A stretch of 47,017 bases of DNA from Anabaena subtropica FACHB-260. GTDB lineage: Bacteria; Cyanobacteriota; Cyanobacteriia; Cyanobacteriales; Nostocaceae. Numbering within the stretch: the stretch's first letter is position 1; every line of letters begins with the position of its first letter. The DNA lies in contig NZ_JACJRF010000044.1 of the NCBI RefSeq assembly GCF_014697105.1, forward strand, positions 1-47,017, written 5' to 3'. The notes beneath the pieces were generated by a model. It was not told the origin of the DNA, made no database searches, and saw only the letters and a program-made list of their open reading frames with translations. The position numbers were made by a program, and so were the translations under genes. Below, piece by piece: positions 1 through 47,017 of this stretch.

Positions 1-114
1 ATAATACTCCTGACCAACCTACGAACACGAAGCGATCGCGCTTTAACCAGTCGTCTAGTACGTCAAACCACCCTCTACTGGGGGCGCGTCCTACTGCGAT
101 GGTCATTTAACTAA
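1..114 (+). CDS. possible 3' tail of a gene cut by the window edge
   Basis: The frame starting at base 1 is open for 37 codons and stops at TAA 112-114. It reads the HIP1 site in the Ser-Asp-Arg phase common in cyanobacterial proteins. The tail is rich in Arg and aromatic residues and ends RWSFN. The frame starting at base 3 is also open, to TAA 108-110, but would use rarer codons across the HIP1 site. No family is recognised and the piece is too short to prove coding. Confidence 0.3.
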
Positions 115-120
115 AATCCT

Positions 121-678
121 CTTTTACTAAAATTGCAACGTTTCTAAGCAGTGCCTTGGGCGGTGGATACAGCCACGAGTGCGGCTCTGCCGCCAGGTGG
201 ACTGCCTTTTCTCAAAGGGGTTCTCGTTAACAGAACACCCCAGGGGAACATTACCCAAAGGGTTTTCCCGCTTTTTGGCCACTACCGCGAGGAAATAACG
301 TTTTTTTGACATTCTCAGTGGTCTTACAACTCCTGAGTTCCTGAGAGCCTATAGATTACTTAAATCGGAGTTTCTCAGGCTTATGCCGTTACACGCACCG
401 TCAGCTAGTAACCTAGCTTGTGGTAACTTAATGCTTCTTAACTTACCATATTAGTTCGGGTTTTTGCTTAATCCACCCAAGTAAATAGATGATTAAACAC
501 GAACCTATTAAATACTATGAATATCAGAAATTTTACAATTTGACACAACTTTTCTCAGAAATCTTTAGGAATAGGGAGTAGGGAGTGGAGTGACTAATGA
601 CTAACCTTGAGCTTGCAAGACATCATGTTCAAGTGGCAGACTCTATAGAGGGAAGAACTCACGGGACAAGATATTTCC
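121..678. other. non-coding stretch with repeat-like and hairpin sequences upstream of ycf4
   Basis: I see no convincing gene here. A 61-codon open frame on the minus strand (127-312) has poor coding character and includes the Arg/Ser-rich phase of a GC-rich hairpin, so I treat it as spurious. Structures seen: GCGGC-TCT-GCCGC at 181-193; CCTGAGA at 340-346 pairing with TCTCAGG at 373-379; and AGCTAG-TAAC-CTAGCT around 402-417. The 121-310 part has the look of a dispersed Nostoc intergenic repeat, but a genome search would be needed to show copies. Positions 575-600 carry the purine-rich spacer common in this window. Confidence 0.4.
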
Positions 679-1275
679 ATGACGGCATCATCAACAATTA
701 ACAAAGGCGATTCACCTAACGGTGACAGTTCCGCTTCCAGCGTCCTACATCAAAAAGTTCTCGGTTCTCGTCGGTTTAGTAACTACTGGTGGGCAGGTAT
801 TGTTACGTTGGGAGCATCGGGCTTTTTGTTGGCGGGCATATCCAGTTACTTAAAAGTTAATTTACTCATAGTTACTGACCCAACTCAACTCATCTTTGTA
901 CCCCAAGGGTTAGTGATGGGGTTATATGGGGCAGCTGGCGTGCTTTTAGCCTTGTATCTATGGCTAGTTATCCTATGGGATGTGGGAGGCGGCTATAACG
1001 ATTTCAATCGTGAAACTGGTAACATCAAAATTTTTCGCTGGGGATTTCCTGGTAAAAATCGTCAGATTGAAATTGAAAGTCGTACACAAGATATCCAGTC
1101 TGTACGTATAGACATCAAGGAAGGTTTGAATCCTCGCCGAGCCATCTATTTACGCGTGAAAGGTCGCCGGGATATACCTCTAACTAGAGTCGGTCAACCT
1201 TTATCTTTGGCAGAATTAGAAACCCAAGGCGCACAGTTAGCCCGTTTTTTAGGAGTACCCTTGGAAGGGCTTTAA
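679..1275 (+). CDS. ycf4: photosystem I assembly protein Ycf4
   Basis: The 198-residue product matches Ycf4, a thylakoid membrane protein that helps assemble photosystem I. The N-terminus is variable and Ser-rich (1-30). The conserved part starts at GSRRFSNYWWA (29-39), followed by two membrane helices at about 39-57 and 79-100. A soluble C-terminal domain follows, with the family-typical segments around GGGYNDFNRETG (103-114) and RGFPGK-like WGFPGKNR (121-128). Length is near the usual 185-200 residues. The ATG at 679 has only a weak purine stretch upstream. The following gene is in the same direction after 156 bp, so co-transcription is uncertain. Confidence 0.95.
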   Translation: MTASSTINKGDSPNGDSSASSVLHQKVLGSRRFSNYWWAGIVTLGASGFLLAGISSYLKVNLLIVTDPTQLIFVPQGLVMGLYGAAGVLLALYLWLVILWDVGGGYNDFNRETGNIKIFRWGFPGKNRQIEIESRTQDIQSVRIDIKEGLNPRRAIYLRVKGRRDIPLTRVGQPLSLAELETQGAQLARFLGVPLEGL

Positions 1276-1431
1276 AAGAGATGGGGGAGATGAAGTAAGG
1301 GAGCAGGGAGTAAGGAGGAGAAACGTAGAGAAATATTTCCCCTTTTCCCCTTGCAACCTACTCTCTGCCTAATTCCCCATCCCCAGATATCAAAAGAGGC
1401 TAATATACACTGGTTGAGTCAGTAACTGACA

Positions 1432-2223
1432 ATGCGGTTAAAATTTTCACAATTTTTGGTTACATTTTTGGTCATCGGTTCCCTGATTTTGGGAGGCTGT
1501 TCTACACAGCAGGTTGGCTCGAATTCTTCTCCAGCATCTACAGGAGTCGAGACAACCACCACAACGAATACTGAAGCAACATCTGTCTCTGAAACCACTA
1601 GTGAGAGCAATTCAGGAATGACAAATTCTTTACCACGCCTCGAAGGCAAGGCTACTGTGGTGATTACAGTTAAAGGGTCGCCTATTACTGTCGAGGTAGA
1701 CGGCACGAATGCCCCAATCACAGCCGGCAATTTCGTTGATTTAGTACAAAAAGGTGTTTACGACAACACAGTTTTCCATCGAGTTGTTCGTCAGCCTCAA
1801 CCTTTTGTAGTTCAAGGAGGCGACCCTCAAAGTAAAGACCCAAAAAGTTCTCCACAAAGTTGGGGAACTGGTGGTTACATTGACCCAAAAATCGGCAGTG
1901 AACGCCGTATACCTTTGGAAATTAAACCCAAAGGAGAGGCAGAACCACTTTACAGTAAAACATTCGAGTCTGCTCGTTTGACAACAGTACCAGAGTTACA
2001 GCACAAACAAGGAGCAGTAGCAATGGCGCGTTCGCAACAACCAGACTCGGCATCTTCTCAGTTTTACTTTGCTCTAGCCGATTTGGGTTTCCTCGACGGT
2101 AACTATGCTGTATTTGGTCAAGTTACTCAAGGCTTTGACATAGTGAACAAAATTGAGCAAGGCGATCGCATCGACTCGGCTAAAGTCACTCAAGGTGCTG
2201 AGAATTTGAAAGTAGCACAGTAG
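1432..2223 (+). CDS. lipoprotein cyclophilin-type peptidyl-prolyl cis-trans isomerase
   Basis: The 263-residue product begins with a lipoprotein signal peptide ending in the lipobox LGGC (modified Cys23). A Ser/Thr-rich linker (about 25-62) and a cyclophilin domain (about 68-260) follow. Family landmarks are visible: VFHRVV, the PFVVQGGDP loop, and the [18 protein letters not shown] stretch with the conserved Gln/Phe active-site residues. Such enzymes isomerise Xaa-Pro bonds; the lipid anchor places this one in the periplasm or at the outer membrane or lumen face. There is no clear Shine-Dalgarno before the ATG. A strong hairpin follows the stop (2236-2304). Confidence 0.93.
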
Positions 2224-2235
2224 TCATTAGACATG

Positions 2236-2304
2236 GGGCAATTCAATTTTGGATTTTAGATTGGCGATTTGAATTGAATTTCCATCTAAAATCTAAAATT
2301 GCCC
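2236..2304. terminator. long imperfect inverted repeat after the cyclophilin gene
   Basis: GGGCAATT at the left and AATTGCCC at the right frame an A/T-rich stem in which GGATTTTAGAT pairs with ATCTAAAATC, with a few mismatches. The loop is about 12-15 bases. It lies 13 bases after the stop codon and could act as a terminator or be a small dispersed palindromic repeat. The rest of the 2305-2525 spacer holds no gene I can support. Confidence 0.5.
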
Positions 2305-2525
2305 TTGTTTCTACCTTATAGATTCTTTATCACCCGATTTCCATTTCCCTGCCTAGACAAAACTATTGTTACAACAGGCGATGCTGACTTGATTATTAAG
2401 TTTCTATGTCAGACTAATTTTAACGAGCAAGAGCTTATTCAAAGCAGGAATAGGGGATGAAGACGATGATTACAAACGATATGGACTCTACTTTTCCGAG
2501 CCGATAGCCCTTTTCTTACTCTCAC

Positions 2526-3680
2526 ATGATTGACGTTGTCATCACTGGTATTGGGCTAGTTTCAGCCTTGGGTACAAGTCTAGAGGAGAGTTGGCAAAGT
2601 TTAATTGCGGGTAAATCGGGAATTAAATGGCATCAACCATTTCCAGAGTTAGCACCCCTACCTCTAGGCTTGATTGGTAACAAGCCAGCTAATTTGCCAA
2701 GCTTGACGCAGGTGGTTGTAGATGCGGCAATTAAAGATGCTAGTTTATTACCACCTTTAACTGATTGTGCGGTGGTTATTGGTTCAAGTCGCGGTTATCA
2801 AGCATCCTGGGAAAGGCTAGCGCGGCAAATTTATTCTGGTCAAGATTCATCTAATAACGAAGAAAGATTAGAAGGTTGGTTAGATATCTTACCCCACATG
2901 AACGCGATCGCTACAGCGCGACAAATTGGGGCAACAGGGGCAGTTGTAGCACCGATGGCGGCTTGTGCTACAGGGATTTGGGCGATCGCTCAAGCAGCTA
3001 TGCTCATCCAAACAGGGCAATATCAACGGGCGATCGCTGGAGCCACAGAAGCAGCAATTACACCCTTAACTTTGTCAGGATTTCAACAAATGGGGGCTTT
3101 AGCTACAACCGGAGCCTACCCCTTTGATGTAAATCGTGAGGGTTTGGTTTTAGGTGAAGGGGCGGCTGTCTTTGTTTTGGAATCGAAACACTTAGCGAAG
3201 CAGCGCCAAGCAAAAATTTATGGTCAAATCTTGGGTTTTGGCTTGACAAATGATGGTTATCATAGTAACAAATCAGACCCAGAGGGGAAGGGTGCGATCG
3301 CCGCTATTAAGCAATGTTTAGAACGTAGTCAGCTCACATCGGCTGAGATTGATTACATTCATGCTCATGGTACAGCCACCCAGCTAAACGATCGCATCGA
3401 AAGCCAAGTCATAAAACAATTATTTCCCTCAAAAGTAGCAATTAGCTCTACTAAAGGCAGTACAGGTCATACTTTAGGGGCATCTGGCGCCTTAGGAATA
3501 GCTTTTTCACTTCTAACTTTAGAGCAAAAAATATTACCTCCCTGCGTGGGATTACAGCAACCAGAATTTGACTTGAATATAGTAACTACAGCACATCACA
3601 GCCAAATCCAACAGGCTTTGTGTTTAAGTTTTGGTTTTGGTGGGCAAAATGCCGTGATAGCTTTAGGGATTCCTCGCTAA
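2526..3680 (+). CDS. beta-ketoacyl-ACP synthase (KAS I/II family)
   Basis: The 384-residue thiolase-fold enzyme condenses malonyl-ACP with an acyl-ACP. The full Cys-His-His triad plus Lys is present: Cys147 in AACATG, His281 in HAHGTAT, Lys310 and His315 in KGSTGHTLGASG. It is a little shorter than FabF proper (about 415). The surrounding genes are not fatty-acid genes, so it may be a second, divergent FabF-like enzyme rather than the main elongation enzyme. The ATG at 2526 gives the standard MIDVVITGIG start; no strong Shine-Dalgarno is visible. The next gene is only 63 bp downstream in the same direction. Confidence 0.93.
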   Translation: MIDVVITGIGLVSALGTSLEESWQSLIAGKSGIKWHQPFPELAPLPLGLIGNKPANLPSLTQVVVDAAIKDASLLPPLTDCAVVIGSSRGYQASWERLARQIYSGQDSSNNEERLEGWLDILPHMNAIATARQIGATGAVVAPMAACATGIWAIAQAAMLIQTGQYQRAIAGATEAAITPLTLSGFQQMGALATTGAYPFDVNREGLVLGEGAAVFVLESKHLAKQRQAKIYGQILGFGLTNDGYHSNKSDPEGKGAIAAIKQCLERSQLTSAEIDYIHAHGTATQLNDRIESQVIKQLFPSKVAISSTKGSTGHTLGASGALGIAFSLLTLEQKILPPCVGLQQPEFDLNIVTTAHHSQIQQALCLSFGFGGQNAVIALGIPR

Positions 3681-3743
3681 GACCGAGATCCGAAGAAATC
3701 GATATGATAGAAAAGTCGATAAAACTTAAAGAATATTCATCAA

Positions 3744-5150
3744 ATGCTGATTGACTCCTCTGGCTTGTCCAAGGTCAAAGACTCAGTAAGAAAACAAATT
3801 TTCTTCGGTAATGAACCTAGTACCGAATTAATTGCCATCCTTAGCGTCTACTTCGTCCAAGGAATTTTAGGGTTGGCGCGGTTAGCCGTCAGCTTTTTTC
3901 TGAAGGATGAATTGTTGCTAAGTCCTGTTCAGGTATCGGCATTAATGGGAATTGTGGCCTTACCTTGGATGGTCAAGCCCTTGTTTGGCTTCATCTCAGA
4001 TGGCTTACCCATCTTCGGCTACCGTCGCCGGCCATACCTAGTACTATCAGGAATACTGGGAGCTATTTCTTGGGTGAGTTTGGCCACAATAGTTCATACT
4101 AGCTGGGCAGCTACTGTGGCGATCGCGCTTGGTTCGCTATCTGTCGCTGTGAGTGATGTGATAGTTGACTCCCTAGTTGTGGAACGCGCCAGAGCAGAAT
4201 CGGTGGCTCATGTTGGTTCACTACAATCATTATGCTGGGGTGCAGCTGCCTTTGGTGGTTTGATTACAGCATACTTTAGCGGGTTGCTACTGGAGCATTT
4301 CACCACCCGCACAGTATTTTTGATTACCGCTTCATTCCCTTTAATAGTCTCAGGAGTGGCTTGGTTGATTGCTGAATCTCCCGTTAGTAAAGATGGGAGT
4401 GATAATAATAACCTCCTCAGCGTCAAGCATCAACTAAAGCAACTACGCCAAGCATTCACCCAAAAAAGCATTTGGCTACCCACTGCATTCGTATTCATTT
4501 GGCAAGCCACCCCAACCGCAGACTCAGCATTTTTCTTCTTCAGTACCAACGAACTCCACTTTGAACCAGAATTTTTAGGGCGAGTGCGTTTAGTCACCAG
4601 TCTTGCTTCTCTGATTGGTGTTTGGATTTTTCAACGTTTCTTAAAAAGCGTTTCCTTCCGCTTGATTTTTGGTTGGAGTACAGTCATTTCCGCAGTTTTG
4701 GGAATGACCATGTTATTACTGGTGACACACACAAACAGGGCTTTGGGTATAGATGACCGTTGGTTTAGTTTGGGTGATAGCCTCATTCTCACCGTCATGG
4801 GACAAATCGCCTATATGCCAGTGTTGGTACTATCCGCCAGACTCTGTCCTCCTGGTGTAGAAGCTACATTGTTTGCTTTGTTGATGTCAGTGTTTAATTT
4901 AGCTGGAATGGTTTCTTACGAAGTGGGAGCCATCATCATGCACTGGCTAGGAATTACTGAAACTAACTTTGATTCACTTTGGGTTTTGGTATTAATTACT
5001 AACTTCAGCACACTATTACCATTGCCCTTTCTCAACTGGTTGCCATCTGATGATTCAGAACCTGAAACTTCGGTTTTAGCGCCAGCTTCAGCTAATAATC
5101 AAGTGCCAGAATTAATCTTGCGGGAAGCAGAATCAAAAGTAATTGATTGA
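3744..5150 (+). CDS. folate-biopterin transporter (BT1/FBT family, MFS)
   Basis: The 468-residue membrane protein has about 12 hydrophobic segments and a cytosolic break near 215-240. Family features are present: the N-terminal YFVQGILGLARLA segment, the PWMVKPLFGFISD loop after helix 2 and YRRRPYL next to it. Cyanobacterial and plastid members move folates or pterins across the plasma or envelope membrane; the substrate here is inferred from family only. Spacing to the ketoacyl synthase is 63 bp, so the two may be transcribed together. The hydrophilic C-terminal tail (about 435-468) is variable. Confidence 0.88.
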   Translation: MLIDSSGLSKVKDSVRKQIFFGNEPSTELIAILSVYFVQGILGLARLAVSFFLKDELLLSPVQVSALMGIVALPWMVKPLFGFISDGLPIFGYRRRPYLVLSGILGAISWVSLATIVHTSWAATVAIALGSLSVAVSDVIVDSLVVERARAESVAHVGSLQSLCWGAAAFGGLITAYFSGLLLEHFTTRTVFLITASFPLIVSGVAWLIAESPVSKDGSDNNNLLSVKHQLKQLRQAFTQKSIWLPTAFVFIWQATPTADSAFFFFSTNELHFEPEFLGRVRLVTSLASLIGVWIFQRFLKSVSFRLIFGWSTVISAVLGMTMLLLVTHTNRALGIDDRWFSLGDSLILTVMGQIAYMPVLVLSARLCPPGVEATLFALLMSVFNLAGMVSYEVGAIIMHWLGITETNFDSLWVLVLITNFSTLLPLPFLNWLPSDDSEPETSVLAPASANNQVPELILREAESKVID

Positions 5151-5192
5151 GCAAGACAATTAAATTTTTCATGGATTTTTAAAAGCCTGTTT

Positions 5193-5235
5193 CTGTGCCT
5201 CTGTGTTTAGTCATTTTTTCACCACAGAGACACAG
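5193..5235. terminator. 13-bp inverted repeat between the transporter and carotenoid oxygenase genes
   Basis: CTGTGCCTCTGTG (5193-5205) pairs with CACAGAGACACAG (5223-5235) with one mismatch and a T-rich 17-base loop. It sits 40-85 bases after the transporter stop. The same CTCTGTG/CACAGAG theme recurs around 44555-44605, so it may be a dispersed repeat that also serves as a terminator. Confidence 0.5.
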
Positions 5236-5275
5236 ATAAGGAAAGTTTCTCATTTCCTAATTTTACTTTTTAAAT

Positions 5276-6781
5276 ATGCAAACTCCCAAAATTGAAGAAA
5301 AAGAAATTTCAGGAAAATCATATACTCGTGAAGACTGGCAGGGGGGATATAAATCCTTAACCCAAGAGTTTGATTATTGGATTGATGATGTAGAAGGAGA
5401 AATTCCCCTAGAACTGCAAGGAACATTGTTTAGAAATGGGCCGGGATTACTCGATATAAACGGACAAAGTATTCATCACCCCTTTGATGGTGATGGCATG
5501 ATTAGCCGCATTAGTTTTGTAAATGGTCGCGCTCATTACCGCAATCGTTTTGTCGAAACAGAAGGGTATTTATCAGAAAAAAAAGCTGGCAAACTCCTTC
5601 ATCGCGGAGTTTTTGGTACTCAAAAGCCTGGAGGTTGGTTAGCGAATATTTTTGACTTCAAACTCAAAAATATTGCTAACACTAATGTTATTTATTGGGG
5701 GAATAAACTTTTAGCATTGTGGGAGGCGGCGGAACCCCATCGACTCGACCCTAATACTTTGGAGACCTTAGGCAAAGAATATTTTAATGGTGTTTTGTCA
5801 GAAGGTGAAGCTTTTAGCGCTCACCCTCGTCTAGACCCTAGTTGTGAGCAAGATAATGGCGCACCTTGTCTAGTCAACTTTGCGATTAAGCCCGGATTAT
5901 CTACGAAAATCACAATTTTTGAGCTAAATATAGCAGGTGAAGTTGTGAGAAAAAAAGCTCATAATGTACCTGGGTTTTGTTTTATTCACGATTTTGTAAT
6001 TACGCCTCATCACTGCATCTTCTTTCAAAACCCTGTCACCTTTAACCCCATACCTTTCGCTTTAGGATTACGTGGCGCTGGGGAATGTATTCAAGTACAA
6101 CCAAATCAGCTGACTCGAATTATTGTCATTCCTCGCTTTCCCCAGTCAGAGCAAGGAGATGTGAAAATTTTAGAAGTGCGATCAGGTTTCATTTTCCATC
6201 ACATTAATGCTTTTGCTGTAGGAGAGGAAATTTTTGTAGATTCTATATGCTACGACACCTTACCAGAAGTAGAACCTGCAAGCGATTTTCGCCAAGTGAA
6301 TTTTGAGGCGATCGCACCTGGTCAAATGTGGCGCTTTTACCTTAACCTCAAGGATGGGACAGTACAACGCAAGCTAATTGAATCTCGTTGTTGTGAGTTT
6401 CCTGCTATCCATCCTGCTCATGTAGGACGTTCTTATCGATATTTATACATTGGTGCAGCTCATGCAGAAAGTGGTAATGCACCATTGCAAGCATTACTGA
6501 AAATAGATTTAGAGTCTGGCGAAAAACAGCTTTGGAGTGCTGCACCTCGTGGTTTTATGGGTGAACCGATTTTCGTTCCCCGTCCAGGTTCACAAAAAGA
6601 AGACGATGGTTGGGTACTGGCTTTAGTTTATGATGCGGCTCATCACCGTTCAGATGTGGTAATTTTGGATGCCAGTGATTTTGCTAAAGGGGCGATCGCT
6701 CGGCTACATCTCAAGCATCATGTCCCTTATGGTTTACATGGCAACTTTACTTCTCAAGTTGTGCAGCAAATTGATCCCTAA
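5276..6781 (+). CDS. carotenoid cleavage oxygenase (apocarotenoid oxygenase type)
   Basis: The 501-residue protein belongs to the RPE65/carotenoid oxygenase family. The four histidines that hold the catalytic iron are all in place: His183 (SAHPRLD), His238 (FIHDF), His308 (FHHINAF) and His488 (HGNF). The first two sit at the residue numbers known for the Synechocystis apocarotenoid oxygenase, which suggests a very similar propeller layout. These enzymes cleave apocarotenals to retinal or cut carotenoids at other double bonds; which bond is cut here cannot be read from sequence. The gene stands alone between two hairpins. Confidence 0.93.
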   Translation: MQTPKIEEKEISGKSYTREDWQGGYKSLTQEFDYWIDDVEGEIPLELQGTLFRNGPGLLDINGQSIHHPFDGDGMISRISFVNGRAHYRNRFVETEGYLSEKKAGKLLHRGVFGTQKPGGWLANIFDFKLKNIANTNVIYWGNKLLALWEAAEPHRLDPNTLETLGKEYFNGVLSEGEAFSAHPRLDPSCEQDNGAPCLVNFAIKPGLSTKITIFELNIAGEVVRKKAHNVPGFCFIHDFVITPHHCIFFQNPVTFNPIPFALGLRGAGECIQVQPNQLTRIIVIPRFPQSEQGDVKILEVRSGFIFHHINAFAVGEEIFVDSICYDTLPEVEPASDFRQVNFEAIAPGQMWRFYLNLKDGTVQRKLIESRCCEFPAIHPAHVGRSYRYLYIGAAHAESGNAPLQALLKIDLESGEKQLWSAAPRGFMGEPIFVPRPGSQKEDDGWVLALVYDAAHHRSDVVILDASDFAKGAIARLHLKHHVPYGLHGNFTSQVVQQIDP

Positions 6782-6790
6782 ATATTTAAT

Positions 6791-6837
6791 AACCACAGAT
6801 CAAAGCATCTAGTTGTTTTCTGCTCAGGTCTGTGGTT
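6791..6837 (+). terminator. terminator hairpin after the carotenoid oxygenase gene
   Basis: AACCACAGA (6791-6799) pairs perfectly with TCTGTGGTT (6829-6837), followed by TTCT. It starts 10 bases after the stop codon. Confidence 0.65.
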
Positions 6838-6925
6838 TTCTAAACAAAAAATAAAATTGTAACAAAAACTACAAAATTCCTATTTTTATTAAAAACGCGA
6901 GATAAGCTAGCATATATATATCTAG

Positions 6926-6950
6926 TTCGCAAAGATACTGCGAATAGGAG
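6926..6950 (+). promoter_or_regulatory. 5' UTR hairpin next to the gdhA ribosome binding site
   Basis: TTCGCA (6926-6931) and TGCGAA (6939-6944) form a perfect 6-bp stem with a 7-base loop. The Shine-Dalgarno AGGAG follows directly at 6946-6950, eight bases before the ATG at 6959. A CTAG-flanked TATATATA run lies just upstream (6907-6924). The hairpin could modulate ribosome access; this is inference. Confidence 0.4.
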
Positions 6951-6958
6951 AAAATTTT

Positions 6959-8248
6959 ATGGTTTCCATGCCGACGCTACCTTTGGAAGGCGCTAGTCCA
7001 GCACATATTTGTCCCTTTGATCAAGCTTGTAGCTACTTAGAAGCAGCCGCTAAAGAATTAAGGTTAGATCAAGGGACACTGGAAATTCTTAGTCATCCGC
7101 GCAAAGTTGTCACCGTTTCTATTCCTGTGAAACTAGATAATGGTGACATTCGGGTGTTAGCAGGACATAGGGTACAGCATTCTGATATCTTAGGCCCCTA
7201 CAAAGGTGGAACGCGTTACCATCCAGCCGTAACACTGCGGGAAGTATCAGCCTTAGCAATGCTGATGACTTGGAAATGTGCGCTGTTGGGTATTCCTTAT
7301 GGTGGTGCGAAGGGAGGTATTGCTATAGATCCCGAAAACTACAGTGTAGGTGAATTAGAACGAATCACCCGCCGTTACACCAGTGAATTGATTAAAGATA
7401 TCGGTCCCTCAGTAGACATCCCCGCGCCAGATGTGGGTACTTCTGCCCGTGAAATGGCTTGGATGATGGATACTTACTCCATGAATGTTGGTCATTCTGT
7501 ACCAGGAGTTGTCACAGGTAAGCCAATTTCCATTGGTGGTTCACGGGGACGGGAAATGGCAACTGGACGTGGTGTGATGATTATTGTGCGTGAAGCACTG
7601 GCAGATATGGGCAGAACCCTGGAGGGAGTGCGAGTAGTTATTCAGGGTTTTGGCAATGTAGGTGGCGCTGCGGCTGAATTGCTGTACCAAGCTGGAGCGA
7701 AAATTCTTGCTGTTTCTACAGGTGCAGGGGGTGTATTTGCTCCTGATGGTCTGGATATTCCGGCGTTGAAAGCTTACGCTGCGGAAAATCACAGAAGAAT
7801 AGTTGGTTTTCCCCAAGCTGTATCAATTAGTAATGCAGACTTGCTAACTTTACCTTGCGATGTTTTGATTCCCGCCGCTTTGGAAAATCAAATTACCGAG
7901 GAAAATGTAGACCAGATACAGGCGCAAATCGTAGCAGAAGCTGCTAACGGCCCTGTGACTTTAGAAGCTAACCGAGTTCTAGAGGCGCGGGGTGTAACTG
8001 TATTACCAGACATTTTGGCGAATGCTGGGGGTGTGGTGGTGAGTTATTTAGAGTGGGTGCAAGGTCTTTCTTACCTATTTTGGGATGAGGAGCGTGTCAA
8101 CCGCGAAATGGAACACTTGATGGTGCAAGCTTATCATCAAGTGATTAAACAATCGCAGTTGCGGCAAGTTCCTTTGCGTTTAGCGGCTTATACCTTGGGA
8201 GTTGGTAGAGTTGCTCAGGCTTGGAGTGATAGGGGTCTTTATCCATAG
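6959..8248 (+). CDS. gdhA: glutamate dehydrogenase (Glu/Leu/Phe/Val dehydrogenase family)
   Basis: The 429-residue enzyme interconverts glutamate with 2-oxoglutarate and ammonia. The glutamate/2-oxoglutarate site motif YGGAKGG (114-120, catalytic-type Lys118) and a second Lys in TWKCA (104-108) are present. The conserved PAPDVGTSAREM stretch follows, then the Rossmann motif GFGNVGG of the dinucleotide-binding domain. Length is typical of the roughly 420-residue hexameric class. AGGAG at 6946-6950 supports the ATG at 6959, though an ATG at 6968 is possible. Leucine dehydrogenase activity is not excluded by motifs, but length and overall pattern favour Glu dehydrogenase. Confidence 0.93.
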   Translation: MVSMPTLPLEGASPAHICPFDQACSYLEAAAKELRLDQGTLEILSHPRKVVTVSIPVKLDNGDIRVLAGHRVQHSDILGPYKGGTRYHPAVTLREVSALAMLMTWKCALLGIPYGGAKGGIAIDPENYSVGELERITRRYTSELIKDIGPSVDIPAPDVGTSAREMAWMMDTYSMNVGHSVPGVVTGKPISIGGSRGREMATGRGVMIIVREALADMGRTLEGVRVVIQGFGNVGGAAAELLYQAGAKILAVSTGAGGVFAPDGLDIPALKAYAAENHRRIVGFPQAVSISNADLLTLPCDVLIPAALENQITEENVDQIQAQIVAEAANGPVTLEANRVLEARGVTVLPDILANAGGVVVSYLEWVQGLSYLFWDEERVNREMEHLMVQAYHQVIKQSQLRQVPLRLAAYTLGVGRVAQAWSDRGLYP

Positions 8249-8286
8249 GTAATTCAAAATTGTACTCAGTACTCTCCTAGATTTTC

Positions 8287-8317
8287 GGTGCGTTATGACT
8301 AATTTCCATAACGCACC
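8287..8317. terminator. bidirectional terminator between gdhA and acs
   Basis: GGTGCGTTATG (8287-8297) pairs perfectly over 11 bp with CATAACGCACC (8307-8317), with a 9-base loop. It lies between two convergent genes and is the best terminator candidate for both. Confidence 0.7.
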
Positions 8318-8329
8318 TTGGTATTTTAA

Positions 8330-10303
8330 CTACGCACCTTCTCTTAATTTATCTAAGACACTTCTATCTTCTAGAGTGGAAGTATCACCAGAGACTTCTT
8401 GTCCGGCGGCGAGATTTCGCAGTAAGCGCCGCATAATCTTACCCGATCGCGTCTTTGGTAATGCGTCGGTAAAGCGGATTTCTCCAGGACGAGCGATCGC
8501 ACCAATTTCTGTAACTACGTGTTGTTTGAGTTCTTTACTCAAATTTTCACTAGCTTGATAAGTACCTTCTAAAGTGACAAAGGCTACTACTTCTTCGCCT
8601 TTGAGGTCATCCGGCTTACCAACTACCGCCGCTTCGGCAACTGCTGGGTGAGAAACTAAGGCTGATTCTACTTCCATTGTGCCGAGGCGATGACCTGACA
8701 CATTCAATACATCATCTACACGCCCCATTACCCAGAAATAGCCATCTTCATCTTTTCTCGCGCCATCGCCAGCAAAGTAAGTATAGTTGCCATCTTTGGG
8801 GGGAATGTGTTCCCAATAGGTGCGACGGAAGCGTTCAGGATCGCCGTAGACAGTCCGCATCATCCCTGGCCAAGGATAGCGCACTGCTAAGTAACCACCT
8901 TCATTTTCGGGGACAGAATTACCTTCTAAATCCACCACATCAGCAAGGATGCCGGGGAAGGGACGGGTGGCAGAACCGGGTTTGGTGGGAATTGCGCCAG
9001 GCAAGGGTGTAATCATAATACCGCCTGTTTCAGTTTGCCACCAAGTATCAACTATGGGACAGCGATCGCCACCAATCACTTTGTGATACCACATCCAAGC
9101 TTCTGGGTTGATGGGTTCCCCGACGGTTCCTAATAATCGCAAAGAAGTCAGGTTACGGGCTTTGGGGTGATGTTCGCCCATTTTAATAAAGGCGCGAATT
9201 GCTGTAGGTGCGGTGTAAAAAATGTTCACGCCATATTTTTCAATCACATCCCAGAAACACCCCGGATTGGAAGCGCGGGGCGCACCTTCATACATCAGTG
9301 TGGTTGCACCGTTGGAGAGGGGGCCGTAGACTATGTAACTGTGTCCAGTAATCCAACCTACGTCTGCGGTACACCAATATACATCTGTGTCTTGTAGGTC
9401 GAAAATCCATTTGGTGGTTATATGAGTATATAAGTTGTAACCACCAGTGGTATGGACAACGCCTTTGGGTTTGCCTGTGCTACCGGAAGTGTAGAGGACA
9501 AATAGCAAATCTTCGCTGTCCATCGGTTCGGCGGGACAGTCGGCGGATACACCTTTTTGTAAATCATGCCACCAATGATCCCGCCCTCCCAACTGCATAT
9601 ATGTGTCTTGTCCGGTACGCTTGACAACTAGAACGTTTTCCAAAGATGGGACAGCACCATCAGCCAAGGCTTTATCTACCTGTTCCTTGAGAGGAACGAT
9701 CGCATCTTTACGCCAACCACCATCAGCCGTCACCACTACCTTAGCTTGGGCATCAATTAAGCGATCGCGCAATGCTTCCGCACTAAAACCACCAAATACT
9801 ACACTATGAGCTGCGCCAATTCTCGCACAAGCCAACATGGCGATCGCGGCTTCTGGGATCATCGGCATATAAATACCGACGCGATCGCCTTTCTGCACTC
9901 CCAGTTGTTTCAAGACGTTGGCAAATTGACAAACTTCTCGATGTAGTTGGGCGTAAGTTAGGGTACGGGAATCTCCTGGTTCTCCTTCCCAAATCAGTGC
10001 GGCTTTATTTTTACGCCAAGTCGTGAGATGCCTATCTAAACAGTTGTAGGAAATGTTCATCTTCCCACCGACGAACCACTTAGCAAAAGGTGGTTGCCAA
10101 TCTAGCACGGTGTCCCATTTTTGGAACCAGTGCAACTCTGTTTCGGCTAATTCTGCCCAAAATTTTTGCGGATCTGCTTTGGCTTTGTCGTAGAGACGTT
10201 GGTAATCTTCTAGGCTTTTGATCTGGGCATTTTGAGAAAACTCAGAACTGGGATGAAATAGACGTTTCTCTTGCAGGATTGACTCTATAGTTGGCTGAGA
10301 CAT
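8330..10303 (-). CDS. acs: acetate-CoA ligase (acetyl-CoA synthetase)
   Basis: The 657-residue AMP-forming enzyme activates acetate to acetyl-CoA. The adenylation motif [12 protein letters not shown] and the acetate-pocket stretch [10 protein letters not shown] are present. The C-terminal [11 protein letters not shown] holds the Lys whose acetylation inhibits the enzyme in other bacteria. Length matches the standard Acs (about 650). The ATG at 10303 gives the N-terminus [10 protein letters not shown] and has no clear Shine-Dalgarno. It is a single gene that converges on gdhA. Confidence 0.97.
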
Positions 10304-10764
10304 AGTTATAAGGATGAGTAGTATTGTTACTGAAAACTATTTTTATCGGAGTTGTGTCAAATAATCTTTAGATTTTCATATTACCTCGACGTTTAAGCAA
10401 ATGACGCTCAGTCAGATATGGCCTGATCAGGTTAGCTTGAGCTATCTCATCTAAACAATCAAAGTTTGTATTTATACAATCTCTAGCCTAGAGAGGAAGC
10501 GATGGTCTCCGACGGGAGGCGATCGCCATTTTTGTGGGATTTATGTTGTCTCTCCTTAAATTTTCTACATGGGAAGACAACAAAGAAAAGTTAGATGTAT
10601 AATTGGGGATTGTTAAGCCTCATCCACTAAAGGGTAAATTCTACTACTGCTTAAACAAATTAATCTAGTTAAGTTGATATGTTATGTAACGATACATTTG
10701 ATATTTTTGTTAAAAAAGTTAGTAGTCAGTTAAATCAGGTATAAATTGAAAAAAGCGTAAGTTC
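10304..10764. other. 461-bp spacer between divergent acs and the hypothetical gene at 10765
   Basis: No gene is supported. The spacer is A/T-rich, as expected for two divergent promoters. GTTGTCT near 10543 and AGACAAC near 10575 can form a 7-bp stem. A HIP1-like GGCGATCGCC lies at about 10518. No confident promoter or operator could be assigned. Confidence 0.5.
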
Positions 10765-11475
10765 TTGAAAGTAAGCCATCGTTTGCAAGCAAAAGAGATT
10801 AAGGACAAACTCCATTCCCTCATCGATCAGGCATCATCTATAGACCCCAATTTAGCCAAAAGATTAGATGAAATTAATCGTTGGGTAAAAAATATCAAGC
10901 CAGGTTCTCTAACGGCTAAACCCTATGTCCTAGCATTTCTTTTAGAAGTTATTACTGACTCTACCATTTGGCTGATAGTTAAATCATTACCTTCAGAAGC
11001 AGAACAACAAGCCAAATTCGAGCAAATGACAGCTAATGAGAGATATTGGTATGGTTATCTTTTCCCTAAGTGGATTAATGCTAGTGATTCCAAATTCTAC
11101 ATTTGGAAACAAAAATTGATGGCGGGAGAGTTTAATCAAGTCGATGATGATATCATTAGAGCTATAGCGCAAGATATTGCCGATAGGGACGGGAGTTTTT
11201 GGCAGCGCTACATTGCAGACCTTTCTATGGCAACAGATTTAATTGTCAGTAATCATCACCAACAGCCATTGTGTATTCAAGTTACCAGCGTCAGTAAAGA
11301 ATTGCATCAACAAAAATACCAAGCTTGGGAAAACACATTGCGATCGTGGGAAATAAAAAGAGGGTTATTTTTAAGTTACAACCCTCAAGACTCTAATTTT
11401 GTTAACCAGTTGGTGAACATAGCACTTTATAACAGTGATTATCTTGCTGGCGGTAAGTATTTAAATTTCTCTTAA
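10765..11475 (+). CDS. hypothetical protein with a possible nuclease-like C-terminus
   Basis: The 236-residue soluble protein starts at TTG 10765; the frame is closed upstream by TGA at 10747-10749, so TTG is the best start. The first 65 residues are mostly helical and charged. The C-terminal third has an ATDLIV strand, then PLCIQVTSV, then an amphipathic helix and a closing GLFLSYN strand. The Asp followed by a hydrophobic strand with Gln-x-Thr is reminiscent of PD-(D/E)XK folds in which Gln replaces the acidic residue, but I cannot confirm this. The next gene follows in the same direction after 72 bp, so they probably share a transcript. Confidence 0.7.
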   Translation: MKVSHRLQAKEIKDKLHSLIDQASSIDPNLAKRLDEINRWVKNIKPGSLTAKPYVLAFLLEVITDSTIWLIVKSLPSEAEQQAKFEQMTANERYWYGYLFPKWINASDSKFYIWKQKLMAGEFNQVDDDIIRAIAQDIADRDGSFWQRYIADLSMATDLIVSNHHQQPLCIQVTSVSKELHQQKYQAWENTLRSWEIKRGLFLSYNPQDSNFVNQLVNIALYNSDYLAGGKYLNFS

Positions 11476-11547
11476 TTTTCGTTAAAAGTCCGACACTTAA
11501 GATTTCTGCTATCAACTATCTAATTTATTTGCCCATTACGGCTTGAT

Positions 11548-11979
11548 ATGGCTAATCAAAGAGAAACCAATAGCTACAAAAATCAGGTGGACGAATTGAC
11601 AGAAGCATTAGCAACAGCCAGAAAAATGCAGGAAGACTGGCTAAATTACGGGATAAATTTCATACATATTTATGTAGATGATGCTGATGGAGATTGGCTA
11701 GAAACATGGGGAGATGAAGAAATATTTACTAGTTCGCTACTAGATAAAATCAAAGAATTTTTAGTCAGCGATGATATTGTAGCCTTGAGGTTACGAAGAC
11801 ATTTAGGCGATCGCTCACTGTTTGAGATAGCAGTCAACCTAGAGGAATGCTGGCAAATTTACTCAGCAGATGAAAGGTTAACTGCTGTCAAACATCTATT
11901 AGCCGATGATAAAACATCTGATATTGCTATTTTTGATTTAGCTAATAGTCTGATACAAAAATTATCAGCAGTTTTGTAA
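11548..11979 (+). CDS. hypothetical acidic protein, partner of the preceding gene
   Basis: The 143-residue protein is acidic and appears all-helical apart from one strand near INFIHIYVDDADGDW (36-50). No signal peptide, membrane segment or known motif is visible. ATG at 11548 is the only good start; no strong Shine-Dalgarno. It follows the 236-residue hypothetical gene by 72 bp and ends 11 bp before the convergent exported-protein gene. The family is not recognised. A small accessory or immunity-like partner of the upstream protein is possible, but this rests on adjacency only. Confidence 0.65.
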   Translation: MANQRETNSYKNQVDELTEALATARKMQEDWLNYGINFIHIYVDDADGDWLETWGDEEIFTSSLLDKIKEFLVSDDIVALRLRRHLGDRSLFEIAVNLEECWQIYSADERLTAVKHLLADDKTSDIAIFDLANSLIQKLSAVL

Positions 11980-11990
11980 AAAACTAAATA

Positions 11991-12434
11991 CTAGGGAATA
12001 GGTACAGCTTGTAACTGTTGTACATGAGGTTTATATATGTACCATGTTTGATTGGTGCGATTACAAGGTAGTGGTCTATCAAAAGTCACTGTATAGTAGT
12101 CCCTGACTCTTTCAACCCGATTCCCCTCACGGTACTCGGCATTATTATTCCTATTATCACTAATACTAGCGACAAAAAACTTTTCGCCTGTCCTCACTCC
12201 ACATTTTTTGTTATTGTCTGTAATTTCCGTTGATTGGCGAAACCAATTTTCTTGTAACTTGAAAGTTGTACCCCCAGTCACTGTGACTCTTAAAATTCGG
12301 ATAACAGGTACACTTTGAGTAGTAGGAGTCTGGGAATAAACAGCCGTAGGAACCATCACACCCAAAGACGCACCTAAAATACCTAAGCAACAAATTAATT
12401 TTCGGCTATGCAACCTGGCGTTACCAATCAGCAT
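11991..12434 (-). CDS. small exported protein of unknown function
   Basis: From the ATG at 12434 the product is 147 residues. It has a clear signal peptide: a basic start (NARLHSRK), a hydrophobic core (LICCLGILGASLGVMV) and a likely cut after VYSQ or nearby. The mature part is about 110 residues, with two Cys in the mature chain (KKCGV and LPCN) that could form a disulfide. The frame extends to an upstream start at 12503 (170 residues), but that start would bury the signal peptide. No family is recognised. Confidence 0.65.
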   Translation of the reverse strand: MLIGNARLHSRKLICCLGILGASLGVMVPTAVYSQTPTTQSVPVIRILRVTVTGGTTFKLQENWFRQSTEITDNNKKCGVRTGEKFFVASISDNRNNNAEYREGNRVERVRDYYTVTFDRPLPCNRTNQTWYIYKPHVQQLQAVPIP

Positions 12435-12638
12435 TGAGAATAACCTGAATTTTACGTATGGATAATAGGGTTTATTGCATGATTTTACACTAATCTCGAC
12501 CATAGTTCAGATATCTCTGATGTCGTGATCTGTGGAAAATTCATTTTTGTTCCTATGAAACTACAAAAAATTCAGACATCTTTCCAGAGTTTTTCTTGAG
12601 TGTATTAGAAATTGGAAGATGGGAAATTATAGATAATC

Positions 12639-12661
12639 AGCGATCAGCGTAGGTGATCGCT
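12639..12661 (-). terminator. hairpin after the GAF histidine kinase gene
   Basis: AGCGATCA (12639-12646) pairs with TGATCGCT (12654-12661) around a 7-base loop. It lies 9 bases past the kinase stop codon on the minus strand. There is no strong T-run after it, so its role as a terminator is moderate at best. Confidence 0.45.
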
Positions 12662-12669
12662 TGATATCT

Positions 12670-15600
12670 CTAACTTACGGATTGCTGAAACGGTATTTCT
12701 ATCCAAAATTCACAGCCTTTACCTGATTGCGAAATACACTTAATTTGTCCACCATGTTTTTCCACAACAATTTGATAGCTAATAGATAAACCTAAACCAG
12801 TACCTTTTCCTGGTTGTTTGGTAGTGAAGAATGGTTCAAAAATGCGCGATCGCATTTCCTCTGGGATACCACAACCATTATCAGCAATGCTAATCAAAAT
12901 TGTATTTTTTTCTATAAGTTTTGTACTAATTTTAATTTGTGGTTTTTCTACTCTTTCCCTAACACATATTGAATTTTCTACCGCATCAATGGCATTATTG
13001 AGAATATTCATAAATACCTGATTCATCTGGGCTGCATAGCAAACAACCGGAGGTAAATCACCATATTCTTTGATTATTTCAATATCCGGAGAATGTATAT
13101 TTCCTTGTAGCCGATGTTGTAATATCAGCAGAGTACTATCTATACCTTCATGCAGATTAACAGGTTTCATTTCTGCTTCATCGAGTCGCGCAAAAGTCCG
13201 TAATGACAAGACTAATTGAGAGATGCGTTCTGCACCAACTTTCATGGAACCGAGAATTTTCGGCAAATCATCAGTAATATAATCTAAATCTGACGCTCTG
13301 ATCTGTTCTTGTACTTCTGCTTTTGGTCGAGGATAGTTTTTTTGATAGAGATGCAGCAATTTAAATAAATTTTCTGTGTGTTCCGTAACGTAGGTGACGT
13401 TACCGTAAATAAAACTAATTGGGTTGTTAATTTCGTGTGCTACACCAGCTACCAATTGCCCCAATCCAGCCATTTTTTCACTTTGGATTAACTGGCTTTG
13501 GGTTGCCTGTAATTCCTTCAGCGTTTGAGTAATTTCTTCTTTTTGTCGCTGCGTTTGTTCGAGTAATTCTGCTTGCTGGACTCCTACTTCCAATTGAGTA
13601 CCAATCTGCACCAGCAAATCGACTTCATCCTCTTGCCAATCACGAGGGTTGGTATTTTGATAAGCACCCAATAATCCCCAGAGTTTTTCATTTTGAAAAA
13701 TAGGTGCGATTATATATGCTCTAGCTTCCATTGCTTCAATGAGAGCAACATGATAGCGAGAATAATCGCTGTTGTAAATATCTTTAACAACTAAAACTTT
13801 GCCGTTGACAAAATATCCCCCTTGGGTTTTTTGCAAGTAATTATCTGTAATCACAGACAGAAGTTTTTTGACTGGTGTCCAGCCATTACTCAAAGATTCA
13901 GCCACAAATTCCCCAGTCCAATCAGGCTGGAAACGGTAAATAATGACGCGATCAACTTCCAATAATCGCCGAATTTCTTGAGTACTGGTAGCAAAGATAG
14001 TATTTAAATCAAGGGAACGGCGAATTTTTTCGACTGTGGCGGCTAATGCTTTTTCTCTCTCTGCGGCTTTGCGTTCTCGTGTAGCGGCTTTAGCTAATTG
14101 TGTGGTTTGTAGCTGTAACTGTTGCAAGGTTTCTGCTTGTTGTAAGGCTACTCCTAGCTGTACACCAACTTGAGCTAATAAGTTAATTTCTTCATCTTGC
14201 CAGTAACGGGGTTGGGAATTTTGATAAGCTACCAGTAAACCCCATAACTTGTTCCCTTGGGAAATGGGAACAAAAACTTCATTACGTGCATATTTACCTA
14301 CTTGTTTTTCTTGCAGCAGTAAGCGTTCTGTGACAGGCTGGGGCTTAACTATTGGTGTCCAACCATCAACAATGGAATCAGCGACAAATTCACCACTCCA
14401 ATCAGGGTAAAATCGATAAATTGCTACTCGTTCTACTTCTAGTAAACCTAGTACTTCTTGAGTCGTAGTTCTAAGGATAGTATCAATATCAAGAGAGTGG
14501 CGAATCTTTTCTACAGTATTAGCCAGCGCCCTTTGTCTTTCCGCAGCTTTGGTAAGTTCGGCTGCTTGAATTTGCATTTGTTGTATATGTTCGGCTTGCT
14601 GCAATGCTACACCCAGTTGGGCGCTAATCTGGGTGAGCAAGTATACTTCATCATCTTGCCAATCACGGGTTCCCGTATTTTGATAGATTGCTAACAAACC
14701 CCACAGTTGTTGACCGTGGTAAATAGCAATAATTACATAAGCTCTAGCTTGATAAGTTTCTAATACCTTGATGTAGCAATCGCTAAAACCTGCATCATAA
14801 ATATCATTACAGACACGATAAACTTCACATTTGGTGAAACGTCCGCCTCTTGTTTCTTGTAAGTAAGTGTCTACTATTGGGGTAGCTGCTAAATCTTTGG
14901 CGCTACATTCACTGACATTTTTTTTTAATTCTGGTTGCTTTTCTTGTTCATCCATCAGAGAAATCCAAGCATCAGCCACAGATTCAAAGACAAATTCACC
15001 ACTCCAATCTGGATTGAAGCGGTAAATCGCTACGCGATCAGCATTCAGTAGCTTTCTAATTTCTAGGGTACTGGTGCGGAAAATGCTTTCTAAATCAAGA
15101 GATTGGCGAATTTTTTCAATAGCGATCGCCATACTTTTTTGCCATTCTGCGGCTTTTTCTCTGGCTTTTGCTTGGGCTAGTTGCGCTGATTGGGCTTTTA
15201 CCTGCTCTAGATAATCTGCTTGTTGTAAAGCTACTCCCAAATGTTCAGCGATTAGTTGTACAAACTCAATTTCTGGCGCTTCCCATTGTCGAGGGCTACT
15301 ACATTGATGAATACATAGTAATCCCCATAAATCTTGTCCTTTCATCAAGGGAGCAGTTATGCTAGCACGTACTTGGAATTTCTCTAGCATCTGAACGTGA
15401 CAATCACTGATTCCACCTTCATAGGTATCAGCCATTGCTTTAATTCTTCCTTGTTGATAGAGGTTGACAAACTCATCAGCAAAGCAGAAATCACCTACGA
15501 CGGGGGGTAGCTCATCGCATAGCTTGGTTTTTAGTACTGAAATCCATTCAGAACCAACATCTTCATAAATAAATTCCCCTTCCCATCCCAACTCAGGGTA

Positions 15601-15792
15601 GAAACGAAACACTCCCACCCGATCAGTATTTAATAATTGGCGTACTTCCGTCACAGTAATTTGGAATATCGTTTCTATGTCCAAAGACTGACGAATCCGA
15701 CTAATTACCCTAGACAGAGCGGTTTTCATGTCTGGTTGAGATTCTTGCTCGAAAGTTAGTTGTATGGGTTGTATCGTAGAAGAGTTTTCCAT
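12670..15792 (-). CDS. cyanobacteriochrome-type histidine kinase with four GAF domains
   Basis: The 1040-residue soluble sensor kinase has GAF1 (about 36-190), GAF2 (232-400), GAF3 (432-550), GAF4 (592-740), a coiled coil (742-775), a HisKA domain with His786 in VAHEINNP, and an ATPase domain with the N-box (929-938), DNGCGIP (971-977) and GKGTGLGLS (996-1004). GAF1 carries both a DXCF motif (DFCF, Cys103) and the bilin-attachment Cys131-His132 in [11 protein letters not shown]2 resembles the red/green lineage ([11 protein letters not shown]) with Cys339-Tyr340. GAF4 keeps that layout but has Tyr680 in place of Cys, and GAF3 lacks the region. Bilin binding is inferred. No response regulator gene is adjacent. 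Confidence 0.9.
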
Positions 15793-15911
15793 TCCCCGTG
15801 GGACTCAAAATATCACAAAGTCTTCTATCTTAGGGTTCCCTAAATAAGAAAAAATGTAACAAGTAGGAAATGGGAGCCATTGTTTTTGAATGGATACATC
15901 CTCCACCTTTC

Positions 15912-15949
15912 TTGATAAAAATTTAGGGACACGATAAAATCATGTCCCT
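15912..15949 (-). terminator. terminator of the petN transcript
   Basis: On the minus strand AGGGACA and TGTCCCT (15943-15949 and 15925-15931) form a 7-bp stem, followed by AAATTTTTATC. This is a standard hairpin plus T-run, 45 bases after the small membrane protein gene. Confidence 0.7.
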
Positions 15950-15993
15950 GGAAAAAGATGTCGGAAAACTGCGTTCAATTTGTCGCTTGAGAA

Positions 15994-16155
15994 TTATCGC
16001 CGTTTGGGATTGCTGCGTCGGAGTTCGCGCTTTTCGCTTTCTCGAAGACGGCGATCGCGCCAGTCTGCTAACGTTAAATAACCAACGCCACCTGTAACAG
16101 CTACTAACAGCACTAAGGCAAGTAAAGCCAAAATACTTAGGAATGGATTTTCCAC
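15994..16155 (-). CDS. 53-residue single-span membrane protein downstream of petN
   Basis: A GTG start at 16155 is preceded by the Shine-Dalgarno AGAGGA, only 7 bases after the petN stop. The product has one hydrophobic helix (FLSILALLALVLLVAVTGGV, residues 5-24) and then a strongly basic, charged tail ending RRSNPKRR. Because it is tightly coupled to petN and followed by a terminator, it is likely a real gene. It could be a small thylakoid protein associated with the cytochrome b6f complex or another photosynthetic complex; its function is not known to me. Confidence 0.7.
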   Translation of the reverse strand: MENPFLSILALLALVLLVAVTGGVGYLTLADWRDRRLRESEKRELRRSNPKRR

Positions 16156-16162
16156 GGTTCCT

Positions 16163-16252
16163 CTACAGTCCGTTACGTCCCCAAACTACCATCGCAATCG
16201 ACCAAGTAAACACAACTAATAGTGATACCCAACCCAGTGTCAAAATCGCCAT
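16163..16252 (-). CDS. petN: cytochrome b6f complex subunit VIII (PetN)
   Basis: The 29-residue product begins [12 protein letters not shown] and ends WGRNGL, which matches PetN almost residue for residue across cyanobacteria and plastids. It is a single-helix subunit needed for stability of the cytochrome b6f complex in the thylakoid membrane. The ATG is at 16252 and the stop at 16163-16165. It is too short for most gene finders. It is followed after 7 bases by a second small membrane protein gene and then a terminator, suggesting a dicistronic transcript. Confidence 0.95.
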
Positions 16253-16431
16253 AGTCTCTCTTTGGAAATTATTTACAAAACGTCTCTAATATTTATCATA
16301 CTGGGGACTAGGTATTTAGAGATGAGAGAAGTGGAGGAGATTAGGGGGATGAGGGAGAAATAATTCTATATTTTTTAGTGACTCTCTTGCTTTTCTACTT
16401 GTTTCTAGTGGTTGTGAATGTCAAATTTCCT

Positions 16432-16893
16432 ATGAATAGAATTTCCAATCCCCAATTAATGGCTGAACGTCTGGAATCTCTCAAGGCTGGAATTGTTGGG
16501 GGATTCGCTCTGGGGTTTGCTTTTTTAATTACCAGTGAGATCAATACTCTAGTACTGGCAAAGTATTTTCCTATACTCAGAAGTCTGCAAATCGGTGTTA
16601 ATTGGCCTTGGTTGTTGAGTGGAGCGATCGCTGGTTTCTCTGGTTTACTCTTTGGTGTTACTTACCGCTATATCATCCGCACAGATGAAAATCCTCAATT
16701 GAAAACTGGTGCGGTTATGGCTTTTGGTTTGGTGCGGGGGTTAACTCAGATAGAAATGGGGTGGAATAGCAGCAGTACAGTTTTACCCTTTGTTGTGCTG
16801 GCTAGTGAAAGTATCTTGTGGTTTGTGGTAGCGGCGATCGCTGTTGATATGGCTATCCAACTCGGCTGGGTGAAATCTTTTCCATCCAGCTAA
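16432..16893 (+). CDS. conserved integral membrane protein, function unknown
   Basis: From ATG 16432 the product is 153 residues with about four hydrophobic helices, beginning after the cytosolic MNRISNPQLMAERLES. Gly-rich turns between the helices (IVGGFALGFA, LLSGAIAGFSGLLFG) are visible. The frame extends upstream to a GTG at 16378, which would add 18 hydrophobic residues; neither start has a Shine-Dalgarno, and I prefer the ATG because the MAERLESLKAG stretch looks like a normal cytosolic N-terminus. It resembles uncharacterised cyanobacterial membrane proteins. The next gene is 50 bp downstream in the same direction. Confidence 0.75.
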   Translation: MNRISNPQLMAERLESLKAGIVGGFALGFAFLITSEINTLVLAKYFPILRSLQIGVNWPWLLSGAIAGFSGLLFGVTYRYIIRTDENPQLKTGAVMAFGLVRGLTQIEMGWNSSSTVLPFVVLASESILWFVVAAIAVDMAIQLGWVKSFPSS

Positions 16894-16943
16894 GTTTTTT
16901 GTATCCATAGTCAGCAAAACTAATGATTATTAATTATTGACAA

Positions 16944-18125
16944 ATGACTAATCGTATGATTTCGGTACAATCCCCAATTATTCCTGTAGTTGGGGAATTA
17001 ATTCACAATTCACCAGGAACTATTTCTCTAGGACAAGGTGTGGTTTCCTACAGTCCCCCACCAGAAGCTATTGAGATGTTGCCAAAATTTTTGGCTGATC
17101 CTGCGAATAATTTATATAAAGCTGTTGAAGGTATTCCACCATTGTTAAATACTTTGACAGAAAAATTGTCAACTTTCAACAAAATTGAGATTACAGCAGA
17201 TAATTGCATTGTGGTAACTGCGGGAAGCAATATGGCGTTTATGAACGCTATTTTGGCAATTACTTCTCCTGGCGATGAAATTATTTTAAATACGCCTTAC
17301 TACTTCAATCACGAAATGGCGATCGCTATGGCTGGTTGTCGTGCAGTATTGGTAGAAACCGATGAAAATTACCAACTGCGTCCAGAGGCGATCGCTCAAG
17401 CTATTACCCCAAAAACACGAGCAGTAGTTACAATTTCACCAAATAATCCCACTGGTGTTGTCTATCCCCAAGATTTGTTAAATAAAGTAAATCAAATTTG
17501 TGGCGATCGCGGTATTTATCACATCAGCGATGAAGCTTATGAATATTTTACTTATGACGGAGTGAAACACGTTTCTCCTGCATCATTTCCAGGCAATAGT
17601 GAATATACTATTTCTCTATTTAGCCTTTCTAAAGCTTACGGGTTCGCCAGTTGGCGAATCGGCTATATGGTGATTCCCAAACATCTGCTTGTCTCCATTA
17701 GAAAAGTCCAAGATACGATTTTGATTTGTCCACCTGTAGTTTCTCAGTATGCAGCGTTAGGAGCGTTACAAGCCAAACCAGAGTATTTACGAGCAAATAT
17801 TGGAGCGATCGCTCAAGTAAGACAAATAGTCCTCGACTACCTCAATCAATTACAAGGGTTATGTACTATTACACCCGCCGATGGCGCTTTTTATTTCTTT
17901 CTGAAAGTGTATACCCAAATGAATGCTTTTGAACTAGTCAAACTGCTGATTCAAGAATATAAAGTAGCTGTGATTCCAGGGACAACTTTTGGTATGGAAC
18001 AAGGTTGTTATTTGCGCGTTGCTTATGGTGCATTGCAAAAAGATACTGTTAAAGAAGGGATGGAAAGATTAGTCAAAGGAATCAACCAAACTTTAAAAAC
18101 ACTCCCAGCATCAAAAGAAGCTTGA
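16944..18125 (+). CDS. PLP-dependent class I/II aminotransferase
   Basis: The 393-residue fold-type I enzyme has the PLP Lys230 in SLSKAYG, the phosphate-contacting SWRIG (Arg238), SPNNPTG (165-171) and the cofactor-ring Asp in ISDEAYE (194-200). It belongs to the aspartate/alanine-type aminotransferase group; substrate cannot be fixed from sequence. The ATG at 16944 lacks a Shine-Dalgarno and sits in a heptamer-like ATTGACAAATGACTA context; an in-frame ATG at 16956 is possible. It follows the membrane protein by 50 bp, and a 10-bp HIP1-containing hairpin follows the stop. Confidence 0.9.
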   Translation: MTNRMISVQSPIIPVVGELIHNSPGTISLGQGVVSYSPPPEAIEMLPKFLADPANNLYKAVEGIPPLLNTLTEKLSTFNKIEITADNCIVVTAGSNMAFMNAILAITSPGDEIILNTPYYFNHEMAIAMAGCRAVLVETDENYQLRPEAIAQAITPKTRAVVTISPNNPTGVVYPQDLLNKVNQICGDRGIYHISDEAYEYFTYDGVKHVSPASFPGNSEYTISLFSLSKAYGFASWRIGYMVIPKHLLVSIRKVQDTILICPPVVSQYAALGALQAKPEYLRANIGAIAQVRQIVLDYLNQLQGLCTITPADGAFYFFLKVYTQMNAFELVKLLIQEYKVAVIPGTTFGMEQGCYLRVAYGALQKDTVKEGMERLVKGINQTLKTLPASKEA

Positions 18126-18126
18126 G

Positions 18127-18184
18127 TGCGATCGCTTTTTTAACGAACTGTAAAAGACGCAAATGAATAAAGAGAGCGATCGCA
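18127..18184. terminator. HIP1-containing inverted repeat between convergent genes
   Basis: TGCGATCGCT (18127-18136) pairs perfectly with AGCGATCGCA (18175-18184) over 10 bp, with a 38-base loop. It lies between the aminotransferase and the Rpn-like gene. Confidence 0.45.
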
Positions 18185-18199
18185 TGGTGAAATACAATC

Positions 18200-19012
18200 T
18201 TACTGCTGCTGTTGCAACCAAGTTACTAAATCAGCTTCAGTAGAAAAATCTAGTAATGCTTCAGCTAAATCCTCTAACTGAGTTGAAGATAATCCCCGCA
18301 CTCGCTCTTGTAATTCAGGGGTAATATCACCAATTCGTCTTGTCAATAGACGTTGAATTATTTTCAATTCTCCTTGTTGCAGCCCTTGTTGTATCCCTTC
18401 CTCCATCCAACTAGTGACGATCTGCATAACTACCTCTTGTTGAGTTGGTTCAAATTGAGCAATTTCAGACTGGAAAATTTCTGTTTCTTGGGTATTTAGG
18501 CGTAGGTAGGTGTCAATAAACCCAGAAATTAACTGCATCCGTGCTGGATCTAACTGCAATGTAGCTAAAAGACGTAGACACTCAGATTTTACTCTGGGGC
18601 GGTCTTGTGGTGCTATGTTCATTTTAGCCATCAGCGCACTAGCTACGGGATTTTGCTGTTGTAGGTATTCTCGCCAATTCAGGCGATTTAACTGAATAAC
18701 ATCATAGTTGAATTGCAAGACCAGCTTATTGGGAAATGCTACCTGATGAAAATTTGGTTCGGCTTTTTTGGGGCGATCGTAAGAAAATAGAGCAATAGGA
18801 TAAACTGGCAAGGCGTATTTTTCATACAATCTGGCAAAGTAACGATACATCCGCAAATCAAAAGCTTCTTGATAATAAGCTTGATGTTCTAGATGTACTA
18901 GGAAAAACGATTCTTTCTCTCTAAATCTGGCTTTTACGATTAAATCAGTTTCATATTTTTCGCCAGCAGTAACATCGGTAAATACTTCTTTGTCAATGAA
19001 GTTGATTTCCAT
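18200..19012 (-). pseudogene. N-terminally truncated Rpn/PD-(D/E)XK family (transposase-like) protein
   Basis: The 270-residue frame belongs to the Rpn family of PD-(D/E)XK nuclease-like proteins, which promote recombination in other bacteria. Visible parts: DVTAGEKYETDLIVKARF (Asp core), FFLVHLEHQA (the E/Q-x-K-type strand), and the C-terminal region with RLLTRRIGDI, typical of the DUF4351-like tail. Family members usually start about 35-40 residues earlier with an Asp-x-x-Phe-Lys-type helix; here the ATG at 19012 is preceded by an in-frame TAA 12 bases upstream and the missing part is not found in other frames. It may still be translated. The catalytic core seems retained, so loss of function is likely but not proven. 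Confidence 0.75.
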
Positions 19013-19186
19013 GATACTGACTTAGTAGCAACAAACCTTTTGGAGGCTCACTTATACAAAGCAAAAAACCTTGATCCAAATCAAATTGTCAAAGCAATTA
19101 ATTGGAGGAAAGCCCACTACGACACTGAATTCCGCAAACAAATAGGTTTAACAGACACAACTATAATTAGTACAAATAATTTATAG
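19013..19186 (+). pseudogene. 3' remnant of an unrelated gene fused against the truncated Rpn gene
   Basis: On the plus strand the frame ending at TAG 19184-19186 reads as a normal protein tail (DLVATNLLEAHLYKAKN, then a WRKAHYD-like stretch). It stays open back into the antisense of the Rpn gene only to 18944 and has no start codon or ribosome site. The coding-like part begins just where the Rpn frame loses its N-terminus. I read this as a recombination junction that removed the 5' ends of two genes. The family of the remnant is not recognised. Confidence 0.5.
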
Positions 19187-19203
19187 GCTCGAAATAGTCT
19201 CTG

Positions 19204-19242
19204 AAAAAACTTGCCTCAGAAGCATCACACCCCCAAGGCAAG
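19204..19242 (-). terminator. rho-independent terminator of the pnt operon
   Basis: On the minus strand CTTGCCT and AGGCAAG (7 bp) enclose a 19-base loop, followed directly by TTTTTT (19204-19209). It is 28 bases past the pntB stop. Confidence 0.8.
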
Positions 19243-19269
19243 TAAATCATCCAAATTATTATTAATTCC

Positions 19270-20673
19270 CTAAAGTTGCTTCACTTCTGAAACTAACTTC
19301 GCTACCATATCTTTTGCACTACCAAAAAGCATCGTGGTTTTATCTTTGTAGAATAACTCATTATCTACACCGGCAAAACCTGCACTCATCCCACGCTTAA
19401 TAACAATAGTGTGCTTCGCCCTATCTACTTCCAAAATTGGCATCCCATAAATTGGGCTAGCGGTATCACTCCGCGCCGCCGGATTGACTACATCATTAGC
19501 CCCAATTACTAAAGCCACATCTGCTTGCTCAAATTGGGGGTTAATATCTTCCATATCATACAACTGGGTGTATGGCACATTCGCCTCGGCTAACAACACA
19601 TTCATGTGTCCGGGCATTCTCCCAGCAACGGGGTGAATGGCATACTTAACATCAACACCCATCCGTTCTAATTGGTCTGCCAATTCTCTCACACTATGCT
19701 GTGCTTGAGCTACCGCCATCCCATAACCAGGGACAATCACCACAGAACGAGCATAACCCAACATCATCGCGCCTTCTTCGGGATCGATGCTGTGGACGGT
19801 TTGATCTGTTGTACCAGTAGCCGCACCAGCGCCACCTGCACTCACAGAACCAAAGGCGCTGAATAGGACACTGAACAGGGAACGGTTCATGGCTTTACAC
19901 ATGATTTCCGTCAAAATTAAACCGGAAGCCCCCACCAATGCGCCGGCGATGATTAACATATTGTTCATCACCACGAAACCAGCCGCAGCCGCCGCTATCC
20001 CTGACAAGGAGTTCAACAGGGAAATTACTACCGGCATATCTCCCCCACCGATGGGGATGACAAACATCACACCCAAAACTAGGGAAACGGCAACGACTGC
20101 CAAGAATACAGGTAAGCTATCTGGCGTGATAATTAAATAAGCACTCCCCGCTAGATAACCACCCAGAAGCAAGAGGTTAAATGGTTGTTGTAACGGAAAT
20201 GTTATTGGGGAACCGCTAATTAATCCTTGCAATTTGGCAAATGCTAGAAAACTACCTGTGAAGGTGACACCACCAATCAACACATCCAATAACATGGAGA
20301 TGTTGACATCTAAAGGTACAGGTGCGCCAGCATCCAATAACCGCCAGAACTCAGCTACAGCAACTAACGCCGAAGCCGCACCACCCAAACCGTTGAGTAA
20401 ACCCACCATTTGGGGCATTTCTGTCATCTGGACTTTGTAGGCAGCGATCGCACCAATAGCTGAACCAATCGCTAAACCTAACAAAATCATTTCATAATTG
20501 AGGACGTGCTGATCTAGCATTGTGGCAACAATTGCCAGCAACATCCCTACAGCCGCAATGACATTACCGTTACGCGCCGAAGCCGGAGAACCTAATTTCT
20601 TTAAGCCCAAAATAAATAAGGATGCAGCGACTAAGTACGTCAGCTGTATTCCAGTTGGTAAAAAGTCGCTCAC
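19270..20673 (-). CDS. pntB: NAD(P) transhydrogenase subunit beta
   Basis: The 467-residue subunit has a membrane part (about 1-270, roughly nine helices) and a C-terminal NADP(H)-binding domain III. Domain III landmarks are VVIVPGYGMAVAQAQ, the AIHPVAGRMPGHMNV loop and GANDVVNPAA. Together with the alpha subunits it couples proton flow to hydride transfer from NADH to NADP+ at the membrane. It overlaps pntA2 by 4 bases (ATGA at 20670-20673), so translation is coupled. Length matches the standard 460-470. Confidence 0.97.
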   Translation of the reverse strand: MSDFLPTGIQLTYLVAASLFILGLKKLGSPASARNGNVIAAVGMLLAIVATMLDQHVLNYEMILLGLAIGSAIGAIAAYKVQMTEMPQMVGLLNGLGGAASALVAVAEFWRLLDAGAPVPLDVNISMLLDVLIGGVTFTGSFLAFAKLQGLISGSPITFPLQQPFNLLLLGGYLAGSAYLIITPDSLPVFLAVVAVSLVLGVMFVIPIGGGDMPVVISLLNSLSGIAAAAAGFVVMNNMLIIAGALVGASGLILTEIMCKAMNRSLFSVLFSAFGSVSAGGAGAATGTTDQTVHSIDPEEGAMMLGYARSVVIVPGYGMAVAQAQHSVRELADQLERMGVDVKYAIHPVAGRMPGHMNVLLAEANVPYTQLYDMEDINPQFEQADVALVIGANDVVNPAARSDTASPIYGMPILEVDRAKHTIVIKRGMSAGFAGVDNELFYKDKTTMLFGSAKDMVAKLVSEVKQL

Positions 20674-20963
20674 GCTTTAACTTCCTTTTTCTTGAACATT
20701 TGCAACATTCTATCGGTAACAAGAAACCCAGCAACTACGTTGACTGTGGCTAGAGTCACGGCAATCAAACCCAGAATTACAGATAAATTGGTGTTTCTTT
20801 CACCAGCTGCTAATATCGCGCCAATCACAGCAATACCAGAAATGGCATTTGAGCCTGACATTAGTGGTGTATGCAGAGTAGGCGGTATTTTATTGATGAC
20901 TTCAAAGCCAATAAATGATGCCAACACAAACACAAACAAAGCTGCAAGTAATGCCTCTGTCAT
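20670..20963 (-). CDS. pntA2: NAD(P) transhydrogenase subunit alpha, part 2 (membrane)
   Basis: The 97-residue product has three hydrophobic helices, with the family-typical NKIPPTLHTPLMSGSNAISG loop between helices 1 and 2. It corresponds to the C-terminal membrane part of a fused PntA, here a separate gene as in other cyanobacteria. ATG 20963 has AGGAGTTTT-type Shine-Dalgarno just upstream. It overlaps pntB by 4 bases and lies 39 bp after pntA1. Confidence 0.95.
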   Translation of the reverse strand: MTEALLAALFVFVLASFIGFEVINKIPPTLHTPLMSGSNAISGIAVIGAILAAGERNTNLSVILGLIAVTLATVNVVAGFLVTDRMLQMFKKKEVKA

Positions 20964-20988
20964 TTAAAACTCCTTAATTATTGAGAGG

Positions 20989-21006
20989 CTAGAGACTAGT
21001 CTCTAG
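20989..21006. promoter_or_regulatory. perfect 18-bp palindrome over the pntA1 stop codon
   Basis: CTAGAGACTAGTCTCTAG is fully self-complementary and covers the stop codon of pntA1 (21003-21005). As RNA it forms a tight hairpin between pntA1 and pntA2. It could attenuate or protect the mRNA and so set the ratio of subunits; this is inference. Confidence 0.45.
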
Positions 21007-22172
21007 TCCCTAACTAGTTGAGTAGCCGAAGCTTGTAACGCATCCTTGACGCGTTGATTGCGAATTTCCCCGGCGTGGGTAATGCAAGCCGCATCGATAA
21101 TGTCATCAGTAAAATCTACTTGTAAAGCTTTGTCTTTAATTAGCAATTGCAGCAAAGATGTCAAGTTCTTGGAATACAATTGGCTGGCGTGGACTGGCAT
21201 TGATGAAGGGAGATTGATGGGGCCGATAATTGTCACACCATTCCAGACAATATCTTTACCGGGATCAGTACAGGCGCAGTTACCACCTTGTTCAGCCGCT
21301 AAATCGACAATTACTGAACCTGGTTTCATTTGTGCAACCATTTCTGCTGTGACTAGCACCGGTGCTTTTCTACCTGGGACTTGGGCAGTTGTGATGACTA
21401 TATCCGAATTTTTGACGTGTTCTGCTACGACTTCCTGAGTTCGTTGTTTACTAGCTTCAGAAATTTCTTTGGCATAACCACCGGCGGCGGTTGTTTCTTC
21501 TTCGAGTTTGACTTCGACGAATTTTGCCCCTAAACTTTGCACCTCTTCTTTGACAGCCGGACGAATATCAAAGGCTTCTACAACTGCACCCAATCGTCTA
21601 GCCGTGGCGATCGCTTGCAATCCTGCTACACCAGCACCCATAATAAATACTTTAGCTGGGGCAATTGTCCCTGCGGCGGTTGTCAACATGGGGAAATATT
21701 TTGGTAACGTCGCTGCCGCAATTAAAACTGCTTTATAACCCGCCAGTGATGCTTGTGAAGATAACGCATCCATAGATTGCGCCCTGGTAGTTCTGGGGAT
21801 CAGTTCCATACTCAAGGCTGTGACTTTACGGTTCGCCAATTGCTGCGCGACTACAGGATTTCCTAAGGGATTGAGGAAGCTAATTAATACAGCCCCTTCC
21901 CGCAATAAATCAATTTCTGAGCGTCCATCTTCTCGTTCTTGCGGTGGGCTGACTTTTAACAAAACATCAGTTTCTCCCCATAATTTACCGGAATCACTAA
22001 TAACCGTGGCTCCTGCGGCTTCATAAGCAGCATCATCAAAAAATGAACGCTCTCCCGCACCTGTTGCTACCCAAACCTCCAAACCTTGCTTTACTAATCG
22101 GGCAACAGTGTCAGGATTTAAGGCTACACGCCGTTCACAAACTTCTATTTCTTTAGCAACTGCTATTCTCAT
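21003..22172 (-). CDS. pntA1: NAD(P) transhydrogenase subunit alpha, part 1
   Basis: The soluble NAD(H)-binding domain I of the proton-translocating transhydrogenase. The Rossmann motif MGAGVAGLQAIATARRLGA and the preceding catalytic-type RAQSMDALSSQA stretch are present. I start at ATG 22172 (389 residues, MRIAVAKEIE) because CAGGAGA lies 6 bases upstream and family proteins begin there; the frame runs on to 22265 but the extra 31 residues are atypical. It heads the three-gene operon. Confidence 0.95.
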   Translation of the reverse strand: MRIAVAKEIEVCERRVALNPDTVARLVKQGLEVWVATGAGERSFFDDAAYEAAGATVISDSGKLWGETDVLLKVSPPQEREDGRSEIDLLREGAVLISFLNPLGNPVVAQQLANRKVTALSMELIPRTTRAQSMDALSSQASLAGYKAVLIAAATLPKYFPMLTTAAGTIAPAKVFIMGAGVAGLQAIATARRLGAVVEAFDIRPAVKEEVQSLGAKFVEVKLEEETTAAGGYAKEISEASKQRTQEVVAEHVKNSDIVITTAQVPGRKAPVLVTAEMVAQMKPGSVIVDLAAEQGGNCACTDPGKDIVWNGVTIIGPINLPSSMPVHASQLYSKNLTSLLQLLIKDKALQVDFTDDIIDAACITHAGEIRNQRVKDALQASATQLVRD

Positions 22173-22909
22173 GAAATCTCCTGAAGATAAATACCTAATT
22201 TCTGCCAAATCTGCCACTTTTTTCATTAGGAATGTCATTAACTCATAGTTCCTGGTGTGAACCATGAAAAATTTATTTTCCTTGTTGTTTGAAACTTGAG
22301 AGTTCCCCTGGAATCTGGCAATGCAACAGACAAAGCCTTACTTAGCATCTGGCAAATTTCCCACTTACTGATAGTTGCCAATTGCTTACATATTGCAAAT
22401 TCTATTTTGATACCCCAATTTTTATCTATGTCTTTAGCTTATTTTCGGAATTGCAAAATCTTGATGTTTATTTTCTCTTACACACTGCAATATTCAGCAA
22501 ATTTATCAATTTTTCCAATAAATCATTTCCTAACAAATTTTTAGTTATTCTTTGTAATGATTATTGATGTAATTCCCACATATTTTTACCAATCTATCTC
22601 AACTTAACAGGCGATCGCTAATTAGATAGCTCAATTTTTATAACAAACAGCCTCAATTAAGATACACTTGTACATATTTAGCAACAAAATCATCTAGCAA
22701 CCGTATTTCTATTTACTTGCAGTACTAGTGTTTTTACTAACAGATATAATTCCCAAAAAAATGGCACTTTTTGCCTCCACTGAACGTCTAGATGGTATCA
22801 CACAAACCAAAACTAACTGCATCCTTACTTAAAAACTCAACTGTTCCCTTGTGTTCATAAGTCTTGTGATATGTATAACAGAACCCTAATTTGGTGGAGG
22901 AACCCAACT
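22173..22909. other. long A/T-rich spacer between divergent pntA1 and the DUF2808 gene
   Basis: No gene is supported; open frames here have poor composition and no ribosome sites. The part from 22266 to 22870 is notably A/T-rich. It should contain the promoters of both the pnt operon and the DUF2808 gene, but no confident -10/-35 pair or regulator box could be assigned. Confidence 0.45.
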
Positions 22910-23422
22910 ATGAGACGTTTACTTTCAGCTTTAGCCGTTACTGGTTGTGTAATAGCTGCCTTACCAACCATTACCTCAGCACAGAGTCTACCCGGATTGA
23001 CTTTGTTTAGTGGTGTCAAAAGTGAAAATCAACTGCCATTTCGCTTAGACTTTGGTGGACAGTCCAATGGCTGGGATAGATACAGATTAAGAATTCCCGC
23101 CGATAAAATGAAATTGGCTGCGGCTCAATTTGCTATTACCTATCCGGATTACTATAAAGGAACTTTTGATACCAAAGATATTGAAATAGAAGTTAGAGGT
23201 AAAAAAATTCCTGTTTCTGAAGTGAAGTGGGACAAAGAATCTCGTCTACTGGAAATCTTCCCTGAAGAACCAGTACCAGCAGGTAGCAGGGTAGAGTTAG
23301 TTCTTTCTAATGTACGCAATCCTTCATTTGGTGGAACTTTCTATTTCAACTGCCAAATTCTTTCACCTGGAGATGTCCCTTTACTACGTTACTTGGGAAC
23401 CTGGATTGTGAGCATTAATTAG
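22910..23422 (+). CDS. exported DUF2808 protein
   Basis: From ATG 22910 the product is 170 residues with a signal peptide (MRRLLSALAVTGCVIAALPTI, cut after SAQS or near). The mature part matches DUF2808, a family mostly found in cyanobacteria and of unknown function, with RYRLRIPADKM and the YPDYYKGTFD segment. GGAGG at about 22896-22900 supports this start; an in-frame ATG at 22871 would precede the ribosome site. It converges on a PEP-CTERM-like gene, with a perfect inverted repeat between. Confidence 0.9.
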   Translation: MRRLLSALAVTGCVIAALPTITSAQSLPGLTLFSGVKSENQLPFRLDFGGQSNGWDRYRLRIPADKMKLAAAQFAITYPDYYKGTFDTKDIEIEVRGKKIPVSEVKWDKESRLLEIFPEEPVPAGSRVELVLSNVRNPSFGGTFYFNCQILSPGDVPLLRYLGTWIVSIN

Positions 23423-23424
23423 TT

Positions 23425-23481
23425 AATAGTCAATAGTCCATAGTTCAAATCTTCATCTTTAACTTGCGACTATTGACTATT
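23425..23481. terminator. 14-bp perfect inverted repeat made of heptamer-type units
   Basis: AATAGTCAATAGTC (23425-23438) pairs with GACTATTGACTATT (23468-23481), loop 29 bases. Both arms are two copies of the GACTATT heptamer, the STRR theme of this genome. It lies between two convergent genes and can serve both as terminator. Confidence 0.55.
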
Positions 23482-23518
23482 GACTACTGCTTTTCCGTGT
23501 TGCAACTAATAACAAAAT

Positions 23519-24115
23519 TTAAGTAGGGCGGCGATACTGCAAAAATATTGGAGCTAAAGCCATAGCCAGTAATGCCCATGTTGGACAATACTCTGGTACA
23601 GACTGGGTAGTCGAAACGATAACCGACTGAAAAGTAGAAACAATAGCAGTATTTCGTACACCGTAAAACAAATTACCTTGATTAGACGAAATTCCTCCAA
23701 AAAGAGGTACAGAGCTATTAACACCAACTGTAATATTTCCAGTATTTAAATCAACAATCCCATTAACTGGAACTCCAAGAAAATTATTTAAGGTTTCAAC
23801 GTAAGTGTTGCCATCACTGGCTTGTAACCTGTATGTAAAGTCAATCAAAACAGCAGAGTTGCGCTGATTTGGCACTAACAACTGATCATCATAGCTGTAG
23901 CTACCACTAACTGTATCACCGACTTCAACGCCTCTGAGGTTAGATCCAGGTGGTAATAGCCAACCTCCTCCGTACAGTTCTGTAACAACACCAATATAAT
24001 CATATGTAAAAATAGCAGCCTGAGCAGTATTTGCTCCGCTAGCAACCAAGACCACAGTTGTAGCACCAGTAAGAGCAGCGTGAAAAATTTGTTTGAATTT
24101 ATTTATAAAAGTCAT
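23519..24115 (-). CDS. PEP-CTERM-like exported protein with an altered sorting motif
   Basis: The 198-residue protein has an N-terminal signal peptide (hydrophobic FHAALTGATTVVLVASG, cut after AQAA). A beta-rich body of the kind seen in cyanobacterial surface proteins follows, and then a C-terminal tail with SVPEYCPTWALLAMALAP and a basic end. That layout is the PEP-CTERM sorting signal read by exosortase, but the core VPEP is VPEY. It may be degenerate or a tolerated variant. The body matches no family I know. Confidence 0.75.
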   Translation of the reverse strand: MTFINKFKQIFHAALTGATTVVLVASGANTAQAAIFTYDYIGVVTELYGGGWLLPPGSNLRGVEVGDTVSGSYSYDDQLLVPNQRNSAVLIDFTYRLQASDGNTYVETLNNFLGVPVNGIVDLNTGNITVGVNSSVPLFGGISSNQGNLFYGVRNTAIVSTFQSVIVSTTQSVPEYCPTWALLAMALAPIFLQYRRPT

Positions 24116-24306
24116 TTATGTAATACAGCAAGATAGCTTAATCAAAAAATTGGTAGCTTGATTTTGACATAAAGTTAACTTCATCAGGTGTGTTTGCCAA
24201 TATCCCATAGGCTATAAGTCATAGGGCGCATTTTCCAATGCTATTATTTAGTGATACGATAATAGATTGTGACTTTTTATAAAAAATCGTCTAAGAGGAC
24301 AAGAGT

Positions 24307-24441
24307 ATGCAGAGAACCCTTGGAGGGACCAACCGTAAGAGAAAAAGGACTTCTGGGTTTCGTGCCAGAATGCGGACTCCAGATGGCAGAAACGTCATCA
24401 AAGCCAGGAGAAAGAGAGGACGCTATCGCTTGAGTGTGTAG
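24307..24441 (+). CDS. rpmH: 50S ribosomal protein L34
   Basis: The 44-residue basic protein starts [14 protein letters not shown] and includes [15 protein letters not shown], the L34 signature, and ends GRYRLSV. Length is standard. ATG 24307 follows an AAGAGGACAAG ribosome site. It heads the conserved cluster rpmH-rnpA-PH protein-yidC-jag. rnpA starts 25 bp downstream. Confidence 0.97.
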
Positions 24442-24466
24442 GGTATTTTAGGCGCAAAGAATAGCT

Positions 24467-24889
24467 GTGGCATTGCCCAAAGCAAATCGATTAAAATCCC
24501 GCCGAGATTTTCAGGCAGTTTTCCGAGAAGGGCTGAGACGACATAGCTCTAATTTTACATTGCGAGCCTTAAAGCCGTCATTTGCCAAAAGTTCTTCTTT
24601 GGATACTGCCACCAAAACACAACCAGCAAACGACGTACAATCAATTCCTAGCACGCTTATTGGTGTTTCGATTAGTACTAAAGTCAGCAAAAAAGCAGTG
24701 GTGCGTAACCGACTTAAACGGCAAATTACGGCAGTAATGCAGCAATTATTGCCGCAATTAGCACCAGGATGGAAAATAGTGGTAATTGTGAAGCCAACAG
24801 CCGCAGAATCTGAGTGCGTAAGCCAACAATTTCTGCAAGAATTAAAGCAGTTGTTGGCAGAAACTGAGGTATTAAATGGGCATTCGTGA
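24467..24889 (+). CDS. rnpA: ribonuclease P protein component
   Basis: The 140-residue basic protein is the protein part of RNase P, which trims the 5' ends of tRNAs. The core AVVRNRLKRQ (the RNR box) and the opening LKSRRDFQAVFREG are present. The start is GTG at 24467 (ALPKANRLKSRRDF). An insertion at about 45-65 lengthens it slightly over the usual 115-130. It overlaps the next gene by 14 bases. Confidence 0.96.
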   Translation: MALPKANRLKSRRDFQAVFREGLRRHSSNFTLRALKPSFAKSSSLDTATKTQPANDVQSIPSTLIGVSISTKVSKKAVVRNRLKRQITAVMQQLLPQLAPGWKIVVIVKPTAAESECVSQQFLQELKQLLAETEVLNGHS

Positions 24890-25259
24890 AGAAGTTTATT
24901 ATGAAGGCGGGCCCCACATTGGGGATCTGATTTTGAATATACTAGTTGGACTAACTGTTGTAGGCATTCCCTTAGCAGTTGGGGCAATTGTTAGAGCATT
25001 GTGGTTACGCTACCGGATCACCGATCGCAGAATATCTGTAACGGGTGGTTGGATGGGACGCGATCGCTCAGACGTGATTTATTCAGAAATTACCAAGGTC
25101 GTCAAAGTTCCCCGTGGTCTTGGTATTTGGGGCGATATGGTAGTTACTTTAAGAAACGGTAGTCGTTTGGAAATGCGGGCTGTTCCCAATTTCCGCCAAG
25201 TCTATGACTACATTAACGAAAAAGTTGCTGCTAGAAATCCTGAATATACCGTTAAGTAG
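24876..25259 (+). CDS. PH domain-containing membrane protein (bacterial PH family)
   Basis: The 127-residue product has a membrane hairpin at about 18-45 and then a PH-like domain (about 48-122) with RYRITDRRISVTGG and the DVIYSEITKVVKVPRG strand. Conserved between rnpA and yidC in many cyanobacteria. It starts inside rnpA (14-base overlap), which points to coupled translation. Its function is not known; the position suggests a link to membrane biogenesis. Confidence 0.88.
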   Translation: MGIREEVYYEGGPHIGDLILNILVGLTVVGIPLAVGAIVRALWLRYRITDRRISVTGGWMGRDRSDVIYSEITKVVKVPRGLGIWGDMVVTLRNGSRLEMRAVPNFRQVYDYINEKVAARNPEYTVK

Positions 25260-25581
25260 GAAGTAGAGAGATGGGAAATAACTTTATCTTTTTACTGCCA
25301 TGCTCCATGCCTAACGTCCAACTTTAAAAAATTCTTAATTTTGGATTTTGCGTAGACAAAAGTTTTGTAGGTGGGTTTCTCGCCGTAGGAACGCCACTTG
25401 CTACAAGTCGGTAAACCAGTCTAACGCAGTGGCTCAACTTTTCAAGACGAATTTTGAATTGATTGCTCCCCATTTATCATCCTGTGTGGCTATCCGTAGC
25501 ATAGGATAGTCGCATAGTCATCACTATTTAGATAAATTAGATTCAGTTAAGTTTACAGTACCTCAGGTTGAATTCAGAATA
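25260..25581. repeat. spacer with a dispersed palindromic element upstream of yidC
   Basis: Between the PH gene and yidC the 322-bp spacer holds no gene. GCCACT (about 25391) pairs with AGTGGC (about 25429) around an ACTTGCTACAAGTCGGTAAACC loop, and GGTTT/AAACC add a nested stem. The TAACGCAGTGGCTC text is typical of small palindromic repeats in Nostoc intergenic DNA, but copies elsewhere would need a search. Confidence 0.4.
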
Positions 25582-26724
25582 ATGGATTTTGGTATCGGGT
25601 TTCTCTCGAACAACGTAATGTTGCCGATCATAGACTTTTTCTATAGCGTTGTGCCGAGCTATGGATTGGCGATCGTTGCCTTAACATTGATAATCCGCTT
25701 CGCGCTCTATCCCCTGAGTGCTGGTCAAATTCGCAATATGCGGAAAATGCGAATTGTGCAACCTCTAATGCAGAAGCGGATGGCGGAAATTAAAGAGCGC
25801 TATAAAGATGATCCGCAGAAGCAGCAAGAAGAAATGATGAACGTCCAAAAGGAGTTTGGCAACCCCTTAGCCGGATGTTTGCCATTGCTGCTGCAAATGC
25901 CAGTCCTTTTGGCACTGTTTGCCACTTTGCGGGGTTCGCCGTTTGCTGGGGTTAACTACTCTGTTAACTTGCAAATCTTCCCTTCCGAACAAATCGAACG
26001 AATTCAACCCCAAGCCTTCGCCACTCCGCCGCAAAATATTTATATTGCAGATGGTGAACATACCAAAGTTACAGCCATCCTCCCTGGTGGGAATAAGTTA
26101 GCTGTAGGGGAAAAAACTAAGATTCAATATCAGACCCTTGATGGTAAACCATTCCCAGTCTTACTGGCAGAACACCCAGAGAGTAAACTGTCTGCTGAAT
26201 GGAAAATTACCAAGGGTGAAGACCGAATTAAAATCGACGCTGAGGGCAATATAGAAGCCTTACAGCCAGGAGATGTCACCATTCAAGGTACAATCCCCGG
26301 ATTAGCGGCAGATAAAGGATTTTTGTTCATTGATGCCTTAGGCAGAGTAGGCGCAATCGACCCCGATGGCATAGTCCACTGGGATATCGTGGCAATGATT
26401 GTTTTCTTTGGTATCAGCCTCTACGTTAGCCAAGTACTTTCTGGTCAGAATTCTAGTGGTGGAAATCCTCAACAGGATACAGTTAACAAAATCACTCCTG
26501 TCATCTTTTCGGGAATGTTTTTGTTCTTCCCTCTACCAGCTGGTGTACTCATGTACATGGTGATTGGTAACGTTTTTCAGACCTTACAGACTTATATTCT
26601 CTCCCGCGAACCTTTGCCAGAAGAAATACAAAAAATTGTAGAAACTCAGGAAAAACAAGCGGTGGCTGAACAAAAGACACTACCTTTTGAGCCAAAAAGT
26701 TCCAAGAAAAAGACCACAGGTTGA
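25582..26724 (+). CDS. yidC: membrane protein insertase YidC/Oxa1/Alb3
   Basis: The 380-residue insertase threads proteins into plasma and thylakoid membranes. The first helix pair (about 13-50), the conserved [18 protein letters not shown] with its groove Arg39, and the coiled loop [21 protein letters not shown] are typical. Between the second and third conserved helices (about 150-262) there is a roughly 110-residue beta-rich insertion resembling an Ig-like (Big) domain, then the last helices. The C-terminus is basic. It is followed by jag after 3 bases. Confidence 0.96.
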
Positions 26725-26727
26725 TAG

Positions 26728-27246
26728 ATGAGCAACAATCCCATGCAGCGAGGTCAGCAGTGGTTACAATCACTGCTGGAACTCACTGGGATATCAGCTG
26801 AGATTTATGGTAGTTTAGAAACTCCTCAATCTCACGACGAAGATTCCCAAGAAACAGATGGTTACTGGTTAACGATTGACGAAACCAACTTAACCCCAGG
26901 GCAAATTCAAACGTTAATTGGTGCTGATGGCTCTGTACTAGACGCGATTCAGTACTTAGCTAATTCAACTCTTAACATCAATCAACCCCAGGAAGGACAA
27001 GCTTCCTACACTGTGGAACTGAATGGTTATCGAGTCAAAAGACAAGCAGAAATTCAAGAAATAGCGCAAACAGCCGCCGAACAAGTGCGTTCTACAGGCC
27101 AAGAAGTGGAAATTAAATCCCTCAGTTCTGCGGAACGGCGTTTAGTGCATACCTTCTTAAAGGATTGTGGCGATTTAGAAACCTTTAGCCGTGGCAAAGA
27201 ACCCCATCGTCATTTAGTTGTTCGTCCGGCTGTGGATGAATTATGA
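26728..27246 (+). CDS. jag: Jag/SpoIIIJ-associated RNA-binding protein (KH and R3H)
   Basis: The 172-residue protein has a KH domain with the loop LIGADGSVLDAIQYLAN (GADG replaces GxxG) and a C-terminal R3H domain with SSAERRLVHTFLKD. In other bacteria this cytosolic RNA-binding partner is encoded next to yidC, as here, 3 bp after it. The N-terminus (about 1-45) is acidic and variable. It closes the rpmH cluster and is followed by a heptamer repeat. Confidence 0.93.
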   Translation: MSNNPMQRGQQWLQSLLELTGISAEIYGSLETPQSHDEDSQETDGYWLTIDETNLTPGQIQTLIGADGSVLDAIQYLANSTLNINQPQEGQASYTVELNGYRVKRQAEIQEIAQTAAEQVRSTGQEVEIKSLSSAERRLVHTFLKDCGDLETFSRGKEPHRHLVVRPAVDEL

Positions 27247-27254
27247 GAGATAGG

Positions 27255-27296
27255 GGTTAGAAGTTAGAGGTTAGAGGTTAGAGGTTAGAGACTAGA
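27255..27296. repeat. six-copy heptanucleotide STRR
   Basis: Six tandem heptamers GGTTAGA, AGTTAGA, GGTTAGA, GGTTAGA, GGTTAGA and GACTAGA run just after the jag stop. This is the short tandemly repeated repetitive type common in heterocystous cyanobacteria. Confidence 0.85.
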
Positions 27297-27452
27297 TAGT
27301 AAATTTTTTACTTAATACTCATAACTCAGCAAGTACAACTCTTGCGAATGCCCTAAAAAAGGGTAAATAGCCTACAAACAACGCTAAAAAATCTCTCTTT
27401 TCCAGTCCCCAATCCCCATATTTATTCTTTCTAAAAGCTAAACTAAAAATGG

Positions 27453-27492
27453 ATCATCAGCAGAATTGCTGATGATTTACATAAATTTTTTG
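27453..27492 (+). terminator. perfect 10-bp hairpin plus T-run between jag and the DUF177 gene
   Basis: ATCATCAGCA (27453-27462), GAAT loop and TGCTGATGAT (27467-27476) make a perfect stem, followed by TTACATAAATTTTTTG. Likely the terminator of the rpmH-jag transcript, or a 5' UTR hairpin of the following gene. Confidence 0.65.
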
Positions 27493-27513
27493 TAATGATG
27501 TTTCACAGATCCT

Positions 27514-28023
27514 ATGGACGCAATCTTTATTCCGCAGCTAACTAAAGCCCCGGAGCGGACAGAGGAAGTTCAAGTTAAAGAGTTTCTACCAGGGCTAGAA
27601 ACATTGACACCAGTTCGTGGTCGCGTCCGCGTACAGCATCACGGTAATTACCTGCAAGTGTCGGCTCAGGCAGAAGCAATTATTACTTGTACCTGCAATC
27701 GCTGCTTACAGCAGTACAATGACCGTTTGGTGGTGGATACTCAAGAAGTTATTTGGTTAGATGCGGCTGTCGAGCAAGAGCAAGACTTGCCTCTAGAAAG
27801 GGAAGTAGCCATAGAAGATTTGGTAGAAACCATTTCACCTAATGGTTATTTTTATCTGAGTGAATGGTTGTATGAACAAATGTGTTTAGCATTACCTCAA
27901 CGCCAATTATGTGACATTAATTGTCCGGGTATTCTCACTAATGATAGTAGTGAAAGTTCAGACCAGGTAATTGATAATCGATGGTCTGGGTTAAAGGCTT
28001 TGAAAAAGCAATTACCTGGGTAG
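27514..28023 (+). CDS. YceD/DUF177 family protein
   Basis: The 169-residue protein matches DUF177 (YceD). Members are found beside rpmF in many bacteria and are linked to 23S rRNA processing. Two Cys pairs (TCNRCLQQY and LCDINCPG) may bind a metal. The LPLEREVAIEDLVETISPNGYFYLSEW stretch is acidic, as is usual. No rpmF follows here; a hairpin-rich spacer does. ATG 27514 is without a strong ribosome site. Confidence 0.85.
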   Translation: MDAIFIPQLTKAPERTEEVQVKEFLPGLETLTPVRGRVRVQHHGNYLQVSAQAEAIITCTCNRCLQQYNDRLVVDTQEVIWLDAAVEQEQDLPLEREVAIEDLVETISPNGYFYLSEWLYEQMCLALPQRQLCDINCPGILTNDSSESSDQVIDNRWSGLKALKKQLPG

Positions 28024-28127
28024 CATTATCAAGTTAGTTTTGAGGGTTTGTAGTCAGTATTTTTAGTGCTTAGGGAACACCAAAAAACAAATTATGCCAA
28101 ATTTATGTTGACAGGTTGCGGGTGTTC

Positions 28128-28160
28128 AGATCCCCGACTTTTTGAAAAAATCGGGGATCT
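28128..28160. terminator. strong GC hairpin after the DUF177 gene
   Basis: AGATCCCCGA (28128-28137) pairs perfectly with TCGGGGATCT (28151-28160), with a T/A-rich loop that can extend the stem. It lies about 105 bases past the stop. The element has the look of a dispersed repeat in this group. The rest of 28024-28332 is gene-free and also includes AGGACT-AA-AGTCCT near 28226. Confidence 0.55.
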
Positions 28161-28263
28161 ATGACTTGTCATAATTTGTGGGATTTTTTAGCCTTAACTG
28201 AACCGTATTGCCTGAGAAGAAGGAGGACTAAAGTCCTGACTACGAACTGACATTGAAAAAGTA

Positions 28264-28286
28264 AAGCATCCTATAATAGGATGCTT
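28264..28286 (-). terminator. terminator of pgi
   Basis: AAGCATCCTA-TAA-TAGGATGCTT is a perfect 10-bp hairpin. On the minus strand it is followed by TACTTTTTC, 47 bases past the pgi stop. Confidence 0.8.
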
Positions 28287-28332
28287 GTTTAAAAAGAAAG
28301 GAAATTTTGGTTGAACATTTTATTGAGAGTTA

Positions 28333-29919
28333 TCAGCCAAGGGAAACTTTCAAACTGCTTGGTTGTCCAAGATTTCCCTGGAAGACAACACCGCGTTGAT
28401 TAGCTTGAAGATGGCGCAAAATCTTGTAAATTGCTTCAACTTGGTCGTTCGCACCTATTTTTTCGGCAATTTGCTCTAAAGACAGGGCTGTTTTTTCTTT
28501 TTGGAGTAATCCTACTACTTTTGTTTGCAGATCCAGAATGACAGCCGCAGCTTTTTTACCAGCTTCTACACCTGGTTGATGGTAGGCGTTAATGTTGACC
28601 AAGCTAGCATATAAACCAACAGTACGTTCATACAAAGCGATTAATGCCCCAACAGTACGGGCGTTAACTTGGGGAATTGTCACTGTAATGGAATCACGCT
28701 GATTTTCATACAAAGCTTGGCGGGTTCCTAGCAGGAAACCAGACAGATAATCACCAGAGGTTACGCCGGGGTCTATTTCTGGAGATGGGCCGTTGCGGTC
28801 TTCTAGAACTTCGATTAGGGTAGCAAAGAAATTTGGTACACCTTCGCGTAACTGCTGGACGTAAGCGTGCTGGTCTGTTGATCCTTTGTTACCATAAACT
28901 GCAATACCCTGATAAACAGTATTACCGTCTAAGTCTTTTTCTTTACCCAGAGATTCCATTACTAGCTGTTGCAAGTAACGGCTGAATAAAAGCAAACTGT
29001 CCTTGTAGGGTAAAACAACCATGTCTTTTTCACCCTTGCCATTACCAGAGTAATACCAAGACAAAGCTAGTAAAGCAGCAGGGTTCTTTTTCAAATCTGG
29101 GACGCGGGTAGCGTCATCCATTTCTTTTGCACCTTCTAGCATGGCGCGAATGTCAATGCCCTGTAATGCGGCTGGAACTAGCCCTACAGAGGAAAGTTCT
29201 GAGGTACGTCCACCCACCCAGTCATACATGGGAAATGTTGCCAGCCAGCCTTCAGCTTTCGCTATTTTGTCTAGGTTGCTATCAGCACTAGTAATAGCTA
29301 CTGCATATTGGGCAAAGTTTAAATTTTGTCCAGCATAAGCTTTTTTGACTTCAATCATGCCGTTGCGGGGTTCTGGTGTACCTCCAGATTTGGAGATGAC
29401 TAAAACCAAGGTGCTGGCAAGATGATTTCGCAGGTGAGTAAGAATGCGATCAATACCGGCGGGATCGGTATTATCGATAAAGTGAATTTTTAGGGGTGGA
29501 AATTCAGGGGCGAGAGCTTCAGCCACAAATTCGGGGCCGAGGGCGGAACCACCAATCCCAATGGAAATAATATCTGTAAAGCGGTTTGCTTTTGGAGGAT
29601 GAATAGCACCCGTTTGAATTTTTTCCGCAAAGGCTTCGATTTGTTCTAGGGTTTGAACAATTTCTTGTGTAAGTTCTGGAGTGGGGGCTAAGTCAGGGTT
29701 TCGCAACCAATAGTGTCCCACCATGCGGTTCTCGTCAGGATTGGCGATCGCACCCTTCTCTAATTCCGCCATATCCGTAAACGCTTTGTCAAATTTCGGT
29801 AGCAACGAATTCACGAAGGCATCATCAAAACGCATCCGACTGACATCTAGATACAGTCCTAATCCCTCGTGGAAATATAACCATTCTTGGTATCGTTGCC
29901 AAAGTGCCTTCGCATCCAT
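28333..29919 (-). CDS. pgi: glucose-6-phosphate isomerase
   Basis: The 528-residue enzyme interconverts glucose-6-P and fructose-6-P. The phosphate-binding [20 protein letters not shown] and the active-site [15 protein letters not shown] (catalytic His/Gln region) are all present. Length fits the long cyanobacterial form. The ATG at 29919 lacks a Shine-Dalgarno. It is a single gene; the toxin/antitoxin pair lies upstream in the same direction. Confidence 0.97.
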
Positions 29920-30023
29920 AGGGAAATCTCTGGTAAAGTGTCCTTCAAAATCAAGTGTAATGTAAGGTTAGAGCCATCCCTGCTTAGTCTTATACAGTTT
30001 TAAGTGTTGAAAATTTCTTCACC

Positions 30024-30290
30024 TCAAACATCCGGCATGGGTATGACCCGTAAAAATTTTACAATCTCACCCCTGATTTCTATGCCAACTAAATAATTAT
30101 CTATGGTAAAGCGATGAAATATACCTTCATCGTCCAGTTGTCGTAATTCTGGAAGACAATGCAAGGGCCACTTTTGGGCAAACTCAAAAAAAACAAAATC
30201 ATAAACTCGCTGATAGGCAGCAGGCTCTAAACTTTTCAGGTCTACCAAAAAAGACCTGGCATAGCGCATTTCCAGACTCACTGAAGTCAC
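30024..30290 (-). CDS. RelE/ParE-like toxin
   Basis: The 88-residue protein has the RelE/ParE fold pattern: an N-terminal strand and helices (RSFLVDLKSLEPAAYQRVYDF), then the strands RQLDDEGIFHRFTI, NYLVGIEI and EIVKFLRVIP. Such proteins cut mRNA on the ribosome or block gyrase. The start is GTG 30290; ATG 30269 (81 residues) is equally plausible. It lies 85 bp after the antitoxin gene, separated by a G-run tract. Confidence 0.8.
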   Translation of the reverse strand: MTSVSLEMRYARSFLVDLKSLEPAAYQRVYDFVFFEFAQKWPLHCLPELRQLDDEGIFHRFTIDNYLVGIEIRGEIVKFLRVIPMPDV

Positions 30291-30313
30291 CTTGAGAGGG
30301 GGCAGGAGGCAGA

Positions 30314-30339
30314 GGGGCAGGGGGCAGGGGGGCAGGGGG
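30314..30339 (+). repeat. four-run G tract (G-quadruplex motif) between antitoxin and toxin
   Basis: Runs of 4, 5, 6 and 5 G are separated by CA each time (30314-17, 30320-24, 30327-32, 30335-39), within an STRR of GGGGCAG units. On the coding (minus) strand it is C-rich. It meets the classic G4 formula on the plus strand. Confidence 0.7.
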
Positions 30340-30375
30340 AGAATTTATATGCCAGTACCTAATTCCTCATTCCCT

Positions 30376-30573
30376 CTACACAAACATCAACATCCGTATT
30401 GCTTCTTCCTGAGTTAAGATGTCCCACGGTTGCTGCGATCGCTTGACTTGTTGTATGGCTTTTAACATATAAAAGTCACAATGCAAAGCGTGGATATCAT
30501 ACCAAACGCTTTCCAGTTCTTCATCGCTTAACTGCTCAATTAAGTGATGGATTCTAATTCTCAGTAAGTTCAT
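30376..30573 (-). CDS. antitoxin-like protein of the RelE pair
   Basis: The 65-residue acidic-to-neutral protein has a helical LIEQLSDEELESVWYDI segment (about 11-27) and ends with LTQEEAIRMLM. Small cyanobacterial proteins of this pattern pair with RelE-like toxins. It precedes the toxin gene in the usual antitoxin-first order. The start is ATG 30573. Confidence 0.7.
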   Translation of the reverse strand: MNLLRIRIHHLIEQLSDEELESVWYDIHALHCDFYMLKAIQQVKRSQQPWDILTQEEAIRMLMFV

Positions 30574-30720
30574 ACATTCTTTACATTACCCAAAGCACTA
30601 AGGTATTGTTCCCAAAAATTACCAATGGTGAACGGCAATAAGTCGGTCGCGTCGAGATAGAATGTCGGGAACTGGGAAGAGGCAGGGGGAGCAGGGGAAG
30701 CAGGGGAAGTAAAGAAGAAT

Positions 30721-30788
<68 letters not shown>

Positions 30789-30791
<3 letters not shown>

Positions 30792-31922
30792 ATTGAATAT
30801 CTAATTTTCTTAGCAATTTCTACAGCAATTTTTGCCCTGTTTAGCTTGGGACTGAATTTACAGTGGGGTTTTACGGGGCTAATTAATTTTGGTCATATCG
30901 CTTTTATGACCTTAGGTGCTTATACCACCGTACTATTAAGTCTCAAGGGCGTACCTTTATTTATCTCAGCGATTATTGGGGCGATTTTTGCTGCTTTGTT
31001 GGGACTGGTGATTGGTTTTGCTACTTTGCGCCTACGGGAAGATTATCTAGCTATTGTCACAATTGGGACGGGAGAACTGATTCGTTTGGTGGTGAATAAC
31101 CAAGATTTACCTGTTGGTGATACCTGGGTATCTGGAGCTTTTGGTGTGCAGAGTTATCCTATACCTTTATCGACAGAGCCAAATTTGTTTTTTCGCTTGT
31201 TGATGATTGGACTTTTAACATTGCTATTTGCTGTGACTGTGTTTTCTTTGTGGCGCTGGATTCGGAATGCTCAAAAGTTACAGATTGCGGATTCGGCTTA
31301 TAAAACAAGTAGTAAGCAAGAGCTGGTTTCTCGTTTAAGTGTAGGAATTATTTTAGGATTATTAGCAACAGCAATTTATATTTCTGGGGTAATTACACTC
31401 TATAACTACATCCCGAAAGCGGGTTTAATGCTTGTCTCGCTGTTAGTATTAGCGTTTGTATTTTGGCGCTTGGAATATTTAGTGCGATCGCCTTGGGGTC
31501 GTGTACTAAAAGCTATCCGCGAAGACGAAGAAATACCTAAGGCAATGGGTAAAAATGTCTTTTGGTATAAGCTCCAGTCTCTCATGTTGGGAGGTGCGAT
31601 CGCTGGTCTTGCAGGTGCTTTCTTTGCTTGGCAAATTAGTGCTATTTACCCTGATAATTTCCAGCCACAGCTAACTTTTGATTCTTGGATTATGGTGATT
31701 TTAGGCGGTTCTGGTAACAATATCGGCACAATCTTAGGTGCTGTAGTTTACTTTGCTTACGATGCCATTACTCGTGAGGTTTTACCAAGAATTATTCCCC
31801 TTGATGAAGCACGTTTAGGTGCATTTCGCATCATGGTTATTGGTTTAATTTTGATGGTGCTAATGATTTGGCGGCCTCAAGGTATCTTAGGGAAAAAGGA
31901 GGAACTCACCCTTGGTAAATAA
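30789..31922 (+). CDS. branched-chain/neutral amino-acid ABC transporter permease (LivM type)
   Basis: The 377-residue inner-membrane permease has about ten helices. LivM-type landmarks: NLQWGFTGLINFGHIAFMTLGAY near the N-terminus and the coupling motif RSPWGRVLKAIREDEEIPKAMG near 230-260 that contacts the ATPase. A roughly 45-residue hydrophilic segment (about 155-180) is longer than in E. coli LivM. In cyanobacteria such permeases serve neutral/branched amino acid uptake (Nat systems). It overlaps the ATPase gene by 11 bases. Partner permease, binding protein and second ATPase genes are not in the window. Confidence 0.92.
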
Positions 31923-32694
31923 CCAGTCATCCCCACTTCCTCTATTAGCAGCTAGCGGACTTTGTAAAAGTTTTGGCGGTATTCAAGCTGTTAAAGAAGC
32001 AAGAATTGAAGTTGCACAAGGTAGCATCACTGGCTTGATAGGCCCTAATGGTGCTGGTAAAACCACTTTATTTAATTTGCTCTCAAACTTTATTCGCCCA
32101 GATAAAGGCCGTGTAATTTTTGATGGCGAACCTATCCAGAATTTACAACCACACCAAATTGCCCAACAGGGACTAGTACGCACGTTTCAGGTAGCTAGGA
32201 CTCTTTCTAAGCTATCGGTGTTAGAAAATATGCTACTAGCCGCCCAAAAACAGACAGGGGAGAATTTTTGGCAGGTACAGCTACAACCCCAGGTAGTCGC
32301 AAAGGAAGAAAAGCAATTGCAAGAACAAGCAATGTTTTTGCTGGAATCTGTAGGGTTGGCGAAGAAAGCTTACGAATATGCAGGTGGTTTGTCTGGAGGA
32401 CAACGCAAGCTGCTAGAAATGGGGAGGGCTTTGATGACTAATCCCAAGTTGATTTTGTTAGATGAACCAGCAGCCGGAGTTAACCCCAGATTAATCGATG
32501 ATATTTGCGATCGCATCCTCACCTGGAACCGTCAAGAAGGCATGACCTTTCTAATTATTGAACATAACATGGATGTGATCATGTCATTGTGCGATCGCGT
32601 TTGGGTATTGGCTGAAGGACAAAATTTAGCTGATGGAACTCCAGCCGAAATTCAAACCAATTCCCAAGTATTAGAAGCCTATTTAGGAAAATAA
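31912..32694 (+). CDS. branched-chain/neutral amino-acid ABC transporter ATPase (LivG type)
   Basis: The 260-residue ATPase has Walker A (GPNGAGKTT), Q-loop (VRTFQ), signature (LSGGQRKLLE), Walker B (LILLDEPAAG) and switch His (IEHNMD). The LivG-type PRLIDDICDRI stretch is present. The start is TTG 31912, with AAGGAGGA 11 bases upstream inside the permease gene. With the permease it forms half of an uptake system whose other parts are elsewhere. Confidence 0.95.
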   Translation: MVNNQSSPLPLLAASGLCKSFGGIQAVKEARIEVAQGSITGLIGPNGAGKTTLFNLLSNFIRPDKGRVIFDGEPIQNLQPHQIAQQGLVRTFQVARTLSKLSVLENMLLAAQKQTGENFWQVQLQPQVVAKEEKQLQEQAMFLLESVGLAKKAYEYAGGLSGGQRKLLEMGRALMTNPKLILLDEPAAGVNPRLIDDICDRILTWNRQEGMTFLIIEHNMDVIMSLCDRVWVLAEGQNLADGTPAEIQTNSQVLEAYLGK

Positions 32695-32755
32695 TTTATG
32701 AATAGGTAATTGGTAATGAGTAATTGGTGATTGGGGACAAATTAAATTCTCTTTC

Positions 32756-32790
32756 ATTACTCATTACTCATTACTCATTACTCATTCCCC
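32756..32790. repeat. five-copy ATTACTC STRR between convergent genes
   Basis: Four ATTACTC units plus ATTCCCC run from 32756 to 32790. A related inverted copy (GGTAATGAGTAAT, about 32712-32724) lies upstream, so the RNA can fold into a hairpin and may terminate both converging genes. Confidence 0.75.
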
Positions 32791-32804
32791 ATTCCCAGCT
32801 ATTT

Positions 32805-33716
32805 TTAATACCAAGCCTCAGGAATTAAATCGTACTCCCCAGCTTGTTGCGGAGGAAAGTCACCTGCTTCAATTCTGGCAATAATGTTGGGTAAGGCTTG
32901 AATAAACGCTGGACTTCTATCTTTAGGATGTAGTGTCCAAGCAGCAGAATTAGTTAAGTTAGCTCGAAAATAATCGGTCTGCTCCAATTTTTGAGTTACC
33001 ATAATTTCCCAAGAATCTAACTTACCTTTACCTGCAAGATTACTGAGAACAGTTTTTAATTGAGCAGGTAAGTTATTCATCCATTTTGTATTATAAGAAC
33101 GCCAAAGGACAGGTATGGGTAAAAATTTATCAAATCGTTTGCAATCTATTAAATAAACTCTGCTACCAAAGGTTTTAAAAATATCAAATGGTTCTGATTT
33201 TGGTTGATTTGTAGGCGGGCCTGCAAGTGGACGTACAAACATCATTTGGGGATTTTCTGCCATTAATTTAACAGCTTCTTCAATCCAATTATGATTAGGT
33301 TGTTGAAACATTAACATATCACTATCGAAGTGCAACATATAGTCGCTTTTACATTCTTCGATACTAAAAATAGAACCTAAAATGGGATAACCTTTATAGT
33401 TATGTGTAAAGCGAATTGGTGTACCAAAATGTTTTCGATAAACTTGCTTGTGATAATTTGCATCGTAATTTATATCGACGACACGATCCACAACACCCGC
33501 TTGCAGTAACTTCTGTGTACACTCACGCAGTTCTTGCATTGTACCAATGTGAGGACGAGTCACTTTGTCTCCCATTAGTGGGGCGGTATCAACGGCTAAA
33601 ACTCTCTCCTCGAAAGGAAAGTTATGCACTTTTACTAAATGAGGAATTGTCTGTAAAAGGAAAGATGTATCCGGCCGCGCCACAAAAATCCACAACGAAC
33701 AACTCGGATTTGCCAT
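32805..33716 (-). CDS. glycosyltransferase-like protein
   Basis: The 303-residue soluble protein has the outline of a GT-A transferase: an opening strand LWIFVARPDTSF, a variable helical part, and a DxD motif (Asp131-Ser-Asp133) in LHFDSDMLM that would bind the metal-nucleotide sugar. The acceptor is unknown. ATG 33716 starts it; the gene stands alone. A sugar-transferase role is inferred from the motif. Confidence 0.7.
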   Translation of the reverse strand: MANPSCSLWIFVARPDTSFLLQTIPHLVKVHNFPFEERVLAVDTAPLMGDKVTRPHIGTMQELRECTQKLLQAGVVDRVVDINYDANYHKQVYRKHFGTPIRFTHNYKGYPILGSIFSIEECKSDYMLHFDSDMLMFQQPNHNWIEEAVKLMAENPQMMFVRPLAGPPTNQPKSEPFDIFKTFGSRVYLIDCKRFDKFLPIPVLWRSYNTKWMNNLPAQLKTVLSNLAGKGKLDSWEIMVTQKLEQTDYFRANLTNSAAWTLHPKDRSPAFIQALPNIIARIEAGDFPPQQAGEYDLIPEAWY

Positions 33717-33880
33717 AGTAAAAATACCCCTGTTCTCTATTTTTATGTGTTTGACAGGATATACGATAGGTTGCTTTCATTAAGTAATCGCAATCTCAAC
33801 TATATTGACCCATATTTCTCCTGTTCGCCAATAAATTCCTGTTGAGCGCTGCATTAGTTGATTGTCTATTAATTTTCGAT

Positions 33881-34471
33881 TTAAGCCTCTGCTAATCGCC
33901 AATATACCCCATTTTCTCGCTGCATTAACTTGTAACTAATCAATTCCCGTCTTAGAGTAGCGTAATCAGGATGGTAGTGGTTGAGAATATCATTTACTTC
34001 ACGCTCTGAATAGTTAATACCTAATTCAAATTTGCTTACCAACCATTTGAGAATGACTAGGCGTTTTTTGCGGCTAGAGGGAATTTCTTTGAGACGTTGG
34101 ACTTTTGCGGTACTGTTTAAGTCAATCTCTAAATAGTGTTTGAGAACTTTGCTTTCCCAAGCTTCAGTATTTACATCCTCCATTAAAGAGGCTATCTTTT
34201 CTGGAGACAAAATTTCTTTACTGATGCTTTGTAACACTTCACCATCTAACTGATATATGCGGCTATTCCCTTCTGGGCGCATTGTGACTAAATTTAGCTC
34301 CTTGAGCCTCGCTAGATGATGGGAAACTGTTGGTTCTTTAAGTTGCATCAGCGCGGCTAATTCTTCGACGCTGCATTCCTGATTCGCTAAAATCCCTAAA
34401 ATTTTCAATCGGCTTTCGTCAGCTAACACTTTGAAAAATTGCAGTAGGGTCTGAAATTGCTCTTGTTTCAT
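33881..34471 (-). CDS. ArsR-family regulator with DUF2087 C-terminal domain
   Basis: The 196-residue protein has an ArsR winged helix (about 8-85; CSVEELAALMQLKEPTVSHH recognition segment) and a C-terminal DUF2087 domain (about 120-190, IPSSRKKRLVILKWL). The Cys pattern of metal sensors (ELCVCDL) is not seen: the helix has a single Cys33, so it may sense something other than metal or use other ligands. A nested palindrome just upstream is the likely operator, suggesting autoregulation. Confidence 0.9.
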   Translation of the reverse strand: MKQEQFQTLLQFFKVLADESRLKILGILANQECSVEELAALMQLKEPTVSHHLARLKELNLVTMRPEGNSRIYQLDGEVLQSISKEILSPEKIASLMEDVNTEAWESKVLKHYLEIDLNSTAKVQRLKEIPSSRKKRLVILKWLVSKFELGINYSEREVNDILNHYHPDYATLRRELISYKLMQRENGVYWRLAEA

Positions 34472-34484
34472 AATTTGTTATACT

Positions 34485-34522
34485 TAATTCGATCTCAATC
34501 TAATTAGAGCCAGATCGAATTA
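34485..34522. promoter_or_regulatory. nested 38-bp symmetric operator upstream of the ArsR gene
   Basis: TAATTCGATCT (34485-34495) and AGATCGAATTA (34512-34522) form a perfect 11-bp inverted repeat, and TCTAATTAGA (34499-34508) is a 10-bp palindrome at the exact centre. Both share the axis at 34503.5. It begins 14 bases before the regulator start codon. Binding by the ArsR protein is inferred. Confidence 0.75.
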
Positions 34523-34685
34523 TTGATGCTGTCCTCATCTGATGCAGCACAAGCTCTGCTTTGGTGTTTTTTGAATTAATGTTAATTTTGCGATTTGTTG
34601 TGCGAAAAGTTGAGATTTCTTAAGTTGTTCTTTACATTTTGCTATGTTGAGATTAATGTCACACCGGAAAAGACGGAATTGTGGT

Positions 34686-34859
34686 ATGCCTAGACAAGGT
34701 ACTTCGCTTGTCCAAGCTGCTAGATTCTTGGGAATAGATCAAAGTTCTCTGTATATGGCTCTACAAAAAGGACAAATCCCCACTCATAAAAGCAATGGTC
34801 GGACGGTGATTAGTCAAGGTGCGCTCTTAGATTATCGAGCCAGAACAAGACATCTGTAG
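34686..34859 (+). CDS. small helix-turn-helix protein (excisionase/MerR-like)
   Basis: From ATG 34686 the product is 57 residues (a frame open to ATG 34644 gives 71). The HTH core AARFLGIDQSSLYMALQKGQI is typical of the excisionase/HTH-17 type, with a wing RTVISQGALLDYRARTR. It may be a small DNA-binding regulator or a stray accessory protein of a mobile element. A 14-bp HIP1 hairpin follows. Confidence 0.7.
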   Translation: MPRQGTSLVQAARFLGIDQSSLYMALQKGQIPTHKSNGRTVISQGALLDYRARTRHL

Positions 34860-34874
34860 ATTTTCAGGTATGAA

Positions 34875-34923
34875 AAATGAGCGATCGCTACATCTTATTT
34901 TAAGCTGGGGCGATCGCTCATTT
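34875..34923 (+). terminator. 14-bp HIP1 hairpin after the small HTH gene
   Basis: AAATGAGCGATCGC (34875-34888) pairs perfectly with GCGATCGCTCATTT (34910-34923), loop 21 bases. Probable terminator. Confidence 0.6.
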
Positions 34924-34940
34924 GTTATCTAGGAAACTAT

Positions 34941-34984
34941 CATCTCCACCAACTAAACTATGAGAAAGACCAACAGTGGAGATG
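34941..34984 (+). promoter_or_regulatory. hairpin that can hide the Uma2-gene ribosome site
   Basis: CATCTCCAC (34941-34949) pairs perfectly with GTGGAGATG (34976-34984). The only Shine-Dalgarno-like bases before the ATG at 34992, GGAG at 34978-34981, lie in the 3' arm. Confidence 0.45.
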
Positions 34985-34991
34985 TAGCGTT

Positions 34992-35681
34992 ATGGTAATC
35001 ACGCCCAATACCGCATCTGAGGTCATCTACCCCGAAAGTGACGGACAGCCGATGGCGGATAATACCAAGCAATTTCGCTGGATAGTAACTATCAAAGAAA
35101 ATTTAGAAATTTCATTTGCAGGTCATCCAGACGTATTCATAGCTGGAGATTTATTTTGGTATCCAGTAGCAGGAAACCCCAATATTAAGCAAGCACCTGA
35201 TACTTTAGTAGTGTTTGGTAGGCCAAAGGGTGATAGAGGTTCTTACAAGCAGTGGGAAGAAGATAACATCCCTCCACAAGTAGTATTTGAAATCCTATCT
35301 CCTGGTAACAAAACCAAAGAAATGGCAAAAAAACTCCTATTTTATCAACGTTATGGAGTTGAAGAATATTATATTTACGACCCAGACGATAACGAATTAA
35401 CAGGGTTTATACGTTCAGAAGATTGGTTTCAGGAAATTAACGAATTACAAGAATGGATAAGTCCCCGGTTGGGAATACGCTTTGAACTGACTCCCGAAAC
35501 TCTAGAGATATCTCGTTCTGATGGACAGAAATTTCTTACACCCGTTGAAATTGACCAATTACGCCTACAAGAACGTCAGCAAAAAGAAGCAGCCTTGCAA
35601 CAACTTGAGCAAGAACGCCAAAAATATCAAGATTTAATCACACGACTGCAAGAAAAGGGGATAAATCCAGAGGAGATTTAG
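34992..35681 (+). CDS. Uma2 family PD-(D/E)XK nuclease-like protein
   Basis: The 229-residue protein is of the Uma2 (DUF820) family, greatly expanded in cyanobacteria. The fold core shows Asp70 (APDTLVVFG) and Glu100 (VVFEILSPGN), then EMAKKLLFYQRYGVEEYYIYDP. The C-terminus (about 185-225) is a Gln/Glu-rich coiled coil. The role is unknown; nuclease activity is only suggested by the fold. The ATG 34992 is 10 bases past GGAG. Confidence 0.88.
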   Translation: MVITPNTASEVIYPESDGQPMADNTKQFRWIVTIKENLEISFAGHPDVFIAGDLFWYPVAGNPNIKQAPDTLVVFGRPKGDRGSYKQWEEDNIPPQVVFEILSPGNKTKEMAKKLLFYQRYGVEEYYIYDPDDNELTGFIRSEDWFQEINELQEWISPRLGIRFELTPETLEISRSDGQKFLTPVEIDQLRLQERQQKEAALQQLEQERQKYQDLITRLQEKGINPEEI

Positions 35682-35738
35682 AAGGGTGTGAGGGGAGAAT
35701 TTAGAATCTACTCTTTCCCCTGAACCCTATGTTTTTAA

Positions 35739-37025
35739 TTAACTAAACTGCTCACCGACATCTAGGTTGAACAGCATTTGCAAGGTTTGCATACAGCGCC
35801 TTCTCGCTTCAACATCCTGCTGCGCTCGCAATTGCACCATCGGGTCATGTAAAATTTTATTAACAATACCCCTTGTCAAGGCTTCAATTACCTCTTGATG
35901 TTTGTCGCCAAATTCTGAACCCAATCGAGATAAAGCTTTTTCTAATTCTTGTTCGCGGATGGTTTCAATTTTACTCCGCAAGCTGCTAATTGTAGAAACA
36001 GTTTCTAGACTGCGCCACCAAATATCAAAAGCTGCGATTTCCTCCTCTAAAAGCCGTTCAGCCTCTTGAGCCATCTTTCTTCTACTTTCGTAGTTTTGGG
36101 CTACTACCGCCTTCAAATCATCCACATTGAACGCCTGGACATTTACCAGTTCATTTACGTCTGTATGGACGTTACGCGGTACGGAAATATCAAATAACAT
36201 TAGAGGTTGATTTGGTGCTAAAACCATTTCTAGTTTAGCCCGATCAAGTATTGGCTCGGTTGCAGAGGTGCTTGTAAACACCAAATGGCTTTCAGCAACG
36301 ACGCTCATCATGTCTGGAAGCAAATGAGTGCGGATTGGGTGTTCTGAAAATTGCTGCGCTAATTCTTGGGCGCGTTCTCGTGAACGATTGACAATACTGA
36401 TTTGCGTAGCACCTTTAGAAACTAAGTGCTGTACTAACAGGCGCGACATTTTACCAGCACCGAGAATTGCTACTCGACAAGCTGCTAAATTTTCTGCTTT
36501 TATCTGTGCTAACTCAACAGCTGCGGAACTAATAGAAACCGCACCAGTACCAATACTTGTCTCAGTGCGGACTCGCTTACCTGCTGTCAGGGCTTGTTTA
36601 AATAATCGATTCAAAATTGTTTTTATACCGTTATATTGCTGCCCCAGTTTGTGAGTATTTTTTACCTGAGCCAGAATTTGACCTTCACCTAGTACTAGGC
36701 TATCTAATCCAGCCGCTACTCGCATGACGTGCATAACTGCGTCTTCATGTAACAACACAAATAAGTGCTGACGCAAGGAATGCACTGGCAATTTACTGTG
36801 TTCCGAAAGAAACTGAGTTACTTCCCGAATACCGTATTCTGTTTCACCAGCAACTATGTAAATTTCTAGACGGTTACAGGTGCTGAGAATTGCGACTTCA
36901 TCAATATGGGGATAGCTAGTGAGTTGTGCGATCGCACTTTCTGTCTGTGGTTCTGGAATACTCAGCTTTTCCCGAATTTCAACTGGGGCTGTTTTATGGC
37001 TTAACCCCACCACTGCAATATTCAT
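35739..37025 (-). CDS. hemA: glutamyl-tRNA reductase
   Basis: The 428-residue enzyme reduces glutamyl-tRNA to glutamate-1-semialdehyde, the first committed step of heme and chlorophyll synthesis. The catalytic Cys50 in STCNRLEIY, the LGEGQIL loop, the GAGKMSRLL Rossmann motif and the C-terminal dimerisation helix are present. It lies 149 bp after glpX in the same direction, an order conserved in cyanobacteria. The start is ATG 37025. Confidence 0.97.
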
Positions 37026-37060
37026 TTCTTATCGGTAATTTAGTAATGGGTTATTTTATG

Positions 37061-37110
37061 ATTGGGGATTGGGGATTGGGTACTGGGGGATTGGGGATTG
37101 GGTACTGGGA
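37061..37110 (+). repeat. heptamer STRR (ATTGGGG type) between glpX and hemA
   Basis: ATTGGGG, ATTGGGG, ATTGGGT, ACTGGGG, (G), ATTGGGG, ATTGGGT and ACTGGGA run in tandem with one extra base. Four or more G runs meet the G-quadruplex formula on the plus strand. Confidence 0.8.
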
Positions 37111-37120
37111 ATGAAATTTA

Positions 37121-37166
37121 CCCCCTACTTCCCCTGCTTCCCCTGCTCCCCCTGCTTCCCCTACTC
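37121..37166 (-). repeat. C-rich repeat (G-quadruplex motif on the minus strand)
   Basis: C runs at 37121-25, 37131-34, 37140-43, 37148-52 and 37158-61 are separated by 4-5 base TACTT/TGCTT-type spacers. On the minus strand, the sense strand of glpX and hemA, they are five G runs that could form a quadruplex. Confidence 0.7.
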
Positions 37167-37174
37167 CCTAATTC

Positions 37175-38212
37175 CTAGTGCAGTTGCACAACCTTGGGTT
37201 GTCCAGCCATGTGAATGGTATCCACAAAACGGGCAGTTTGTGATTGGCTGGAAATAACCAAACTTTGAGTTCTGGCACCGCCCTGGAAGAAGCGTACACC
37301 TTGCATAAGATTACCAGAGGTGATACCGCAACCTGCGAAGAGAACATTTTCACCAGATGCTAGTTCATGAGCATCATAGACCTTATCAGGGTCATTGATA
37401 CCCATAGAGCTGAGACGGTCAAGGTTTGCTTGTTTGCTTTCCCCAATTAAGCCTGTTTTCACTACTTCTGGATCGTAGATCAATTGACCTTGGAAGTGTC
37501 CACCCAAAGCACGCATAGCGGCTGCGGAAATGACACCTTCAGGTGCAGCCCCAATACCCATAAGCGCGTGGACGTTAGTCCCAGCAAAACCACAAGATAT
37601 TGCTGCGCCTACATCACCATCAGAAATCAGCTGTACTCTTGCGCCTGCGTCGCGGATTTCCTTGATTAAATCGTTATGGCGATCGCGCTTCATGACGACT
37701 ACTACTAGTTCATCAATAGCACGGTCTAGACACTCGGAAAGAATCTTGAGATTTTCCGTAGCTGACTTGTTGATGTCTACTTTGCCTTTGGCTGCTGGTG
37801 GTGCTGCTAATTTCTTCATGTAGAAGTCAGGCGCAGCAAATAATCCACCTTTCTCAGAAATAGCCAAGACAGCCATTGAACCGGGTTGACCATAAGCTAC
37901 TAGGTTTGTACCTTCGCAGGGGTCAACAGCGATATCAATTTCTACTAATTCATCAGGGTTACAAAAGTCTTTTGCATCTGGTTGAGTACAGATACCAACT
38001 TCTTCCCCGATATACAGCATGGGTGCGTCGTCGCGTTCCCCTTCTCCAATGACAATGCGTCCGCGCATATAAATTTTATTCATGCGCTCGCGCATTGCTT
38101 CTACTGCTACTTGGTCAGCAATATTCTTTTCGCCTTTACCCATCCACTTTGCGGACGCGATCGCGGCTTGTTCAACTACCTCAATAATCTCTAGTCCAAG
38201 TGTATTTTCCAC
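37175..38212 (-). CDS. glpX: class II fructose-1,6-/sedoheptulose-1,7-bisphosphatase
   Basis: The 345-residue GlpX-type phosphatase is the Calvin-cycle FBPase/SBPase of cyanobacteria. [18 protein letters not shown], the metal site [11 protein letters not shown] and the GDGDVGAAI-like [12 protein letters not shown] segment are present. The start is GTG 38212 with GAGAGGG upstream. hemA follows in the same direction. Confidence 0.96.
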
Positions 38213-38611
38213 AGAGTCGCCCTCTCAACTGCTTGACTTTCCGTCGTTTTTTCTAGCCATTTCAGTTTTCAAGTCTACCAAAGGGCGGATACCTGTGGAA
38301 AATAGTATCTACTTGCATCTGTGTTAAGTTTTACTTCTGAGTTATTTTTTTTACGTTAAAGATAAAAATATACTAAGCATTAATCCTGATAGCAATAGTT
38401 ACTATACATTCACAATTAGTAACTAGAATAGACTGAGATGCTAAAATAACATCACCATTCAAGGCTTTATTATCTGCTATAGATTTATCTTTATTTTTGA
38501 TTTCATCTCATAATTCGGCGAACTACAACATAAACTTTGTTGTCAGAGTACCGACATATTTTCTATGAAATTGCTGATCCTTGCTAATTTTTACTGCTTG
38601 AGAAATCTGGA
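38213..38611. other. 399-bp spacer between divergent glpX and the TerC gene
   Basis: No gene is supported. It is A/T-rich in 38330-38500 and must hold the promoters of both neighbours; no clear boxes were found. An 18-codon frame (38565-38618) overlaps the TerC start by 7 bases (ATGCTAG) but has no ribosome site. I searched by eye for the manganese riboswitch known upstream of some TerC-type genes and did not see it. Confidence 0.4.
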
Positions 38612-39301
38612 ATGCTAGACCGAATTTTTGACTACCTGCATTTTCATTTCAGCGTTGAAGCATCTATAGTCCTGCTGATATTAGTATTACTAGAGGCGGT
38701 ACTATCAGCAGATAACGCGATCGCCCTGGCTGCTATCGCCCAAGGGCTAGAAGATAAAAACCTGGAACGCCAAGCCCTCAATATTGGTTTAGTCGTTGCT
38801 TATGTGCTGCGAATAACCTTATTGTTGACTGCCACTGAGGTACAAAAATTCTGGCAATTTGAACTCATGGGTGCGGCTTACCTGCTATGGCTGGTATTTC
38901 AACACTTTACCTCCGAAGAAACCGCAGACGACCATCATCACGGCCCCCGGTTTGCTAACCTGTGGCAAGCGATACCCGTAATTGCATTTACTGACTTAGC
39001 CTTTTCTTTAGATAGCGTGACAACAGCGATCGCTGTCTCTCAAGAAACTTGGCTAGTCATCACTGGAACAACAATTGGGATTGTCACCTTGCGATTTATG
39101 GCAGGATTATTTATCCGTTGGTTAGATGAATTTGCCAACCTAGAAGACGCGGGATATATCACTGTAGCTTTGGTGGGTTTGCGTCTGTTGCTAAAAGTTG
39201 TTAACGATGATTTTGTCCCACCAGAGTGGTTAATGATTGCGGCGATCGCCGTTATTTTCACCTGGGGATTTTCTAAAAGAAATCTCATAGAATCACCCTA
39301 A
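38612..39301 (+). CDS. TerC/Alx family membrane protein
   Basis: The 229-residue protein has about seven helices and the TerC metal-site motifs SADNAIAL near the N-terminus and FSLDSVTTAIAV in mid-chain. Family members move manganese or other metals or aid thylakoid protein insertion (plant TerC). A His-rich loop (DDHHHGPR, about 108-115) may bind metal. The start is ATG 38612 without a strong ribosome site. Confidence 0.9.
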   Translation: MLDRIFDYLHFHFSVEASIVLLILVLLEAVLSADNAIALAAIAQGLEDKNLERQALNIGLVVAYVLRITLLLTATEVQKFWQFELMGAAYLLWLVFQHFTSEETADDHHHGPRFANLWQAIPVIAFTDLAFSLDSVTTAIAVSQETWLVITGTTIGIVTLRFMAGLFIRWLDEFANLEDAGYITVALVGLRLLLKVVNDDFVPPEWLMIAAIAVIFTWGFSKRNLIESP

Positions 39302-39344
39302 GTAGAAGTAGAAAAAAGTGAAGTATCGAAATGAGACCAGGGAG

Positions 39345-39371
39345 TGAGGGAAGGATTTCGATCATCCCTCA
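39345..39371. terminator. short hairpin between TerC and ndk genes
   Basis: TGAGGGA (39345-39351) pairs with TCCCTCA (39365-39371). It lies between two convergent genes and is a weak shared terminator candidate. Confidence 0.4.
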
Positions 39372-39391
39372 TCCTCCCCATCTCTCCTAAA

Positions 39392-39841
39392 CTACTCGTG
39401 CAACCAAGGTGTTAAATGTGGTTGCCAACTGACTAATTCTGCATCTGTAAACCACAGACTGACTTCTTTTTGGGCAGTTTCTGGCGCATCAGAACCGTGA
39501 ATCAGGTTGCGACCGATGTTAATACCAAAATCACCGCGAATTGTTCCGGGTTCTGCTGTGAGGGGATTGGTTGCACCAATAATTTTTCTGGCAGAAGCAA
39601 TCACACCATCACCTTCCCAAACCATCGCTACCACCGGGCCAGAGGTGATAAATTCAACTAAGCTAGGAAAGAATGGTCTTTCACGGTGGACATCATAATG
39701 TTGTTCAGCCAACTCTTTACTGACTTGGAGGAACTTTAAACCCACAAGGGTAAAACCTTTTGTTTCAAAGCGACGGATAATTTCTCCAACTAATCCACGC
39801 TGTACGCCATCAGGCTTAATTGCTAAGAATGTGCGTTCCAA
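39392..39841 (-). CDS. ndk: nucleoside diphosphate kinase
   Basis: The 149-residue kinase balances NTP pools. The phospho-His115 in [25 protein letters not shown] and [18 protein letters not shown] are all present. Length is standard. It is a single gene divergent from speA. Confidence 0.97.
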
Positions 39842-39922
39842 AGCTATCTCCCAAAACTTAATAAAATTTTTATTTTGTCCGTCGTCATTTGTGAGTTGTC
39901 AGCTGCAAAGGAAAAAACAACC

Positions 39923-39950
39923 GACTACTGACCACTGACTACTGACCAAT
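39923..39950. repeat. four-copy GACTACT-type heptamer repeat
   Basis: GACTACT, GACCACT, GACTACT and GACCAAT run in tandem in the ndk-speA spacer. Confidence 0.7.
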
Positions 39951-40048
39951 CAGAGTTTATCTCAGAAATTATCCCTGAGTGCATATCAGTTCTTATACGA
40001 ATGCGTTAAATTGTTTATTCGTGGGTGAAACACAGAGGTCAGGAAGAA

Positions 40049-42064
40049 ATGGGTGTTGAGTCAACTGCTACATCTGACGAGGTGGTGAAAGTACCAGCCA
40101 ACGGTAACAAGTTGGAGGGGAAAAATCACAAGCAGAAAAAGCTGCTACCGCAGAATACCCCAGGCGATGTATCTCGCGTTTGGAAGATTGAGGACAGCGA
40201 AGCTTTATACCGGATTGAAGGATGGGGACAACCTTATTTTTCAATTAATGCGGCTGGTCATGTCACAGTTTCTCCCAAAGGCGATCGCGGGGGTTCTTTG
40301 GATTTGTTTGAATTGGTCAATGCTTTGAAACAACGCAGTTTGGGCTTACCCTTACTGATTCGTTTTTCGGATATTTTAGAAGACCGGATTGAACGCTTGA
40401 ACGCTTGTTTTGCCAAAGCGATCGCTCGCTACAATTATCCTGGTGTATACCGTGGCGTGTTCCCCGTCAAATGCAATCAGCAACGGCATTTGATTGAAGA
40501 CTTGGTAAGATTTGGCAAGCCGCATCAGTTCGGTTTAGAAGCCGGTTCTAAACCAGAGTTAATGATTGCTTTGGCATTATTGGATACCCCAGGATCACTA
40601 CTGATTTGCAACGGTTACAAAGACCGGGAGTACGTGGAAACAGCCATGTTATCCCAAAGACTAGGACAAACCCCAATCATCGTCTTAGAACAGGTAGAAG
40701 AAGTTGATTTGGTGATTGCTGCTAGTAAGCAATTGGGTATCAAACCCATGTTGGGTGTACGGGCAAAATTAAGTACCCAAGGAATGGGACGTTGGGGTAC
40801 ATCCACAGGCGATCGCGCTAAATTTGGCTTGACGATTCCCGAAATCATCCAAGCTGTTGATAAGCTACGTGATGCCGATTTGCTAGATTCTTTGCAATTA
40901 ATGCACTTCCATATCGGTTCACAAATTTCTGCCATCAATGTCATTAAAGATGCCATCCAAGAAGCCAGCCGCATTTATGTAGAGTTAGCCACCTTGGGGG
41001 CAAATATGAAGTACCTTGATGTTGGCGGCGGACTGGGTGTAGATTACGACGGTTCTCAGACCAACTTCTACGCCTCCAAAAACTACAATATGCAGAACTA
41101 TGCTAACGATATCGTGGCAGAGTTAAAAGATACTTGTGCTGAGAAACAAATACCCGTACCAACACTAGTTAGTGAAAGTGGTAGGGCGATCGCCTCCCAT
41201 CAATCGGTACTGATTTTTGATGTTCTCAGTACTAGTGATGTCCCCCGCGATAATCCGGAACCACCAAAAGAAGGCGAATCCCCGGTAATTAATTATCTCT
41301 GGGAAACCTATCAATCCATCAATAAAGAGAACTATCAAGAGTTCTACCACGACGCAACCCAATTCAAGGAAGAAGCTATTAGCCGCTTCAACTTGGGGAT
41401 TTTGCGCCTAAGAGAACGAGCCAAAGCCGAACGTCTCTACTGGGCTTGTTGTCAAAAAATTTTAGACATCATTCGTCAGCATGATTACGTGCCAGACGAA
41501 CTGGAAGACCTAGAAAAAATCATGGCTTCCATCTATTACATCAATCTTTCTGTGTTTCAATCAGCACCGGATTGTTGGGCAATTGATCAACTATTCCCAA
41601 TTATGCCCATCCATCGCTTAGATGAAGAACCAACCCAGCGAGGAATTTTAGCAGACCTCACCTGTGATAGCGATGGCAAAATCGATCGCTTTATTGATCT
41701 GCGTGATGTCAAATCTGTCCTAGAACTGCACCCATTCCAACCAGGAGAACCCTATTATCTGGGAATGTTCCTCAATGGAGCTTACCAAGAAATTATGGGG
41801 AACCTGCACAACCTATTTGGCGATACCAACGCCGTTCATATCCAGTTAACCCCCAAAGGCTACCAAATTGAACACGTAGTTAAAGGGGATACCATGAGCG
41901 AAGTGGTCAGTTACGTCCAATATGACTCTGAGGACATGGTAGAAAAAATCCGGCAACGTTGTGAGCGTGCTTTAGAAGAAAAGCGCATTACCTTAGCCGA
42001 ATCTCAGCGCTTGCTACAAACCTACGAACAAAGTCTCACAAGATACACTTACTTAAATAGTTAG
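40049..42064 (+). CDS. speA: biosynthetic arginine decarboxylase
   Basis: The 671-residue fold-type III PLP enzyme makes agmatine for polyamine synthesis. PLP Lys141 lies in GVFPVKCNQQRH; the HFHIGSQ motif, the DVGGGLGVDYDG loop and the catalytic Cys region near LTCDSDGKID are present. I start at ATG 40049 because AGGAAGAA precedes it; a GTG at 40025 would add eight residues. The N-terminal 35 residues are variable. A 12-bp hairpin follows the stop. Confidence 0.95.
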   Translation: MGVESTATSDEVVKVPANGNKLEGKNHKQKKLLPQNTPGDVSRVWKIEDSEALYRIEGWGQPYFSINAAGHVTVSPKGDRGGSLDLFELVNALKQRSLGLPLLIRFSDILEDRIERLNACFAKAIARYNYPGVYRGVFPVKCNQQRHLIEDLVRFGKPHQFGLEAGSKPELMIALALLDTPGSLLICNGYKDREYVETAMLSQRLGQTPIIVLEQVEEVDLVIAASKQLGIKPMLGVRAKLSTQGMGRWGTSTGDRAKFGLTIPEIIQAVDKLRDADLLDSLQLMHFHIGSQISAINVIKDAIQEASRIYVELATLGANMKYLDVGGGLGVDYDGSQTNFYASKNYNMQNYANDIVAELKDTCAEKQIPVPTLVSESGRAIASHQSVLIFDVLSTSDVPRDNPEPPKEGESPVINYLWETYQSINKENYQEFYHDATQFKEEAISRFNLGILRLRERAKAERLYWACCQKILDIIRQHDYVPDELEDLEKIMASIYYINLSVFQSAPDCWAIDQLFPIMPIHRLDEEPTQRGILADLTCDSDGKIDRFIDLRDVKSVLELHPFQPGEPYYLGMFLNGAYQEIMGNLHNLFGDTNAVHIQLTPKGYQIEHVVKGDTMSEVVSYVQYDSEDMVEKIRQRCERALEEKRITLAESQRLLQTYEQSLTRYTYLNS

Positions 42065-42076
42065 TGGTCAGTTGTT

Positions 42077-42113
42077 AGTTGTCAGTTGTCAGTAGAAATT
42101 GCAACTGACAACT
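42077..42113. terminator. 12-bp inverted repeat between speA and the nucleotidyltransferase gene
   Basis: AGTTGTCAGTTG (42077-42088) pairs with CAACTGACAACT (42102-42113). Shared terminator candidate for two convergent genes. Confidence 0.6.
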
Positions 42114-42129
42114 GACTCATGACTAATGA

Positions 42130-43299
42130 CTAAATAGCATTAGTTCCCAACAATTCGGCGATCGCTTGCCGTTCCACTGGGGTATGTTCTGGCGGTGTTT
42201 GCCGAGCATCAGTAATCAACCAATCCAAAGCCGCAGCTTGCACATCAATGGCTGCACCAGTCTTATCGACGCAGTAACGCCCAAACACCAACTTATCCAG
42301 TAGCCTGACTCCTGGCCCTAATCGAGACCATTCAAAGATGACGCTGTTATCTACAGTCGCGCCACTACATATCCAGCAATTGGGGCCAATCATGGCTGGG
42401 CCAACAATTTTGGCTCCGTCTTCGATGCGAGTCATCCCACCAATGTAAACTGGGCCGGTGATATCTACTTTGTCCCAATTCACTGCCACATTTAAACCAG
42501 TGTAAATGCCAGGGGCGACCTCATGACCGGGGATCTGCACATTCTTGATTTCCCCTTGTAACACACCACGAATCGCCCGCCAGTAATCTGGCACTTTACC
42601 AATATCCACCCATTCAAAGTCCATTGCGATCGCATAGAAGGGCGCACCAATTTCTACCAGTTTGGGAAATAGCTGGCTACCGATGTCATATTCCACACCA
42701 GAAGGTATGTATTTAAACACCTCTGGCTCAAAAATGTAAATACCTGTGTTGATATTGGTGCTGAGTGCTTCCTCTACCGATGGTTTTTCTTGGAAGGCTT
42801 TAACCCGACTATTTTCATCGGTGACAACAACACCGTAACTAGAAACTTCTTCTTGGGGAACAGTTTTTGTAATGATAGTGGCGATGGAGCCTTTGGATTT
42901 ATGCCACTTTACTGCTGCTGTCAAATCTAGGTCAATCAAAGCGTCGCCACACAACACCACAAAGGTATCATCAAAAAAAGGCGAAAAATCTTGGATACGT
43001 CGCATCCCTCCAGCAGAACCGATCGCTTCCCCTACCAGCTTACCTTCATCATCAATTTTACCTTCAAACGAATAGGCAATCTGTACACCAAACCGTTGAC
43101 CGTCACGAAAATAGTTTTCAATTTCTTCCGCCAAATGACTGACGTTGACCATAATTTGGTCGAAACCATGTTGACGTAAAAGTTCCAGTAGAAATTCCAT
43201 CACTGGCTTTTGCAGGATGGGAATCATCGGTTTGGGAATCGTATAGGTAATCGGACGAACGCGAGTACCCTTACCTGCTGCGAGAATCATCGCTTTCAT
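42130..43299 (-). CDS. sugar-phosphate nucleotidyltransferase (NDP-sugar pyrophosphorylase)
   Basis: The 389-residue enzyme has the nucleotidyltransferase domain (LAAGKGTRVRP, 6-16; IPKPMIPI, 20-27; the CGDALIDLD metal site) and a C-terminal left-handed beta-helix (about 255-350). It makes an NDP-sugar, probably GDP-mannose or similar, for polysaccharide. It lacks the phosphomannomutase domain that extends many cyanobacterial homologues to over 800 residues. ATG 43299 has GAGGAA 8 bases upstream. Confidence 0.88.
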   Translation of the reverse strand: MKAMILAAGKGTRVRPITYTIPKPMIPILQKPVMEFLLELLRQHGFDQIMVNVSHLAEEIENYFRDGQRFGVQIAYSFEGKIDDEGKLVGEAIGSAGGMRRIQDFSPFFDDTFVVLCGDALIDLDLTAAVKWHKSKGSIATIITKTVPQEEVSSYGVVVTDENSRVKAFQEKPSVEEALSTNINTGIYIFEPEVFKYIPSGVEYDIGSQLFPKLVEIGAPFYAIAMDFEWVDIGKVPDYWRAIRGVLQGEIKNVQIPGHEVAPGIYTGLNVAVNWDKVDITGPVYIGGMTRIEDGAKIVGPAMIGPNCWICSGATVDNSVIFEWSRLGPGVRLLDKLVFGRYCVDKTGAAIDVQAAALDWLITDARQTPPEHTPVERQAIAELLGTNAI

Positions 43300-43655
43300 A
43301 AAGTTTATTCCTCAACCACAAGCCAGTTTACTTTCATTGTGTGATACTTAATCATCAGTTTTTTATTTCTGCTCTAAGTAACCCCTGACTACAGGGATAA
43401 CAGGAATCTATTGGTTATTGCAACCAGAACAGGGAATAGGCGGTAGTGGAAAGGGGGATTATGCTCCACTTGAAATAGTCCACTTGTAAAAATGGGTCTC
43501 TCTTCGTCCCAAATAAGGGACAGAAAATAGCTCCCCTCTTCCCTTCATTGATGACTAGCAATCAGTTATCTTTTTAATTTAATCGGATTTTTGGGTTTAC
43601 TGATGCAACAGTCTGTAAATTCACCGAAGCTTCTATATTACTGCTCTTAGTTGGT
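43300..43655. other. 356-bp spacer between scpA and the nucleotidyltransferase gene
   Basis: No gene, terminator or repeat is clear. GTCCCAAATAAGGGAC (about 43507-43522) is a small imperfect palindrome. The spacer must hold the nucleotidyltransferase promoter if the genes are not co-transcribed. Confidence 0.4.
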
Positions 43656-44480
43656 TCATTTTATTGTTTGTTCTAATGGTTGGTAGGTGTTCGCTGGATC
43701 TGTGAGCAAGCGGATTCTGACTTCTTGATAAAACTCCTCTTGAAATAGCTCTACCTTAGATTGTGCCGATAACAGCAATAAAGCCCAGAAAACACCAACT
43801 AGGTGACTATTTTCCGATTCATGGGCTGATAATTCGTGTGATTTCTTGGTTTGAGTCCACAATTCTACGAGTTGTTCTAAGTTTAAGTAATTTTGTTCTA
43901 AAAGCAACTCTTGAGCTGAACAATGCAATAATTGCTCCAATTCACCGGCGACTTCCGTCAAATTTTCTTGGTGCGCTAACTCTAGCGCCTCTCGCATCGC
44001 TTTGACAGTAGGTTGACGTTTGAGACGTGCTGGTTTGTTAACTTTTTCTACAAGCTTGAGCTGGTTCGCCATGATTTGCAATTGTGCGATCAACTCTTGT
44101 AAAGTCACGCGGCGTTTTGGTGGCGGCATTGCAGCAGTTCGCCGACGCAAAACTCGCTCTAAGGGTAAACGATGAGTTTGATGGAATAAGCTATCTTCGT
44201 TGTCTGTTAGTAGCTCATCCCCGATATCTTCTAAATCTTCTGCTGTTGACAATTGCATCAAGGTATTTGCCTTGAATAACACTAGCATTGAGGCTGATAA
44301 AAAAGCCTGCCCAGATTGGGACAAGTCAGATTCATAGCCTCTAGCTGTTGTTTTTGGTGTCATTAGTTCTAAATAACGGTCAATCACCTCAATTACTTTG
44401 ACATCCCAAGGATCTATTTCTCCTTGTTCTGCTTGCTCAATTAAGAGTGTGATTGTTTGTAGTAGCTCGGAAGTATCCAT
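43656..44480 (-). CDS. scpA: segregation and condensation protein A
   Basis: The 274-residue kleisin joins SMC and ScpB in chromosome condensation. Landmarks are the N-terminal TLLIEQAEQGEIDPWDVKVIEV and the C-terminal VGVFWALLLLSAQSKVELFQEEFYQEVRI winged helix. Length is standard. The middle (about 105-165) is variable. It stands alone. Confidence 0.93.
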   Translation of the reverse strand: MDTSELLQTITLLIEQAEQGEIDPWDVKVIEVIDRYLELMTPKTTARGYESDLSQSGQAFLSASMLVLFKANTLMQLSTAEDLEDIGDELLTDNEDSLFHQTHRLPLERVLRRRTAAMPPPKRRVTLQELIAQLQIMANQLKLVEKVNKPARLKRQPTVKAMREALELAHQENLTEVAGELEQLLHCSAQELLLEQNYLNLEQLVELWTQTKKSHELSAHESENSHLVGVFWALLLLSAQSKVELFQEEFYQEVRIRLLTDPANTYQPLEQTIK

Positions 44481-44728
44481 TCTGATTTCCGATGGTGTGA
44501 TTTTTGATGTCAGGTGTACACAGAAGAATATTTCCTTCTTTCTTGTATCTGTAACTCTGTGATAAAAAATACTTTTTAAACACAGATGTACAGAACCACA
44601 GAGAAAAACCTCTTTTTTCTCCGCCTACAGAATGGTGTATATGATAGCTAATTTTTTATCAAAAGAAAGATGTATTTCCGCATTTAAAGCTTTGAAATAA
44701 AGATAATACCGAGCATAGGAGTTTTATC

Positions 44729-45907
44729 ATAAAGACTCTATTATCTATTGATGAGTTAAAAACTTTAATCGAAAATTCTCTAGCACCATCTGTATCTCTT
44801 TATATGCCTATGCAAAAAGCTGGGACAGAGATTCGCCAAAACCCTATTCGCTTTAAAAATTTAGTCCGTGAGGCTGAAGAGCGTTTACAAGCAATGGAAA
44901 TTAGCTCTACCGAGATTGAAGACTTGATGCAACCGGTTAGAGAATTGGATCAGACTGAATTTTGGGAAAATCAAGACGATGGATTAGCAATTTTTATTTC
45001 GCCACGGGTATTCCGTTATTACCGTCTGCCAATAGAGTGTCAAGAATTGGTAGTTGTTGGCAATCAATTTCATTTCAAGCCATTGCTGCATTTAATCAAT
45101 AGCGATCGCCATTTTTACCTTCTTGCTCTCAGCCAAAAGGATATCAAATTTTTTGAGGCAACACGCTCTGAATTGCATGAGGTGGAAGTAGAAAATATGC
45201 CGAATAGTGTTGATGAGGCTCTCATGTACGACGAAACCGCCAAAGAAGGGCAATTTCGTATTGCTACATCTAAAGGTAGCAACACCAATCCTTTTACGCG
45301 ATCGCAGCCTGGAGCATTTCACGGTCAGGGTAGTCCAGACAAAGACCAGCCCCAAGAAGTTATCCTGCAATACTTTCACGCTGTTGATGCCGCACTGCAT
45401 GAAAAACTACACGATGAAACAGCACCTTTAATTTTGGCTGGTGTTGAATATCTCCATCCCATTTATCGAGAGGCCAATACTTACCCTCATCTCCAGGAAC
45501 AAGCAATCACTAAAAGGCCAGAACTTTTTCAAGCAGACGAATTACACGCCCAAGCTTGGGAAATTGTCGAACCTCTGTTTCATCAGCCGGAACAGAAAGC
45601 TATTGACCTTTATCAACAACTAGCAGGGGAAAGAACTGGTACAACTTCTAGTGATATCAAAGAAATTATTTCCGCCGCTTATTATCAAAGGGTTGATTCT
45701 TTGATTGTCCCACTAGGGCAGCAAATTTGGAGTACATTTGACCCAGATACACTAGCTGTAGACTTGCACCCAGAACAACAGCCTGAAGATGGGGATCTTT
45801 TAGATTTAGCAGCTATTCATACACTGTTAAATGGTGGTACGGTTTACGCTGTTGAGCCAGAAAAAATGCCAAATGATGAGCCAATAGCAGCTATTTTTCG
45901 ATATTGA
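44729..45907 (+). CDS. baeRF family 3-type protein, probable ATA start
   Basis: Read from ATA 44729 the product is 392 residues. It resembles the bacterial archaeo-eukaryotic release factor group 3 (baeRF3), proteins of unknown role related to peptide release factors. The first ATG (44804, 367 residues) would cut off the conserved PSVSLYMP strand; the frame stays open upstream and a clean AGGAG (44717-44721) lies 7 bases before ATA 44729, with no ATG, GTG or TTG in between. The C-terminus has TLLNGGTVYAVEPEKMP, typical of the last domain. Confidence 0.85.
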   Translation: MKTLLSIDELKTLIENSLAPSVSLYMPMQKAGTEIRQNPIRFKNLVREAEERLQAMEISSTEIEDLMQPVRELDQTEFWENQDDGLAIFISPRVFRYYRLPIECQELVVVGNQFHFKPLLHLINSDRHFYLLALSQKDIKFFEATRSELHEVEVENMPNSVDEALMYDETAKEGQFRIATSKGSNTNPFTRSQPGAFHGQGSPDKDQPQEVILQYFHAVDAALHEKLHDETAPLILAGVEYLHPIYREANTYPHLQEQAITKRPELFQADELHAQAWEIVEPLFHQPEQKAIDLYQQLAGERTGTTSSDIKEIISAAYYQRVDSLIVPLGQQIWSTFDPDTLAVDLHPEQQPEDGDLLDLAAIHTLLNGGTVYAVEPEKMPNDEPIAAIFRY

Positions 45908-45993
45908 TCACTTTGATGGTGTTGTATAAATGAAGTCGGGTATTCCTGAATCTGTAATTGATTTTCCCTAGTCCTTTACGTACAACACCGTTG

Positions 45994-46149
45994 ATGAAAA
46001 CTATTCGTACCTTTATTAATCAAACTTTATTCGGTTTAGCGTTTATAGGTGTGACATCTGTAATTGCCCAACCTGCTATGGCAGAAAAATTTACTGGGCA
46101 ATCAAGCAACGTCCGTGCAGAAATATCTTTTGAAAAATCAGAAGAATAG
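45994..46149 (+). CDS. short secreted protein or truncated exported protein
   Basis: From ATG 45994 the product is 51 residues: a signal peptide (TLFGLAFIGVTSVIA, cut after AMAE or AMA) and a mature part of only about 20 residues, ending SFEKSEE. Such a tiny mature chain suggests a truncated exported protein or a secreted peptide. A 9-bp inverted repeat GGTGTTGTA/TACAACACC (45918-45926 and 45981-45989) lies just upstream. Confidence 0.45.
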   Translation: MKTIRTFINQTLFGLAFIGVTSVIAQPAMAEKFTGQSSNVRAEISFEKSEE

Positions 46150-46219
46150 CGTCACGCACCAACCATCGATTGTGACACTTGCGTAAGTCCTGATGGATTT
46201 TGAATAACCCCTCTCCAAA

Positions 46220-46242
46220 CCTCTCCCCGACGCGGGGAGAGG
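46220..46242. repeat. 10-bp perfect GC hairpin, dispersed-repeat type
   Basis: CCTCTCCCCG-ACG-CGGGGAGAGG, followed by a T-run (CTTATTTTTTTG). The CCTCTCC text before it continues the motif seen in many cyanobacterial intergenic repeats. It may also terminate the short secreted gene. Confidence 0.65.
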
Positions 46243-46429
46243 CTTAAAACCCTTATTTTTTTGTGCTAAGTGGTATATTTTGAGCAGCCTTTCCTGGTAG
46301 GGTTTGGGTTAGGTTCCGTCGAACTCACTTGTTATTAACAACAATCTCTGTAGTGATAGATGATTGGTATCAAAACCATTTTTGAGTACTATGTTAGTCT
46401 AAATACACTTATTATGTATTAAAGGCAAC

Positions 46430-46954
46430 ATGAGTCTAGAATTGGCAACTTTGGCAACTGGGCTAGGGAAAGCTGTATTCCCAGAAATCGGGAAACAAAT
46501 GTTTACTAAAGTTAACAGTATATTAAATCCTACAGATTTAGAAAAAGCCTTGAAAGCGGGAGTTAAATCTGCTGAAGAGTTGGATGCTACTCAACCTTAT
46601 GAAAAACAATTATTTTTTCATTGTGATGACAAGCAGACAAATGAAACCCTTAAGCAATTTTTCAAAGATACGGGTGTACAAGAAGAATTATTGAAACCTA
46701 TTAATGATAAATCTGCTCCCAATTTAGAATTATTAATTGCTTATTTTAAGAAAATTGCATCAGAGAAACCAACCCTAAAGTTTCCAGAACAGAGTATTGA
46801 AAATTGGCTGAAAAAATTTAGCGATGCTTATTTTGAGCATACGAGTACATATTTAAAATTTCAGCTTGCTAAAGCAGATTATTTGAAGCAACTGTCAAAA
46901 TATTTTGATGCAGAAATGTTGAAAGCTGATACAAAACTTTACATTCTTAGTTAG
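46430..46954 (+). CDS. hypothetical protein resembling an isolated N-terminal domain
   Basis: The 174-residue helical protein begins MSLELATLATGLGKAVFPEIG and has an amphipathic helix series to about 170. The opening resembles domains found ahead of NACHT-type NTPase or similar effector modules in Nostoc proteins, from memory and unverified. No NTPase follows: the frame stops at 46952-46954 (TAG) and the remaining 63 bases hold nothing. It is either a standalone protein or a truncated remnant. Confidence 0.6.
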   Translation: MSLELATLATGLGKAVFPEIGKQMFTKVNSILNPTDLEKALKAGVKSAEELDATQPYEKQLFFHCDDKQTNETLKQFFKDTGVQEELLKPINDKSAPNLELLIAYFKKIASEKPTLKFPEQSIENWLKKFSDAYFEHTSTYLKFQLAKADYLKQLSKYFDAEMLKADTKLYILS

Positions 46955-47017
46955 ACTAACTCCAAAAGTCCTAAAATAGTCAACATAACATTATCTCCTC
47001 AAACCAATGAACATAAC

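Follow-up and report, generated by a model that had tools for sequence, protein, structure and literature searches.

The histidine kinase gene at 12670..15792 (-) of the window raises the question of whether its product is a light sensor and, if so, which of its GAF domains senses light. The window, that is, the whole stretch of 47,017 nucleotides that was analyzed, is the complete contig C44 (C44:1-47017) of a 5.8-Mb genome. The gene starts with ATG and encodes a multi-GAF histidine kinase of 1040 amino acid residues, which is very likely an ortholog of NpR1597 from Nostoc punctiforme. Pfam gave four GAF stretches in the kinase, the best of which is residues 38-189. All domains and residues described below are encoded on the (-) strand. 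We consider it rather likely that the gene encodes a multi-color light-regulated kinase of the NpR1597 type, in which GAF1 is a teal-DXCF domain and GAF2 is an insert-Cys domain.

GAF1 motifs, phylogeny and predicted fold

GAF1 (residues 38-189; 15226..15681) is delimited by Pfam and is placed in the DXCF lineage of cyanobacteriochrome domains by the tree and the predicted fold. Residues 101-104 are DFCF (D101-F-C103-F) and residues 129-136 are SDCHVQML. Cys103, the second Cys, is encoded at 15484..15486, and Cys131-His132, the canonical bilin Cys and its His, at 15397..15402. The initial annotation had reported both motifs, and residues and bases agree with it. DXCF domains and the conversion of phycocyanobilin to phycoviolobilin are defined as in PMC11284453.

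Orthologs were collected by a scan of the named genomes, which gave 75 loci, and by a family search, in which 57 of 60 genomes had a match. The resulting alignment consists of the window, 70 full rows and 26 partial rows. The close set (at least 65% identity) contains 76 rows, with the window entered twice (copy L001) and some genomes duplicated. It comprises 68 distinct GAF1 sequences, which include the window; most of its genus is not among them. Cys103 and Cys131 are each kept in 67 of these 68 rows, and the only row without the second Cys (L061) lacks the canonical Cys as well. An Asp two residues ahead of the second Cys and a Cys-Cys spacing of 28 residues are present in all 68 rows. The position that follows the canonical Cys is less constant: 42 rows have His, 24 have Tyr and two have Gln. 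This conservation among the orthologs indicates that the dual-Cys pattern of GAF1 is not a product of chance. The two trapped-twist Phe residues of teal-DXCF domains, Phe74 and Phe139 (beta2 and helix alpha4 positions), are both present in GAF1, and each is kept in 67 of the 68 rows. The window sequence reads as DXCF with C131-H132 at the spacing of 28, yet its ancestral Asp is D93, which has been shifted off by an insertion.

The initial annotation had proposed a GAF phylogeny as a check. Our tree comprises 89 GAF domains: three from the window, 20 from elsewhere in its own genome (from 11 of the 16 stretches taken), 62 from relatives (17 loci spread by identity) and four PDB stretches. Placements on long branches are unsure, and several of these are other GAF domains of the own genome. 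GAF1 falls within a 34-row clade, of which 29 rows are DXCF (support 100/98), and also within a nested clade of 11 rows that are all DXCF (support 100/98). TePixJ lies outside the 34-row clade and is grouped with one own-genome domain. Therefore, DXCF is not one clade, and the DXCF label needs eight changes over the tree.

AlphaFold2 models were made of the window GAF1 and, as an insertion-free control, of GAF1 from N. punctiforme NIES-2108. When the window model was searched with Foldseek, the best 50 of 1069 matches were all cyanobacteriochrome or phytochrome structures: 6oap was first, 3w2z was at rank 7, and TePixJ entries were at ranks 14, 16, 19 and below. Thus motif, 28-residue spacing, phylogeny and predicted fold all bear out the earlier assignment of GAF1 as a DXCF cyanobacteriochrome domain.

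The insertion in GAF1 and Cys losses in the genus

The window has a 24-bp in-frame insertion (15490..15513) that separates the second Cys from the ancestral Asp93. It encodes residues 94-101 (ELPPVVGD), eight extra residues just ahead of F-C103-F as compared with other orthologs, and was overlooked in the initial annotation. Codon comparison identifies D93 as the ancestral DXCF Asp. At position 101 the window has Asp, and G061 and G070, the only other carriers of the insertion among the 12 genus orthologs aligned, have Tyr. Because the ancestral Asp is D93, D101 may not occupy the DXCF Asp site. An additional Cys, Cys92 (15517..15519), stands where the insertion loop starts; it is present in the window and L050 among the 76 rows. 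The insertion is not a dispersed repeat, since a 27-bp pattern (up to three mismatches) and its 17-bp core (up to two) match only this site in the genome; a literature search on dispersed repeats gave nothing on the GAF1 insert. A sequencing error was also rejected, because the insertion is in frame and common to G061 and G070.

The window GAF1 model has a mean pLDDT of 81.6. The value drops below 50 at residues 91-95 and is 51 on average over block 91-100; the helix that follows Cys103 is split into 104-107 and 109-113. The NIES-2108 model has a mean pLDDT of 80.7, with low values only in segment 1-20 and a value of 87 for block 91-100; it shows a single helix, 104-115, which starts inside the motif (Cys105 in that protein). 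In the model, the insertion thus sits in a loose loop, and the next helix is somewhat broken.

Thirteen genomes of the genus were searched and the ortholog was aligned in 12, the window included; G065 was left unaligned, as its matches were just 54-58% identical and lay inside a different 1192-residue frame. Among the 12 orthologs, the window alone has the full set of DXCF and Cys-His, and one or both GAF1 Cys residues are lost in eight of the 11 relatives. In the two insertion carriers, G061 and G070, the canonical Cys has given way to Asp and Tyr, and the second Cys is kept in the sequence YHCF. Both Cys residues are kept in G060, G063 and G067, which have DRCF and Cys-Gln, that is, Gln in place of His132. 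The second Cys is lost in G069 (DRSL and Cys-Tyr), G039 (EHSF and Cys-His) and G062 (VHGL and Cys-Gln). In G064, G066 and G068, neither Cys is in place (CDL or HDL, and Tyr-Gln). These sequences indicate that GAF1 is eroding inside the genus and is well kept outside it, that GAF2 is not eroding, and that the window is the exception.

Substitution rates were compared by simple pairwise counts, in which change is not assigned to the window branch and dS exceeds 1 in several pairs. By these counts, the ratio of GAF1 dN to GAF2 dN is 3.0, 2.3 and 3.6 in the three insertion-clade pairs and 0.36-1.89 in the other 16 of the 19 pairs. Between the window and G061, GAF1 dN/dS is about 0.18 (0.124/0.70), and GAF1 is therefore still under purifying selection.

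The alternative that survives best is that GAF1 of the window is decaying as well. In other words, the loop with DXCF was broken by the insertion, D101 matches the motif by chance, GAF1 binds bilin poorly or has no dual-Cys photocycle, and the working sensor is GAF2. Losses in eight relatives and Gln for His132 in the other three, the lack of the canonical Cys in both insertion-carrying relatives beside a GAF2 unchanged in 12 of 12 orthologs, the higher dN of GAF1 among insertion-clade pairs (2.3-3.6 times that of GAF2), and the low-confidence loop and shortened helix of the model are all consistent with decay. However, the window retains both Cys residues, both Phe residues, His132 and a contiguous DXCF, the dN/dS with G061 points to purifying selection, and a helix after Cys103 is still predicted. 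We regard decay as a possible but tentative explanation. As for the preferred reading, in which GAF1 is a working sensor, the sequence features lead us to lean towards a photoactive GAF1; its activity is probable, not certain, in view of the Cys losses among relatives and of the extra residues ahead of Cys103.

A quite different reading of the same loop is that, in one sub-lineage of the genus, the insertion opened it and shifted the Asp, and that the window then re-formed DXCF inside the longer loop. This would be a new type of dual-Cys loop, with the sister sequences relying on the second Cys only, and with Cys92 GAF1 would perhaps be a triple-Cys domain. If it were true, GAF1 would be a sensor in transition from one mode of chromophore attachment to another; we consider it improbable.

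GAF2, the kinase domains and the surroundings of the gene

GAF2 (14602..15096) is identified by sequence motifs and the tree as an insert-Cys cyanobacteriochrome domain. It has Cys296 in the insertion loop (14905..14907; numbered 298 in most Nostoc orthologs), a DTYL motif, and the canonical bilin Cys, Cys339 (14776..14778), followed by Tyr340. All three residues are kept in 68 of 68 distinct rows, and the insert-Cys, a further Cys (Cys328) and Cys-Tyr are kept in 12 of 12 genus orthologs. In the tree, GAF2 falls in a 14-row clade consisting entirely of insert-Cys domains (100/99), inside a larger group with red/green references. GAF2 is, as judged from these residues, a second dual-Cys sensor, which the initial annotation overlooked and which is better conserved than GAF1 in the genus. 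It is the safer choice as a dependable sensor, and its activity as a sensor is highly probable.

GAF3 (14143..14490) is shortened and lacks the bilin-Cys segment in the domain alignment. In 15 of 18 pairs, none of the other four domains compared has a lower dN than GAF3, and for this reason GAF3 may matter structurally. In GAF4 (13585..14010), Tyr takes the place of the bilin Cys (SRYH), which the initial annotation did not mention. GAF4 belongs to a 10-row clade in which seven rows have no bilin Cys (100/100); Cys-His is present in the GAF4 of 14 of the 68 distinct rows, and GAF4 of N. punctiforme NIES-2108 also has no bilin Cys.

The HATPase_c domain (Pfam, residues 922-1036; 12685..13029) contains the N, G1, F and G2 motifs by motif alignment, and the HisKA match in Pfam is 20.5 bits, under the curated cut-off of 26.9. 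The phospho-acceptor His786 (13435..13437), within AHEINNP, is present in all 56 full-length rows (at least 65% identity, window included), and in these rows N, G1, F and G2 are largely kept with some positions altered. The earlier statement that His786 and the ATP motifs are intact was therefore correct. From it the initial annotation had concluded that the protein should be a working light-regulated kinase. The kinase half of this conclusion stands with the motifs; the whole is weaker than claimed, because the relatives that share the insertion have no canonical Cys and eight of 11 genus relatives lack one or both GAF1 Cys residues. It should be mentioned that six of the 11 genus relatives have shorter kinases (692-841 residues) without GAF4, namely G039, G062, G069, G066, G068 and G064 (loci L125, L150, L151, L152, L153 and L154, respectively); at least G039 also has no GAF3.

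For chromophore supply, the genome has one match to a ferredoxin-dependent (PcyA-type) bilin reductase and two to heme oxygenase. A cognate response regulator next to a histidine kinase gene is common but not required. The initial annotation had stated that no regulator is encoded nearby, and the whole-genome search agrees: none of the 124 Response_reg matches (E <=0.001) is on contig C44, and a response regulator on the contig was thus rejected.

In some relatives, the neighborhood is different. A response-regulator/kinase gene lies divergently upstream of the ortholog in at least 24 of the 75 named loci (L031-L105), and in 23 of these 24 loci an ethylene-receptor-like (ETR1_N-type) hybrid kinase is also there (for example, L104:1150-4329 (-)); both counts are lower bounds, as some of the loci are distantly related or truncated at the end of a contig. 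Neighbors were grouped by similarity, and ETR1_N and Response_reg were confirmed by Pfam on one member each. The pair lies on the side of the small membrane-protein gene, which adjoins the kinase in the window, and the window kinase has neither neighbor. We searched for the pair elsewhere in the own genome and rejected it: the best matches were just 47-54% identical, and therefore there is no clear ortholog. At C19:4306-7102 of G000, a hybrid kinase gene is followed by a response-regulator/kinase gene with 47-52% identity to the pair of the relatives; this match is without the ETR1_N part. According to PMC6682694, SynEtr1/UirS of Synechocystis combines an ethylene-binding domain and a cyanobacteriochrome in one protein. 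A limited literature search gave no report that connects NpR1597 with an ethylene receptor. The ethylene-receptor-like kinase beside the ortholog is a separate, candidate lead on signaling partners.

Two further genes were noted in the window. Directly downstream of the kinase is an ORF for a secreted-looking protein of 170 residues (11991..12503 (-)); among eight genus loci, some with about 1 kb of downstream sequence, it occurs elsewhere only beside the two insertion-sharing orthologs, with 84-86% identity. A DUF4351-domain protein (Pfam) is encoded at 18200..19012 (-).

Proposed light sensing and comparison with known systems

The proposed mechanism builds on residues, homology, kinase motifs and bilin-making genes; its colors, photochemistry and signaling are what we infer. 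Phycocyanobilin would attach to GAF1 through Cys131 and be converted to phycoviolobilin; the reversible addition of Cys103 to C10 of the bilin would then give a blue-absorbing dark state. A blue dark state and a teal photoproduct are expected because Phe74 and Phe139 would hold the D-ring twisted. Teal photoproducts absorb at about 490-510 nm. GAF2, with Cys339 and Cys296, would sense near-UV/blue light, as NpR1597g2 does, and GAF3 and GAF4, which have no bilin Cys here, are probably spacers. Isomerization of the bilin would alter the linkers and the phosphorylation of His786, and the partner regulator would be encoded away from the kinase locus.

The initial annotation had said that such domains usually sense blue/green or related pairs, which is too loose: both trapped-twist Phe residues are present, and a figure legend in PMC5240096 labels NpR1597g1 as Teal-DXCF. 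Thus blue/teal is likelier than blue/green for GAF1. That GAF1 is an ordinary blue/green sensor like TePixJ, with which it shares the DXCF motif and the spacing, seems unlikely, as it stands apart from TePixJ in the tree, and the Phe pair and the label of its likely ortholog speak for teal. That GAF1 is a non-bilin GAF domain with incidental Cys residues is very improbable, since nothing was found for it other than the erosion in the genus, and it was rejected on its placement in the DXCF clade, with spacing, conservation and fold also against it.

The orthologs of the genus form a natural series in which GAF1 differs in its Cys state beside an unchanged GAF2: DXCF and Cys-His (the window), insertion without canonical Cys (two), Cys-Gln (three), second Cys lost (three) and both lost (three). 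With this series, one could test how color depends on each Cys, on the loop with DXCF and on the Asp of that loop, and on which sensor, GAF1 or GAF2, the kinase depends.

As a sensor, the protein is one further NpR1597-type kinase; the type is already known, and the window adds a small variant of the GAF1 loop. In PMC5240096 (Cho et al. 2017), NpR1597g2 of N. punctiforme is described as a near-UV/blue domain of the insert-Cys type; its insert-Cys is residue 298, and a C298A variant is published. PMC6121604 reports that NpR1597 has a red/orange cycle and gives 3.5 h for the dark reversion of NpR1597g4. The four Cys residues are numbered 105/133/298/341 in 40 of the 68 distinct rows, N. punctiforme NIES-2108 among them, and this numbering together with the published labels makes it very likely that the kinase is the NpR1597 ortholog. 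The likeness consists of a DXCF g1, an insert-Cys g2 at the residue number of these 40 rows and, by inference, four GAF domains with a kinase. Probable differences from NpR1597 are the eight-residue insertion before the second Cys in GAF1 of the window and the lack of a bilin Cys in its GAF4.

The GAF domain of TePixJ (blue/green DXCF; PDB 4glq, 3vv4) resembles GAF1 in the DXCF second Cys, Cys-His and the fold. Its residues C494, C522 and D492 are given in PMC6955287, and C494 and C522 are 28 apart, equal to the GAF1 spacing. However, TePixJ belongs to another subclade, is a chemotaxis-receptor protein and has no insertion. GAF2 resembles the UB1/VO1-type insert-Cys domains (NpR1597g2, NpF2164g3) in its insertion-loop Cys and DTYL; beside these, its canonical site is Cys-Tyr, as in all 68 distinct rows. 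Finally, G061 and G070 resemble the DXCIP domains, which have the second Cys only, in that they keep the second Cys without the canonical one. They read YHCF rather than DXCIP, whereas the window retains both Cys residues.
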